Source of the DNA: an uncultured Spirochaetales bacterium
GTDB lineage: Bacteria; Spirochaetota; Spirochaetia; Sphaerochaetales; Sphaerochaetaceae
Assembly: GCA_902773355.1 (NCBI GenBank)
Contig: CACYEI010000026.1
Span: 1-49,458 of the forward strand
Length of the DNA stretch: 49,458 nt
Direction: 5' to 3'
The translations under genes were made by a program, and so were the position numbers. This document shows, in pieces, positions 1 through 49,458 of this stretch. A model generated the notes under the pieces. It made no database searches. It was not told where the DNA came from and was given only the letters and a program-made list of their open reading frames with translations. Positions within the stretch are counted from its first letter, which is position 1; the number at the start of each line of letters is the position of its first letter.

Positions 1-497
1 GCATAATAACATTTACTTAATTCTTCATCTTCTGAGGAAGGCCTTTCCATTATTTCCTTCAGATACAAAACTCTCTTTGTCATAATATCCATGTCTTTTT
101 TAGGATAATCTGGGAAACACTTAGCCATTACTGTTTTACAATCATCTTCATCATATATAGTAAAATTTTTTTTGAGTCCAATTTTTTCAGGAAATCTTTT
201 TAAAAGCCAAACTCCAAAAGAATGAAATGTTTTTATCATTATAGATTGGGATTCTTCCAAATCAATCATATTTCTGACTCTTTGACTCATTTCATTACAG
301 GCCTTATTTGTAAATGTTACAGCAAGAATTTCATACGGCTTATACAAATTCTCCAGAATAGCATAAACTATTTTAGAAGTAATTACTCTGGTTTTTCCAC
401 TACCTGCACCAGCAAAAACTAAAAGACTGCCTTTATTAATCTCCACAGCTTTTCTCTGTTCATTATTAAGTGTTTCTAATAACTGCTCTGTATTCAT
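1..497 (-). CDS. UvrD/PcrA-type SF1 DNA helicase, N-terminal part (cut by window edge)
   Basis: Translating the minus strand from the ATG at 497 gives 165 codons of a superfamily I 3'-5' DNA helicase of the UvrD/PcrA/Rep group, which unwinds DNA in repair and replication restart. Visible are the Q-motif region near the start (LNNEQRKAV), Walker A AGAGSGKT at residues 29-36 and motif Ia TFTNKACNEM at 61-70, followed by a FHSFG segment. The rest of the gene lies beyond the left edge. The ATG overlaps the TGA of the upstream rimO by 4 nt (ATGA), so the two are probably co-transcribed and translationally coupled. The family is clear; whether it is PcrA, UvrD or Rep cannot be decided from this fragment. 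Confidence 0.9.
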   Translation of the reverse strand, partial: MNTEQLLETLNNEQRKAVEINKGSLLVFAGAGSGKTRVITSKIVYAILENLYKPYEILAVTFTNKACNEMSQRVRNMIDLEESQSIMIKTFHSFGVWLLKRFPEKIGLKKNFTIYDEDDCKTVMAKCFPDYPKKDMDIMTKRVLYLKEIMERPSSEDEELSKCYY

Positions 498-1804
498 ATT
501 TTTATTGCCTTAAGGTCAATTCCGCTTATACCTGTTATATGGCACATATATATTTCACCACATTTTAAATTCTCTCCGCTGACTACTGTGAGTCCATCCA
601 CTTCTGGAGCCTGAGCATACATTCTACCAATATACAAATCTTCATTTTTTATTTTTTCTTCTATTATTACCGGATATGTTTTATCTATAAAATTTTTAAG
701 TTCTTTTTCTGTTATTTTTTTCTGGATCTTTTCCAGTTTGTTTTTCCATTTCTTACTTTCTTTATTAAGTATCTTATATTCATTTTCATCTATCATTTCA
801 TATGCTTTGGTATTTTCTTCAAGTGAATATAAAAAAGAACCCATCCATGTAAAATGACATTTTTCTATAAATTCAATAAGTTCATTAAAACAATTCTCAT
901 TATCTGACGGAAAACCTAACATAAGAGTAGTTCTGATTACTGCATCTGGAATTTCTTCTTTTATCATGGTAACCATGTCTAAATACTGATTAAAATTTCC
1001 CTTTCTACCCATTTTTTTCAATAGTTCCTCATTACAGTGCTGAAAAGGGATATCAAAATAATGAAGAACCTTATCACATTTTTTTATTGTTTTTATCAAT
1101 TCTGGTGTAATATAATCTGGATGTAAGTACAGCAATCTTATCTTAAAATTCAACCTCATTTCATTTAAATATTCCAATAAATCTATAAATCCAACATTAA
1201 TATCAGTTTTTAAATCCAAACCATAGGAACATAAATCCTGTGCTATAAGATTTATCTCTTTAACTCCAGTTTTTACTAAACTTTCAACTTCTTTCAAGAC
1301 ATCCGAAAGGTTTTTACTTCTAAGACTTCCTCTTATATTTGGAATGGCACAAAAACTACACCTATGATTACAACCTTCAGATATTTTCACATAGGCACTT
1401 CCAGGATAATTCATCAGGTACTTTCTGATTTCATTTGTTGGAGCAGAATAACCTGGATTAAGAGATTTTAAATCATTTACCACATCTTTTATTTTACTTA
1501 AATCTCTATTTCCAAAAACAGCATCTGCTTCTTTCAGTTGTTCTGTAAGTTCATTAAAATACCTTTGGGCTAAACATCCAGCTAGAATAATTTTAGCATT
1601 AGGATAACTATTCTTTAATTTAAAAAACACATTTATGGATTCTTCTTTAGCTGATTCAATAAAACCGCATGTATTAACTATTATCAAAGAAGCCTTAGAT
1701 GCATCTTTAACCAACTTATATTCATTACTCAAATAGCCATAAAGAACCTCTGAGTCCACCTGATTTTTTGCACAACCTAAGCTCTCAATATAAACACTTT
1801 TCAT
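494..1804 (-). CDS. rimO: Ribosomal protein S12 methylthiotransferase RimO
   Basis: Radical-SAM enzyme with two Fe-S clusters that methylthiolates an aspartate of ribosomal protein S12. The N-terminal UPF0004 domain has its three cysteines at C11 (LGCAKNQVD), C46 (VNTCGF) and C77 (LAGCLAQRY). The radical-SAM CxxxCxxC is at C145/C149/C152 (CNHRCSFC), and a C-terminal TRAM-like region ends the protein. The LGCAKNQVDSE start and the 436-residue length favour RimO over the tRNA enzyme MiaB. The gene lies just upstream of the helicase (4-nt overlap). There is no strong Shine-Dalgarno; the leader holds a 17-bp direct duplication. Confidence 0.95.
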   Translation of the reverse strand: MKSVYIESLGCAKNQVDSEVLYGYLSNEYKLVKDASKASLIIVNTCGFIESAKEESINVFFKLKNSYPNAKIILAGCLAQRYFNELTEQLKEADAVFGNRDLSKIKDVVNDLKSLNPGYSAPTNEIRKYLMNYPGSAYVKISEGCNHRCSFCAIPNIRGSLRSKNLSDVLKEVESLVKTGVKEINLIAQDLCSYGLDLKTDINVGFIDLLEYLNEMRLNFKIRLLYLHPDYITPELIKTIKKCDKVLHYFDIPFQHCNEELLKKMGRKGNFNQYLDMVTMIKEEIPDAVIRTTLMLGFPSDNENCFNELIEFIEKCHFTWMGSFLYSLEENTKAYEMIDENEYKILNKESKKWKNKLEKIQKKITEKELKNFIDKTYPVIIEEKIKNEDLYIGRMYAQAPEVDGLTVVSGENLKCGEIYMCHITGISGIDLKAIKI

Positions 1805-1807
1805 ATT

Positions 1808-1841
1808 CTTTTTTCATCTAATTACTTTTTTCATCTAATTT
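1808..1841. repeat. 17-bp direct duplication in the rimO leader
   Basis: Two near-identical 17-bp units (cttttttcatctaatta, then the same ending in t) lie at 1808-1824 and 1825-1841, immediately upstream of the rimO ATG at 1804. On the rimO strand the unit reads as a GATGAAAAAAG-type purine-rich stretch, so the duplication doubles the region where a ribosome-binding site would sit. Confidence 0.8.
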
Positions 1842-1852
1842 TAATTAGAATT

Positions 1853-2626
1853 TCAATTAAAACGGACATAAAACGTTATGGGCTTATGCAATAAAAGGAA
1901 ATCTATTAAAGGAAATGTAAATTCTACTTCACCATTTCCAATTTTTTTCCCATTTGTCAGCTGAATTTTCATTCCAGCTGGCAAGGAAAGATGAATAGTT
2001 ACACTTGAATTATCAATACTTTCCGGCCCATCTTCTCCTAAAATAAAAGAAACAAGTTCTTTATAATCATCTTCAGTTAAATAATCATAAGGCGGATTAT
2101 TATAAATTGGTCCCCATACCATAAAGGATTCTTCTGCTAAAAATGGTACTATCTTACACAAGACATCATAATTTGAAAGACTTATATTCAACTTTAATTC
2201 TTTATATGATGAAGTTTCATTTATGGTAATCAGATCCTGATCTGGATAATCAGAAGATAGCTGTTTAATCAATTTCTGAAAATCTGTAAACCCAAAAGTT
2301 CCTAAATACTTATTATCTTCCACTGGCTTAAAGTTAACACTATAAGCATAATCCGTTTTAGATAAATTTTCAGAAAAGTTGGAAATGGCTACATCAATTA
2401 TTGGATCACCTTTATCATCACTCCACGAATACATGTCTTCAACTACACCAACAAAAAAATCATAAACCTGTAAGTCTGTTTTACTACTTCCTTTAAGTGG
2501 AGATGAAGATGTGTAATTAATGTTTTGAGTAACAACACATGATGAAAAAGTAAATGCAAAAATTAGGAATAATACAAGAGATAAACAAATTAGTAGTAAA
2601 CTTTTCTTTTTTAACATCTTAAACAT
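1853..2626 (-). CDS. Probable lipoprotein, unknown function
   Basis: 257 residues with a basic N-terminus (MFKMLKKKS), a long hydrophobic stretch and a lipobox-like FSSC that puts the lipidated cysteine at C30, so this is probably an envelope lipoprotein. The mature part is acidic and Asp/Ser/Asn-rich, and no domain is recognised. It starts 3 nt after the ychF stop and ends about 50 nt before rimO, so it is probably part of the ychF-rimO-helicase transcription unit. The start could be M1 (2626) or M4 (2617); neither has a convincing Shine-Dalgarno. The family appears lineage-restricted, which is an inference from not recognising it. Confidence 0.8.
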   Translation of the reverse strand: MFKMLKKKSLLLICLSLVLFLIFAFTFSSCVVTQNINYTSSSPLKGSSKTDLQVYDFFVGVVEDMYSWSDDKGDPIIDVAISNFSENLSKTDYAYSVNFKPVEDNKYLGTFGFTDFQKLIKQLSSDYPDQDLITINETSSYKELKLNISLSNYDVLCKIVPFLAEESFMVWGPIYNNPPYDYLTEDDYKELVSFILGEDGPESIDNSSVTIHLSLPAGMKIQLTNGKKIGNGEVEFTFPLIDFLLLHKPITFYVRFN

Positions 2627-2629
2627 TAC

Positions 2630-3706
2630 TTAAACATTAAATCTAAAGTGAATAATATCTCCATCCTGAACTGTGTAATCCTTACCTTCAAGTCTAAGCT
2701 TTCCAGCTTCTTTAACTTTCTGTTCAGTACCATATTTCACTAAATCATCATAACCATAGACTTCAGCTCTGATAAAGCCTTTTTCAAAGTCAGTATGTAT
2801 TATACCCGCAGTCTGAGGAGCTTTAGAACCTGCTTTAAAGGTCCACGCTCTGTCTTCATCACTTCCTACAGTAAAAAATGTCATTAAACCTAGTGTTTTA
2901 TAAGCTGTCTTTATTAAACTTACCAGCCCACTTTCCTTTAAGTTTAATGCCTGCCTAAGCTCCTGTCTGTCTTTTTCATCTAATAATGCTAATTCCGCTT
3001 CATTTTTACCTGATATAACTATAACTTCTGCATTTTCTGTCTGTGCAAATTCTTTAACCTGCTTTACGTAATCATTTTCACTTTCTACTTCATCTACATT
3101 ACAGACATAAATAACGGGCTTTACTGTAAGTAAGTGCAGATCTGATAAAATATCCTTCTCTTCTTCATTTAGAGTTATAAGTCTTTTATCATGTTCCAAC
3201 ATATCCATAGCTTTTTCATAAACTGAAATAAACTTGGTTTCTTTATTTGTTCTAGCTATTTTAGCCTGCTTTTCATATCTTCTTTGGATGGTTTCCAAAT
3301 CAGATAAAGCTAATTCTGTATTTATGGTAGCTATATCAGACACAGGGTCTATTTTATTATTAACATGTATTATGTCTGGGTTTTCAAAACATCTAACCAC
3401 ATGAGCTATAACTCCAACTTCCCTTATATTAGCTAAAAATTTATTTCCTAAACCTTCACCTTTAGAGGCACCTGCTACAAGTCCAGCTATATCTACAAAC
3501 TGAGTTATTGCTGGAATAACTTTTTTAGCTGGAATTAAAGAAGCAATCTTATCAAGCCTTTCATCAGGAACATTTACCACACCAACATTTGGCTCTATGG
3601 TGCAAAATGGATAATTTGCTGAATCAACACTTGCTCCGCTTAATGCTGAAAAAATAGTGCTTTTACCTACATTTGGCAAGCCTACTATACCACAGTTCAA
3701 GCTCAT
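2630..3706 (-). CDS. ychF: Redox-regulated ATPase YchF (Obg-family)
   Basis: Universally conserved P-loop protein of the Obg/TRAFAC class that binds ATP rather than GTP and associates with ribosomes. G1 is GLPNVGKST at residues 9-17 and the G3 region is DIAG at 72-75. The G4 position reads NVDE instead of NKxD, which is the usual YchF feature explaining adenine preference. A TGS domain forms the C-terminus (DYTVQDGDIIHFRFNV). 358 residues matches the family. A strong Shine-Dalgarno, GGAGGAG, precedes the ATG. The lipoprotein gene follows directly. Confidence 0.97.
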   Translation of the reverse strand: MSLNCGIVGLPNVGKSTIFSALSGASVDSANYPFCTIEPNVGVVNVPDERLDKIASLIPAKKVIPAITQFVDIAGLVAGASKGEGLGNKFLANIREVGVIAHVVRCFENPDIIHVNNKIDPVSDIATINTELALSDLETIQRRYEKQAKIARTNKETKFISVYEKAMDMLEHDKRLITLNEEEKDILSDLHLLTVKPVIYVCNVDEVESENDYVKQVKEFAQTENAEVIVISGKNEAELALLDEKDRQELRQALNLKESGLVSLIKTAYKTLGLMTFFTVGSDEDRAWTFKAGSKAPQTAGIIHTDFEKGFIRAEVYGYDDLVKYGTEQKVKEAGKLRLEGKDYTVQDGDIIHFRFNV

Positions 3707-3763
3707 ATCTCCTCCAAACAGATTAGACTAAATAATACTGGATACCATAATTTATTTCAATTA

Positions 3764-5062
3764 TTACAAGAACATGCACATATAAACTGGGAAGTACACT
3801 GTTTTATCTTTAACGGTAACGTTATAATTATTAAAAACAATAGCTTTATCAATTTCAAAATCTTTTATATTTAATAGATTATTTAATGCACTGTGAAAAG
3901 TGTAATTTTTTCCACTTTTTATTTCTAATGGTAAAACTTTTCCCATATTTTCTAACAAAAAATCTATCTCACCTAATTTATGACTATTGTAGAAATATAA
4001 CTTATATCCATGTGCATATAATTCCTGAGCTACAGCATTTTCATATACTCCACCATAATTTATTTTTTTAGTATCCAATAACAAATCTAATTTTAAGTTT
4101 TTTCCATACATACATGTAAGAAGCCCAATATCTGAGTAATATAATTTAATTAAGGAACTTTTTTTGTTTAATAAAAGTGGTATCTTAGGTTCTGTTGAAT
4201 TATATACTGAAATGATAACTCCAGCATTATCCAACCATAAAAAACTGTCTTCCATTCTCTCAGCTTTTAAACCCTTTTTTAAATCCGCATAAATAAAACG
4301 TCTGTTTTGTTTTAGTAACTGAGATGGTATTAAATCATAAATATTTTTTAAAATGAGTTTTTTACTCTCCATTTCATATTTAGTGAAATCTCGTTTGTAT
4401 TGAAAAATAACATTTTCCTGAATGTTATAAACTTCACTAATATTATTTGTATTAAAATACTCATATACTGCAGCAGGCATTCCTCCTATAATTAGATATT
4501 TTCTAAAATGCCTTAACATTACAGAATGAACTGTATCTGAAACAGGTTTTTCATCCATGAAACAATCATTTAAATAACTAATGGATTTATCTGTTATATC
4601 AGAAGCCCAAAGAAATTCCTGAAAATCTAAAGGAAACATCTGTATTTCATCCAAATAACCTACTGGTACAGATCTTAAATCATTTAGCTCTATGCCTAAA
4701 AGAGAACCGCTTAGAATATATTTGTAACTTCCTTCATCTACCCAAAATTTTATTTTAGTAAGTATATCTTTACACTGCTGAACTTCATCAATAAAAATAA
4801 TACTTTCATTTTTTTTAAATACATAACCAACTGCAAGTGACAGATTTAATTCTAAATCAGTTACGGAATTACTTTCTGCAAACACGTTAACCAAAAAAGG
4901 TTTTTCTATTAAATTTATCTCCAGGTAATTACAATTAAGACTTTTTAAACATTCTCTAATAATGAAAGTCTTTCCAACCTGTCTAGCACCACTTACAAGT
5001 AGAGCATTTTTACCATATTTAATCCATTTAATTATTTTTTCAGATGCTTTTCTCTTTAACAT
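3764..5062 (-). CDS. AAA ATPase with DUF4143 and nuclease-like C-terminus
   Basis: 432-residue ATPase of the AAA_14/DUF4143 family, common in gut and oral bacteria but without a firm function. Walker A is GARQVGKT at residues 25-32, followed by a Walker B-type IIFIDEVQQ, a GGMPAAV segment opening the DUF4143 region, and near the C-terminus GEIDFLL...LEIKSGK. The latter gives D367, E380 and K382 in a PD-(D/E)XK-like arrangement. No partner gene is nearby; ychF lies downstream after a 57-nt gap. No Shine-Dalgarno is evident. The upstream region carries a 32-bp tandem repeat with two -35/-10 pairs, unlike any other gene here. A role in defence or mobile-DNA handling has been suspected for the family but cannot be shown from this sequence. 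Confidence 0.88.
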   Translation of the reverse strand: MLKRKASEKIIKWIKYGKNALLVSGARQVGKTFIIRECLKSLNCNYLEINLIEKPFLVNVFAESNSVTDLELNLSLAVGYVFKKNESIIFIDEVQQCKDILTKIKFWVDEGSYKYILSGSLLGIELNDLRSVPVGYLDEIQMFPLDFQEFLWASDITDKSISYLNDCFMDEKPVSDTVHSVMLRHFRKYLIIGGMPAAVYEYFNTNNISEVYNIQENVIFQYKRDFTKYEMESKKLILKNIYDLIPSQLLKQNRRFIYADLKKGLKAERMEDSFLWLDNAGVIISVYNSTEPKIPLLLNKKSSLIKLYYSDIGLLTCMYGKNLKLDLLLDTKKINYGGVYENAVAQELYAHGYKLYFYNSHKLGEIDFLLENMGKVLPLEIKSGKNYTFHSALNNLLNIKDFEIDKAIVFNNYNVTVKDKTVYFPVYMCMFL

Positions 5063-5071
5063 TTATTATAT

Positions 5072-5151
5072 TTTTTCCACTTTTTCAATCAATTTTAAGC
5101 CAATTTTTCCACTTTTTCAATCAATTTTAAGCCAATTTTTCCACTTTTTCA
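5072..5151. repeat. 32-bp tandem repeat, 2.5 copies, upstream of AAA/DUF4143 gene
   Basis: Two perfect 32-bp units at 5072-5103 and 5104-5135, plus a 16-bp partial copy at 5136-5151. Each unit contains tttttccactttttcaatc followed by aattttaagccaa. It directly precedes the ATPase start codon at 5062. Confidence 0.95.
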
Positions 5152-5152
5152 G
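5092..5152 (-). promoter_or_regulatory. Duplicated sigma-70-type promoter for the AAA/DUF4143 gene
   Basis: On the minus strand each repeat unit reads TTGAAA, 17 bp, TAAAAT. The proximal copy has its -35 at 5115-5120 and -10 at 5092-5097. The distal copy has CTGAAA at 5147-5152 and -10 at 5124-5129. The proximal promoter would start transcription about 20-25 nt before the ATG. The match is by eye; no transcript data. Confidence 0.55.
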
Positions 5153-5182
5153 TTGAGAAAGAGAAAAAAATAGAATCAAATT

Positions 5183-5398
5183 ATGAATTTTTCCTCTCTT
5201 ATCTTCCCCTTCTTATTCCTACCTATAGCTTTTATTATTTACCATTTAAGTAAAGATAAATATCAAAATACAAACTATGAACTTGTACAGAAAAGTTTTA
5301 TAGAAGAATATGAGCCAGATGCAGTAATACTAATTTGGTATCCTAGACATCTTGAGTCCAAATTTGGACGTTTTGCAGGTAATACCGACACTGAATAA
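5183..5398 (+). pseudogene. Fusion relic: MBOAT acyltransferase N-terminus joined to a DHHW/SGNH-like C-terminus
   Basis: A 71-codon open frame. Its first ~25 residues (MNFSSLIFPFLFLPIAFIIY) look like the start of membrane-bound O-acyltransferases of the AlgI/DltB type, which typically begin with an FSSLxFLFLFLP hydrophobic helix. The remainder (FIEEYEPDAVILIWYPRHLE) resembles the C-terminal end of the DltD/AlgX-like or DHHW secreted partner that usually follows an MBOAT gene. The simplest reading is that an mboat-partner pair collapsed by an in-frame deletion, leaving both termini fused. A genuine small membrane protein cannot be excluded. It lies between the divergent ATPase promoter and the UPF0158 gene, with no Shine-Dalgarno. 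Confidence 0.45.
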
Positions 5399-5421
5399 CT
5401 ATTTTTAAATAAAAATAATGA

Positions 5422-6198
5422 TTATAAATATTCCAGATCTGAAGTATCTTCTGGTGATATGGTGTGATTTGTAACTTCTATCTTGTCCTTATTTTTATCA
5501 AATACATATATGTTAGTAACTCTTTTAGATGATAAAAATGTTAGAAAAGCCTTTTTTATATTAATTTTTATATAATCAACATTAGAAATAAAAGAAGACT
5601 TAAAAATATATGCTGTTTTTTTTCCATCATCCACTGAATAAATAAAATATCCTACAAGCTTATCTTCATAAATGACGCTAAATTTATATAAAGCGCTAAA
5701 TAATTCATTAAACTTATTTAAAAAGTCATCTTCAAAATCATAAAAAACCAATATTTCATCTTTACATATAAAATCATTACAATCAGGTAAATTTGATAAT
5801 AATACATACTGAATATCTGATATGGCTTTTCCAAACCAGTCAGAAATATATTCCGCCATCTTTTTCTCTTTAAATTTATACCAATCATTAGTTAAATCAA
5901 GTGCCTTAATTTTTTCTTTGAATAATTTAAAAACCCCATGATTACCTGATTTAAAAACATTAGAAAGATCTTTATTATTTGTTTCTTTAGAAAATGACAA
6001 CATTAAAGAATAACCATCATTAGTTGTCCAAGATGGAAGATTTAGAGCATATGGCTGTTCAAATTCATCAAGTTTTGATTCTAAAACACATTTTCTACTT
6101 AATAAATCAAATACATAAACATTTTCCTGATCTTCCAATGCAAAAATAATATCTGAAATAATTGAAGGAGTTAAAGAAAAAAAATCAAAAGAAGACAT
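5422..6198 (-). CDS. UPF0158-family protein with acetyltransferase-like C-terminus
   Basis: 258 residues. The N-terminal ~150 residues match the UPF0158 pattern: FALEDQEN near residue 20, LPSWTTNDGYSLM from 54, then a GVFKLFKEKI and WYKFKEKKM region. The function of this family is unknown. The C-terminal ~100 residues (VIYEDKLVGYFIYS, then NIKKAFLTFL) look like the second half of a GNAT acetyltransferase fold, but no firm acetyl-CoA motif is seen. The gene follows eno on the same strand. The eno terminator U-tract runs right up to this ATG, and an in-frame TGA lies just upstream, so no earlier start exists. No Shine-Dalgarno, so expression is probably weak, regulated or by read-through. Confidence 0.7.
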   Translation of the reverse strand: MSSFDFFSLTPSIISDIIFALEDQENVYVFDLLSRKCVLESKLDEFEQPYALNLPSWTTNDGYSLMLSFSKETNNKDLSNVFKSGNHGVFKLFKEKIKALDLTNDWYKFKEKKMAEYISDWFGKAISDIQYVLLSNLPDCNDFICKDEILVFYDFEDDFLNKFNELFSALYKFSVIYEDKLVGYFIYSVDDGKKTAYIFKSSFISNVDYIKINIKKAFLTFLSSKRVTNIYVFDKNKDKIEVTNHTISPEDTSDLEYL

Positions 6199-6236
6199 AA
6201 AAAATCAAAAGCAGGAACCTAAAAATTAGGTTCCTG
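6199..6236 (-). terminator. Rho-independent terminator of eno
   Basis: Perfect 11-bp stem (caggaacctaa at 6212-6222 with ttaggttcctg at 6226-6236) around a 3-nt loop, followed on the minus strand by a T-rich run (cttttgatttttt). It lies between the eno stop and the next gene's ATG at 6198. Confidence 0.85.
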
Positions 6237-6246
6237 AAATTTACAA

Positions 6247-7584
<1,338 letters not shown>

Positions 7585-7648
7585 TCACAATCAATTTATT
7601 TACTCAACACCTTCACTTTAGTTTCAAACAGATTTCCCCTCAAACCAA

Positions 7649-7864
7649 ATGAAGTTTACAATGTTCATTATATTATTTCCCTTTTTTTATTTTGCTACAG
7701 AGCACAATCATATATGTAAAGGCGAAAAATGTATTATATGTAAATCTTTAGAAACCTCTGCGTTAACATTTAGCAGTCTTTTTATTTCCATCATATACTC
7801 CATATTTCATCTAGTACAAAAAAAATCTGATGTTTTTTCAGATTTAAAACAGTTTCCACTGTAA
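7649..7864 (+). CDS. Small Cys/His-rich membrane protein
   Basis: 71 residues: an N-terminal hydrophobic helix, then HNHICKGEKCIICK, then a second hydrophobic segment and a short polar tail. The H-C-x4-C-x2-C pattern recalls small membrane proteins with an HDCxGExCxxC motif that Firmicutes carry next to zinc-uptake genes. Here it is followed by the broken remains of a second gene of that setting. No Shine-Dalgarno precedes the ATG, so it may be a relic too. The reading frame itself is intact. Assignment to a metal-linked family is from memory of such neighbourhoods, not proven. Confidence 0.5.
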   Translation: MKFTMFIILFPFFYFATEHNHICKGEKCIICKSLETSALTFSSLFISIIYSIFHLVQKKSDVFSDLKQFPL

Positions 7865-7983
7865 TAAAAACTTTAAATTCTTTAAAAATACGTCTTAACA
7901 TTTAATTTTTAACTTTACTTTCAGCTGTTAGACCCTCAAAAACATTTAAATTTATTATTAAAAATTATTTGGAGACAAAATCA

Positions 7984-8235
7984 ATGAAAAATAAAAGGAT
8001 CTTTTGCAACTACTACAAATAAAAAAAAAATAAAAGATATTATGCATGTATAATTACTGATCAGACCCAGTGCTGCTCAGTATTTATTGAATTTGAACCA
8101 AATACAAATCTTAATTATCCAGAAGATTTCCCTGAAGAAGGTACAGAAATAATTGTTTCAGGAATTTTTGACACATACACAGAAAATACCAGGTTATACC
8201 CTACATTAAGAAATGCAGTTACAGAGTTTAAATAA
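7984..8235 (+). pseudogene. Broken gene: C-terminal part of a Firmicutes-like lipoprotein family
   Basis: From 8023 to 8235 one frame encodes about 70 residues with YYACIITDQTQCCSVFIEFE and YPEDFPEEGTEIIVSGIFDTY, then a TLRNA end. It recalls the C-terminus of a lipoprotein family (ACIIxDATACCxQGIEFE) found beside zinc transport genes in Firmicutes. There is no start codon in frame. The same frame upstream begins ATG at 7984 but stops at a TAA at 8020-8022, beside a run of ten A residues. The signal peptide and N-terminal domain are missing. Probably a decayed acquired gene; a sequencing slip in the A-run would not restore the missing N-terminus. Confidence 0.65.
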
Positions 8236-8248
8236 TTTAGAGCTTAAA

Positions 8249-8277
8249 TTTACAATCTGTAAAAAATTTAGTACAAT
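8249..8277 (+). promoter_or_regulatory. Promoter of the lptC operon, probably leaderless
   Basis: TTTACA at 8249-8254, a 17-bp spacer, then TACAAT at 8272-8277. Only 6 nt separate the -10 from the lptC ATG at 8284, so the transcript would begin at or very near the A of the ATG. No Shine-Dalgarno is present. Confidence 0.6.
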
Positions 8278-8283
8278 AAATGT

Positions 8284-8856
8284 ATGTTTGATAGACGTAT
8301 CAAATCTAGAACTGTTTTTAACATTCTCTCTTTGTTTTTGATTTTATTTTCTCTTTTCTCCTGTAGTAAAGATGATAATAGGGAAATCCCTGTCACTGAA
8401 AGAGAATTGCCTGATATGATATTGATTAATGCAGATTATACCTTTGGCCAACCAGATAAAAAACCACTTCTACTTCATGCGGACTCAATAACCATATATC
8501 CTGTTGGACAAAGAATGGAAATTCAAAAAGTCAGTTTTACCCAAAAAAGCAGCAATGAAAATTCTGACTTGATTGAACTTTCTGGAAAATGTGATTATGC
8601 AGTTTCTACTGATAATGTAAACATACAGATGACGGGAAATGTGAATTTATACAAGTATACAGATGATGTTGAAATCACATGTGAGGAATTAATATGGGAT
8701 GATAATAATCAGGAAATTAAAGCAGATGGGAATGTAACTGTAAAATATAAAAATGGAACAAGCATAACAGGAACAGGATTTAAGGCTTTATTAAACGAAA
8801 ATGTTTATGAATTTAAAACTATCTATGAAGGGAAATATACAGGTGAAGAAGAATAA
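8284..8856 (+). CDS. lptC: LptC-like lipoprotein / periplasmic transport protein
   Basis: 190 residues: basic N-terminus, hydrophobic helix and an FSC lipobox-like end (LFSLFSCSKDD), then a beta-rich OstA/LptC-type repeat region (e.g. ELSGKCDYAVSTDNVNIQMTG, trimmed here to its character). LptC normally joins the inner-membrane LptBFG extractor to the periplasmic LptA bridge. Followed by lptA and lptB, which supports the call. The cysteine at the end of the hydrophobic stretch suggests lipidation rather than the membrane anchor of enterobacterial LptC. The promoter suggests a leaderless start at 8284. Confidence 0.8.
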   Translation: MFDRRIKSRTVFNILSLFLILFSLFSCSKDDNREIPVTERELPDMILINADYTFGQPDKKPLLLHADSITIYPVGQRMEIQKVSFTQKSSNENSDLIELSGKCDYAVSTDNVNIQMTGNVNLYKYTDDVEITCEELIWDDNNQEIKADGNVTVKYKNGTSITGTGFKALLNENVYEFKTIYEGKYTGEEE

Positions 8857-9472
8857 ATTTTTTATTTTTGTTTTATTTTTTGTTATATCCGTAGTAAACC
8901 TTTACGCTGAAAATATAAGTTTCAGTGGTGGTTATACTAGAGTTACCATGCAAAATGATATAAGTATGGTGGAACTTTCAGGCGGTGCCAAGGTTTCTAC
9001 ACCAACCATAACTATAGATGCAGATACCATTACACTTAGCGGAGAAGGATATACTAATGTCAGATGTTCGGGAAATGTTATTCTGAATGATACCAGTAGA
9101 GGTCTAAGTGTTAAAACAGTTAACCTTTATTATAATAGAACTGATGAAACTGTAATCTCAGATGGCTGGATTGAGATAGAAGACACACAAAATGAAGCCA
9201 AACTTAGTGGTGGATGGTTTGAATTTAACAAAGAATCATCTTCTATGACATTACAGATGCATGCCAGTATAGAAAAAAATACAGATTCAGGATTATTAAG
9301 CTGTAAAGCTGACAGTGTTAATTATAATTCAGACAAACAGACTTTAGAGCTAAAAGGTAATGCTGCAGTCACATGGGGTGATAGTACGTATAATGCATCT
9401 TTTATTAAGGTTAATATAGAAACAAAAGAAATATCTCTTCAGGGTTCTATTTCAGGAGAAATAAATGGCTGA
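8843..9472 (+). CDS. lptA: LptA/OstA-like periplasmic protein
   Basis: Beta-jellyroll protein of the OstA/LptA family, thought to bridge the periplasm for lipid A-type or other lipid export. I place the start at GTG 8843: it gives a standard signal peptide (KKNKFFIFVLFFVISVVNLYA, cleaved after YA) and has AAGGGA 9 nt upstream. ATG 8825 and 8801 in the same frame would add residues with poorer ribosome-binding sites. The mature part shows repeated short beta strands such as MVELSGGAKVSTPTITIDAD and LKGNAAVTWGD. It overlaps lptC by 14 nt and lptB by 8 nt, so one operon. Confidence 0.82.
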   Translation: MKKNKFFIFVLFFVISVVNLYAENISFSGGYTRVTMQNDISMVELSGGAKVSTPTITIDADTITLSGEGYTNVRCSGNVILNDTSRGLSVKTVNLYYNRTDETVISDGWIEIEDTQNEAKLSGGWFEFNKESSSMTLQMHASIEKNTDSGLLSCKADSVNYNSDKQTLELKGNAAVTWGDSTYNASFIKVNIETKEISLQGSISGEING

Positions 9473-10220
9473 TAATAAAGATGTAAAGACTCTTGAAATC
9501 CAGCATCTGCAAAAATTCTATGGTAAAAGACAGGTAGTAAAAGATATTTCTTTTTCCATGCAAAGCGGAGAAATAACAGGATTGCTTGGTCCTAACGGTG
9601 CTGGTAAAACCACTACATTCTATATGATAGTAGGTTTCATAAAGTCAAATGGTGGGAAAATTATCATTAACAATAAAGATATAACTTCTTTACCTATGTA
9701 TAAAAGAGCCGGAATGGGTTTAAGTTATTTACCACAGGAGCCATCCATATTCAGAAAACTCAGCGTAAGGGACAATATTAGACTTGTTGCCCAATCAAGA
9801 AAAGACATTTCTGGAAGACAAAAAAAAGAATTAGTAGATGAATTAATTGAAACATTTGGCCTAAAGGAAATAGTAAAGCAGAAAGGTTATACATTAAGTG
9901 GTGGAGAAAGAAGAAGAACTGAAATAGCTAGATCCATAGCCACAGCCCCCTCCTTCCTATTACTGGATGAACCATTTGCTGGAATAGATCCTAAAGCGGT
10001 TTATGAAATTAAACAGATTGTAAGAGATTTGGCAGATAGAGGAATTGGTATTTTACTCACAGATCATAACGTCAGAGATGCGCTGTCTGTTACAACTACA
10101 TCACACATTATAAGTAATGGTAGCATATTAGTTTCAGGAGACAGGCAAGATCTTCTGGATGATGAGGTGGCAAGAGATATCTATTTTGGAGAATCTTTTG
10201 AAGATGATTATTTTTTCTGA
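9465..10220 (+). CDS. lptB: LptB-type ABC transporter ATPase
   Basis: 251-residue ATPase that powers lipid extraction with LptFG. Walker A GPNGAGKTT at 42-50, Q-loop YLPQEPS near 89, ABC signature LSGGERRR at 144-151, Walker B LLLDEP at 165-170, and the H-loop in LLTDHNV. The FRKLSV and ERRRTEIAR sequences are typical of LptB rather than other small ABC ATPases. It follows lptA with an 8-nt overlap and precedes rpoN by 23 nt, the order lptA-lptB-rpoN known from many Gram-negatives. lptF and lptG are not in the window. Confidence 0.95.
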   Translation: MADNKDVKTLEIQHLQKFYGKRQVVKDISFSMQSGEITGLLGPNGAGKTTTFYMIVGFIKSNGGKIIINNKDITSLPMYKRAGMGLSYLPQEPSIFRKLSVRDNIRLVAQSRKDISGRQKKELVDELIETFGLKEIVKQKGYTLSGGERRRTEIARSIATAPSFLLLDEPFAGIDPKAVYEIKQIVRDLADRGIGILLTDHNVRDALSVTTTSHIISNGSILVSGDRQDLLDDEVARDIYFGESFEDDYFF

Positions 10221-10243
10221 TTGAATATTTTTCTTGAAAAATC

Positions 10244-11662
10244 ATGGACATTCAGATAGAACAAAGCCAAAAACTTGATATAAAGCAGACACTCTCCCCA
10301 CTCATGCTCCAAAGTTTAAATATTCTACCTATGACAGCACTTGAGCTATCAGAATATATAGGAACACAAATTGAAAATAATCCTGCTTTGGAAATTCCAG
10401 ATTCAGTTTTTGATTCTTCAACTATCAAATCTGATTATACAAACAGCCATGATTATACATATGATAATTTAGATAATGATTCAGATAATTACTCTGATAC
10501 TTATTCAGAAAAGCTAAACAATCCAGATGATTTTAATCAAAGTTTATCTGATGAAAAAACTGATTTTATTGAAAACTTATCAAATTCTAAAGAAACATTG
10601 TCAGAACATTTACTTTCTCAACTTGGAACTTTAAAAATCACCAAAGAAGAAAGAGAAATTGGAGAAACACTTATAGGAAATCTTGATGTAAATGGCTTTT
10701 TCATTTCTCCAATTAACAGTATTTTTAACAATAATGACTCTGATAATGTCTATACAGAAGAAGAAATAGAAAAAGTAATTACAATAATTCAATCTTTAGA
10801 TCCTATAGGCACATGTGTTTCAAACTATAAAGAATCACTAATAATACAAGCTAAAGCATTAAATCTTAATCCTGAAGACTTTTTTCTTATTTCCAACATT
10901 ATAAATAATCACCTAGATTTGATTAAAAATGATAAATATAACCAACTCTCAAAAGAATTAGGCGTTGATGAAGAAGATATTATTTCCTATGTAAAAATAA
11001 TTAAGTCATTAAATCCATTTCCAGGAAACGCTTTCAATTATGGTTCCAATACTTATATAGAACCTGATATTTCTATTAGATATCATATTTCAGAAGACAA
11101 TGAAAAAATAATTGAAATTAATGTAAGTAAAACTAATCTGCCAAACATAAAAATATCTGAATCCTTTAAGGAGCTAACAGAAAAGAATAAAAAAAACAAG
11201 AAACTTCAGGATTTTGCTAGGCAATCTATAGTTCAGGCTGAAAATCTTATTTCCATGGTTAATTTAAGATATAAAACACTTTATAAAACAGCTGTTTCAT
11301 TAGCAAAATTTCAAAAAGAATTCTTTATTAATGGTAAAGAATACCTAAAAACACTAAGACTTGAAGATGTGGCTAAAGATATAAATGTTCATGAAACCAC
11401 ATTAAGCAGACTTTCCCAAAATAAATATGTAGATACTGAATGGGGTATTTTTTCTCTAAAATATTTCTTTTCTCAAGGTGTAAATGATGTTTCAAGAAAT
11501 TCAATAAAAGATCTTATCTTTAACATAATTACAAATAACCCTGAACTATCAGACCAAAAAATAGCAGATAAACTTAAAGATTCTGGGATTTCATGTGCCA
11601 GAAGAACTGTAAATAAATACAGAAAAGAACTTAATTTAGAATCTTCCTATTACAGACATTAA
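10244..11662 (+). CDS. rpoN: RNA polymerase sigma-54 factor
   Basis: 472 residues with all three regions. Region I is glutamine-rich (QSQKLDIKQTLSPLMLQS, which contacts enhancer-binding AAA activators). It is followed by a low-complexity acidic/Ser/Asn linker (about residues 50-120), a core-binding domain, a helix-turn-helix (EDVAKDINVHETTLSRLSQ) and the RpoN box ARRTVNKYR at 452-460 that reads the -24 element. No Shine-Dalgarno is seen, so translation may be coupled to lptB. No sigma-54 activator gene and no convincing -24/-12 promoter were found in this window. Confidence 0.97.
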   Translation: MDIQIEQSQKLDIKQTLSPLMLQSLNILPMTALELSEYIGTQIENNPALEIPDSVFDSSTIKSDYTNSHDYTYDNLDNDSDNYSDTYSEKLNNPDDFNQSLSDEKTDFIENLSNSKETLSEHLLSQLGTLKITKEEREIGETLIGNLDVNGFFISPINSIFNNNDSDNVYTEEEIEKVITIIQSLDPIGTCVSNYKESLIIQAKALNLNPEDFFLISNIINNHLDLIKNDKYNQLSKELGVDEEDIISYVKIIKSLNPFPGNAFNYGSNTYIEPDISIRYHISEDNEKIIEINVSKTNLPNIKISESFKELTEKNKKNKKLQDFARQSIVQAENLISMVNLRYKTLYKTAVSLAKFQKEFFINGKEYLKTLRLEDVAKDINVHETTLSRLSQNKYVDTEWGIFSLKYFFSQGVNDVSRNSIKDLIFNIITNNPELSDQKIADKLKDSGISCARRTVNKYRKELNLESSYYRH

Positions 11663-11697
11663 TTCACAAGCATTAACCCAGCATTAATATTAATATA

Positions 11698-11748
11698 GCT
11701 TGAAAATTAATCTGGCTTGAAAACTAATCTAGCTTGAAAACTGAATAT
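11698..11748. repeat. 17-bp tandem repeat, 3 copies, upstream of greA
   Basis: Three imperfect units beginning gcttgaaaa at 11698, 11715 and 11732. Each carries a TTGAAA hexamer (11700-11705, 11717-11722, 11734-11739), so the repeat multiplies a -35-like element at 17-bp intervals. Confidence 0.9.
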
Positions 11749-11762
11749 AAAAAATATAGAAT
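11734..11762 (+). promoter_or_regulatory. Promoter of the greA / HTH operon
   Basis: TTGAAA at 11734-11739, 17-bp spacer, TAGAAT at 11757-11762, about 50 nt before the greA ATG. The -35 lies in the last unit of the 17-bp repeat. Shine-Dalgarno CGGAGAA sits correctly before the ATG at 11811. Confidence 0.6.
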
Positions 11763-11810
11763 GGTAAATAAAATTTTGTTTATTTATAGAACAGTTTATA
11801 CGGAGAAAAT

Positions 11811-14519
11811 ATGAACGCCAAAAAAGCTAAAAATTTAATAGGTTCAAGCTTATGGACAAGTAGTGATTTGAAAATATTAGCAGAAGATACGGAAAATATA
11901 AAACAGCTTTATGATATTGTAGTAAAGCTGAACTCATACGATGAAAGAGAAAGTTTAAAAGAAATGGCGCTCAGTGAATTAGAAACTAATCCTACCGCTA
12001 TTTATCCATCAATAATTGTTTCATTATGCGGTAAACACCCTGTAGATGACTCATACATTATTTCTGTTTTTGAAAACCTTTATAAACATGAAATGATAAA
12101 TGAAGCCATAGAGCTTGGTAATATTATTCTGGACTTTAATGAAAGCCCCTTTGTACTTAGAGGACTTGCTGATTGTTACAAATTACAAAATAGAGAAGAT
12201 AAAAAAATTGAAGTATGGGAAAAACTTGTACATGCTGACAGAAGTGAAACTGACGTACTGTATAGTTTGGCTGAATACCATGAAAACAAAGGAGAAAAGC
12301 AGGAAGCACTGGACTGCTATAAACGTGTTATCCTTAGAAATTTAAATGCTGAATCTCCAGACTTAAATGCAGTGAAAAATACTTGGCCTAAGATTACTGA
12401 ACTCCTACCAGATAACTGGGATTATCTTATTCCTCTTTCTGAAAAAATATCTGCAACCATAAGTCCTAAAAGTGCATTTGTTTTTTTACATGATGCATAT
12501 ATAAATGGAACTTATGACCTTAATGCTAGAATAAAAATATTGAAAAAAATGTTAGAATACATTCCTGATAATAAGGAAACCGTTGAACAGCTTCTAATTC
12601 TTTTCAGGGAAAAATATAAAGACAATCCTAGATTAGAATACTGTTTAAGTAATACAGGATTAGCCCATAACTATATAGACTCAAATACAGCCATTGCTAA
12701 TTTTGAAAAACAAATACAGTTTGTTAATTCTGCATTTGTTTACCATAACACATGGAAACTAGGAAGAATAATAAAAATAGAACAGGATCAAGTTCAGATA
12801 AAATTTATTTCTAAAAAAGATATCCATATAATGAGTTCTGCCATAGCTTACAGTAGTTTAAAAATACTCCCCAAACAGCATATATGGGTTTTAAAAGCTG
12901 GAGCTAAACCTGAAGATATCAGAAATCATATTATGGAAAATAATGAATGGAGTCTGAAAATGCTTTTAACATCATTTAATGGAGAAGCCAGTTTTAAACA
13001 GATTAAAGCTGAACTAGTTCCAGATATACTAAGTAAGGATGATTGGACTTCATGGCAGAATCAAGCAAAAAAAACTCTTGCCTCAAATCCGTTCTTCAGC
13101 ACTTCTGACTATTCAAATGATGTATTCATACTTAGAGATACCCCCATAACGTATGAAGAAAAATCATATAAACTTTTTAATCATGAAAAAGGTCTTATCA
13201 ATAAATATGGTATTTTAAGAGATTTTTTAAAGCATAATGGGAATACAGATTCTGAAGAATTCATTCATATGTTGAATTATTTTTCAACAGAACTAAAAAT
13301 GAAAATTTCTCCATCTACTGAAATCAGTTCTTATTTGATTTTGGAAAAAATTGGTAAAGATGAAGGTATGGAAAACCTGATTCAAGGCATCAGTTTTTAT
13401 GATATCTTCTCTAAAATGAACAATAACGACATTAAAGAAGCCTATATGTTCATGAATGACAGTATACAAAAATCATTTGTAGAACATATTATTTCTGCTG
13501 TTGAAAATGCCCCAGAGATATTACTGATTCTTCTACACACTGCCCCATCTAATTTTCTTTTGGATAAAGTAAGGAACAGTACAAAAAAGAAACTATTTAC
13601 AGATACACTTTCAGATATAATTCAGCACCCAGATACTGATCCAGATTTAGCCATCTTTCTTTTCAAAACCTTGTCAAGTAAAGAATGGGAAAAACTTAAC
13701 TTTACAGATGAAGAAATACTTTCATCAAAAATCTCACTTCTTGGTACGGTAAATGGTAAAATTGAACATAAGGTTGATGGCACAGTTAACAGGGAAAGAC
13801 AGAAATTCCTAATGACTTCACTTTTTACAAACCAAGAAATTTCCTCTTTCTTAGGTACGTGTGATATTCCACAAGCTAGAAGGATTCTATCTCTCTTAAA
13901 TAATGCAATAATGCAGGATGATGAAAAAATATTAGGTATCAAGCATTTTATACTTTCCAACAGAAAAGATGCAGACCAGATACTTAATGAAAATACAGCT
14001 CCAGTACTTCCTGGAAGAATAATTCCTAAAGGTTTCTTATGTACCAGAGCCATGTATGTTAGTAAATCTGCAGAACTAGAACATATTATGAATGTTGAGA
14101 TACCGGAAAACTCTAAAGAAATTGGTACAGCTAGAGATTTAGGAGATTTAAGAGAAAATGCAGAATATCAGTATGCTAAAGATAAACAAAAAAATCTGAA
14201 CTTTCTTATGAATAAACTAACTGATGAAATTGACTCTTCTAAAATTATTGATCCTGAAGATGTTGATACTGATTATGTTGAGTTTGGTACAGAGGTGGTA
14301 TTTATTGATAACATTAATCAGACAGAAGTCAGTTATAAAATTTTTGGACCATGGGAATCTAATCCAGAAAAAAATATTTTAAATTTTCAGGCTCCACTAG
14401 GTCTTAAGATTTATAATATGGGATTAGGTGAAAATAAGAAATTTGAAATTAACGGTGTAAAATATGATTACACTGTTAAATCTATAAGATTAGCTGATTT
14501 CAACAGCGTTATTAGTTAA
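11811..14519 (+). CDS. greA: Long GreA-type transcription factor with large N-terminal extension
   Basis: 902 residues, while ordinary GreA has about 160. The C-terminal ~150 residues are a Gre factor: coiled-coil tip region ARDLGDLRENAEYQYAKD from 774 (GDLREN at 778-783), then a C-terminal FKBP-like domain ending at the stop. GreA rescues backtracked RNA polymerase by stimulating transcript cleavage through acidic residues at the coil tip, which are present. The first ~700 residues are helical with TPR-like stretches (e.g. YSLAEYHENKGEKQEALDCY) and unknown role. The same architecture is known in Borrelia and Treponema. Followed 5 nt later by the HTH gene. Confidence 0.9.
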   Translation: MNAKKAKNLIGSSLWTSSDLKILAEDTENIKQLYDIVVKLNSYDERESLKEMALSELETNPTAIYPSIIVSLCGKHPVDDSYIISVFENLYKHEMINEAIELGNIILDFNESPFVLRGLADCYKLQNREDKKIEVWEKLVHADRSETDVLYSLAEYHENKGEKQEALDCYKRVILRNLNAESPDLNAVKNTWPKITELLPDNWDYLIPLSEKISATISPKSAFVFLHDAYINGTYDLNARIKILKKMLEYIPDNKETVEQLLILFREKYKDNPRLEYCLSNTGLAHNYIDSNTAIANFEKQIQFVNSAFVYHNTWKLGRIIKIEQDQVQIKFISKKDIHIMSSAIAYSSLKILPKQHIWVLKAGAKPEDIRNHIMENNEWSLKMLLTSFNGEASFKQIKAELVPDILSKDDWTSWQNQAKKTLASNPFFSTSDYSNDVFILRDTPITYEEKSYKLFNHEKGLINKYGILRDFLKHNGNTDSEEFIHMLNYFSTELKMKISPSTEISSYLILEKIGKDEGMENLIQGISFYDIFSKMNNNDIKEAYMFMNDSIQKSFVEHIISAVENAPEILLILLHTAPSNFLLDKVRNSTKKKLFTDTLSDIIQHPDTDPDLAIFLFKTLSSKEWEKLNFTDEEILSSKISLLGTVNGKIEHKVDGTVNRERQKFLMTSLFTNQEISSFLGTCDIPQARRILSLLNNAIMQDDEKILGIKHFILSNRKDADQILNENTAPVLPGRIIPKGFLCTRAMYVSKSAELEHIMNVEIPENSKEIGTARDLGDLRENAEYQYAKDKQKNLNFLMNKLTDEIDSSKIIDPEDVDTDYVEFGTEVVFIDNINQTEVSYKIFGPWESNPEKNILNFQAPLGLKIYNMGLGENKKFEINGVKYDYTVKSIRLADFNSVIS

Positions 14520-14524
14520 AGATT

Positions 14525-15334
14525 ATGAACTATATAAGTGTAAAACAGGCTTCAGAACTTTGGAATATTTCTGAAAGAAGAATACGTATGCTCTGTAGTC
14601 AAGGCAGAGTTCCAGGTGCTGTCAGATTAGGAAACTATATGTGGAATATTCCAGAAGGTTCAAGTAAACCTTCTGACTTTAGAACTATGAGATATCTGCA
14701 TAATAAAAACCTAAGAGCAGGTGCAAATGACTACTCTTCAGCAAATTTCCTAAACGAACAAAAACTGCCAAATAAAGATGAAAAAATAGGTATAATCCGT
14801 AACATATTACGTTATCAGAATATTTTTCTTTCAAATGAACAAATAAACCATGTGGTCTTCTTTTTATCAAATGTTCCTGAAGAAAATATATCTTTGGAAC
14901 TTTCAGTTAAAATACTGGATTTATATGGAAGTCTGTCAGCTCTACCAATATATATAAACATGAAAAACATAATAGAGCTAAATAAAATGGTTTGCAGAAA
15001 TATTTATTCAGAAGATGATTATTTAATAGAATCTGATTACCTTTCCAAAATAGATATGTTGATACAAACATATAATTCTGATTGGTCAGTATTACATCCA
15101 GTAGCCAGAGCTACTTTTATCTTTGACAATATACTTAAAAATCAGCCTTTTAAATTTAATAATATTGAAACAGCATTTATTGCATTGGAAAATGAACTAA
15201 TCTTAAATAAACTTAACTGTGCAGTTTTACCAGACAACAGTATAGATGAACTAAAGGGGGACTTAGTCAGTTCTGCATTTAAAGGAAACCTTCAAAAAGT
15301 TATTTCATTAATACTTAATGCCATATCAAAATGA
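14525..15334 (+). CDS. Helix-turn-helix protein with degenerate Fic-like C-terminus
   Basis: 269 residues. Residues 1-50 are a MerR/excisionase-type HTH (ISVKQASELWNISERRIR, then VPGAVRLGNYMWNIP), a form common in front of Fic proteins. Near the C-terminus, H191-P-V-A-R-A followed by N206-Q-P-F-K-F-N-N-I-E-T-A aligns with the Fic core IHPFxDGNGRTA. The catalytic His is Gln207 and GNGR is replaced by NNIE (about 212-215). If Fic-derived, it cannot AMPylate by the usual mechanism and may act as a regulator. It follows greA by 5 nt, so co-transcribed. The HTH call is solid, the Fic relation tentative. Confidence 0.65.
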   Translation: MNYISVKQASELWNISERRIRMLCSQGRVPGAVRLGNYMWNIPEGSSKPSDFRTMRYLHNKNLRAGANDYSSANFLNEQKLPNKDEKIGIIRNILRYQNIFLSNEQINHVVFFLSNVPEENISLELSVKILDLYGSLSALPIYINMKNIIELNKMVCRNIYSEDDYLIESDYLSKIDMLIQTYNSDWSVLHPVARATFIFDNILKNQPFKFNNIETAFIALENELILNKLNCAVLPDNSIDELKGDLVSSAFKGNLQKVISLILNAISK

Positions 15335-15345
15335 CAATTTAATAG

Positions 15346-15369
15346 TTATAATTTAGCTAATAATTATAA
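15346..15369. terminator. AT-only hairpin between convergent genes (weak terminator candidate)
   Basis: TTATAATT at 15346-15353 and AATTATAA at 15362-15369 form an 8-bp stem around an 8-nt loop in the 36-nt gap between the HTH gene and rsfS. It has no GC pairs, so termination strength is doubtful. Confidence 0.3.
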
Positions 15370-15370
15370 T

Positions 15371-15712
15371 TTAATTTTGTGTATATACTTCCCATAATCT
15401 TTCTAAGCTGTAAAATTCTCGTGTTTCCTTATTCATAAGATGGATGACAATATCAGAACAATCAATCAGTTCCCATGTATCAGTCCTAGGTGTTTTATGC
15501 CTTTTATTTACTGATAAACCAAGATTTATTAAAAAGCTCCATAATTCATGAACTAAACCTTTCAAATGTCCTGAACTTGTTACTGTACTAATAATAAAGC
15601 ACTCAGCCCATGAACACTTGTCTGATAAATCAATTATAACAGTATCAATACCATTATGATTATTTATATACTCTTTTATTTTTTCAGCATTTTCTAAAAC
15701 AGAATTATTCAT
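15371..15712 (-). CDS. rsfS: Ribosomal silencing factor RsfS
   Basis: 113 residues of the RsfS/YbeB (Iojap) family, which binds L14 on the 50S subunit and blocks subunit joining when nutrients are scarce. Recognisable are the DLSDKCSWAECFIISTVTSS core, the RHKTPRTDTWELIDCSDIVIHLM region and the ERLW end. It sits at the end of the nadD-obgE-L27-L21 direction, as in other spirochaetes. A GGAG Shine-Dalgarno is 5 nt before the ATG and is duplicated by a 17-bp repeat. Confidence 0.95.
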   Translation of the reverse strand: MNNSVLENAEKIKEYINNHNGIDTVIIDLSDKCSWAECFIISTVTSSGHLKGLVHELWSFLINLGLSVNKRHKTPRTDTWELIDCSDIVIHLMNKETREFYSLERLWEVYTQN

Positions 15713-15713
15713 A

Positions 15714-15747
15714 TATTCTCCAAACTAAAATATTCTCCAAACTATAA
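15714..15747. repeat. 17-bp duplication carrying the rsfS Shine-Dalgarno
   Basis: Units tattctccaaactaaaa (15714-15730) and tattctccaaactataa (15731-15747). On the rsfS strand each contains TTTGGAGAATA, so two GGAG ribosome-binding sites stand 17 nt apart, the nearer at proper spacing to the ATG at 15712. Confidence 0.9.
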
Positions 15748-15799
15748 AACATTGTTTTTCTGATATTAAAAAATTCAGATATCATAAAAATATGTTAAA

Positions 15800-16348
15800 T
15801 TATATAATTTGTGAAAACCAAATTTTAAAATATTCATATGCATACATATAATCTACTTTTGAAATAAAATCATTTGCATTAATAACTTCAATATTTATAT
15901 CATCAGAACCTAATGCGCTTACTAATTTAGAGATATCTGCATGTACACAATCAGCTACTCTTCTTGAAATTTCAGAATTAGTAAAATAAGCATTTCTAAA
16001 AACCAAGGCATCTATAAAATCAGTCATAAATGCTTCAGTCCCTAATGCTTCTTCTTTATTTAAAATAGATGAAATGATAATTTTTAAATTAATAAAATCT
16101 TCAGTATCTCCATGTGCATAAAAGTCCAAAACTTTACCTGTAAAACTTTGAGCAGCAGCAGGAGAAGATATACCTAAATAAACTGGAGCTAAAATTACAT
16201 ACACCGTATTGATATCTGAATTATAATAAACAATTACAGTATCAGAACCACCAAAATCAGCAAACCCTATTACATCAGCGGATTTGGTACATGAAGTAAA
16301 TAGGAAAACAAATAAAACTAAAGAAATTACAGTAATAATACGTTTCAT
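15800..16348 (-). CDS. Probable lipoprotein, unknown function
   Basis: 182 residues. MKRIITVISLVLFVFLFTSC is a signal peptide with lipidation at C20. The mature part starts with SDTVIVYYNSDINTVYVILAP, weakly reminiscent of the first strands of LytR-CpsA-Psr domains, which other spirochaetes encode at this spot. No LCP catalytic motif is visible, so I do not assign it. It lies between the HD hydrolase (4 nt away) and rsfS, in the same direction. Confidence 0.75.
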   Translation of the reverse strand: MKRIITVISLVLFVFLFTSCTKSADVIGFADFGGSDTVIVYYNSDINTVYVILAPVYLGISSPAAAQSFTGKVLDFYAHGDTEDFINLKIIISSILNKEEALGTEAFMTDFIDALVFRNAYFTNSEISRRVADCVHADISKLVSALGSDDINIEVINANDFISKVDYMYAYEYFKIWFSQII

Positions 16349-16352
16349 AACC

Positions 16353-16976
16353 TTATTTATCTAATTTACATTCTAAGTATAATTTAAGCTTAAGTGAATA
16401 TGATGATACGTTATATTTTTTTGATTTTTCTGCATGTAAAATCATCCTATTTATAACATCTAAAGCACATGTATAAATATTTTCATTTGAATAAATAGTA
16501 TTTCTATCAGAAGATGAAAGAAAAGTTCTATTTGGCTCTGTAAAATCAGCAATTAAAAGTGCTAATCCCAAATCATCTAAAGTATCATTTCCTGTAGTAT
16601 GATACTTAATGGCTTCACTCCAACTAGATGGATAATTTGGTAAAAAACTATAAGCCATATCAGCAGCTACCAAACCATGAGACAAAACAATATTTTCTCT
16701 AATTTCAGCATTTAAATCTATCTTATGATATTTACAGTAATTAAATAAATTTTCTTCTGAAAGCTCTCTACCTATATCATGAACTAAACCGCAAAAGATA
16801 GGGCCAGAAATACAATTATACTCTTTTACATAATTTTTACATTTAAAAAGATCCAAAATAAAAGCACATGTATACGCTACAGATAAACTATGAACAAAAC
16901 GTTTTTTTGAAATTAACTTTTCTACTATTAGACTAAGATCTGTATAATCCCTTACTGTATATATATTTTCTGACAT
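16353..16976 (-). CDS. HD-domain phosphohydrolase, YqeK-like
   Basis: HD-superfamily protein resembling YqeK, a symmetrical Ap4A hydrolase commonly next to nadD. Visible are RFVHSLSVAYTCAFILD (first His), GLVHDIGRE (the HD pair) and VLSHGLVAADMAY. The longest frame begins at TTG 17006, but I choose ATG 16976 (MSENIYTVRDYT): GGA lies 7 nt upstream and the Met triplet codons at 16982/16979/16976 fit the domain start. It overlaps the nadD end by 44 nt. Function assigned from family and context. Confidence 0.85.
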   Translation of the reverse strand: MSENIYTVRDYTDLSLIVEKLISKKRFVHSLSVAYTCAFILDLFKCKNYVKEYNCISGPIFCGLVHDIGRELSEENLFNYCKYHKIDLNAEIRENIVLSHGLVAADMAYSFLPNYPSSWSEAIKYHTTGNDTLDDLGLALLIADFTEPNRTFLSSSDRNTIYSNENIYTCALDVINRMILHAEKSKKYNVSSYSLKLKLYLECKLDK

Positions 16977-17610
16977 CATCATCCAAATAATTCTTGTATT
17001 TATCAATATTTTCTCTAATTTCAGTAGAGTTTTCTTTATAAATCCTATCTAGTTTTAAATATATAAAATCTATTCCAGACGGTAAAAGATTTAAATCCAC
17101 TTGAAACTCCATTCTTTTGTAAAAAACAAATCTCACATTTTTTATAAGATAATCAATATCATGCCATTCAGAAAGTTTATTAACATGATCATCTCCTAGC
17201 ACTACATCTACCTTACATTCAGAAATTTTATTTTTTATCTCTCTAACAGTATCTGATGTATATGAAACACCTTCTCTTTTCAATTCAATATCTGAAACAA
17301 CTACTTTGTCTTTAAAGCCTTTATTATTTTTTATTAATTTATCTACAGATAGCTTAAGCATCATCATTCTATCTAATCCACTGGCTCTAGGACTTTTATT
17401 CTTAAAATTACTTATTACAGCAGGAACAATAAAAAGTTTATCATAATTAAAATTGTCTAAAACAGCTTTGATAACAGCACAATGTCCCAAATGCACTGGA
17501 TCAAAAGTACCGCCAAATATCGCTATATGAGTTATCTTTTCTTCAGGTCTATTATTCATTTGATTATTAATTTGTTTATTAATTTGATTATTAATTTGAT
17601 GATTCATCAT
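16933..17610 (-). CDS. nadD: Nicotinate-nucleotide adenylyltransferase
   Basis: Adenylates nicotinate mononucleotide in NAD synthesis. Nucleotidyltransferase motif GGTFDPVHLGH is near residue 34 and the second motif YTSDTVREIK follows later. The predicted start at 17610 adds a 20-residue Asn/Gln/Ile repeat (QINN-type) made by a 12-bp tandem repeat. The alternative ATG at 17559 (MNNRPEEKITHIAIFGG) would place the repeat outside the protein. Neither start has a clear Shine-Dalgarno. It overlaps obgE by 20 nt if the long form is used. Same order as other spirochaetes. Confidence 0.9.
   Translation of the reverse strand: MMNHQINNQINKQINNQMNNRPEEKITHIAIFGGTFDPVHLGHCAVIKAVLDNFNYDKLFIVPAVISNFKNKSPRASGLDRMMMLKLSVDKLIKNNKGFKDKVVVSDIELKREGVSYTSDTVREIKNKISECKVDVVLGDDHVNKLSEWHDIDYLIKNVRFVFYKRMEFQVDLNLLPSGIDFIYLKLDRIYKENSTEIRENIDKYKNYLDDDVRKYIYSKGLYRS
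17558..17598. repeat. 12-bp tandem repeat at the obgE-nadD junction
   Basis: Units starting atttg at 17558, 17570, 17582 and 17594 (three full, one partial), with intervening attatta or tttatta. It overlaps the obgE stop and the first codons of nadD. A change of one unit keeps the nadD frame (4 codons). Confidence 0.9.
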
Positions 17611-18607
17611 TATCTTGTTTTATAATCATATTATAAAAAGCTTCTCTAACTGAGTTAATGCTTTTATCATCATAAATACTTATTCCAAGGCATATTTTAT
17701 CATGATATTTGTTTTTTAATATATTGAAATTATTAACTGCTTCTGATTCATCAAGTTTAGTGCCTATAATAATTTCTTCTTTATTCAGTAATTCCTCAGA
17801 ATAAAAATCAGAATAGGACTTTAATTCATTTCTAAGAAGATCATATCTGCTAATAAAATCATCAGAAGAACAATCTATAAAATAAGCCAAACCTTGAGTT
17901 CTTGAAATATGTTTTAAAAATTTTATTCCCATTCCACTACCATTTGAAGCCCCTTCTATAAGACCAGGAATATCCGCTAAAACTATATCAACATCCTTAT
18001 ATCTTAACAAACCTAAATGAGGGATAGTAGTAGTAAAGGGATAGGAAGCAACCTTACTTTTAGCATTAGTAAGCAGATTAAGTAAAGAGCTCTTTCCTGC
18101 ATTTGGGAAACCAACAAAACCAATATCAGCTACCACTAAAAGCTCTACACCTATTCTTAAGGAAACACCATCTTGTCCTTCCTGTGCAAACCTTGGAGTC
18201 TGTCTTACACTGGACTTAAAATGATAGTTTCCAAGTCCTCCTTTTCCTCCCTTTAGAAACACAAACCTTTCTAGTTTAGAAAGGTCTTTAATGACCTTAC
18301 CTGATTTAATATCCTTTAGAACAGTTCCTGGTGGTACTGGAATTTCAATATCTCTGCCATCTTTTCCAAAACATCTGTTACCTGAACCATCCTTACCATT
18401 TTCAGCTCTGAAAGTCCTGACAGCTTTTAAATGTGACAGTGTCCGTAAATTTTTCTTAACTATAAATACAACATCACCGCCCCTACCACCGTCACCTCCA
18501 TCAGGGCCACCTTTAGGAACAAATTTTTCTCTTCTAAAAGACACACATCCATTACCTCCTTTGCCAGAGGCAATATCTATGTATGTTTCATCTGAAAATC
18601 CAATCAT
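17591..18607 (-). CDS. obgE: Obg-family GTPase, ribosome assembly
   Basis: Large-subunit assembly GTPase. The N-terminal Gly-rich OBG domain spans about residues 1-155 (GKGGNGCVSFRREKFVPKGGPDGGDGG region), then the GTPase domain has G1 GFPNAGKSS at 166-174, switch II DIPGLIEGAS and G4 TKLD. The C-terminal OCT domain of some Obg proteins is absent, giving a short 338-residue form. L27 lies 34 nt upstream. No Shine-Dalgarno is visible before the ATG, so expression may depend on coupling within the operon. Confidence 0.97.
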   Translation of the reverse strand: MIGFSDETYIDIASGKGGNGCVSFRREKFVPKGGPDGGDGGRGGDVVFIVKKNLRTLSHLKAVRTFRAENGKDGSGNRCFGKDGRDIEIPVPPGTVLKDIKSGKVIKDLSKLERFVFLKGGKGGLGNYHFKSSVRQTPRFAQEGQDGVSLRIGVELLVVADIGFVGFPNAGKSSLLNLLTNAKSKVASYPFTTTIPHLGLLRYKDVDIVLADIPGLIEGASNGSGMGIKFLKHISRTQGLAYFIDCSSDDFISRYDLLRNELKSYSDFYSEELLNKEEIIIGTKLDESEAVNNFNILKNKYHDKICLGISIYDDKSINSVREAFYNMIIKQDNDESSN

Positions 18608-18641
18608 TAAATTTTATAATTTGGTTATTAAGTAAATTATT

Positions 18642-18902
18642 CTACAATATTGAAACTGGTTTAATTCTGACGTAATTTCTATTGTTCCTTCTGTAAAAAT
18701 CAACTTCACCGGAAACCTTAGCAAATAAAGTATAATCAGAGCCTAAACCAACTTCTTCTCCTGGATGAATTTTTGTGCCATGCTGACGCATAATTATTTC
18801 ACCAGCTTTTACAATCTGCCCGCCATAACGCTTAACACCTAAACGCTGAGCATTTGAATCTCTTCCATTTTTGGAAGAACCACCACCTTTATGATGAGCC
18901 AT
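18642..18902 (-). CDS. rpmA: 50S ribosomal protein L27
   Basis: 86 residues starting [20 protein letters not shown], whose N-terminus reaches the peptidyl transferase centre. No Firmicutes-type cleavable N-terminal extension, and no Prp protease gene between L21 and L27. The gap to L21 is 23 nt. AGGAGGAAA precedes the ATG, the best Shine-Dalgarno in the block. Confidence 0.98.
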
Positions 18903-18925
18903 AACCTTTCCTCCTAAGCGTTAAA

Positions 18926-19237
18926 TTATAAATTTATACTATCAACATTCAAAATAGAATACTGCTGTCTATGCCCCTGCGTTCTGCGGTATCCCTTTCT
19001 TCTACGAAACTTATAAACTTTAACTTTTTTATCTTTTATGTCAGACATATGAGTTAATTTTACTGTTACCCCTTCTACATACGGAGCACCAAATCTAACA
19101 TTTGCTCCATCAACAACAGCTAAAACAGAAGAACAATCCAGACTCTCACCCACTTTATTATTTACCAGATCAACTCTAAGTTGTTTACCTACTTCTGCCT
19201 TATATTGTTTACCTAAAATTTCAAGTAATACGTACAT
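18926..19237 (-). CDS. rplU: 50S ribosomal protein L21
   Basis: L21 with the characteristic MYVLLEILGKQYKAEVGKQL start and the basic FRRRKGYRRTQGHRQQY end. A longer frame begins at GTG 19243, but that GTG is part of the AGAGGTGAG Shine-Dalgarno. The ATG at 19237 has proper spacing and matches the family N-terminus, giving 103 residues. First gene of the L21-L27-obgE-nadD block. Confidence 0.97.
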   Translation of the reverse strand: MYVLLEILGKQYKAEVGKQLRVDLVNNKVGESLDCSSVLAVVDGANVRFGAPYVEGVTVKLTHMSDIKDKKVKVYKFRRRKGYRRTQGHRQQYSILNVDSINL

Positions 19238-19326
19238 TCTCACCTCTAATTAATTTGATACTAATTACGTTTTATTTTATTTTTTATTATTTTTATTTCA
19301 ATTCTCTTTAAAAAAATTTATCTGTT

Positions 19327-19357
19327 AAAAAATAAAAAAACCTACCAAATGGTAGGT
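19327..19357 (-). terminator. Rho-independent terminator of mscL
   Basis: Stem acctacc/ggtaggt (19340-19346 with 19351-19357) around aaat, followed on the minus strand by TTTTTTTATTTTTT. It lies just beyond the mscL stop and upstream of the L21 block. Confidence 0.85.
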
Positions 19358-19362
19358 ATCTT

Positions 19363-19803
19363 TCAATTCTTATCTTTAAGTAAATCTCTAATTTCTTTTA
19401 ATAGTAATATATCTTCAGGTGTAGGAGCTGGTGCAGCCACTTTTTCTTCTTCTTCCTTCTTCTTTTTAGCTTCTTCCAGCCTATTCATACCTTTTACTAC
19501 TAAAAACAGGACAAAAGCTACAATAACGAATTCAACTATTTTTTGAATCAGGACACCATATAAAATGGCAACTTCAGCACTTTCCTCTGTAGCAGATTTT
19601 AAAACCACTTTTAATTCACTGAAATCAACATTTCCAATCAGCAATCCAATAACTGGATTAATAATACCGCTTACAAACGCAGTTACTATAGCTGAAAAGG
19701 CAGCGCCTATAACTATACCTACTGCCATCTGGACTACATTTCCACGTGTTATAAACTGTTTGAATTCATAGATAAAACCTTTATTTTTTTCTTTTTTACT
19801 CAT
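19363..19803 (-). CDS. mscL: Large-conductance mechanosensitive channel
   Basis: 146 residues. N-terminal amphipathic helix (FIYEFKQFITRGNVVQMAVG), TM1 through GIVIGAAFSAIVTAFV, a periplasmic loop, TM2 near IVEFVIVAFVLFLVV, then a charged KKKEEEE linker and a C-terminal helical bundle segment (PEDILLLKEIRDLLK). It releases solutes under hypo-osmotic shock. AGGAG Shine-Dalgarno. Flanked by galE upstream and its own terminator downstream. Confidence 0.97.
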   Translation of the reverse strand: MSKKEKNKGFIYEFKQFITRGNVVQMAVGIVIGAAFSAIVTAFVSGIINPVIGLLIGNVDFSELKVVLKSATEESAEVAILYGVLIQKIVEFVIVAFVLFLVVKGMNRLEEAKKKKEEEEKVAAPAPTPEDILLLKEIRDLLKDKN

Positions 19804-19869
19804 AACATTCTCCTAAAACCTGATAATTCTAGAACTACAAAAATATTAGGTCAATTCCTTAAACTTCTC

Positions 19870-20880
19870 TTAAACACCTTTCATGTAATTTAATTTCATA
19901 TAATTATAGGAATGTAAACACATATCAGACAATGTATAAACAGGTGTGAAAGATAATTCTTTTTTAGCTTTAGTACAGTCAGCATATAACTTTGCAACAT
20001 CTCCAGCTCTTCTTTTTCCTATTTTATAGTTTATTTTAAGTTTATTAACATCTTCAAAAGTCTTAATCATTTCTAAAACAGAAGTACCTTTACCTGTTCC
20101 AATATTAAAAGCTTTGCATCCTTTATGGCCATTTACGTATTTTAACGCTAGAATATGAGCATTTGCCAAATCCATTACATGTATATAATCTCTTATGCAC
20201 GTTCCATCTTCAGTATCGTAATCATTACCAAAAACGGTCAATTCATTAATGATATTAAGACTTACTCTACATATAAGTGGCATTAAGTTATTCGGTATGC
20301 CCTGTGGGTCTTCTCCTAAATACCCACTTTCATGAGCACCTACAGGATTAAAATATCTTAGTAAAACTGCAGAAAAATCAGAATTTGAGTTACAGTATGA
20401 TTGTATTATCTCCTCATTCATATACTTGGTCCAACCATAAGGATTAGAACACTTACCCAATTCAGATAGTTCAGAAAAAGGTACTTTTCCAGTTGGAGCA
20501 TATACTGTAGCACTTGAACTGAAAATAAATGACGTTACATTAAAATTTCTCATAACTGTAAGAAGATTCAAAGTAGAATCAATATTATTCTTATAGTATA
20601 TAAGAGGTTTATTTACACTCTCCCCTACTGCTTTATAACCAGCAAAATGAATAACTGAATCTATCTTATATTTACGGAATACATCAGTTAGCAAATTATA
20701 ATCACATACATTACCTTTAATAAATTCTATTTTTTTGCCGGTTATAAGCTTTATTCTATTTACAACATCTTCATGACTGTTACTTAAATCATCTATAACC
20801 AAAACATCATATCCAGCTTTAATTAACTGAACACAGGTATGAGAGCCAATAAATCCAGTTCCGCCTGTAACTAAAATCAT
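19870..20880 (-). CDS. galE: UDP-glucose 4-epimerase
   Basis: Short-chain dehydrogenase/reductase interconverting UDP-glucose and UDP-galactose for envelope glycans or galactose use. NAD-binding GGTGFIGSH at 6-14, Ser segment FSSSATVYA near 122, catalytic YxxxK as Y148-GWT-K152, and NPVGAH and GTGKGTSVLEM typical of GalE. 336 residues. ATGGAGG Shine-Dalgarno with good spacing. It shares a 59-nt divergent spacer with the esterase-fold gene. Confidence 0.96.
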   Translation of the reverse strand: MILVTGGTGFIGSHTCVQLIKAGYDVLVIDDLSNSHEDVVNRIKLITGKKIEFIKGNVCDYNLLTDVFRKYKIDSVIHFAGYKAVGESVNKPLIYYKNNIDSTLNLLTVMRNFNVTSFIFSSSATVYAPTGKVPFSELSELGKCSNPYGWTKYMNEEIIQSYCNSNSDFSAVLLRYFNPVGAHESGYLGEDPQGIPNNLMPLICRVSLNIINELTVFGNDYDTEDGTCIRDYIHVMDLANAHILALKYVNGHKGCKAFNIGTGKGTSVLEMIKTFEDVNKLKINYKIGKRRAGDVAKLYADCTKAKKELSFTPVYTLSDMCLHSYNYMKLNYMKGV

Positions 20881-20903
20881 ATAAAACCTCCATTAATAAT
20901 CCA

Positions 20904-20933
20904 TTGAATAAGAATAGACTATTACAGTAATAT
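20904..20933 (+). promoter_or_regulatory. Promoter of the esterase-fold gene, probably leaderless
   Basis: TTGAAT at 20904-20909, 18-bp spacer, TAATAT at 20928-20933. Six nt separate the -10 from the ATG at 20940, and no Shine-Dalgarno is present, the same geometry as at lptC. Confidence 0.55.
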
Positions 20934-20939
20934 TTTCTT

Positions 20940-21959
20940 ATGGTCAGTTCAACGCTGTCTTTCAAAACAAGAAATATACTCAATAAGTACATAAAGTTTT
21001 TTCCACATAAAAATATTTCTGAAATGTCACAAGATCAAATCAGAAAATATAATAACATGGATTTAAGAACAAATAAACTTTATAAAAAACTCTACTGCCC
21101 TAAAACTAAGAATATTTCTGTTGAATCATTTATAATTCCTGTATCTCCCAACTCAACTATTGGTGGATACCTATTTAGAAAAACAAAGAATGAATCTTCT
21201 TTGAACTCGCTTATCATTTACCTTCATGATGGAGGTTGGATGCTGGGAAATGTTGATATTTATTCTGCCATATGTTCAAACATCTGTGATAAAACAGGTG
21301 CTGAAGTTCTGGCATTAGACTACAGGCTATCTCCAGAAAACAAATTCCCAACTCCCGTATTTGATTGCTTACAGGCATATTTGTGGGCTGTAAAAGGTGC
21401 TAGATACTGGAAAGTTGATCCAGATAAAATCTATCTTATGGGACACTGTGCCGGTGCTAACCTAGCTGCTTCTGTCAGCCTACTTATCAGGGATTTAAAG
21501 CATCCAAAACCTGCAGGTCAAATCCTGGTTGATCCTATTACAGACTGCAGAATGCGTACAAACAGTCATGAAAAATATAAAAATAACCCCATGCTTTTAC
21601 AGCAGGATTTAAATTTTTTCATTACAAATTATCAAAGAGAACCAAAAGATATCTTTGACCCGCTCTTTTCACCCCTTCTATCTCAGGATAATTCACGCTT
21701 AGAAAAAACTCTCATTTTAGCTTCAGAGCTAGATCCACTTTATGATGATGCCGTTCTTTATGCTAAAGTACTGAAAGATGCTGACACTTCAGTTAAATTT
21801 TTAACCTGTAACAATATGCTTCATGGATTTATAAATTTTCCAAAAAGTGATCATTGGAAAGATATTATGTATGCCATATCTCTTTTTGTAATGGATAGAA
21901 ACATAAATTCACTGGAATTATTTACCAGATCCGAAAGAAAGAAAAGGGAAAAAATTTAA
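20940..21959 (+). CDS. Alpha/beta hydrolase of the hormone-sensitive-lipase type with Cys in the nucleophile position
   Basis: 339 residues with the HSL/alpha-beta hydrolase-3 layout. Oxyanion motif H96-DGGW (usually HGGGW), nucleophile elbow GHCAGAN with C170 where the family has Ser in GDSAGG, acid D265 in SELDPLYDD and His295 in NMLHGF. The codon tgt is clear. A Ser-to-Cys swap usually lowers esterase activity or changes the reaction. N- and C-termini carry short basic extensions (ERKKREKI at the end); no signal peptide, so probably cytosolic. Converges on the GH43-like gene with a 7-nt gap. Confidence 0.82.
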   Translation: MVSSTLSFKTRNILNKYIKFFPHKNISEMSQDQIRKYNNMDLRTNKLYKKLYCPKTKNISVESFIIPVSPNSTIGGYLFRKTKNESSLNSLIIYLHDGGWMLGNVDIYSAICSNICDKTGAEVLALDYRLSPENKFPTPVFDCLQAYLWAVKGARYWKVDPDKIYLMGHCAGANLAASVSLLIRDLKHPKPAGQILVDPITDCRMRTNSHEKYKNNPMLLQQDLNFFITNYQREPKDIFDPLFSPLLSQDNSRLEKTLILASELDPLYDDAVLYAKVLKDADTSVKFLTCNNMLHGFINFPKSDHWKDIMYAISLFVMDRNINSLELFTRSERKKREKI

Positions 21960-21966
21960 GCCGGTT

Positions 21967-22938
21967 CTAATCCAACTTTTGAGCATGCGTTCCCAAAAAC
22001 AAACCAATAGATTCTGCACTGAATTTTTTTTGACTTAAAGCACTGAAATAACAGTAAAAGCATCTCTCATAACTGATATAGTTTAAATTACAGCTTTTTA
22101 TATATTTATCAGTCCATCCTTTCTCAGAAGGTAATAATATAGGTTTATTTAGTGTATCTTTAAAATTTAATCCATCTAAAGATTCTTTTACACTAATAGC
22201 ACTAAAAGATCCATTTCTTTCTTCATCCCAGTATGCCGAACACGTAAAGGCATAATAAACTGAATCAAACTTAATTATATTAAAATTACCAAGAGCCAAA
22301 TTTAAATATTTTGAATCAGGCTCTGGTTCAAGAAGAGGATCTGAATTTTCTAATTTAAACCTGTTTCGTATTTTCTCAGATACCGCAGAACCAATGAATC
22401 TGGAAAATTTAACTTTAGTATCAGGCATTTTTAAATAACTGGCACCAAAATATAATCTATAATAACCATCTTCATTTATTAACTGAGGATTTGAAATAAA
22501 AGGCTTAGGATTTAAAACAGATGCATAAGGTATATCTTTAAAATCCAATAATACAACTGGCTTACTCCATAAAATCAAATCTCTGGAATAGATAACTTCT
22601 ATACATGTTCTTAATTTATTAGCTTTTTCAGTTTCTTTAAACTTAAATAAATTTAAATTTGTACTTCTAGCATATATCAAATAGTACCATCCGTTTTCAT
22701 AGTAAACAAACGGGTCTCTACCACCCAGAACAAGCAGATCAATATGTTGCCAGCTTATACCTGAATCAGAAATAAAATGATGAATTCCTAAGACAGAATT
22801 AGAAAACAAATGCCACTTATTATCTAAAGAATCATTAGGTAAGATGACGTATGGATTTGACATATACAATGCAAATCTAGCTGATAAAAGTAAAGGTTCT
22901 TCACTAAACGGAAACCAGCTTACTTTTTTTATATCCAT
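21967..22938 (-). CDS. GH43-like five-bladed beta-propeller protein
   Basis: About 323 residues. GGRDPFVYYENGWYYLIYAR, NPKPFISNPQLINEDGYYRLYFGAS and ESLDGLNFKD are typical of five-bladed propellers of the GH43/GH32/GH130 group. Substrate and activity cannot be told, and no signal peptide is seen. A longer frame starts at 23004 inside lspA. I choose ATG 22938 (MDIKKVSWFPF), one nucleotide after the lspA stop, so translation is probably coupled. The family is only fold-level. Confidence 0.6.
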   Translation of the reverse strand: MDIKKVSWFPFSEEPLLLSARFALYMSNPYVILPNDSLDNKWHLFSNSVLGIHHFISDSGISWQHIDLLVLGGRDPFVYYENGWYYLIYARSTNLNLFKFKETEKANKLRTCIEVIYSRDLILWSKPVVLLDFKDIPYASVLNPKPFISNPQLINEDGYYRLYFGASYLKMPDTKVKFSRFIGSAVSEKIRNRFKLENSDPLLEPEPDSKYLNLALGNFNIIKFDSVYYAFTCSAYWDEERNGSFSAISVKESLDGLNFKDTLNKPILLPSEKGWTDKYIKSCNLNYISYERCFYCYFSALSQKKFSAESIGLFLGTHAQKLD

Positions 22939-22939
22939 A

Positions 22940-23452
22940 TCAGTTTGAATTTCTTTTACTGAATATAAAAGACAAAATAAGTAAAATGGTGCAGACAACA
23001 ACACTACTGTCAGCTAAATTAAAAGTTGGAAACCTGTCCATTCCAAACAAACCGTAAAATTTAACGCTTATGAAATCTACCACACCACCAGTAGAAGACC
23101 TGAATATTCTGTCAATTAAATTTCCTATTCCACCTCCAGCTATTCCAGCTAAAAGAAAAGCTTGATAAACGGAAAAACCATTTTTTTTACTGGTAATTAT
23201 AAACATAAGAAATATCATAAATAAAAAAGGAATAATTATAAGCACCAATGTATGTAAGAATCCCGTAGTTTTTGCTGCTAAACTAAAAGCAGCTCCTGTA
23301 TTTCTAACATGGATTATAGCTAGGAAATCACCAAAATAATACCTATACAAACTTCCAACTTCTATATGATTAACTATCCATAATTTAGAGAGCTGATCTA
23401 GAGCAATAACAATTAAAGTTAACAGCAACGGATAAAAACGCCTATTATTCAT
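22940..23452 (-). CDS. lspA: Lipoprotein signal peptidase (signal peptidase II)
   Basis: Aspartyl membrane protease that cuts the signal peptide of lipidated prolipoproteins, such as those in this window. Four membrane segments. Conserved NTGAAFSL, GNLIDR (catalytic Asp), VVDFISV and FNLADSSV (second catalytic Asp). The longer frame's ATG at 23458 abuts the Shine-Dalgarno; ATG 23452 (MNNRRFYPLLL) has 7-nt spacing from GGGGA and is preferred. Overlaps the NIF3 gene end by a few nt. Confidence 0.95.
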   Translation of the reverse strand: MNNRRFYPLLLTLIVIALDQLSKLWIVNHIEVGSLYRYYFGDFLAIIHVRNTGAAFSLAAKTTGFLHTLVLIIIPFLFMIFLMFIITSKKNGFSVYQAFLLAGIAGGGIGNLIDRIFRSSTGGVVDFISVKFYGLFGMDRFPTFNLADSSVVVCTILLILSFIFSKRNSN

Positions 23453-24227
23453 TTTCATTCCCCTCTTTTATATCTTCTAAAAATAAGGTTTCAATATTGT
23501 AGTTACTCCGTAAAAAATTCATGATTCGTATTACTCCATACCTTTCGGTTTCATAATGCCCCAAACACATGAGTGTAATTCCTGACTCTAAAACAGGAAA
23601 ATATTCATTAAATGAAAAATCCCCTGTTATAAATACTTCCAAACCTAATTCAATGGCTTCATATACATCTTTACTTCCTGAGCCAGAAACAATTCCAACC
23701 TTATTATATTTTTTCATTTTATTTGTGCATAAAACGGTCTTAGGTTCATCTATAATAACAGATGTACAGACTCTTTTTTTTATTTCTTCATAACTTAAAG
23801 CGTTTTTTAAAGTCCCATAAAGACCCATATTAAAGCCTTTATAAGAAGCAAACCCTCTAACATCTTCAAGTTGTAATTCTTCTGCCATTCCTGCATTATT
23901 TGAAAATTTTTCATGTGTATCTAAAGGAAGATGACATGCAAACAAAGCAATATCATTATCTAATAAAAATTTGATCCTTTCATATTTATAGCCAGTTATA
24001 GATTCTGGTTTCCCCCAAAATAACCCATGATGCACAAACACCATATCACAGTTGCTTTTTTTGGCAAGTTTAAAAATATTCAGACTGGCGGATACCGAAA
24101 AACCAATTTTTTTAATTTCTTTATTTGAGGAGCCTACCTGTAAGCCATTCAGTGAAGAATCTATAGAACTAAACTGTTTAATTTTAAATATGTTATCTAA
24201 AACATTACATAACTCTGATATATTCAT
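23445..24227 (-). CDS. NIF3/DUF34 family metal-binding protein
   Basis: 260 residues of the NIF3-like family (also annotated GTP cyclohydrolase I type 2), whose true role is unsettled. Metal-site histidines are visible in FVHHGLFWGKP, the second part in FACHLPLDTH, and LGHYETERYGV near the C-terminus. Shine-Dalgarno GAGGAAA before the ATG. Same direction as lspA and overlapping it. Confidence 0.9.
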   Translation of the reverse strand: MNISELCNVLDNIFKIKQFSSIDSSLNGLQVGSSNKEIKKIGFSVSASLNIFKLAKKSNCDMVFVHHGLFWGKPESITGYKYERIKFLLDNDIALFACHLPLDTHEKFSNNAGMAEELQLEDVRGFASYKGFNMGLYGTLKNALSYEEIKKRVCTSVIIDEPKTVLCTNKMKKYNKVGIVSGSGSKDVYEAIELGLEVFITGDFSFNEYFPVLESGITLMCLGHYETERYGVIRIMNFLRSNYNIETLFLEDIKEGNENE

Positions 24228-24271
24228 TCTATATTTCCTCTATAACATTTAAATTTACTAGTATGACTTTA

Positions 24272-26173
24272 TTAATTTGAATTTCTGGACATTTCATAAA
24301 GATCCCTAAGTTTTTTTTCAATAATTTTATTAAAATTTTTCATTTTTCCATCCGTTTTGTCATCATTAAAAATTAATATCTGCATACACTGATCTATATT
24401 AGATACAGGATAAATATGAAACATACCTTCCTTAATAGCATTTACAAGATTATCTGGTAAAATGAGTGAATTAATATTTTTATCTGGTATTATTACACCT
24501 TGTTTACCATTCAAACCCGTATAACTACATATTTCAAAAAAACCGGTAACTTTTTCATTTATTCCACCTACAGGCTGGACATCTCCCATTTGATTAACTG
24601 AACCTGTTACAGCTATTTCCTGCCTTACAGGTAAATTTCCTATAGCAGACAATAAAGCTAAAAGCTCAGAGCTAGAAGCACTGTCCCCATCTATTTCGGA
24701 ATAGCTTTGCTCAAAACAAATTCCTGCATAAATGGATAACGGAAAGTTTCTGGCATATTTGTTTCTCAAATAACCTTCTAGAATTAATAAACCCTTATCA
24801 TGTATTTCCCCAGAAAGACCTGCCTCATGCTCAATATTTACTATACCTTCATTTCCTGGAGCAACTGAAACTGAGATTACAGCAGGTGTTCCAAAGCCTT
24901 CCAAACCTCTATCCATGACTGCCAAACCATTAATTACACCAATTTTAGCCCCTGAAAGAGAAACCAACATTTCACCATCTCTTATTTCTTTATTAATCCT
25001 GTATTCAGTTATTCCGTTAAAATATTTTCTTTCATCTACCGCTTTTTCCACAGATTTGGCATTTATTTCATTTTCAGAATAAAAATTAGCTTCAAAAAGC
25101 AGATCTCCTAAAACAGATAATTTAGTGGTAATCTCATCACGCATTTCAGCATACCATGATCCATATCTGAGAATTTTACATATTCCATCATCAGTTAAAG
25201 GCTTTAGTTTATTATCTGTTACAGTTCTTTCTAAGTATGAAATAATCCCTTTAATGTTTTTATCATTTGCTTCCATAAAATAATCAAATTCTGCACAAAT
25301 TTTAAAAAGCCGTAAAAATCTATCATCAGTTTCACACAACTTATCATACATCTGACCAGAACCTAACAAAATAATCTTTACTGGTATTTCAGAACTGATT
25401 ACCCTTACTACCCTATCATCTTCCTTTATAGTAAAAGAAGAACTTTCAGCAAATAACTTAATTGCTTCCCAAAGCGTATTTTGGGCAAGTATTTGATTTA
25501 TATCAACTACAAAGTACCCACCTATTGCGTTAAAAATAGAACCAGCTCTTATATTTAAATGATTGAAGTCAGTTTTATTATTTAAAGAACCAAATATATT
25601 TGAAAAAGTTGGATAAAATTCACTAACTACAGGAGCTTTAGTATGGCTAATAGAATCAAAAATAATTTTAATCTGATATTTTTCTATTGTATCATCTTTT
25701 TTTTCTAGCGCTTTTATAACCTGATTAAAATACTTAAATAACAGATAATTATTTCTATCCTGTGTACTAAAATAATTAATCATGTCATTAATAATAGTCT
25801 GTGCTTCCTGAAATTTACTGTTTTTTACCAACATGATTATATCATTCATGCCTTTTTCAATTTCTTTAGCTTTTATTGCTGTAATTAAAACAGGTATTTC
25901 AGGATTTATGAAATTATAACATAAAAAAGCATCTACACTTTCATATCCAAGTTCATTTGAAATCTGACTTACTGCCAAATGCCTACCTGTACCGTCTTCT
26001 CCGCTTAGGTAAATATTATACCCTTTAGTTTTCAAACTCATTCCAAGTTTTAAAGCACTAAGACCTCTATCCTGACCAACAATTCCGCTTTCTGAAGTTT
26101 CTTTTCTTAAGCGTTTTATACGTTTTACATCATAATCAAACTGAACCTGTTTAACATTAAGTTCACCTATCAC
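24272..26173 (-). CDS. Lon-like ATP-dependent protease (COG1067 type, AAA_32 + Lon_C)
   Basis: 633 residues. The N-terminal ATPase-like part has GEDGTGRH at 58-65 in the Walker A position, where Lys is replaced by Arg. The C-terminal Lon protease domain has the Ser-Lys dyad S498 (DGDSASS) and K541 (NEKVTGF), 43 residues apart as in Lon. These proteins lack the Lon N-domain. The start is GTG 26173, whose GTGA overlaps the aspS TGA, with AAGGA 6 nt upstream, so translation is coupled to aspS. Substrate unknown. Confidence 0.88.
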   Translation of the reverse strand: MIGELNVKQVQFDYDVKRIKRLRKETSESGIVGQDRGLSALKLGMSLKTKGYNIYLSGEDGTGRHLAVSQISNELGYESVDAFLCYNFINPEIPVLITAIKAKEIEKGMNDIIMLVKNSKFQEAQTIINDMINYFSTQDRNNYLLFKYFNQVIKALEKKDDTIEKYQIKIIFDSISHTKAPVVSEFYPTFSNIFGSLNNKTDFNHLNIRAGSIFNAIGGYFVVDINQILAQNTLWEAIKLFAESSSFTIKEDDRVVRVISSEIPVKIILLGSGQMYDKLCETDDRFLRLFKICAEFDYFMEANDKNIKGIISYLERTVTDNKLKPLTDDGICKILRYGSWYAEMRDEITTKLSVLGDLLFEANFYSENEINAKSVEKAVDERKYFNGITEYRINKEIRDGEMLVSLSGAKIGVINGLAVMDRGLEGFGTPAVISVSVAPGNEGIVNIEHEAGLSGEIHDKGLLILEGYLRNKYARNFPLSIYAGICFEQSYSEIDGDSASSSELLALLSAIGNLPVRQEIAVTGSVNQMGDVQPVGGINEKVTGFFEICSYTGLNGKQGVIIPDKNINSLILPDNLVNAIKEGMFHIYPVSNIDQCMQILIFNDDKTDGKMKNFNKIIEKKLRDLYEMSRNSN

Positions 26174-27939
26174 TTAAATTCCTTATCTTTGATTATTATA
26201 TGTAATTCCTCTAGCTGTTTTTCATCCACTGTATTTGGGCAATCATCCATAGGAGAAACAGCAAAGCTGTTTTTAGGGAAAGCTATAACTTCCTTTATTG
26301 AAGTCTGCTCTGACATTATCATAACCATTCTATCAACACCAGGAGCAATTCCACCATGTGGAGGAGCTCCATATTTAAACGCATTTAATAGAAAACCAAA
26401 TTTCTTCTCTGCCTCTTCATCAGATAAATTACATATTCTAAATATTCTTTTCTGTAATTCAACATCATGTATTCTAATAGAACCAGAAGCACATTCATAA
26501 CCATTACAGACCAAATCATACAAATCACCTTTAACAGAACCTGGATCTGATTCCAAAGTGTCTATATATTGTTCCTGAGGCATACTGAACATGTGATGTT
26601 CTGCTTCCCAATGTCCTTCATCTTCATTATAGGAAAAAAGTGGAAAATCTACTATCCAGCAGAATTCAAAACCTTCTTTAATAAGTTTTAAATCCTTTCC
26701 TATTTTACTTCTCACTGCGCCTGCACACAAACAGCATTTCTTCCAATCAGTATGGCCTATAATAAAAATTACATCTCCATTCTTAGCTTCTGTACATTTT
26801 AAAATCTCTTTTTCTAATTTATTAAAATACTTGGCTGCACTTCCAGTAAAACCAGTTTCAGATACCTTTATGTATGGTATATAATCCATATTATACTGTA
26901 CTGCTATTTCATTCATGCTGTCTAAATACTTTCTAGTAAAATCTTGTTCCTTCCCCTCATGTGCAACTACAGCTTTAACATACTTGTTCTTTTTAAAAGT
27001 TTCATAATCAGATTTATCTATAATATCTTTGAAATCAACCAATTCACAGTCAAATCTTAAATCAGGTTTATCTGTTCCGTACGTGTTCATAGCTGTTTTA
27101 TAGTCAATTCTCCTAAAATGAGCAGGTAAGGAATAATTAATGGTTTCTTTGAATACATAAACAAACAGTTTTTCCATTAATGAAAGAACATCTTCACGGT
27201 TAACAAAACTCATTTCCAAATCAAGCTGTGTAAACTCTGGCTGTCTATCACCTCTGGCATCTTCATCCCTATAACATCTAGCTATCTGAAAATATTTATC
27301 ATATCCACTTACCATAAGCAATTGCTTGTAAAGCTGAGGGCTCTGTGGCAAAGCATAAAACTCTCCAGGATATTTTCTAGATGGAACCAGGTAATCCCTA
27401 GCTCCTTCTGGTGTACTTCTTATAAGTGTTGGGGTTTCTATTTCATAAAAACCTTCTTCATAAAGAAAATGTCTTACTGACTTTATAAACTCATGCCTAA
27501 GCTTAATTCTTTTTTGCATGCCAAATGATCTTAAATCCAAAAATCTGTATTTCAATCTCAAATCTTCATTTGCATTTGTTTCATCATCTATCATAAATGG
27601 AAGAATATCACTTTTAGCTAAAATATCTATTTTATTTGCTAAAACCTCTATTTCTCCTGTAGTCATTCCAGTATTAATCATACTATCAGGTCTTTTCCTA
27701 ACTATCCCTGTAACTGAGATAACATATTCCATTTTTAGTTCACTGGCTGTATTTTGTAATGTAGTATCAGATTTTTCATCCAGGACAACTTGAGTTATTC
27801 CATATCTATCCCTGATATTTATAAAATGCAATGCACCATGATTTCTATTTCTATGAACCCATCCATTTAATACAACTTCTTTCCCCACATAGCTTAAATT
27901 AAGCTCTCCACATGTCACTGTTCTTTGATTAAAAGACAT
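26170..27939 (-). CDS. aspS: Aspartyl-tRNA synthetase
   Basis: Class II synthetase, bacterial type. N-terminal OB-fold (VVLNGWVHRNRNHGALHFINIRD), motif 2 with RCYRDEDARGDRQPEFTQLD, bacterial GAD insertion and motif 3 GGIAPGVDRMVMI. A longer frame starts at 27966, but GGAGGGAAT lies just before ATG 27939 (MSFNQRTVTCGEL), which gives 589 residues. The 4-nt overlap with the downstream Lon-like gene shows one transcription unit. Confidence 0.97.
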   Translation of the reverse strand: MSFNQRTVTCGELNLSYVGKEVVLNGWVHRNRNHGALHFINIRDRYGITQVVLDEKSDTTLQNTASELKMEYVISVTGIVRKRPDSMINTGMTTGEIEVLANKIDILAKSDILPFMIDDETNANEDLRLKYRFLDLRSFGMQKRIKLRHEFIKSVRHFLYEEGFYEIETPTLIRSTPEGARDYLVPSRKYPGEFYALPQSPQLYKQLLMVSGYDKYFQIARCYRDEDARGDRQPEFTQLDLEMSFVNREDVLSLMEKLFVYVFKETINYSLPAHFRRIDYKTAMNTYGTDKPDLRFDCELVDFKDIIDKSDYETFKKNKYVKAVVAHEGKEQDFTRKYLDSMNEIAVQYNMDYIPYIKVSETGFTGSAAKYFNKLEKEILKCTEAKNGDVIFIIGHTDWKKCCLCAGAVRSKIGKDLKLIKEGFEFCWIVDFPLFSYNEDEGHWEAEHHMFSMPQEQYIDTLESDPGSVKGDLYDLVCNGYECASGSIRIHDVELQKRIFRICNLSDEEAEKKFGFLLNAFKYGAPPHGGIAPGVDRMVMIMSEQTSIKEVIAFPKNSFAVSPMDDCPNTVDEKQLEELHIIIKDKEFK

Positions 27940-27975
27940 ATTCCCTCCCCTATAGAATCTTAGCACTTATAAGGA

Positions 27976-28008
27976 ATAAAAAAAAGCACCCAAGTTTCTT
28001 AGGTGCTT
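27976..28008 (-). terminator. Rho-independent terminator of the large lipoprotein gene
   Basis: Stem aagcacc (27984-27990) with ggtgctt (28002-28008), extended by AAG/CTT inside a mismatch, followed on the minus strand by TTTTTTTT. It lies after the lipoprotein stop (28034) and upstream of aspS. Confidence 0.85.
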
Positions 28009-28033
28009 AAACATTATTTAATTAATACTAGTA

Positions 28034-29593
28034 TCAGTACGAACGAGTAAATGTAATAGTAGATTTTACAGTTTTCCCGTCTTTTTCAGCTTCAACAATA
28101 ATCTTATCTCCTTCCTTTATTCCTCTCCCAAACATAAAGTCAACAAAATAAGAAGCATTACCTCCCTCATCTTTTTCTACTTCATGACCCCGTTCTACGT
28201 AATTATCACGCAAATTAAATATTTGGCCGTCTGTTATAGGAATTCGTTCATAACTTGTAGAATCATCTTTATTTGTACTGTACACATTTTCACCACGCAT
28301 ACCATTTTCAAGTTTGGGATACTCTTTATCTACACTATTGGACAAATCCAAATACCATTTATATTCTTTGGCGCCATAAAAATTCAAATAAAAAACACCT
28401 CCAAATATATGTGGGTCGTTAATTATTCCATCTTCTCCGTCATCTTTAAAGTCGCTTATGTCAAGCAGTATATCTTCATTCGGATTAATGAAATAAACCA
28501 GTCTTCCTTCAGTAATAAGATTATTTTTCTCTTCATCCGTAATAGAAAATTCACCTCCATTAGGATCTATTTTTACTACATCAGGTAAAAGTGTAGAAAC
28601 TATATCCTTATTATTATAAGCACCATCATTAATTGTATTTTTAGGACCGATAAATACATCCACCGTAACTTCATTTTTATCTAGATAAACCATTACTGGT
28701 TCACAAAAAACATAATTCAGTTCATCTCCTATGACTTCTAGTGTTGAATCAGATCCAACAAAACGTTGCCTGTTAACAAGTAATGTAAAATAATAAAAAT
28801 GATATCCGTAAGGTAAATTTTCAAACACAAAAGGCTCAACTATATTGCTAAGATAATTTTCACCACTTAATTCCTTTTCAGGATCATCATAAAAATAATT
28901 TGAATCACTTGTTAATGCTATAGCTTTTTTTGTTTTATTATAATTATCACCTACAAGCCCATAGGCGTAGCCATATTCTCCGCTTGTAGAACCTAACGTT
29001 ACTCTTTCCCAAATACCGTCTTGTAGCTCTTCTTTCTTACTGGATTCATCCCCACCATATCTATAAAATACCTTATCTATCATAGTTCTGTTATTCTGAA
29101 CGTCATGTGAAAGGAAATTACCACCAATACCATTATCCTGAATAAAAACTCTCAACTTAATTGTACCTGTTTTCTCACTATTAACTGAAACATCTTTTAG
29201 GACAATAGTATTAGAAAGTCCGCTACCTTCATAAAGTAGCTTTGTCTGACTTGCATCTCTATATACCCATACATGCATATCCCAACCTACTTCAGAATTC
29301 AATCCATCTGCTTTAAACTTATATACACCGTTTTTATCAAATTCAAGTAAAGCAGTTCTTTCTTCTCCACTGCCTGATGGCACTTTACCATGCCATTTAC
29401 CCGTGGCATCTGCTCTGTATTTAAGATAACATTTTGATAAATCTAAATAACCTTCCACCTCAGTGATGTATGATTTCTGTGTGGGATTAGCAAGATAATA
29501 ATAATTATTTTCCTTGTATACTTCTGCTGGACATGAAACAAAGATTAGTAATGAGGAAAGAATTATAAGAAAAATTAAACTCCTTTTTAACAT
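28034..29593 (-). CDS. Large probable lipoprotein, unknown function
   Basis: About 519 residues. Signal peptide LKRSLIFLIILSSLLIFVSC with the lipidated Cys after FVS, then a polar, Asp/Gly/Tyr-rich, beta-strand-like mature part. A GVYKFKADGL and WDMHVWVYRD region hints at a carbohydrate-binding-like beta sandwich, but no family is recognised. The first ATG (29602) abuts GGAGG, so ATG 29593 with 9-nt spacing is the better start. It has its own promoter and terminator, so monocistronic. Probably surface or periplasmic. Confidence 0.82.
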   Translation of the reverse strand: MLKRSLIFLIILSSLLIFVSCPAEVYKENNYYYLANPTQKSYITEVEGYLDLSKCYLKYRADATGKWHGKVPSGSGEERTALLEFDKNGVYKFKADGLNSEVGWDMHVWVYRDASQTKLLYEGSGLSNTIVLKDVSVNSEKTGTIKLRVFIQDNGIGGNFLSHDVQNNRTMIDKVFYRYGGDESSKKEELQDGIWERVTLGSTSGEYGYAYGLVGDNYNKTKKAIALTSDSNYFYDDPEKELSGENYLSNIVEPFVFENLPYGYHFYYFTLLVNRQRFVGSDSTLEVIGDELNYVFCEPVMVYLDKNEVTVDVFIGPKNTINDGAYNNKDIVSTLLPDVVKIDPNGGEFSITDEEKNNLITEGRLVYFINPNEDILLDISDFKDDGEDGIINDPHIFGGVFYLNFYGAKEYKWYLDLSNSVDKEYPKLENGMRGENVYSTNKDDSTSYERIPITDGQIFNLRDNYVERGHEVEKDEGGNASYFVDFMFGRGIKEGDKIIVEAEKDGKTVKSTITFTRSY

Positions 29594-29629
29594 AAAAAAC
29601 ATCCTCCATATGTAAATAAAACATCAAAC

Positions 29630-29659
29630 ATTATATACAAGCTTTTTTGTTTTATGCAA
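29630..29659 (-). promoter_or_regulatory. Promoter of the large lipoprotein gene
   Basis: On the minus strand TTGCAT (29654-29659), 18-bp spacer, TATAAT (29630-29635), giving a leader of about 30 nt that holds the GGAGG Shine-Dalgarno. One of the best consensus matches in the window. Confidence 0.65.
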
Positions 29660-29767
29660 GGATAACAATGTTAATAATATGTAAAAAAATTGTTAATGTC
29701 AATAATCTTGCTAAAAATATTTTTCACCATTATGATTTTTCTATCTTAAATAATTACTTGAGGCAAA

Positions 29768-30643
29768 ATGCTAAAAAAATTACAAAATCATTCTTTTACC
29801 AAATACTGTATTTTATGCTTTTTAGGTGTCTTTTCCGCATTAAACTATGAGTTATTCATTTTTACAAATAATTTTGCACCAGCTGGATTAAACGGCATGG
29901 CCACAATGATTCAATTCCTATTCAACTTTAATATAGGATATTTATCACTTTTAATAAATATTCCACTACTTTTAATTTGTTATTTCAAAATTTCACATTT
30001 GTTTTCAATAAGAACACTTTTTTTTATTCTTTCTTTCTCTTTAGCAAACCTTATTTTCAGATCTTTAGATTTATCCAATATTGTTTTTACCGCTAAAGAT
30101 GGAGGAGAAGCCATAATGGCAGCGGTAGCAGGAGGCGTTTTTAATGGCTTCATATATAATGCCACGTTTAGATTAAAAGCCAGCACAGGAGGAAATGATA
30201 TAGTTGCTGCCATGATAAACAAAAAAAAACCTGAATTTGAATTTGTATGGCTAATTTTTACATTTAATGCATTAATTGCTTTCAGCTCATTTTTTGTATA
30301 TGGAAAAAATTTTAGAGCTGTAATACTATGCATAATTTATTCATTTGTAACCACTTCAGTAAATGACCTTATGCTAAAGGGAGCAAAATCAGCTATCAAA
30401 TTTGAAGTAATAACTGATAAACCTGTGGAATTATCACAAACACTTATGAAAAAATTAAAACATGGATGTACCGTAGTTTCAGCTAAGGGAATGTACTCAG
30501 ACACTGACAAATACATAATAATCTGTGTAGTTAACAAGCATCAGTTAGCTGATTTTGAAAATGTAATTAAACGTTTTAATGGAACTTTTACCATAGCTTC
30601 CCCAGTAAGCTTAACTTTAGGAAATTTTAAACATATAAAATAA
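29768..30643 (+). CDS. YitT family membrane protein (DUF161/DUF2179)
   Basis: 291 residues: about five or six hydrophobic segments (e.g. GYLSLLINIPLLLICYF), the conserved GGVFNGFIYNATFRLKASTGGNDIVA region of the YitT family, and a C-terminal cytosolic DUF2179 domain (QTLMKKLKHGCTVVSAKGMYS). The function of the family is unknown. GAGG Shine-Dalgarno before ATG 29768. It shares a 170-nt divergent spacer with the lipoprotein gene, and the DHH gene follows after 9 nt, so a two-gene operon. Confidence 0.92.
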   Translation: MLKKLQNHSFTKYCILCFLGVFSALNYELFIFTNNFAPAGLNGMATMIQFLFNFNIGYLSLLINIPLLLICYFKISHLFSIRTLFFILSFSLANLIFRSLDLSNIVFTAKDGGEAIMAAVAGGVFNGFIYNATFRLKASTGGNDIVAAMINKKKPEFEFVWLIFTFNALIAFSSFFVYGKNFRAVILCIIYSFVTTSVNDLMLKGAKSAIKFEVITDKPVELSQTLMKKLKHGCTVVSAKGMYSDTDKYIIICVVNKHQLADFENVIKRFNGTFTIASPVSLTLGNFKHIK

Positions 30644-30652
30644 GATAGCAAC

Positions 30653-31633
30653 ATGAAATTTAGTAAGAAAAATATAAATATTATTAGAACAATATGGAAA
30701 AGGATATATGAAAATAAAACTATTATAATAACCAGACATATACGCCCTGACGGAGATGCAGTAGGTTCCTGCTGTGGACTTGCACAGATTTTAAAAGATA
30801 ACTTTAATGATAAAAACATTTATGTTATTAATTCAGATTATTCTGATACCTTTTCATTCATAGAAGAAAAGAACAATCAAGTAAATGAAGAAATATATAA
30901 AAATGCATTAGTTATTGTCACTGATACAGCCACACCAGAAAGAATTTCAGATAAAAACTACTCAAAAGCTAAAGAAATAATAAAAATAGATCACCACCCC
31001 AACCTAAATCCGTATGGAAGTATAAACTTAATTGAAGACTTTAGAGCTTCTGCTTCTGAACTGATTGTAAAATTATGGTATTTCTCTGAAAAAAAACTCA
31101 AACTATCTCCAAAATCTGCTACCATGTTATATACTGGAATTGTTACTGATACAAACAGATTCTTATTTAATCCCAAAAATGAATGTCTGATGTATTCTTC
31201 CATTTTATTAGAAAGAGGAGCAGAAGCTGAATTAATTTATAACAAAATTTACCTTAAACCGTTTTCTTATTTAAACTACCAAAGCTATATCTTAAATCTG
31301 GTAAAAAAAACAGAATACGGAACAGTATATATAATTTTAGAGGAAAATGATCAAAAAAAACTAAACCTTAGTTATGAGGAATCTTCAGAATGTATTAATA
31401 TTATAAGCAATATATCAGAATGTCCTATATACATAGCATTTATTTATAATTCTGAAAACAAAAACTATAGAGTACGTTTAAGAGCAAGAGAAATAGATAT
31501 CAGTGATATAGGCATAAAATACCACGGAGGAGGACACAAGTTTGCCTCTGGAGCTACAGTGAAAAATAAAAGTGAAATAATAAAATTGCTTAATGATGCT
31601 GATAATAAGATTAGAAATCTAAATTTGCATTAA
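30653..31633 (+). CDS. DHH/DHHA1 phosphoesterase, NrnA-like
   Basis: 326 residues with HIRPDGDAVGS (motif I), VTDTATPER (motif II), IKIDHHPN (DHH motif III) and C-terminal DHHA1 GGGHKFASGA. Proteins of this type degrade short oligoribonucleotides and pAp or cyclic dinucleotides; this length fits NrnA. Downstream of YitT. The last 15 nt overlap the end of the convergent YhhN-like gene. Confidence 0.92.
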   Translation: MKFSKKNINIIRTIWKRIYENKTIIITRHIRPDGDAVGSCCGLAQILKDNFNDKNIYVINSDYSDTFSFIEEKNNQVNEEIYKNALVIVTDTATPERISDKNYSKAKEIIKIDHHPNLNPYGSINLIEDFRASASELIVKLWYFSEKKLKLSPKSATMLYTGIVTDTNRFLFNPKNECLMYSSILLERGAEAELIYNKIYLKPFSYLNYQSYILNLVKKTEYGTVYIILEENDQKKLNLSYEESSECINIISNISECPIYIAFIYNSENKNYRVRLRAREIDISDIGIKYHGGGHKFASGATVKNKSEIIKLLNDADNKIRNLNLH

Positions 31634-32314
31634 CAACATGCCTGTTATAATTAGAGTTTGAGCTGTTACATAAGTAGACATAATAACCATTTGACCAAAA
31701 AGCGGTACTCTTATAGCTCTTCTAGCCACACAATAATCTGAAAAATAAAAGAAAAAAACACCTAATAAACTGATGAGCGGTGCATAAAAACGTTCAGTAT
31801 TACCTAAAGTTGAAGAAATAACTACAGCTAAAGCTACCAAACCAAATGAATAAAGAATTACAAGTGGAACAAATTTTCTAAAACTGGAAAGCATAACATA
31901 ACGATAAAGAAAGTATTGAACAATCATCATAAAAAATAATGTAACTAACCCTTCTTTTTCTGATAATGGAATACCAGACTTGGTAAACCATAAAGTATAA
32001 CTTATATGACCAATAAAAAAAGATACTATACCTGAAAGCATGAATCTCTTTCCGTAAGTTCTAGGAAACAGAAGTAAAATATCACCTAAACAATGTAAAA
32101 TCAAGGCTAGAATACAGAAACGCTGTTGATAGAACATTCTAGCCTGAAAAGTCAAAAAAGACAAATAACACATTAAAAGAATAGGCATCAAAAGTGATTT
32201 AGATACAGAGTACATTCTAGTGTTATTTTTTCTTATAGAATAAAGACAGAAAAAAATATCAGTTAAATAAATTATAATTAATGGTAGAGATATAAATAAC
32301 AAACTATTTTTCAA
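31619..32314 (-). CDS. YhhN/TMEM86-family membrane protein (lysoplasmalogenase-like)
   Basis: 231 residues with about seven hydrophobic helices. SKSLLMPILLMCYLS, LHCLGDILLLFPR and GIVSFFIGHISYTLWF match the YhhN family, whose mammalian members hydrolyse lysoplasmalogens. Activity here is inferred only. It overlaps the end of the upstream HPF gene by 11 nt, so co-transcribed. Confidence 0.85.
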   Translation of the reverse strand: MKNSLLFISLPLIIIYLTDIFFCLYSIRKNNTRMYSVSKSLLMPILLMCYLSFLTFQARMFYQQRFCILALILHCLGDILLLFPRTYGKRFMLSGIVSFFIGHISYTLWFTKSGIPLSEKEGLVTLFFMMIVQYFLYRYVMLSSFRKFVPLVILYSFGLVALAVVISSTLGNTERFYAPLISLLGVFFFYFSDYCVARRAIRVPLFGQMVIMSTYVTAQTLIITGMLLMQI

Positions 32315-32600
32315 TTACCTTAGATTTTTCCTTTCTGGCTACAGACTCTATCTTATCTACAAGCATCTCTATACCTTCTAACAGCTCATAAGAGTCATAA
32401 CTGACTTGTTTTACAGTTCCCCACCTGAAATGTAATTGTGCATCCAGATGATAAGCCTGTCCTGATGTTTCTTTTTTCAGTACAATATCTAAATCTTGAA
32501 GATAATCTTCAGTAAAATCCAGTTTCTGTAATTTCTTATTTAAAAAATCTGTAGTTTCCTGATCTACAGAGCACCTAATACCTCTCACATTCAAGTTCAT
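32304..32600 (-). CDS. hpf: Ribosome hibernation-promoting factor, short form
   Basis: 98 residues of the HPF/RaiA sigma-54-modulation family: MNLNVRGIRCSVDQETTDFL start, LDIVLKKETSGQAYHLDAQ strands and SYELLEGIEMLVDKIESVARKEK end. It binds the 30S decoding centre to inactivate ribosomes. Lacks the C-terminal dimerisation domain of long HPF. GGAGGAA Shine-Dalgarno. In many Gram-negatives hpf follows rpoN; here it has moved to a YhhN operon. Confidence 0.85.
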   Translation of the reverse strand: MNLNVRGIRCSVDQETTDFLNKKLQKLDFTEDYLQDLDIVLKKETSGQAYHLDAQLHFRWGTVKQVSYDSYELLEGIEMLVDKIESVARKEKSKVIEK

Positions 32601-32633
32601 TATTTTATTCCTCCATATTTAATAATAATAGCA

Positions 32634-34220
32634 ATGTTAATGATTTTCAATAAAACAAATTTGTTGTATTCTCTTCTTATGATTTTATCAGATGAGCCAT
32701 TAGTGCTCTGTTTTGATATTGGAACTCAAAGCATCAGAGCACTGGTTGTAAACCCACACGGAGAAATAATATTAAACTCTGACATTGTTTATAAAAATCC
32801 AACTATAACCCCAATTAAATATGGTTATGCGGAACAATACCCAGATTTTTACTATGATAAAATATGCGAATGTGCTAAAAAACTTAAAGATATAGATACT
32901 GAAAATTTATTTTTTAGAATTAAGGCAGTAACTGTTGCATGTATCAGAGATAGTGTTTTAATACTAGATAAGGATTATAAGCCACTTAGAAATATTATAT
33001 TATGGCTTGATAACAGAAGAGCCGAATCATATCCAAAATTAAACATATTTCAAAAAGCAATTTTTTCTTCAGTAGGCATGACACAGGCCATAAACATGCT
33101 TTATAAAGATTCCTTTTTTAATTGGATAAAAGACAATGAGCCTGCTCTTTGGGCTAAAACGGATAAATTTGTTTTTATCTCCAGTTACATTAATTATAAA
33201 CTTACAGGTAAACTTATAGATAGTACAGCAAACCAAGTAGGCCATGTTCCGTTTGATTATAAAAAAAGAATATGGCTTAAAAGAGGATTGTCCAGATGTA
33301 TAGCAGATATACCTATAAATAAATTGGTAAACTTAATTGAAACGGGAAAAATAATAGGGGAAATAAATAAGGAAACGTCTGAAAAATCAGGAATTCCTGA
33401 AGGTCTTCCACTAATAGCTTCTGGTACGGATAAAGCCTGTGAAGCCTTAGGACTTTCAGTTACCACTGAAGATAAAGCAGCCATTTCACTTGGAACAGCT
33501 TCTACCATTCAGTTCTGTACTGACCATTATTTTGAACCAGAACCTTTTTTACCATCTTATCCGTCTATAATCCCTGGATACTATAATGCAGAATATCAGA
33601 TATACAGAGGATTTTGGACTATAACAAAGTTTGTAAAAGAATTCTGTAAGGATAATGAAACAGTCCATGATTTAGATAAACATTTGGAAGATATAAATGC
33701 TGGTTCTGATGGACTTATTATAACCCCACATTTATCTCCAGGAGCAGGGAATCCGTTTGCTAAAGGATTAATTATAGGTTTAAATGATCACCACACCAAA
33801 GAACACATATATAGAGCAATTATAGAAGGAATTAATTTTGAACTTTACCACGCTATGAAAAGAATGGAAAAACGTTCTGGTCAAAAAATTAAGGAACTAT
33901 ATATTGCTGGAGGTGGAAGCAAGTGTGAAGCTATAGATCAGATTACATCTGATATTTTTGGTCTGCCTGTAAAGAAAATACAAACTCATGAAGCTACTGG
34001 AATAGGTTCAGCTATATCAGCATTTATAGGTTTAGGAATTTACAATTCTTATACTGAAGCCACAGAAAAGATGATAAGAGTGAGTAAAATATTTATGCCT
34101 AATATGGAAGTACACAAACTTTATAGAAAAATATATGATAGTATTTATTCAAAATTAGAAAGAAAAAATACACCAATATTTAAAAAAATAAAAAAAATTA
34201 TTCAGGAAAATGATTTTTAG
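32634..34220 (+). CDS. FGGY-family carbohydrate kinase
   Basis: 528 residues. Phosphate-binding LCFDIGTQSIRALVV near residue 27, RNIILWLDNRRAESY, PLIASGTDKACEALG, GTASTIQF and the C-terminal IAGGGSKCEAIDQITSDIFG typical of the FGGY family (xylulokinase, ribulokinase and relatives). The sugar cannot be told; no sugar isomerase or transporter is adjacent. Start may be 32634 or the later ATG at 32682 (MILSDEPLVLCFDIG); no strong Shine-Dalgarno. Followed 8 nt later by topB. Confidence 0.9.
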   Translation: MLMIFNKTNLLYSLLMILSDEPLVLCFDIGTQSIRALVVNPHGEIILNSDIVYKNPTITPIKYGYAEQYPDFYYDKICECAKKLKDIDTENLFFRIKAVTVACIRDSVLILDKDYKPLRNIILWLDNRRAESYPKLNIFQKAIFSSVGMTQAINMLYKDSFFNWIKDNEPALWAKTDKFVFISSYINYKLTGKLIDSTANQVGHVPFDYKKRIWLKRGLSRCIADIPINKLVNLIETGKIIGEINKETSEKSGIPEGLPLIASGTDKACEALGLSVTTEDKAAISLGTASTIQFCTDHYFEPEPFLPSYPSIIPGYYNAEYQIYRGFWTITKFVKEFCKDNETVHDLDKHLEDINAGSDGLIITPHLSPGAGNPFAKGLIIGLNDHHTKEHIYRAIIEGINFELYHAMKRMEKRSGQKIKELYIAGGGSKCEAIDQITSDIFGLPVKKIQTHEATGIGSAISAFIGLGIYNSYTEATEKMIRVSKIFMPNMEVHKLYRKIYDSIYSKLERKNTPIFKKIKKIIQENDF

Positions 34221-34228
34221 GAGATTAT

Positions 34229-36646
34229 ATGAAAAGTCTGGTTTTGGCTGAAAAGCCAAGTGTTGGAAGAGAACTGGCACGTGTTCTTAAAGTGCCAAGT
34301 ATGGGTAAATATAATGAAAACGATAGTTATATTGTTACATGGGCATTAGGCCACCTAGTTACCCTCTGCCCACCTGATTGGTATGGGGATAAATATAAAC
34401 GTTGGAGTTTAAATACTCTTCCTATACTACCTGAAGAATTGGAAACCATGGTTATTCCTCAAACTGCAGAACAGTTTGAATTGGTTAAATCATTACTAAA
34501 CAGAGAAGATGTCTCAGAGGTAATTATAGCTACTGATGCAGGGAGAGAAGGCGAACTTGTAGCTAGATGGATTTTAAAACAATCAGGATGTAATAAACCG
34601 TTTAAACGGCTATGGATTAGCAGTCAAACCGAAACAGCTATAAAGAAAGGTTTTGAAACATTAAAAGATGGGCATGATTATGATCCTCTGTTTTTTGCAG
34701 GTCAGAGTCGCTCCTATGCAGACTGGTATGTAGGATATAATGTTTCCAGAGCCATGACATGTCATTTTGATACAAGACTTTCTGCTGGAAGAGTCCAGAC
34801 CCCTACCCTAGCATTAATTACAAAACGTGAAGAAGAAATAGAAAATTTCCAAGGTCAGTTCTACTGGACGCTAAAAGCTGATTTTGGTGCTTTTAAAGCC
34901 TCATGGTATGCCAAAGACTCCTATACTGTAAGGATACCAACAGAAAATGAAGCTAATGAACTATATGATAAACTTAATGGAAAAATAGGGACTATAGTTA
35001 AACTTTCAGGCACTCCACATTCAGAAAAACCACCTTTAGCCTATGATCTGACCGAACTCCAGCGTGATGCTAACAATATACTTGGATTAAGTGCAAAAGA
35101 CACTTTAGATACAGTCCAAAGATTGTATGAAATTCATAAAATAATAACGTATCCTAGAACTGACAGCAGATATGTAACATCAGATATAGTTGCCACCATA
35201 GGAGAAAGACTATACGCTCTTATGGACACACCATTCAGCACTTCAGCTTTAGAATTTGCTAAAAACGGAATAAGAGAAGATTTGAGCAGATTTGTAAATG
35301 ATGAAATGGTATCTGATCACCATGCCTTATTACCTACTGAGCAAAAAGTTAATCTAAACAAACTAAATAACACAGAAAAAGCAGTTTGGGCTCTTATAAT
35401 TAAGAGATTTTTAGAAGTTTTATCAGCAGATTATGAATATAAAACCACTACTTTAGAAGCTGAAGTGGAAGGTGAAAGATTTCTAGCCAGAGTTACAATA
35501 CCTGTTTCATTTGGTTGGAAAAAGATTTCTGAAAGTATTAATGCAGATTTAAGTTTGAAAACTAAAACTAAAAATCTTGAAGGTAGTACAGCTGAATCAG
35601 AAAATGAAGAAGGTATTATGACCTTGGAAGAAAACATGAATGTTAAAATTAACAGTTTGGAACTAAAGAGGAATAATACCACCCCGCCTGAAAGATACAC
35701 TGAAGCAGATTTACTTTATGCCATGGAACATGCAGGAAAATTTGTTGAAGATGAGGAACTTAAAAAAAATCTGAAAAATGGGTTGGGTACACCTGCCACT
35801 AGAGCGGATATTATTGAAAAACTCATTCAAAACAACTGTATGATTAGACAGGATGGATATTTGTATCCTACCAAAAAAGGCAGAGAACTGGTAAGGCTTG
35901 TTCCTGAACAGTTAAAAAGCCCTGAGCTGACAGGAAAATGGGAAGAAAGACTTTATCAAATATCACAAGCATCTGAAAATACTGATTCATTTATAAAAGA
36001 CATTAAACAGAATACCGTAACATTAATTGAACAGGTCAAACAGAATAATGACAGTTTTGATCCTAATCTTATGGGAAATTCAGAAATACCATGCCCATAC
36101 TGTAAGTGGCCAATGGTTACAATAATAGATGACAATAAACTCAAACACCATGTGTGCCAGCGTTTCAGCTGTGGATTTGAAGAAGCTGAAGTGCCACAAA
36201 AGAATGAAACTGAGGAAAAGAGAACCATAACCGTATCTACTGTTACAGACGGAGATGCCAAGAAAAGAATTATAATAAAAAGAAAAAATGCAGAATCTTC
36301 ACAAGTGAACCATGATTTAAAAGTTCATGAAATAAAGTTTGAAACAATAAAGCCTAGCCATTATCGCCCATTTAATTCATTCAATCACTCAAATATTAAT
36401 CGCTTAAACAATAATGAAAAATTTTCTCATGATAAAGACAAGAACAAAAATAAAACACACAAAGAAAAAACAATAATAGATATGGCTTTTGATGCTATTA
36501 GAAAAAACAAAAACAATAAATCTATCAAATCATCTTACACTTCATCTAATGATTCTAATATAGAATCAGGAGGAACATTTGCTGATTTTTTAAGAGCATC
36601 TGAAGAAAGAAAAAGAAAAGATGAAGAGAAAAAGAAAAAGAATTAA
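34229..36646 (+). CDS. topB: DNA topoisomerase III (type IA)
   Basis: 805 residues. Toprim LAEKPSVGRELARVL with Glu8 and TDAGREGE at 102-109; active-site Tyr308 in ITYPRTDSRY. A C-terminal zinc-ribbon-like CPYCKWPMV...HVCQRFSCGFE is followed by a long Lys/Asn-rich basic tail of about 130 residues. Relaxes or decatenates single-strand-containing DNA. AGGAG Shine-Dalgarno. It overlaps the next gene's start by 26 nt. Confidence 0.95.
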   Translation: MKSLVLAEKPSVGRELARVLKVPSMGKYNENDSYIVTWALGHLVTLCPPDWYGDKYKRWSLNTLPILPEELETMVIPQTAEQFELVKSLLNREDVSEVIIATDAGREGELVARWILKQSGCNKPFKRLWISSQTETAIKKGFETLKDGHDYDPLFFAGQSRSYADWYVGYNVSRAMTCHFDTRLSAGRVQTPTLALITKREEEIENFQGQFYWTLKADFGAFKASWYAKDSYTVRIPTENEANELYDKLNGKIGTIVKLSGTPHSEKPPLAYDLTELQRDANNILGLSAKDTLDTVQRLYEIHKIITYPRTDSRYVTSDIVATIGERLYALMDTPFSTSALEFAKNGIREDLSRFVNDEMVSDHHALLPTEQKVNLNKLNNTEKAVWALIIKRFLEVLSADYEYKTTTLEAEVEGERFLARVTIPVSFGWKKISESINADLSLKTKTKNLEGSTAESENEEGIMTLEENMNVKINSLELKRNNTTPPERYTEADLLYAMEHAGKFVEDEELKKNLKNGLGTPATRADIIEKLIQNNCMIRQDGYLYPTKKGRELVRLVPEQLKSPELTGKWEERLYQISQASENTDSFIKDIKQNTVTLIEQVKQNNDSFDPNLMGNSEIPCPYCKWPMVTIIDDNKLKHHVCQRFSCGFEEAEVPQKNETEEKRTITVSTVTDGDAKKRIIIKRKNAESSQVNHDLKVHEIKFETIKPSHYRPFNSFNHSNINRLNNNEKFSHDKDKNKNKTHKEKTIIDMAFDAIRKNKNNKSIKSSYTSSNDSNIESGGTFADFLRASEERKRKDEEKKKKN

Positions 36647-37328
36647 TCTAATTATCAGTTTTTTCCTTATTACCTTATTCCTACTCTATGCCTGTACAAC
36701 TTCTAAAACAGATAAAGAAGAATTAAGTAATGAAGAGCTTGAATATGCAATAAAACTAATGTTGTCAGAGGTCACAAACAGAGCATTTACTGATTTTAAA
36801 ATCTTTATTTCTGATTATGATTTTATTCCAGAAGAATTAAATACACTTAATAAAGAAAAAGACATAATACCTGGGTTAAGCACCATTCTACAATCATGGA
36901 CCATAAACATAAGAAACGCTTTTATTAATAAATCAAAAAGTTTAGATAATGATATCAGAAAAGTAATTGATAATATGATAATACCTAATCCTAAAAGTAT
37001 AATATCTTCAGGAGTAAGATCAGCTTCTGTTCTTTTATCTACTACATATTATCCGGAAATACAAAATTGTTTTATTAATTTTATAATGAATAACATAACA
37101 GAATTAAGACAAGCCATTAATCAATATAACATTTATATAGACACTACAAACAGAATTAATCCTACAAATTTAGATAAAATAAACTTGTCTGATTATGATA
37201 TTTCATACTCTCTATCCAATCCGTTATGTAATTATATTTTAAATTTTTTCATGGCAAATGAAGACTTGTACAGAACTACTCCAAACTCCTCTAACCCACA
37301 GATAATCAGACAAGTTTTTAATATTTAA
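36621..37328 (+). CDS. Probable lipoprotein, unknown function
   Basis: 235 residues. MKRKRKRINLIISFFLITLF then LLYAC gives lipidation at C25. Helical mature part rich in Ile/Asn, no domain recognised. The ATG lies within the poly-Lys end of topB. Followed by a 22-bp and an 18-bp duplication and then rarA. Confidence 0.8.
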   Translation: MKRKRKRINLIISFFLITLFLLYACTTSKTDKEELSNEELEYAIKLMLSEVTNRAFTDFKIFISDYDFIPEELNTLNKEKDIIPGLSTILQSWTINIRNAFINKSKSLDNDIRKVIDNMIIPNPKSIISSGVRSASVLLSTTYYPEIQNCFINFIMNNITELRQAINQYNIYIDTTNRINPTNLDKINLSDYDISYSLSNPLCNYILNFFMANEDLYRTTPNSSNPQIIRQVFNI

Positions 37329-37393
37329 AGTCATAATATTTCTTGTTTAAAGTCATATTATTTTTAAGTAATATTTTATTTTTAAGTAATATT
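37324..37393. repeat. 22-bp and 18-bp direct duplications in the spacer before rarA
   Basis: tttaaagtcat recurs at 37324 and 37346 (period 22), the first including the lipoprotein stop codon. ttatttttaagtaatatt is repeated exactly at 37358-37375 and 37376-37393. The latter copies introduce several TAATAT-type -10-like hexamers in front of rarA. Confidence 0.85.
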
Positions 37394-37412
37394 TAAAAAA
37401 GGACAGGGCAAA

Positions 37413-39521
37413 ATGGATATCTTTGAATCATCTATATCTGAAAAATCCAGACCTCTTGCATACCGTATGAGACCTAGAACTTTAGATGAATATATAGGTC
37501 AGGATCATATAGTGGGACACGGCAGACTTTTAAGAAGAGCCATTCAGGCTGACAGATTATCTTCTGTTATCTTTTATGGCCCTCCAGGTACAGGAAAAAC
37601 TACTTTAGCCAGAGTTATTGCTAATACCACAAAAAGCTATTTTACAAGCCTAAATGCTGTTTTAAGTGGTGTAAAAGAACTTAGGGATGAGATAGAAAAA
37701 GCTAAAAATCTTTTATCTCAATTTGGCAAAAAAACCATACTATTTATAGATGAAGTACACCGTTGGAATAAAAGTCAGCAAGATGCTCTTTTACCTTGGG
37801 TTGAAAATGGAACAATTATTTTAATAGGAGCAACAACACAGAATCCATTTTTTGAAGTTAATCCTGCGTTGGTTAGCAGATCTAGAATATTTCAATTGAA
37901 AAGTCTTACGGATAATGACCTAAATAAAATAGCCATACAGGCAATAAAGGATAAGGAAAGAGGATATGGAAATCTTGATATAACATTTGAAAAAGGAGCC
38001 TTAGAACATTTGATAGATGTTAGTTCTGGAGATGCCAGAACGCTTTTAAATGCACTGGAATTAGCAGTTGAAACCACAGAAAGAACTGAAGACAATAAGG
38101 TATTCATTTCCATGGAAACTGCTGAAGAAAGCATACAAAAAAAGGCTGTACTATACGACAAAGAAGGTGATTACCATTTTGATATAATTTCAGCTTTTAT
38201 TAAATCATTAAGAGGCAGTGATCCAGATGCTGCTCTGTATTGGTTATCCAAAATGATATATGCTGGAGAAGATCCGCATTTTATTTTTAGACGCATGCTT
38301 ATAAGTGCCTGTGAAGATATAGGTTTGGCAGACCCAAATGCTATAGTTGTTGTTCAAGCAGATGCAAGTGCATTTGATACCATAGGCTTACCAGAAGGCA
38401 GATATCATCTAGCTCATGCTGCCCTATACCTTTCTACTGCTGAAAAAAGCAATTCAACAATGGGATTTTTTGATGCATTGAAAGCAGTTGAAACAGAAGC
38501 TCAAAACAGTGATGTACCAAATCATTTAAGAGATGCTTCAAGAGATAGTGAAGGTTTTTCTCATGGAAAAGGTTATTTATATCCTCACTCATATAATGAA
38601 CACTGGGTTGCTCAGCAATATTTACCAAGCACTCTACAAGGTAAAATTTTTTACCAACCAGGAAATCTTGGATATGAAAAAAAAATAAGTGAAAAAGTGT
38701 TAAGACATAGAGAAATACAGCTTGAAAGCATAACAATAGATGCATTTCCAGAAAATTTGACTTTTTCTCCAGAAGATAAGATTTTTTCTCAATGGATTAA
38801 CAGAGCCAAAGCTGAAACTTCTAAAGCTCTATCAGAAATCAGAGATATAATTTTTTCAAATCTTTCAATAAAGCGCAGTGATAGAATACTTGTTCTAAAT
38901 GCAGGTCATGGATTACTTTTATGGGAAGCCTTACGCTTAACCCCTGAAGGTTATGTTTGTGGAATAGCTAACAACAGTGAAGATTATTCTTACATCCTAC
39001 ACTACTCTAAACATATTAATTATGACAGAGCTCCTTTTTTAATTACTAAAATCTCAGAATTACCTGAAAACATTAAATACGAATTTGTATTAGGAAGAAA
39101 TATTTTTACTTTCATGAATGAAGAAGAAATAAATCAATACATAAATAATATAAAAAAATACTGTATATCTGAAAACGTTTTTTCTTTTTCTGAAACCAAC
39201 CTAAAAGAAAGCTCTCATCTTAGTGACTTTATAATATCAAAGAATATCAAACAGGCACTGATAAATGCAGAAAAAAAAATTTACAAAAATATTAATATCC
39301 AAAATGAAATATCAAAGGCTTTTACTATAGATAAAGTTAAAAAACATGTTTTTAATCAAGATAGAATAATTACAGAATCAGATTTAAAACGTTGGTGGGA
39401 TTCCAGCTATTCTAAAAATATTGATAAAAATGATAAAGAAATATACAAATCAATATTAGATGAACTGGCTAACACCACAGTAAAATGGAAAACAAGCACA
39501 GAAATTATATTTTTTCATTAA
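37413..39521 (+). CDS. rarA: RarA/MgsA AAA ATPase fused to a methyltransferase-like domain
   Basis: 702 residues against about 440 for RarA. Residues 1-440 are RarA: Walker A GPPGTGKT at 56-63, Walker [11 protein letters not shown], sensor [12 protein letters not shown], and the replication-fork ATPase C-domain ([29 protein letters not shown]). Residues ~450-702 have VLNAGHG at 494-500 and a Rossmann-like layout ([19 protein letters not shown]), resembling a SAM methyltransferase but with the DxGxG acidic residue as Asn. The fusion is known from Treponema-type spirochaetes. Shine-Dalgarno AGGACAGGG. Confidence 0.9.
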
Positions 39522-39523
39522 AA

Positions 39524-40501
39524 TTAACTTATATCCATGTTTAAAGGAGTGGCAAAATCTTCAGGAAACGGATTCTTTTTAGTAAAATCAGGAATCCAAA
39601 GCACTTCTTTGTCTTCTTCTTCCTCATCCATAATTTGAAAAAACCCATCAATTTCATATTTATCTAATAAATCTAATAACATGCCGTATTCTTTTTCTGT
39701 AATTTTATTATCTAATACCCTTTTATCTTTTAAATTGGAAATACTATTAGAATTATTAACATTAGGATTATTAACACATGGATTATTAACATAGGGATTA
39801 ACAAACTGAACCATAAGTGAAAGAAGAAATTTTTTCTTATAGTTTTCAGAAAAAAAATCTAAAAATTTAATAGTAGACTCAAGCTCTCCTGGAAAGACTA
39901 GATGCCTTATAATAACTTTATTATTTCTTTTCTTATTATAAAGAAAGTCTAAAACTGGAATTATATACTTTACATATTCCTCAGTCCCACAAAAAACAGA
40001 AGCCGTCTTTGAACTTAGAGTTTTGGCGTCTAAAAGATAGAAATCTATATATTCATCTAAAATTGATAAAACACTTACTTTCTCATATCCTGAAGAATTC
40101 CATACTACAGGAAGTTTTAAACCTAAAGCCTTAGCCATATCTAATGCATTTATAATACTTGGAATAAAGTGAGTACCTGTAACTAAATTCAAAGTATGGG
40201 CTCCCATATGCTGAAGTTTCAGCATAATATCTGAAAGATCTTTTTCTGAAATCTCATAGCCTATGTTGTCAGTAGATATCTGATAATTCTGGCAGTATCT
40301 GCAATGTAAAGAACAGCCTGTAAAAAAAATCATGCCACTTCCATTATCCCCGCTTATAGGTGGCTCTTCTCCTTTATGTAAACCTGCCCATGCTATTTTT
40401 AATTTATCAGACTGACCACAGATTCCTAATTCCTCTATTTCTCTGTTTACGTTACAATCATTAGGACATAAGTTGCATGAAGAATAAGACAAACCAAACA
40501 T
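39524..40501 (-). CDS. PflX-like radical SAM protein
   Basis: 325 residues. N-terminal Cys cluster CNLCPNDCNV at 9-17 and CGQ, then the radical-SAM CxxxCxxC C63/C67/C70 (GCSLHCRYCQN). Resembles the COG1313 group related to pyruvate formate-lyase activating enzymes; target unknown. Around residues 235-255 lies a VNNPx pentapeptide repeat that a 15-bp DNA repeat encodes, absent from ordinary members as far as I know. Converges on rarA with 2 nt between stops. Confidence 0.85.
   Translation of the reverse strand: MFGLSYSSCNLCPNDCNVNREIEELGICGQSDKLKIAWAGLHKGEEPPISGDNGSGMIFFTGCSLHCRYCQNYQISTDNIGYEISEKDLSDIMLKLQHMGAHTLNLVTGTHFIPSIINALDMAKALGLKLPVVWNSSGYEKVSVLSILDEYIDFYLLDAKTLSSKTASVFCGTEEYVKYIIPVLDFLYNKKRNNKVIIRHLVFPGELESTIKFLDFFSENYKKKFLLSLMVQFVNPYVNNPCVNNPNVNNSNSISNLKDKRVLDNKITEKEYGMLLDLLDKYEIDGFFQIMDEEEEDKEVLWIPDFTKKNPFPEDFATPLNMDIS
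39751..39795. repeat. 15-bp in-frame tandem repeat inside the radical SAM gene
   Basis: Units of the gattattaacacatg type at 39751-39765, 39766-39780 and 39781-39795, with a partial fourth. They encode a VNNPx repeat in the same frame as the gene, so unit gain or loss changes the loop length by 5 residues without a frameshift. Confidence 0.9.
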
Positions 40502-40582
40502 ATATTTCTCACTTAATATTCAATATCTAATCTTTAATATCTAATATCCAATTAAGTATTCATAAATATCAAATAAAAAGAC

Positions 40583-41794
40583 CTAGTGAAAGAATACTAT
40601 TCTAAAAACAGGAAACAACACTAAAGTTCCAATCATACTTCCAATAGATGTGGTAATAAATAACAAAAGAGGATGTAAAACTTTATTACTGAACCATTTT
40701 TTAAAAACACTAATATCTTCTACAAGATTTTCAAAATCTTCAACTTTAGGCTTCCTTATTTCACTTTCAGTAATACCTACAAACATTCCCACTCCTAAGA
40801 CAGGACTCATGACTGATATTGGAGCTGTCAACGCAGCTACAATCCATGAAAACGGATGGCCTAAAGATAAGATAGCCATTACTGCAGCTCCTACTGCATC
40901 TGATAAAGCCCACACCAAAAAAGTTTTCATTCCATTTGTAAATCCGTAAAAAAAGCAAGAAAGAGCAATAAACAAAACTAATAATACAGGTATGGACCAT
41001 GAAATTATTTTTTTTAGTTTAGCTGAATCTGGTGCATAATTTATTTTACCTAATTGTTCTGTAAGTTCTTCTTTTGTACTATCAGTTTCTTCACATTTTT
41101 CTAAAGTTTTAATAATACCCTGTGTATGTCCAGCACCTATCACTGCCACTTTATTATGCCCTTCAGACATATAAATGGATTTAGCCAAATACTCATCTCT
41201 TTCATCAATAAGAACTTTTTTTACATTTGGAAGTTCTTTAGCCATGGAAGATAACATTTCATTTAAAGTGTCACTAGATTTAAGTTTTTCCAGTTCTTCT
41301 TCTGATATTTCTTCCTTACTGAATGCAGCAGATAGTAGTGTACTTAGAAGTTTAGCTTTCTGCCAAAGCGTGCTCTTTCTCCAAGCTCTTTTAAAAGTTA
41401 TGCTGATATCCCTATCACATAAAGAAAAAGGAATATTCTTCTCTTTAGCTATTCTACCTGCAGATAGTAATTCATCCCCTGGTGCAGAACCTGTCTGATT
41501 TCCAAGTTTTTTTTGAAATGAAGCTAAAGCAGTATTAGCAAGAAGTAAAAAAGTCTTGCCTTCTTTAAATATCTTCCTAAGATTCATATTTGCATAGGAA
41601 TTTCTCTTAGTTTTAGATTCAAATCTTCCCTTATCTAATTCCAAGCATATATGGTCAGGCTTAACCTCTTCTATAACAGATTTTACTTCATCTACACTAT
41701 TATGTGAAACATGTGCGGTTCCCACAAGTGTGATGACATCTCCATTATTAAAGTTCAGTCTATGTATTGTATCACTTATTTTTATGACTTCCAA
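40583..41794 (-). CDS. TraB/PrgY-family membrane protein
   Basis: 403 residues. N-terminal TraB domain (ITLVGTAHVSHNSV, HICLELDKGRF, VIGAGHTQGI) and C-terminal membrane helices (IPVLLVLFIALSCFFYG, then AVGAAVMAILSLGHPFSWI). Family proteins act in pheromone control in enterococci, but most bacterial copies are uncharacterised. The start codon is TTG at 41794 (TTG GAA GTC): GGAG lies 9 nt upstream and no ATG fits. It follows leuS after a duplicated 18-bp spacer. Confidence 0.88.
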   Translation of the reverse strand: MEVIKISDTIHRLNFNNGDVITLVGTAHVSHNSVDEVKSVIEEVKPDHICLELDKGRFESKTKRNSYANMNLRKIFKEGKTFLLLANTALASFQKKLGNQTGSAPGDELLSAGRIAKEKNIPFSLCDRDISITFKRAWRKSTLWQKAKLLSTLLSAAFSKEEISEEELEKLKSSDTLNEMLSSMAKELPNVKKVLIDERDEYLAKSIYMSEGHNKVAVIGAGHTQGIIKTLEKCEETDSTKEELTEQLGKINYAPDSAKLKKIISWSIPVLLVLFIALSCFFYGFTNGMKTFLVWALSDAVGAAVMAILSLGHPFSWIVAALTAPISVMSPVLGVGMFVGITESEIRKPKVEDFENLVEDISVFKKWFSNKVLHPLLLFITTSIGSMIGTLVLFPVFRIVFFH

Positions 41795-41808
41795 TTTTTA
41801 TATCTCCA

Positions 41809-41844
41809 CAGTAGCTATTATATAAACAGTAGCTATTATATAAT
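41809..41844. repeat. 18-bp direct duplication in the leuS-traB spacer
   Basis: cagtagctattatataaa (41809-41826) is repeated as the same sequence ending in t (41827-41844). On the coding strand each copy carries TATAAT-like and AGCTACTG, directly after the leuS stop. Confidence 0.85.
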
Positions 41845-44376
41845 CTATTTTACTACATAGTTAACTATTTTATCTTGAATGTATATTTTTTTTATAATAC
41901 TTTTTTCAGAAATATAACGTGAGACATTCTCATTTTCTTCAGAAAGTTTAAATGCTTCAACCTCAGACAGTCCTTTTCTTGTGTTAATTTTTGCCCTAAC
42001 CTTACCATTAATCTGAACCACAAGCTGTATTTCAAAATCTTCTGTTAACTCTTCTAAGTAAGAAGGCCAAACCTGATTACAAACAGAAGGACTATGCCCT
42101 GCTTTTTCCCATAGTTCTTCAGCTAAATGAGGGACATATGGAGATATGAGTAAGATAAAAGGTTCCCATGCTTTTCTATAAAGAACACTGTAAGACGAAC
42201 ATTCATTTAGAAAAATCATCATCTGACTGATAGCTGTATTGAAATTCAAAGTTGAGGTATCTTCTGTGACTTTTTTTATGGTTTTATGAAGTGCTTTATT
42301 AAGAACGGCAGGCACTTCTTCATCACTGAATGATTTTTCAGTAGAAAACTTCCATATTCTTTCAATAAAACGGCTAACTCCTGAAATACCTTCTGTACTC
42401 CAAGGTTTTGACACCTGAAGCGGTCCTAAAAACATTTCATATAATCTCATGGTGTCGCAACCGTACTGTGCTATAACTTCATCCGGATTTATTACGTTCT
42501 TAAGACTTTTAGACATCTTAGCTATAGTCTGAAACACTTCCTCTCCTGTCTCAGTATAGTAAAACTTACCTTCTTTAGATTCAACTTTATCTGACGGTAC
42601 TAACTTCTTATTTGCCTTCATATAAGCATAGGCTGTAATAATTCCCTGATTAACCAGCTTTTTAAACGGTTCAGGTGTGGAAACCACTCCTAAATCATAA
42701 AGAACCTTATGCCAGAATCTAGCATATAAAAGATGAAGTACAGCATGCTCTGTACCCCCCACGTACAAATCTACAGGTAACCAGTAGTCCTGCTTTTCCT
42801 TATCAGCTAAACACTTATCATTTTTAGGATCCGTATACCTGATATAGTACCAGCATGAACCTCCCCACTGAGGCATGGTATTTGTTTCTCTTTTGGAAGG
42901 TCTGCCACACTTAGGGCACTTACAATTAACCCATTCTTTTATGGTAACTAAAGGGCTTTCCCCCGTACCAGATGGAAGATATGACTTAACATCAGGAAGT
43001 TTTAAAGGAAGTTCTTCTTCTGGAACAGGAACAAGACCGCATGTAGGACAGTGAACAATAGGTATAGGTTCTCCCCAATATCTTTGCCTACTGAAAATCC
43101 AGTCTCTCAGTTTATAGTTAATCATCTTATGGCCTATTTTTTTTTCTTCCAAAAAGTTTAGCATTTTATTAATAGCTTCTTCTTTATTCAGACCATTTAA
43201 AAAATCACTGTTAATATGTACTCCATCTTCTGTATAAGCTACTTCATTAACATCTATACCATCTTTAGGTTGTAGAACAGGTACTATAGGAAGATGATAT
43301 TTCTTAGCAAATTCCCAGTCTCTTGTATCATGTGCAGGCACAGCCATAATAGCTCCAGTTCCATATGAAATAAGTACATAATCAGCTACCCAAACAGGAA
43401 TTTTTTTACCATTTACAGGATTGATTGCATAACTCCCTGTAAATACTCCCGTTTTCTCTTTTGAAAGGTCTGTTCTGTCTATGTCAGATTTTTTTGAAGC
43501 TTTCAAAACATAGTCTTCCACGTTTTTTTTCATATCACTGGTGGTAAGCTCTTTTAATAACGGATGTTCTGGAGAAACAACCATATAAGTAACTCCAAAT
43601 AGAGTATCACACCTTGTAGTAAAAACTTCCAAAGACTTACTAAAATTCTTTTTTTCATCATTAACTAAACTGAAAAAGACAGAAGCCCCCTCACTTCTAC
43701 CTATCCAGTTAACCTGCATATTCTTTACACTTTCAGGCCAATCAAGCAAATCTAAATCTTTTAACAACCTGTCAGCATATGCAGAAATTTTAAGTACCCA
43801 CTGTCTTACGTTTTTTTTCTCCACCTGTGTTCCACATCTTTCACAGCAGCCATCTTTAACTTCTTCATTAGCCAAACCTGTTTTACAGCTTGGACAGAAA
43901 TTTATTGGAGCTTCCGTTTCATAAGCTAGACCTTTTTCAAATAATTTCAGAAAAATCCACTGTGTCCATTTATAATAATCTGGATCAGAAGTACTGATTT
44001 CTCTATCCCAATCATAACAAAAACCAAGCCTTTTTATCTGACGTCTGAACGTATTAATATTAGTCTGTGTTGTTACTGCAGGATGAGTGCCAGTCTGTAT
44101 AGCAAAATTTTCAGCAGGAAGGCCAAATGAATCAAACCCCATAGGATGAAGAACATTATAACCATTCATTCTTAAATATCGGCTATAGATGTCAGTGGCA
44201 GTATAGCCCTCAGGATGTCCCACATGAAGTCCCTGTGCAGAAGGGTATGGAAACATATCTAAAACATAAGCTCTCTTCTCTTTAGGATATGATAAATCTT
44301 CCTTTACAGAAAAAATCTTTTTTTCTTCCCAATATTTCTGCCATTTTTTTTCAATTTCATCAAACGGATAATTCAT
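41845..44376 (-). CDS. leuS: Leucyl-tRNA synthetase
   Basis: Class I synthetase of 843 residues. HIGH-type motif [16 protein letters not shown], a zinc-binding [22 protein letters not shown] insertion, the CP1 editing domain ([18 protein letters not shown] with the editing motif), and KMSKS in [16 protein letters not shown]. Bacterial type with the C-terminal domain ending DKIVNYVVK. Shine-Dalgarno GGAG. DJ-1 gene lies 55 nt upstream. Confidence 0.98.
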
Positions 44377-44431
44377 CTTATCTCCATATTTCAGTTTATG
44401 TATTAATTTTATTTATCAATTCTCTATACTT

Positions 44432-44995
44432 TCAATAACTATAGCAAACCTTTTTAGCCAATTCTTCTGAAATGGCATTACCATAAAGGCTTTCAACAAT
44501 CTTCAACCCAAATTCCATTGAAGTTCCCATGCCTCTAGAAGTAATAATATTATCATATTTACAAACATTATCTGTACCAAATGTAATATCTCTATCTTTA
44601 ACTTCCATACCTGGATAACATACAGCTCTCTTCCCATCTAGAATACCTAATGGTGCTAAAACAACAGCAGGAGAAGCACAAATAGCACAGATAAATTTGT
44701 TTTCATTATTCATGTTAAAAATTATTTTCTTAACTTCTTCAGATTTAGATAAATTTTCTGCACCATTCATTCCACCTGGTAGGACTAAAGCATGAAAACT
44801 GTCATCTAAAACTTCTGATAATTTGGTATCAGATTCTATTCTTATCCCGTGTGAACCTGTAACAACCTTATCAGACAAAGAAGAAATACACACATGAGAA
44901 CCAGCTCTTCTTAATAAATCTATTGGCACCAGTGCTTCTGTTTCTTCAAATCCTTCTGCCAAAATTACCAATACTTTTTTCTTTTCCTTTTCCAT
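44432..44995 (-). CDS. DJ-1/YajL-family protein
   Basis: 187 residues of the DJ-1/PfpI superfamily. E17/E18 in AEGFEETE and the nucleophilic C106 in AICASPAVVL sit at the same positions as in DJ-1 and YajL. Members act as chaperone-like or deglycase-type stress proteins. Shine-Dalgarno GGAAAA. Lies between asnS and leuS, same direction, gaps 28 and 55 nt. Confidence 0.92.
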   Translation of the reverse strand: MEKEKKKVLVILAEGFEETEALVPIDLLRRAGSHVCISSLSDKVVTGSHGIRIESDTKLSEVLDDSFHALVLPGGMNGAENLSKSEEVKKIIFNMNNENKFICAICASPAVVLAPLGILDGKRAVCYPGMEVKDRDITFGTDNVCKYDNIITSRGMGTSMEFGLKIVESLYGNAISEELAKKVCYSY

Positions 44996-45023
44996 ACAAA
45001 TTTTCCATATATGAGATATAAAC

Positions 45024-46409
45024 TTAAAATTCAGCCTGTCCTACTGCTCTAGGATACGGTATAACGTCTCTTATATTCTGCATACCAGTCATATACTGAA
45101 TAAGTCTTTCAAAACCTAATCCAAAACCAGCATGTGGTACTGAACCATATCTTCTCAAATCCAAATACCACCAATAATCTTCTTCTTTCAAATTAAGATC
45201 TTTCAATCTTTTCACTAACACATCAAGCCTATATTCACGTTCAGAACCACCAATAATTTCACCAAGTCTAGGAACTAAAACATCCATACCTCTCACAGTC
45301 TTATCATCATCATTTACCTTCATATAAAATGCCTTAATTTCTTTAGGATAATCTGTAACTATTACTGGACCCTTAAACACTTCTTCAGCTAAAAATCTTT
45401 CATGTTCAGTTTGTATATCACACCCCCAATACGGCTTAAACTCAAACTTATCTACTTTCTTTTCCAACTCCTTAATTGCATCAGTATATGTAATGTGACC
45501 AAACGGAGTTTCAGACACATGTCTAATCTGTTCTTTTACACCAGGTTCCACAAACTTATTAAAAAAATCCATGTCCTCTTCATTGTTTTCCAAAACATGT
45601 TTAAACACATATTTTAAAAACCTTTCTGCCACATCCATATCACCTTCTAAAGTACAAAATGCCATTTCAGGTTCAATATGCCAAAATTCAGCCAAATGTC
45701 TTTTAGTGTTGGAATTTTCAGCTCTAAACGTAGGCCCAAATGTATATATATTTTTTAATGCCAGTGCGTATGTTTCACCTTCTAGCTGCCCACTAACAGT
45801 CAGATATGCTTTTTTACCAAAAAAATCTTTAGAATAATCAACATTGTTATCTTCCGTTTTAGGTATATTGTTAAGATCCAACGTAGTTACCTGGAACATT
45901 TCTCCAGCTCCTTCTGCGTCTGAAGATGTTATCTCAGGAGTATTTACATAATAAAAACCATTTTTTTGAAAAAATGAATGAATAGCGTAAGAAGCACTAC
46001 TTCTTATTCTAGCTGTTGCTCCTATTGTATTTGTTCTGGCTCTTAAATGAGCAATTTCTCTCAAATATTCAAGTGTATGGTGCTTTTTCTGAAGTGGGTA
46101 TGAATCAGGGGAAAGCCCTATCACTTCCAATTTCTGTAGTAACAACTCTACATCTTGTCCCACCCCTTCTGAAGAAACCAACTTACCTGTACATAATACT
46201 GAACAACCTGTACTAACTTTATTTAACACATCTGCATTTATTACATTTTTATCCGCTACAGCTTGAAGCCCTTTCAGACATGTCCCATCATTTATTTCCA
46301 AAAAACAGACACTTTTACTGTCTCTTTTAGTTCTGACCCAGCCTTCTACATTATACACAACATCTGAAGGAGAAGTATGTTTTAAATCTTTAATAAGTAA
46401 ATTAGTCAT
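45024..46409 (-). CDS. asnS: Asparaginyl-tRNA synthetase
   Basis: 461 residues, class II. N-terminal anticodon-binding OB-fold ([20 protein letters not shown]), motif 2 [21 protein letters not shown], motif 3 [15 protein letters not shown]. Its presence with aspS implies direct asparaginylation; no gatCAB is seen here. GGAG Shine-Dalgarno. A tRNA and its terminator lie directly upstream. Confidence 0.98.
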
Positions 46410-46422
46410 AAATTACTCCATT

Positions 46423-46448
46423 ATAAAAAAACCCACTAGACAGTGGGT
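46423..46448 (-). terminator. Rho-independent terminator after the CAU tRNA
   Basis: Stem acccact (46431-46437) with agtgggt (46442-46448) around a 4-nt loop, then on the minus strand TTTTTTTTATAAT. It separates the tRNA from the asnS leader, and would end a tRNA transcript 3 nt after the tRNA 3' end. Confidence 0.9.
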
Positions 46449-46451
46449 AAA

Positions 46452-46524
46452 TAGTGGCTAAGGGCTACGATCCCCTGACCGATCGGATATGAGCCGATTG
46501 CTCTACCAACTGAGCTAAGCCACC
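46452..46524 (-). tRNA. tRNA with CAU anticodon (Met elongator or Ile2), no encoded CCA
   Basis: 73-nt cloverleaf read on the minus strand. Acceptor GGTGGCT/AGCCACT (first pair G1.U72), D-arm GCTC-AGTTGGTA-GAGC, anticodon stem ATCGG/CCGAT with loop CTCATAT (anticodon CAT, A37), 5-nt variable loop CGGTC, T-stem AGGGG/CCCTT, discriminator A73. The T-loop reads ATCGTAG, not TTCRANN: both 54 and 58 differ from the standard. Lacks the initiator's C1xA72 mismatch and GGG/CCC stem. Identity (Met or lysidine-modified Ile2) cannot be settled by eye. Terminator follows; TTGAAA-type promoter precedes. Confidence 0.8.
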
Positions 46525-46533
46525 ATATAGGCT

Positions 46534-46562
46534 AAAATATCAAATTTTAGGCTTTATTTCAA
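46534..46562 (-). promoter_or_regulatory. Promoter of the tRNA gene with a dyad over the -10
   Basis: On the minus strand TTGAAA (46557-46562), 17-bp spacer, TATTTT (46534-46539), 9 nt before the tRNA. A near-perfect 9-bp inverted repeat with a 5-nt centre (46530-46538 ggctaaaat, 46544-46552 attttaggc, one mismatch) covers the -10. It has no T-run, so an operator or processing element is possible. Confidence 0.5.
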
Positions 46563-46609
46563 CACCTTAACTTTTTACTCTATGAAATAACTTTAATTAC
46601 TTATTACAT

Positions 46610-49324
46610 TTAATCTGAATCTTTTATTACATTGTTGATAAATGATTTTATTTTATCACTTTCATTACTCCCATTTGTTTTTAACCTTAGTATAGGAATT
46701 CCAGCTTTCATGAGAATTGAATTTTTTTTAAAGTCTCGCTCTCTTTGTTTTTCCTGCTGTTCATGAAAAGCTACTCCATCAACTTCAACTACACATACAG
46801 GCTTCCTATTCATTTTATTGTAAATTAAAAAATCCACATGTGCATTTGGATTAATATAAAATTTATATTCATCATCTGTAAGATTATGATTATTATTTTT
46901 TACAAAGTCTCTCAATGATACATGCATTCTGAACCATAAACTTTTATATGCACTTTCTTGTAACAGCCTTCTTAATAATTCTTTAGTTATAATTTCACTA
47001 TCAAAATCTTTAGATGGATGCTTCATTCTAAATATATTTAATTGTTCTTCATAATCAGTATATAAAATATCATAAATGGATTTTATGTTCCCTTCTCCCA
47101 CTTTCCCAAAATCATGATTATATGAAATATAATTTATTAAATCAGAAAGAATACCAGTTTTTGAATTAGCAACTTTATCTGACGTCACCAATATAAACTT
47201 ATCAACAGCTCTGGATACTGCAACATTAATTAAATTATCATTACCAACAAATTCATTAACATCATTTATTACAGAAGAAAAAATAATAGTCTTTTTTTCT
47301 CTTCCTTGAAATTTATGAATTGTACTTGAATCTACTTTATTACCAAATTTATCCTGAATCAATTTAGCCTGATATCTATATGGTGTAATAACTCCAATAT
47401 CTTCTAATTCTTCATTACTAATTAATTTTTCAATTTCATCAATTTCTCTTTGATTATAAAGACCTGTACCATAAGGATTTTTTCTAGCAAAATTTCCAGC
47501 CACAGTTTTAATTACTTTCATGCATATAGTATTTTTCTTAGACTTAGTATAAACAATAAGCTCATCATTATAAAATTCTTTATTACAGAAATTAATAATT
47601 TCTGGAACACATCTATAATGTTCTTTTAACATTTGTTTTGGAATTGATTCACCATAAAGTGATAATAAACTACTCATAATACTATTTCCCTGATAACTAT
47701 ATGAAATTGGCACATTAAATTCTTTTAAAAGATTTCTGTTTCTTTCATCAAATGTAGAATCATCTATTTGAGGTAACTGCCTTAAATCACCAACAACAAT
47801 TATATTTTTAGCCATTCTCATTGATAAAATAGCACTGGCCATATTAACTTGAGATGATTCATCTACAATTAAATAATCAAACAAAAACCCTCTTTTTGAA
47901 CACTTGGCCAAAGAATAAGTTGAACTAAGGATAACTGGATAATCTTTCACAAAATCAGAAAAGTTTCTTTTATAATTACCTCTATCATAAATACTTCTAG
48001 TCTTACCTGCATACATATCAGCCAATTTATTTTTAAAGTAGATGTTGGATAAAAAACTGTATAACTGCTTTTTTTCATCAAATGTTTGACCTTTCATAAA
48101 CTTATTAATTTCTTGAACATCTTTTTCAAATTTCTTCTTTTTAGATAGGTAATACAAGTTTTGTAATAGAAGTATTATATTTTCCTTGTTACATTTAAAA
48201 AACTTTGTTTTAATTTTTAATCTTACTCTAATAAATAACCTATCAAAGAATCCAAGTTTTTCTTTTTCTTTAATTCTTACTATTGCATCCTGAACTAAAT
48301 TTGGTAAAACATTAATACTTTTAAATTTATGTTCGTTAAAATTAAATGTTTCATTATCTGTTAAAAAGTGTTTATATTCTAATTCTAACGCATCTATAGC
48401 TGAAAGTAATCTTTTCTTATTGTTTTCTTTCTCAAAATATCCAGGCAAATCTAAATAAAGGTTATTTAAATTATGAATATCTACACTATCTTTTTTTATT
48501 TCTGGAATCTTTGAATCATATTCATCAAAGAATTTATCTACATTTTCAGCATTACCTAAAGGAGCACAAATAAAAGAATATCCGTACTTTTCAAGTTTCT
48601 CAAACACGTTATCTGTTGCAGAATTGTTGTTAGATACAACAGCTACAGATTTACCTCTAATAACTGCGTTGCTTATTATATTAAGAATTGTTTGAGTTTT
48701 ACCTGTTCCAGGAGGTCCTTCTATAATTGATATTTTATTAGCAAAAGCCATTTTTAATGCACTAGATTGGCTCATATTTAATCCAAATGGGCATATTACA
48801 GGCATTTGAAGTTTATCTTTAGATGTACCTAACTCCCCTTTTAAATATAGTGATAATACACTGTTCTCATTTACATAACTGATATCATCAAACTGAGAAA
48901 GCATAAATGAATCTTCTTCAGTAATTGCTGTTTCCCTAACAACTCTTCTATAATACGCCATTACTCCAAAAGCTCTTTTATTATTTTTAAGCGTATCCTT
49001 TACAACTCTTATTTCATTAGGAAAAGCAATATGAGTATATCCATTGTTATAAAAAATTTTATAAATTTGATTGTCAAAAAATAATAATTTCTTAACGCTA
49101 AAACACGGTGATTCTTTATAATAAAGTTCAATGAATTCAATTTGTTTTGGATTAGCAAATATTTTCATTTTTTTATATGAAACATGATAAAAATCACTAG
49201 AATTTTTAAATTTTACTCTCCAAGAATTTTTATCTTCACAAAACCACACTACATTATTTGTAGCATCATACCATTCTTCGTTTTTTGATGAAAAATGATA
49301 TACTAAGTATTCAGCCTCATTCAT
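46610..49324 (-). CDS. SF1 helicase (UPF1/AAA_11-AAA_12 type) with Vsr-like nuclease C-terminus
   Basis: 904 residues. N-terminal ~180 residues are beta-rich and unknown. Walker A GPPGTGKT at 203-210, Walker B VDESS at 487-491 (DESS where most have DEAS/DEAQ), motif III GDLRQLPQI, motif IV EHYRCVPEIINFCN, V TIHKFQGREKKT and VI NVAVSRAVDKF. The last ~80 residues have VDF at 830-832 and EVDG at 847-850, with H854 and D864, a PD-(D/E)XK/Vsr-like (DUF2726) arrangement. Such proteins occur in defence and repair contexts, and no partner gene is in view. A 250-residue helical insertion separates motifs I and II. Confidence 0.88.
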   Translation of the reverse strand: MNEAEYLVYHFSSKNEEWYDATNNVVWFCEDKNSWRVKFKNSSDFYHVSYKKMKIFANPKQIEFIELYYKESPCFSVKKLLFFDNQIYKIFYNNGYTHIAFPNEIRVVKDTLKNNKRAFGVMAYYRRVVRETAITEEDSFMLSQFDDISYVNENSVLSLYLKGELGTSKDKLQMPVICPFGLNMSQSSALKMAFANKISIIEGPPGTGKTQTILNIISNAVIRGKSVAVVSNNNSATDNVFEKLEKYGYSFICAPLGNAENVDKFFDEYDSKIPEIKKDSVDIHNLNNLYLDLPGYFEKENNKKRLLSAIDALELEYKHFLTDNETFNFNEHKFKSINVLPNLVQDAIVRIKEKEKLGFFDRLFIRVRLKIKTKFFKCNKENIILLLQNLYYLSKKKKFEKDVQEINKFMKGQTFDEKKQLYSFLSNIYFKNKLADMYAGKTRSIYDRGNYKRNFSDFVKDYPVILSSTYSLAKCSKRGFLFDYLIVDESSQVNMASAILSMRMAKNIIVVGDLRQLPQIDDSTFDERNRNLLKEFNVPISYSYQGNSIMSSLLSLYGESIPKQMLKEHYRCVPEIINFCNKEFYNDELIVYTKSKKNTICMKVIKTVAGNFARKNPYGTGLYNQREIDEIEKLISNEELEDIGVITPYRYQAKLIQDKFGNKVDSSTIHKFQGREKKTIIFSSVINDVNEFVGNDNLINVAVSRAVDKFILVTSDKVANSKTGILSDLINYISYNHDFGKVGEGNIKSIYDILYTDYEEQLNIFRMKHPSKDFDSEIITKELLRRLLQESAYKSLWFRMHVSLRDFVKNNNHNLTDDEYKFYINPNAHVDFLIYNKMNRKPVCVVEVDGVAFHEQQEKQRERDFKKNSILMKAGIPILRLKTNGSNESDKIKSFINNVIKDSD

Positions 49325-49371
49325 CTAATCACCGTTTTTTATTGATAACTTTTTTTAAATCCTAAGTAAAG

Positions 49372-49380
49372 ATTATATCA
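49372..49380 (-). promoter_or_regulatory. Extended -10 promoter of the helicase gene
   Basis: TGATATAAT on the minus strand at 49372-49380, a TGnTATAAT extended -10. The -35 region (ATAAAA) is poor. Transcription would begin about 40 nt before the ATG at 49324. No strong Shine-Dalgarno is seen in the leader. Confidence 0.5.
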
Positions 49381-49458
49381 TGATAATCCACTTGTTTTAT
49401 AAGTAAAATAAGATCTGACATACTAAATTTTCTACAAAAAATATAGACTAGATTAAGA

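Follow-up and report, generated by a model that had tools for sequence, protein, structure and literature searches.

The PDC-S01 ATPase gene in the window, i.e., the whole stretch of 49,458 nucleotides analyzed here, is preceded by a tandem array that, judging from sequence comparison, is probably an autoregulatory three-site operator bound by the downstream ATPase itself. Operator arrays and iterons are well-established elements; what appears to be new is a family-wide array of gene-specific sites, with a near-constant pitch, in front of a single-gene ATPase-nuclease. We observe multiple copies of one site at a fixed pitch, overlapping the promoter of the ATPase gene (positioned from consensus only), as well as a predicted DNA-binding domain in the ATPase that covaries with this site, and the simplest reading would be an operator array whose sites are recognized by the winged helix of the same protein, the last of them lying on the core promoter.

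The window (GC 30.6%) corresponds to contig C26, part of a 1.18-Mb genome, and its genes are clearly bacterial (LptC/LptA-type, LptB-like ABC, RpoN). No known RNA motifs were found in the window except one tRNA. A 32-bp unit present in 2.5 identical copies, as the initial annotation had described, is confirmed by TRF (5072-5151, period 32, 2.5 copies, 100% match, score 160), and the array is by far the strongest in the window, the second-best scoring 87. Exact identity at a shift of 32 extends over 48 bp, compared with 19 bp for the runner-up exact tandem run in the window (lags 10 to 100), which places the array far beyond chance. In minus-strand orientation, the array has the order R-S-R-S-R and consists of three copies of a 16-nt repeat, R (TGAAAAAGTGGAAAAA), and two identical copies of a 16-nt spacer, S (TTGGCTTAAAATTGAT), each of which contains a -10-like TAAAAT (Table 1). 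DNA matches to the intergenic region of the array in two genomes (G052 and G078) are short, and the G052 match, on inspection, looks like chance. The 14-mer AAAAAGTGGAAAAA of R is also found inside the ATPase gene (3907-3920, minus strand) as the coding sequence of the conserved KSGK motif; this second occurrence is probably due to chance, helped by codon use.

Table 1. Coordinates of the ATPase gene and of the elements of the upstream array in the window
Feature	Position	Strand	Basis
PDC-S01 ATPase gene: AAA_14, winged helix, and DUF4143 PD-(D/E)xK nuclease, 432 aa	3764..5062	-	Pfam, PADLOC, AF2
Predicted winged-helix region, codons 232-310; divergence tracks R	4133..4369	-	AF2; distance regression
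R1 TGAAAAAGTGGAAAAA, first operator-like repeat	5136..5151	-	Exact copy; family-wide three-copy rule
S1 spacer TTGGCTTAAAATTGAT, -10-like TAAAAT at 5129-5124	5120..5135	-	Identical to S2
R2 TGAAAAAGTGGAAAAA; with T5120 gives -35-like TTGAAA (5120-5115)	5104..5119	-	
S2 spacer, TAAAAT at 5097-5092, 17 bp from R2 TTGAAA	5088..5103	-	10/12, consensus only
R3 TGAAAAAGTGGAAAAA, 9 bp between R3 end and start codon	5072..5087	-	

The ATPase gene is read leftward from an ATG at 5062, and its product matches the PADLOC model for PDC-S01 (PDLC04792) over its full length (residues 1 to 432, E = 1.7e-174). By this match, the gene is a member of PDC-S01 and a phage-defense candidate, and the defense link raised initially thus stands at the candidate level. 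In the AlphaFold (AF2) model (pLDDT 87), the predicted domains are AAA+ (1-157), a helical linker (158-231), a winged-helix-like domain (about 232-310), and a PD-(D/E)xK-type domain (311-432), with limits set by our reading of the AF2 secondary structure and with a winged-helix loop (258-269) that is poorly modeled. The Walker A/B and PD-(D/E)xK residues are intact, and G25xRxxGK31, D92E93, E341, E365/D367, and E380xK382 show little or no variation among relatives. The closest solved folds detected by Foldseek are those of the archaeal AAA+ ATPases SSO1545 (2FNA) and PABY2304 (2QEN), followed by Orc1/Cdc6 bound to origin DNA (2QBY); the sequence search found no solved homologue. Identity reaches 61% to Bacillota relatives and at most 51% within the family to which the genome belongs, and since the nearest relatives were found in Bacillota rather than in its own family, the gene was probably acquired horizontally. 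Two further PDC-S01 paralogues are present in the same genome, L031 (G000:C1) and L032 (G000:C53), of which one has its own, different array with a 32-bp pitch (AAATTTTCATGAA-like) and one has a reading frame broken by two stops.

The upstream DNA of most relatives contains two to four spaced direct repeats, which are often, not always, TTGAAAAAGTG-like. We scored 180-bp upstream stretches by their best ungapped self-match at lags of 18 to 60 against dinucleotide shuffles, a test that is independent of any repeat sequence, and located the R copies with an explicit 14-mer chain finder. Self-similarity was significant upstream of 95 of 123 relatives at the 0.05 level (83 at 0.01), whereas about a fifth of the relatives lacked a significant array within the 180 bp scored, and the lag was 32, 33, or 34 in 87 of the 95 (mode 33). 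Control stretches upstream of other genes in the same genomes were significant in 19 of 105 cases, with scattered lags and one at 32 to 34. Similar patterns were obtained with a second, independent set drawn from plasmids, phages, and IMG/VR, from which near-duplicates had been removed (31/35 significant; lag 32 to 34 in 32/35, exactly 33 in 27). This set covers Bacillota, Bacteroidota, Actinomycetota, Fusobacteriota, Pseudomonadota, and Chlamydiota as well as viral contigs, with genera including Vescimonas, Agathobacter, Prevotella, Segatella, Parabacteroides, Collinsella, Fusobacterium, Vibrio, Acinetobacter, Glaesserella, and Criblamydia, so that over both sets the arrangement recurs, with its pitch kept, in at least seven phyla. 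Three copies are found in 49 of 60 strong arrays, four in 8, and two in 3, given a score cutoff that favors higher copy numbers.

Within the arrays of the independent set, the mean identity between neighbors is 0.88 for R and 0.45 for the spacer. Near-identical spacers occur in few arrays besides that of the window, which is alone among those tested in having fully identical ones, and this departure from almost all relatives makes the recent duplication proposed initially, or else homogenization, likely. Two units at the window locus each look like a promoter because the spacer has been copied as well; on the operator reading, this doubling is incidental and results from expansion or homogenization of the repeat at this one locus.

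The initial annotation read each unit as containing TTGAAA, 17 bp, and TAAAAT. This is exact for the middle unit (5120-5092, minus strand; 10/12 match to the consensus). The upstream unit is CTGAAA-17-TAAAAT (5152-5124; 9/12), position 5152 being outside the repeat, and by consensus these two units each have a -35, a 17-bp gap, and a -10. The third half-unit, with TTGAAA at 5088-5083, would have as its 17-bp partner a TAAATG that overlaps the start codon and therefore forms no promoter. Going by consensus match, R2/S2 would be the most plausible promoter of the ATPase gene, and R3 would then fall in the putative 5' UTR; placed between this promoter and the start codon, R3 may strengthen repression or be a mere by-product. 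We count 51 matches of at least 10/12 in the window, and the 14 promoter-like sites around the locus are no excess over shuffles (18.4 ± 4.2), so that the promoter motif alone is weak evidence, such matches being common in a sequence with 30.6% GC. An archaeal promoter reading (TATA/BRE) was dropped, since Lpt, RpoN, and other genes identify the source as a bacterium.

With respect to position, we scored a -10 box when 5 or 6 bases of TATAAT were matched no more than 39 bp after R. Such a box is enriched after the last R of the arrays (36/50 versus about 41% expected), with no enrichment after earlier R copies (62/147 versus about 46% expected; Fisher, P = 3e-4). The last R overlaps the -35, lies in the spacer, or sits just upstream of the -10, depending on the gene, and one single repression geometry does not, therefore, fit all of them.

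The sequence of R differs from gene to gene, even between the same-genome paralogues L022 and L031, and with at most one mismatch R is found only in this array in the whole 1.18-Mb genome. On this ground, and because hits with up to three mismatches (84) are no more numerous than those of a reversed-pattern control (93), we rejected the idea that R marks a regulon. A significant R downstream of the gene is absent in 16 of 17 relatives; binding sites at transposon ends were likewise rejected, as the copies do not lie at both ends of the gene. Regression of R distances on protein domain distances yields a beta of 0.23 for the winged helix (permutation P = 0.002) and of 0.17 for the linker (P = 0.008), with no signal for the ATPase (-0.03, P = 0.69) or nuclease (0.00, P = 0.45) domains. 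The sliding-window partial correlation with R peaks at residues 211 to 330 or so at three thresholds with close pairs excluded; the covariation is modest (rho of at most 0.27), with relatedness controlled via overall protein distance only.

R1 to R3, spaced 32 bp apart, would thus form a three-site operator for the PDC-S01 ATPase gene, in which each R would be bound by the ATPase's own winged helix and neighboring protomers, about three helical turns apart, would bind cooperatively. With the promoter covered by bound protomers, transcription would be repressed, and the gene would be switched on once binding is lost, for instance through titration of the protein or a change in its state during infection. 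We infer binding by the ATPase, cooperativity, infection-triggered induction, and repression rather than activation, the last because the last R overlaps the core promoter. Points against this reading are the modest covariation, the variable placement of the last R relative to the -10, the position of R3 in the putative 5' UTR of the window gene, and the fifth or so of relatives in which the test detected no array. Only tentatively do we extend this to PDC-S01 at large as a self-regulating single-gene system, in which each copy might have a private three-site 33-bp array read by its own ATPase, site specificity might keep paralogues apart, and the array might act as the switch or self-reference that arms the nuclease.

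The leading alternative is that the array is a landing or assembly site for the ATPase with no transcriptional role, comparable to Orc/DnaA boxes, plasmid iterons, or a partition centromere. Three protomers would assemble there at a 33-bp pitch and serve in loading, marking, or guarding the locus, or the array would provide a self-reference with which invading DNA is compared. The fixed pitch and copy number and the winged-helix covariation fit it equally well, and it agrees with the Foldseek likeness to origin-bound Orc1/Cdc6 and with the conserved nuclease residues. We nevertheless regard it as unlikely, since the array lies directly before the start codon with its last R at the -10 box, as transcription control predicts, and R copies are found neither downstream, in 16 of 17 relatives, nor elsewhere in the genome of the window. 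That R is the operator of another host regulator or of a phage-encoded factor is highly improbable, because R is gene-specific, differing even among paralogues of one genome, and its divergence follows that of the winged helix of the ATPase itself; such a regulator would need a separate site for each paralogue, and the genome holds no more R sites.

The initial proposal of a duplicated sigma-70 promoter, with copy number setting dosage and slippage acting as a rheostat, draws on the identity of the units, on the TAAAAT that both spacers place 17 bp from TTGAAA or CTGAAA, and on copy numbers that differ among Vibrio plasmids. The last point bears out the claim that copy number can change: the plasmid PDC-S01 promoters of Vibrio coralliilyticus OCN008 and OCN014 (L179, L190) have three R copies, and those of Rb102 and Vibrio sp. 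THAF191c (L184, L185) have one R-like element and a 64-column alignment gap, apparently from recombination between R copies. Selection of the unit as a promoter, in contrast, is not supported by the relatives, which retain R at a pitch of about 33 bp and neither the spacer, which is unrelated between them, nor the -10, which is not enriched after the upstream R copies. Three copies are typical, the third cannot be a promoter, and equal matches are common in this sequence. Among the relatives compared, all from outside the genus, copy number is largely fixed and the units have diverged. Promoter dosage is hence not the main point of the array, and we consider this explanation quite improbable. 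A neutral recent tandem duplication without function would account for units that are perfectly identical, spacer included, and has next to no probability in view of the recurrence in at least seven phyla with a conserved pitch.

The operator reading has several known counterparts. Plasmid Rep iterons and type II partition centromeres (parC/ParR) are made up of short, helically spaced direct repeats that lie next to the gene for the protein that binds them, and often overlap its promoter. The present arrays differ from these in that they usually have three copies at 33 bp, belong mostly to chromosomal single genes, and are accompanied by no replication or partition gene. Orc1/Cdc6 and DnaA are AAA+ proteins that bind repeated boxes through a DNA-binding domain, and some are autoregulated. 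They are similar in that the predicted fold of the ATPase resembles archaeal AAA+ ATPases and Orc1/Cdc6, and different in that the ATPase has a C-terminal nuclease and that its array is confined to the promoter of its own gene, with a gene-specific box sequence. Toxin-antitoxin and defense regulators have autoregulatory operators at their own promoters, and a candidate defense effector gene with an operator at its own promoter is in line with this. Unlike in those systems, there is no separate antitoxin or regulator gene, and the predicted DNA-binding domain is part of the effector.

The window gene resembles PDC-S01 in its full-length profile match, its domain order, and its conserved Walker and PD-(D/E)xK residues. 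In one report, PDC-S01 ranks as the fourth most common defense system in prokaryotes, with 29,494 bacterial and 9,986 archaeal cases, and validation is pending for most such candidates (PMC12988326). The portions available of this and a second report on PDC-S01 distribution (PMC12988326, PMC13356809) do not mention an upstream repeat array, and none is described in the literature we found on PDC-S01, DUF4143, COG1373, and SSO1545, a partial coverage that leaves priority unproven. Present before nearly all copies examined, the array gives a direct handle on PDC-S01, as it points to what the predicted DNA-binding domain of the protein probably binds and predicts autoregulation and an oligomer at a 33-bp pitch; for annotators, it is a promoter-side signature of the family.

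Variants of the arrangement were observed in several loci. Two divergent PDC-S01 genes in L012 have one common upstream region with a 33-bp array. In some subfamilies (L127, L129, L133, L189, L210), the repeat looks palindromic (e.g., TGTGAGTATAATCACA), which suggests a different binding geometry. In two Bacteroidota loci (L173, L181), the R core is directly followed by a TAnnTTTG -7-like box (TATATTTG, TATCTTTG), so that the array may adapt to the promoter type of its host.

At the window locus, a 71-codon open reading frame (5183-5398, plus strand; MNFSSLIFPFLFLPIAFIIYHL...) adjoins the array. A Pfam search with it gave no match; its start is reminiscent of MBOAT/AlgI proteins, and it is possibly a fused gene remnant. 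The neighboring 258-aa protein (5422-6198, minus strand), which belongs to no Pfam family, has matches in 34 of 61 genomes of the same family and class, its own included, and these fall mainly in the N-terminal half.
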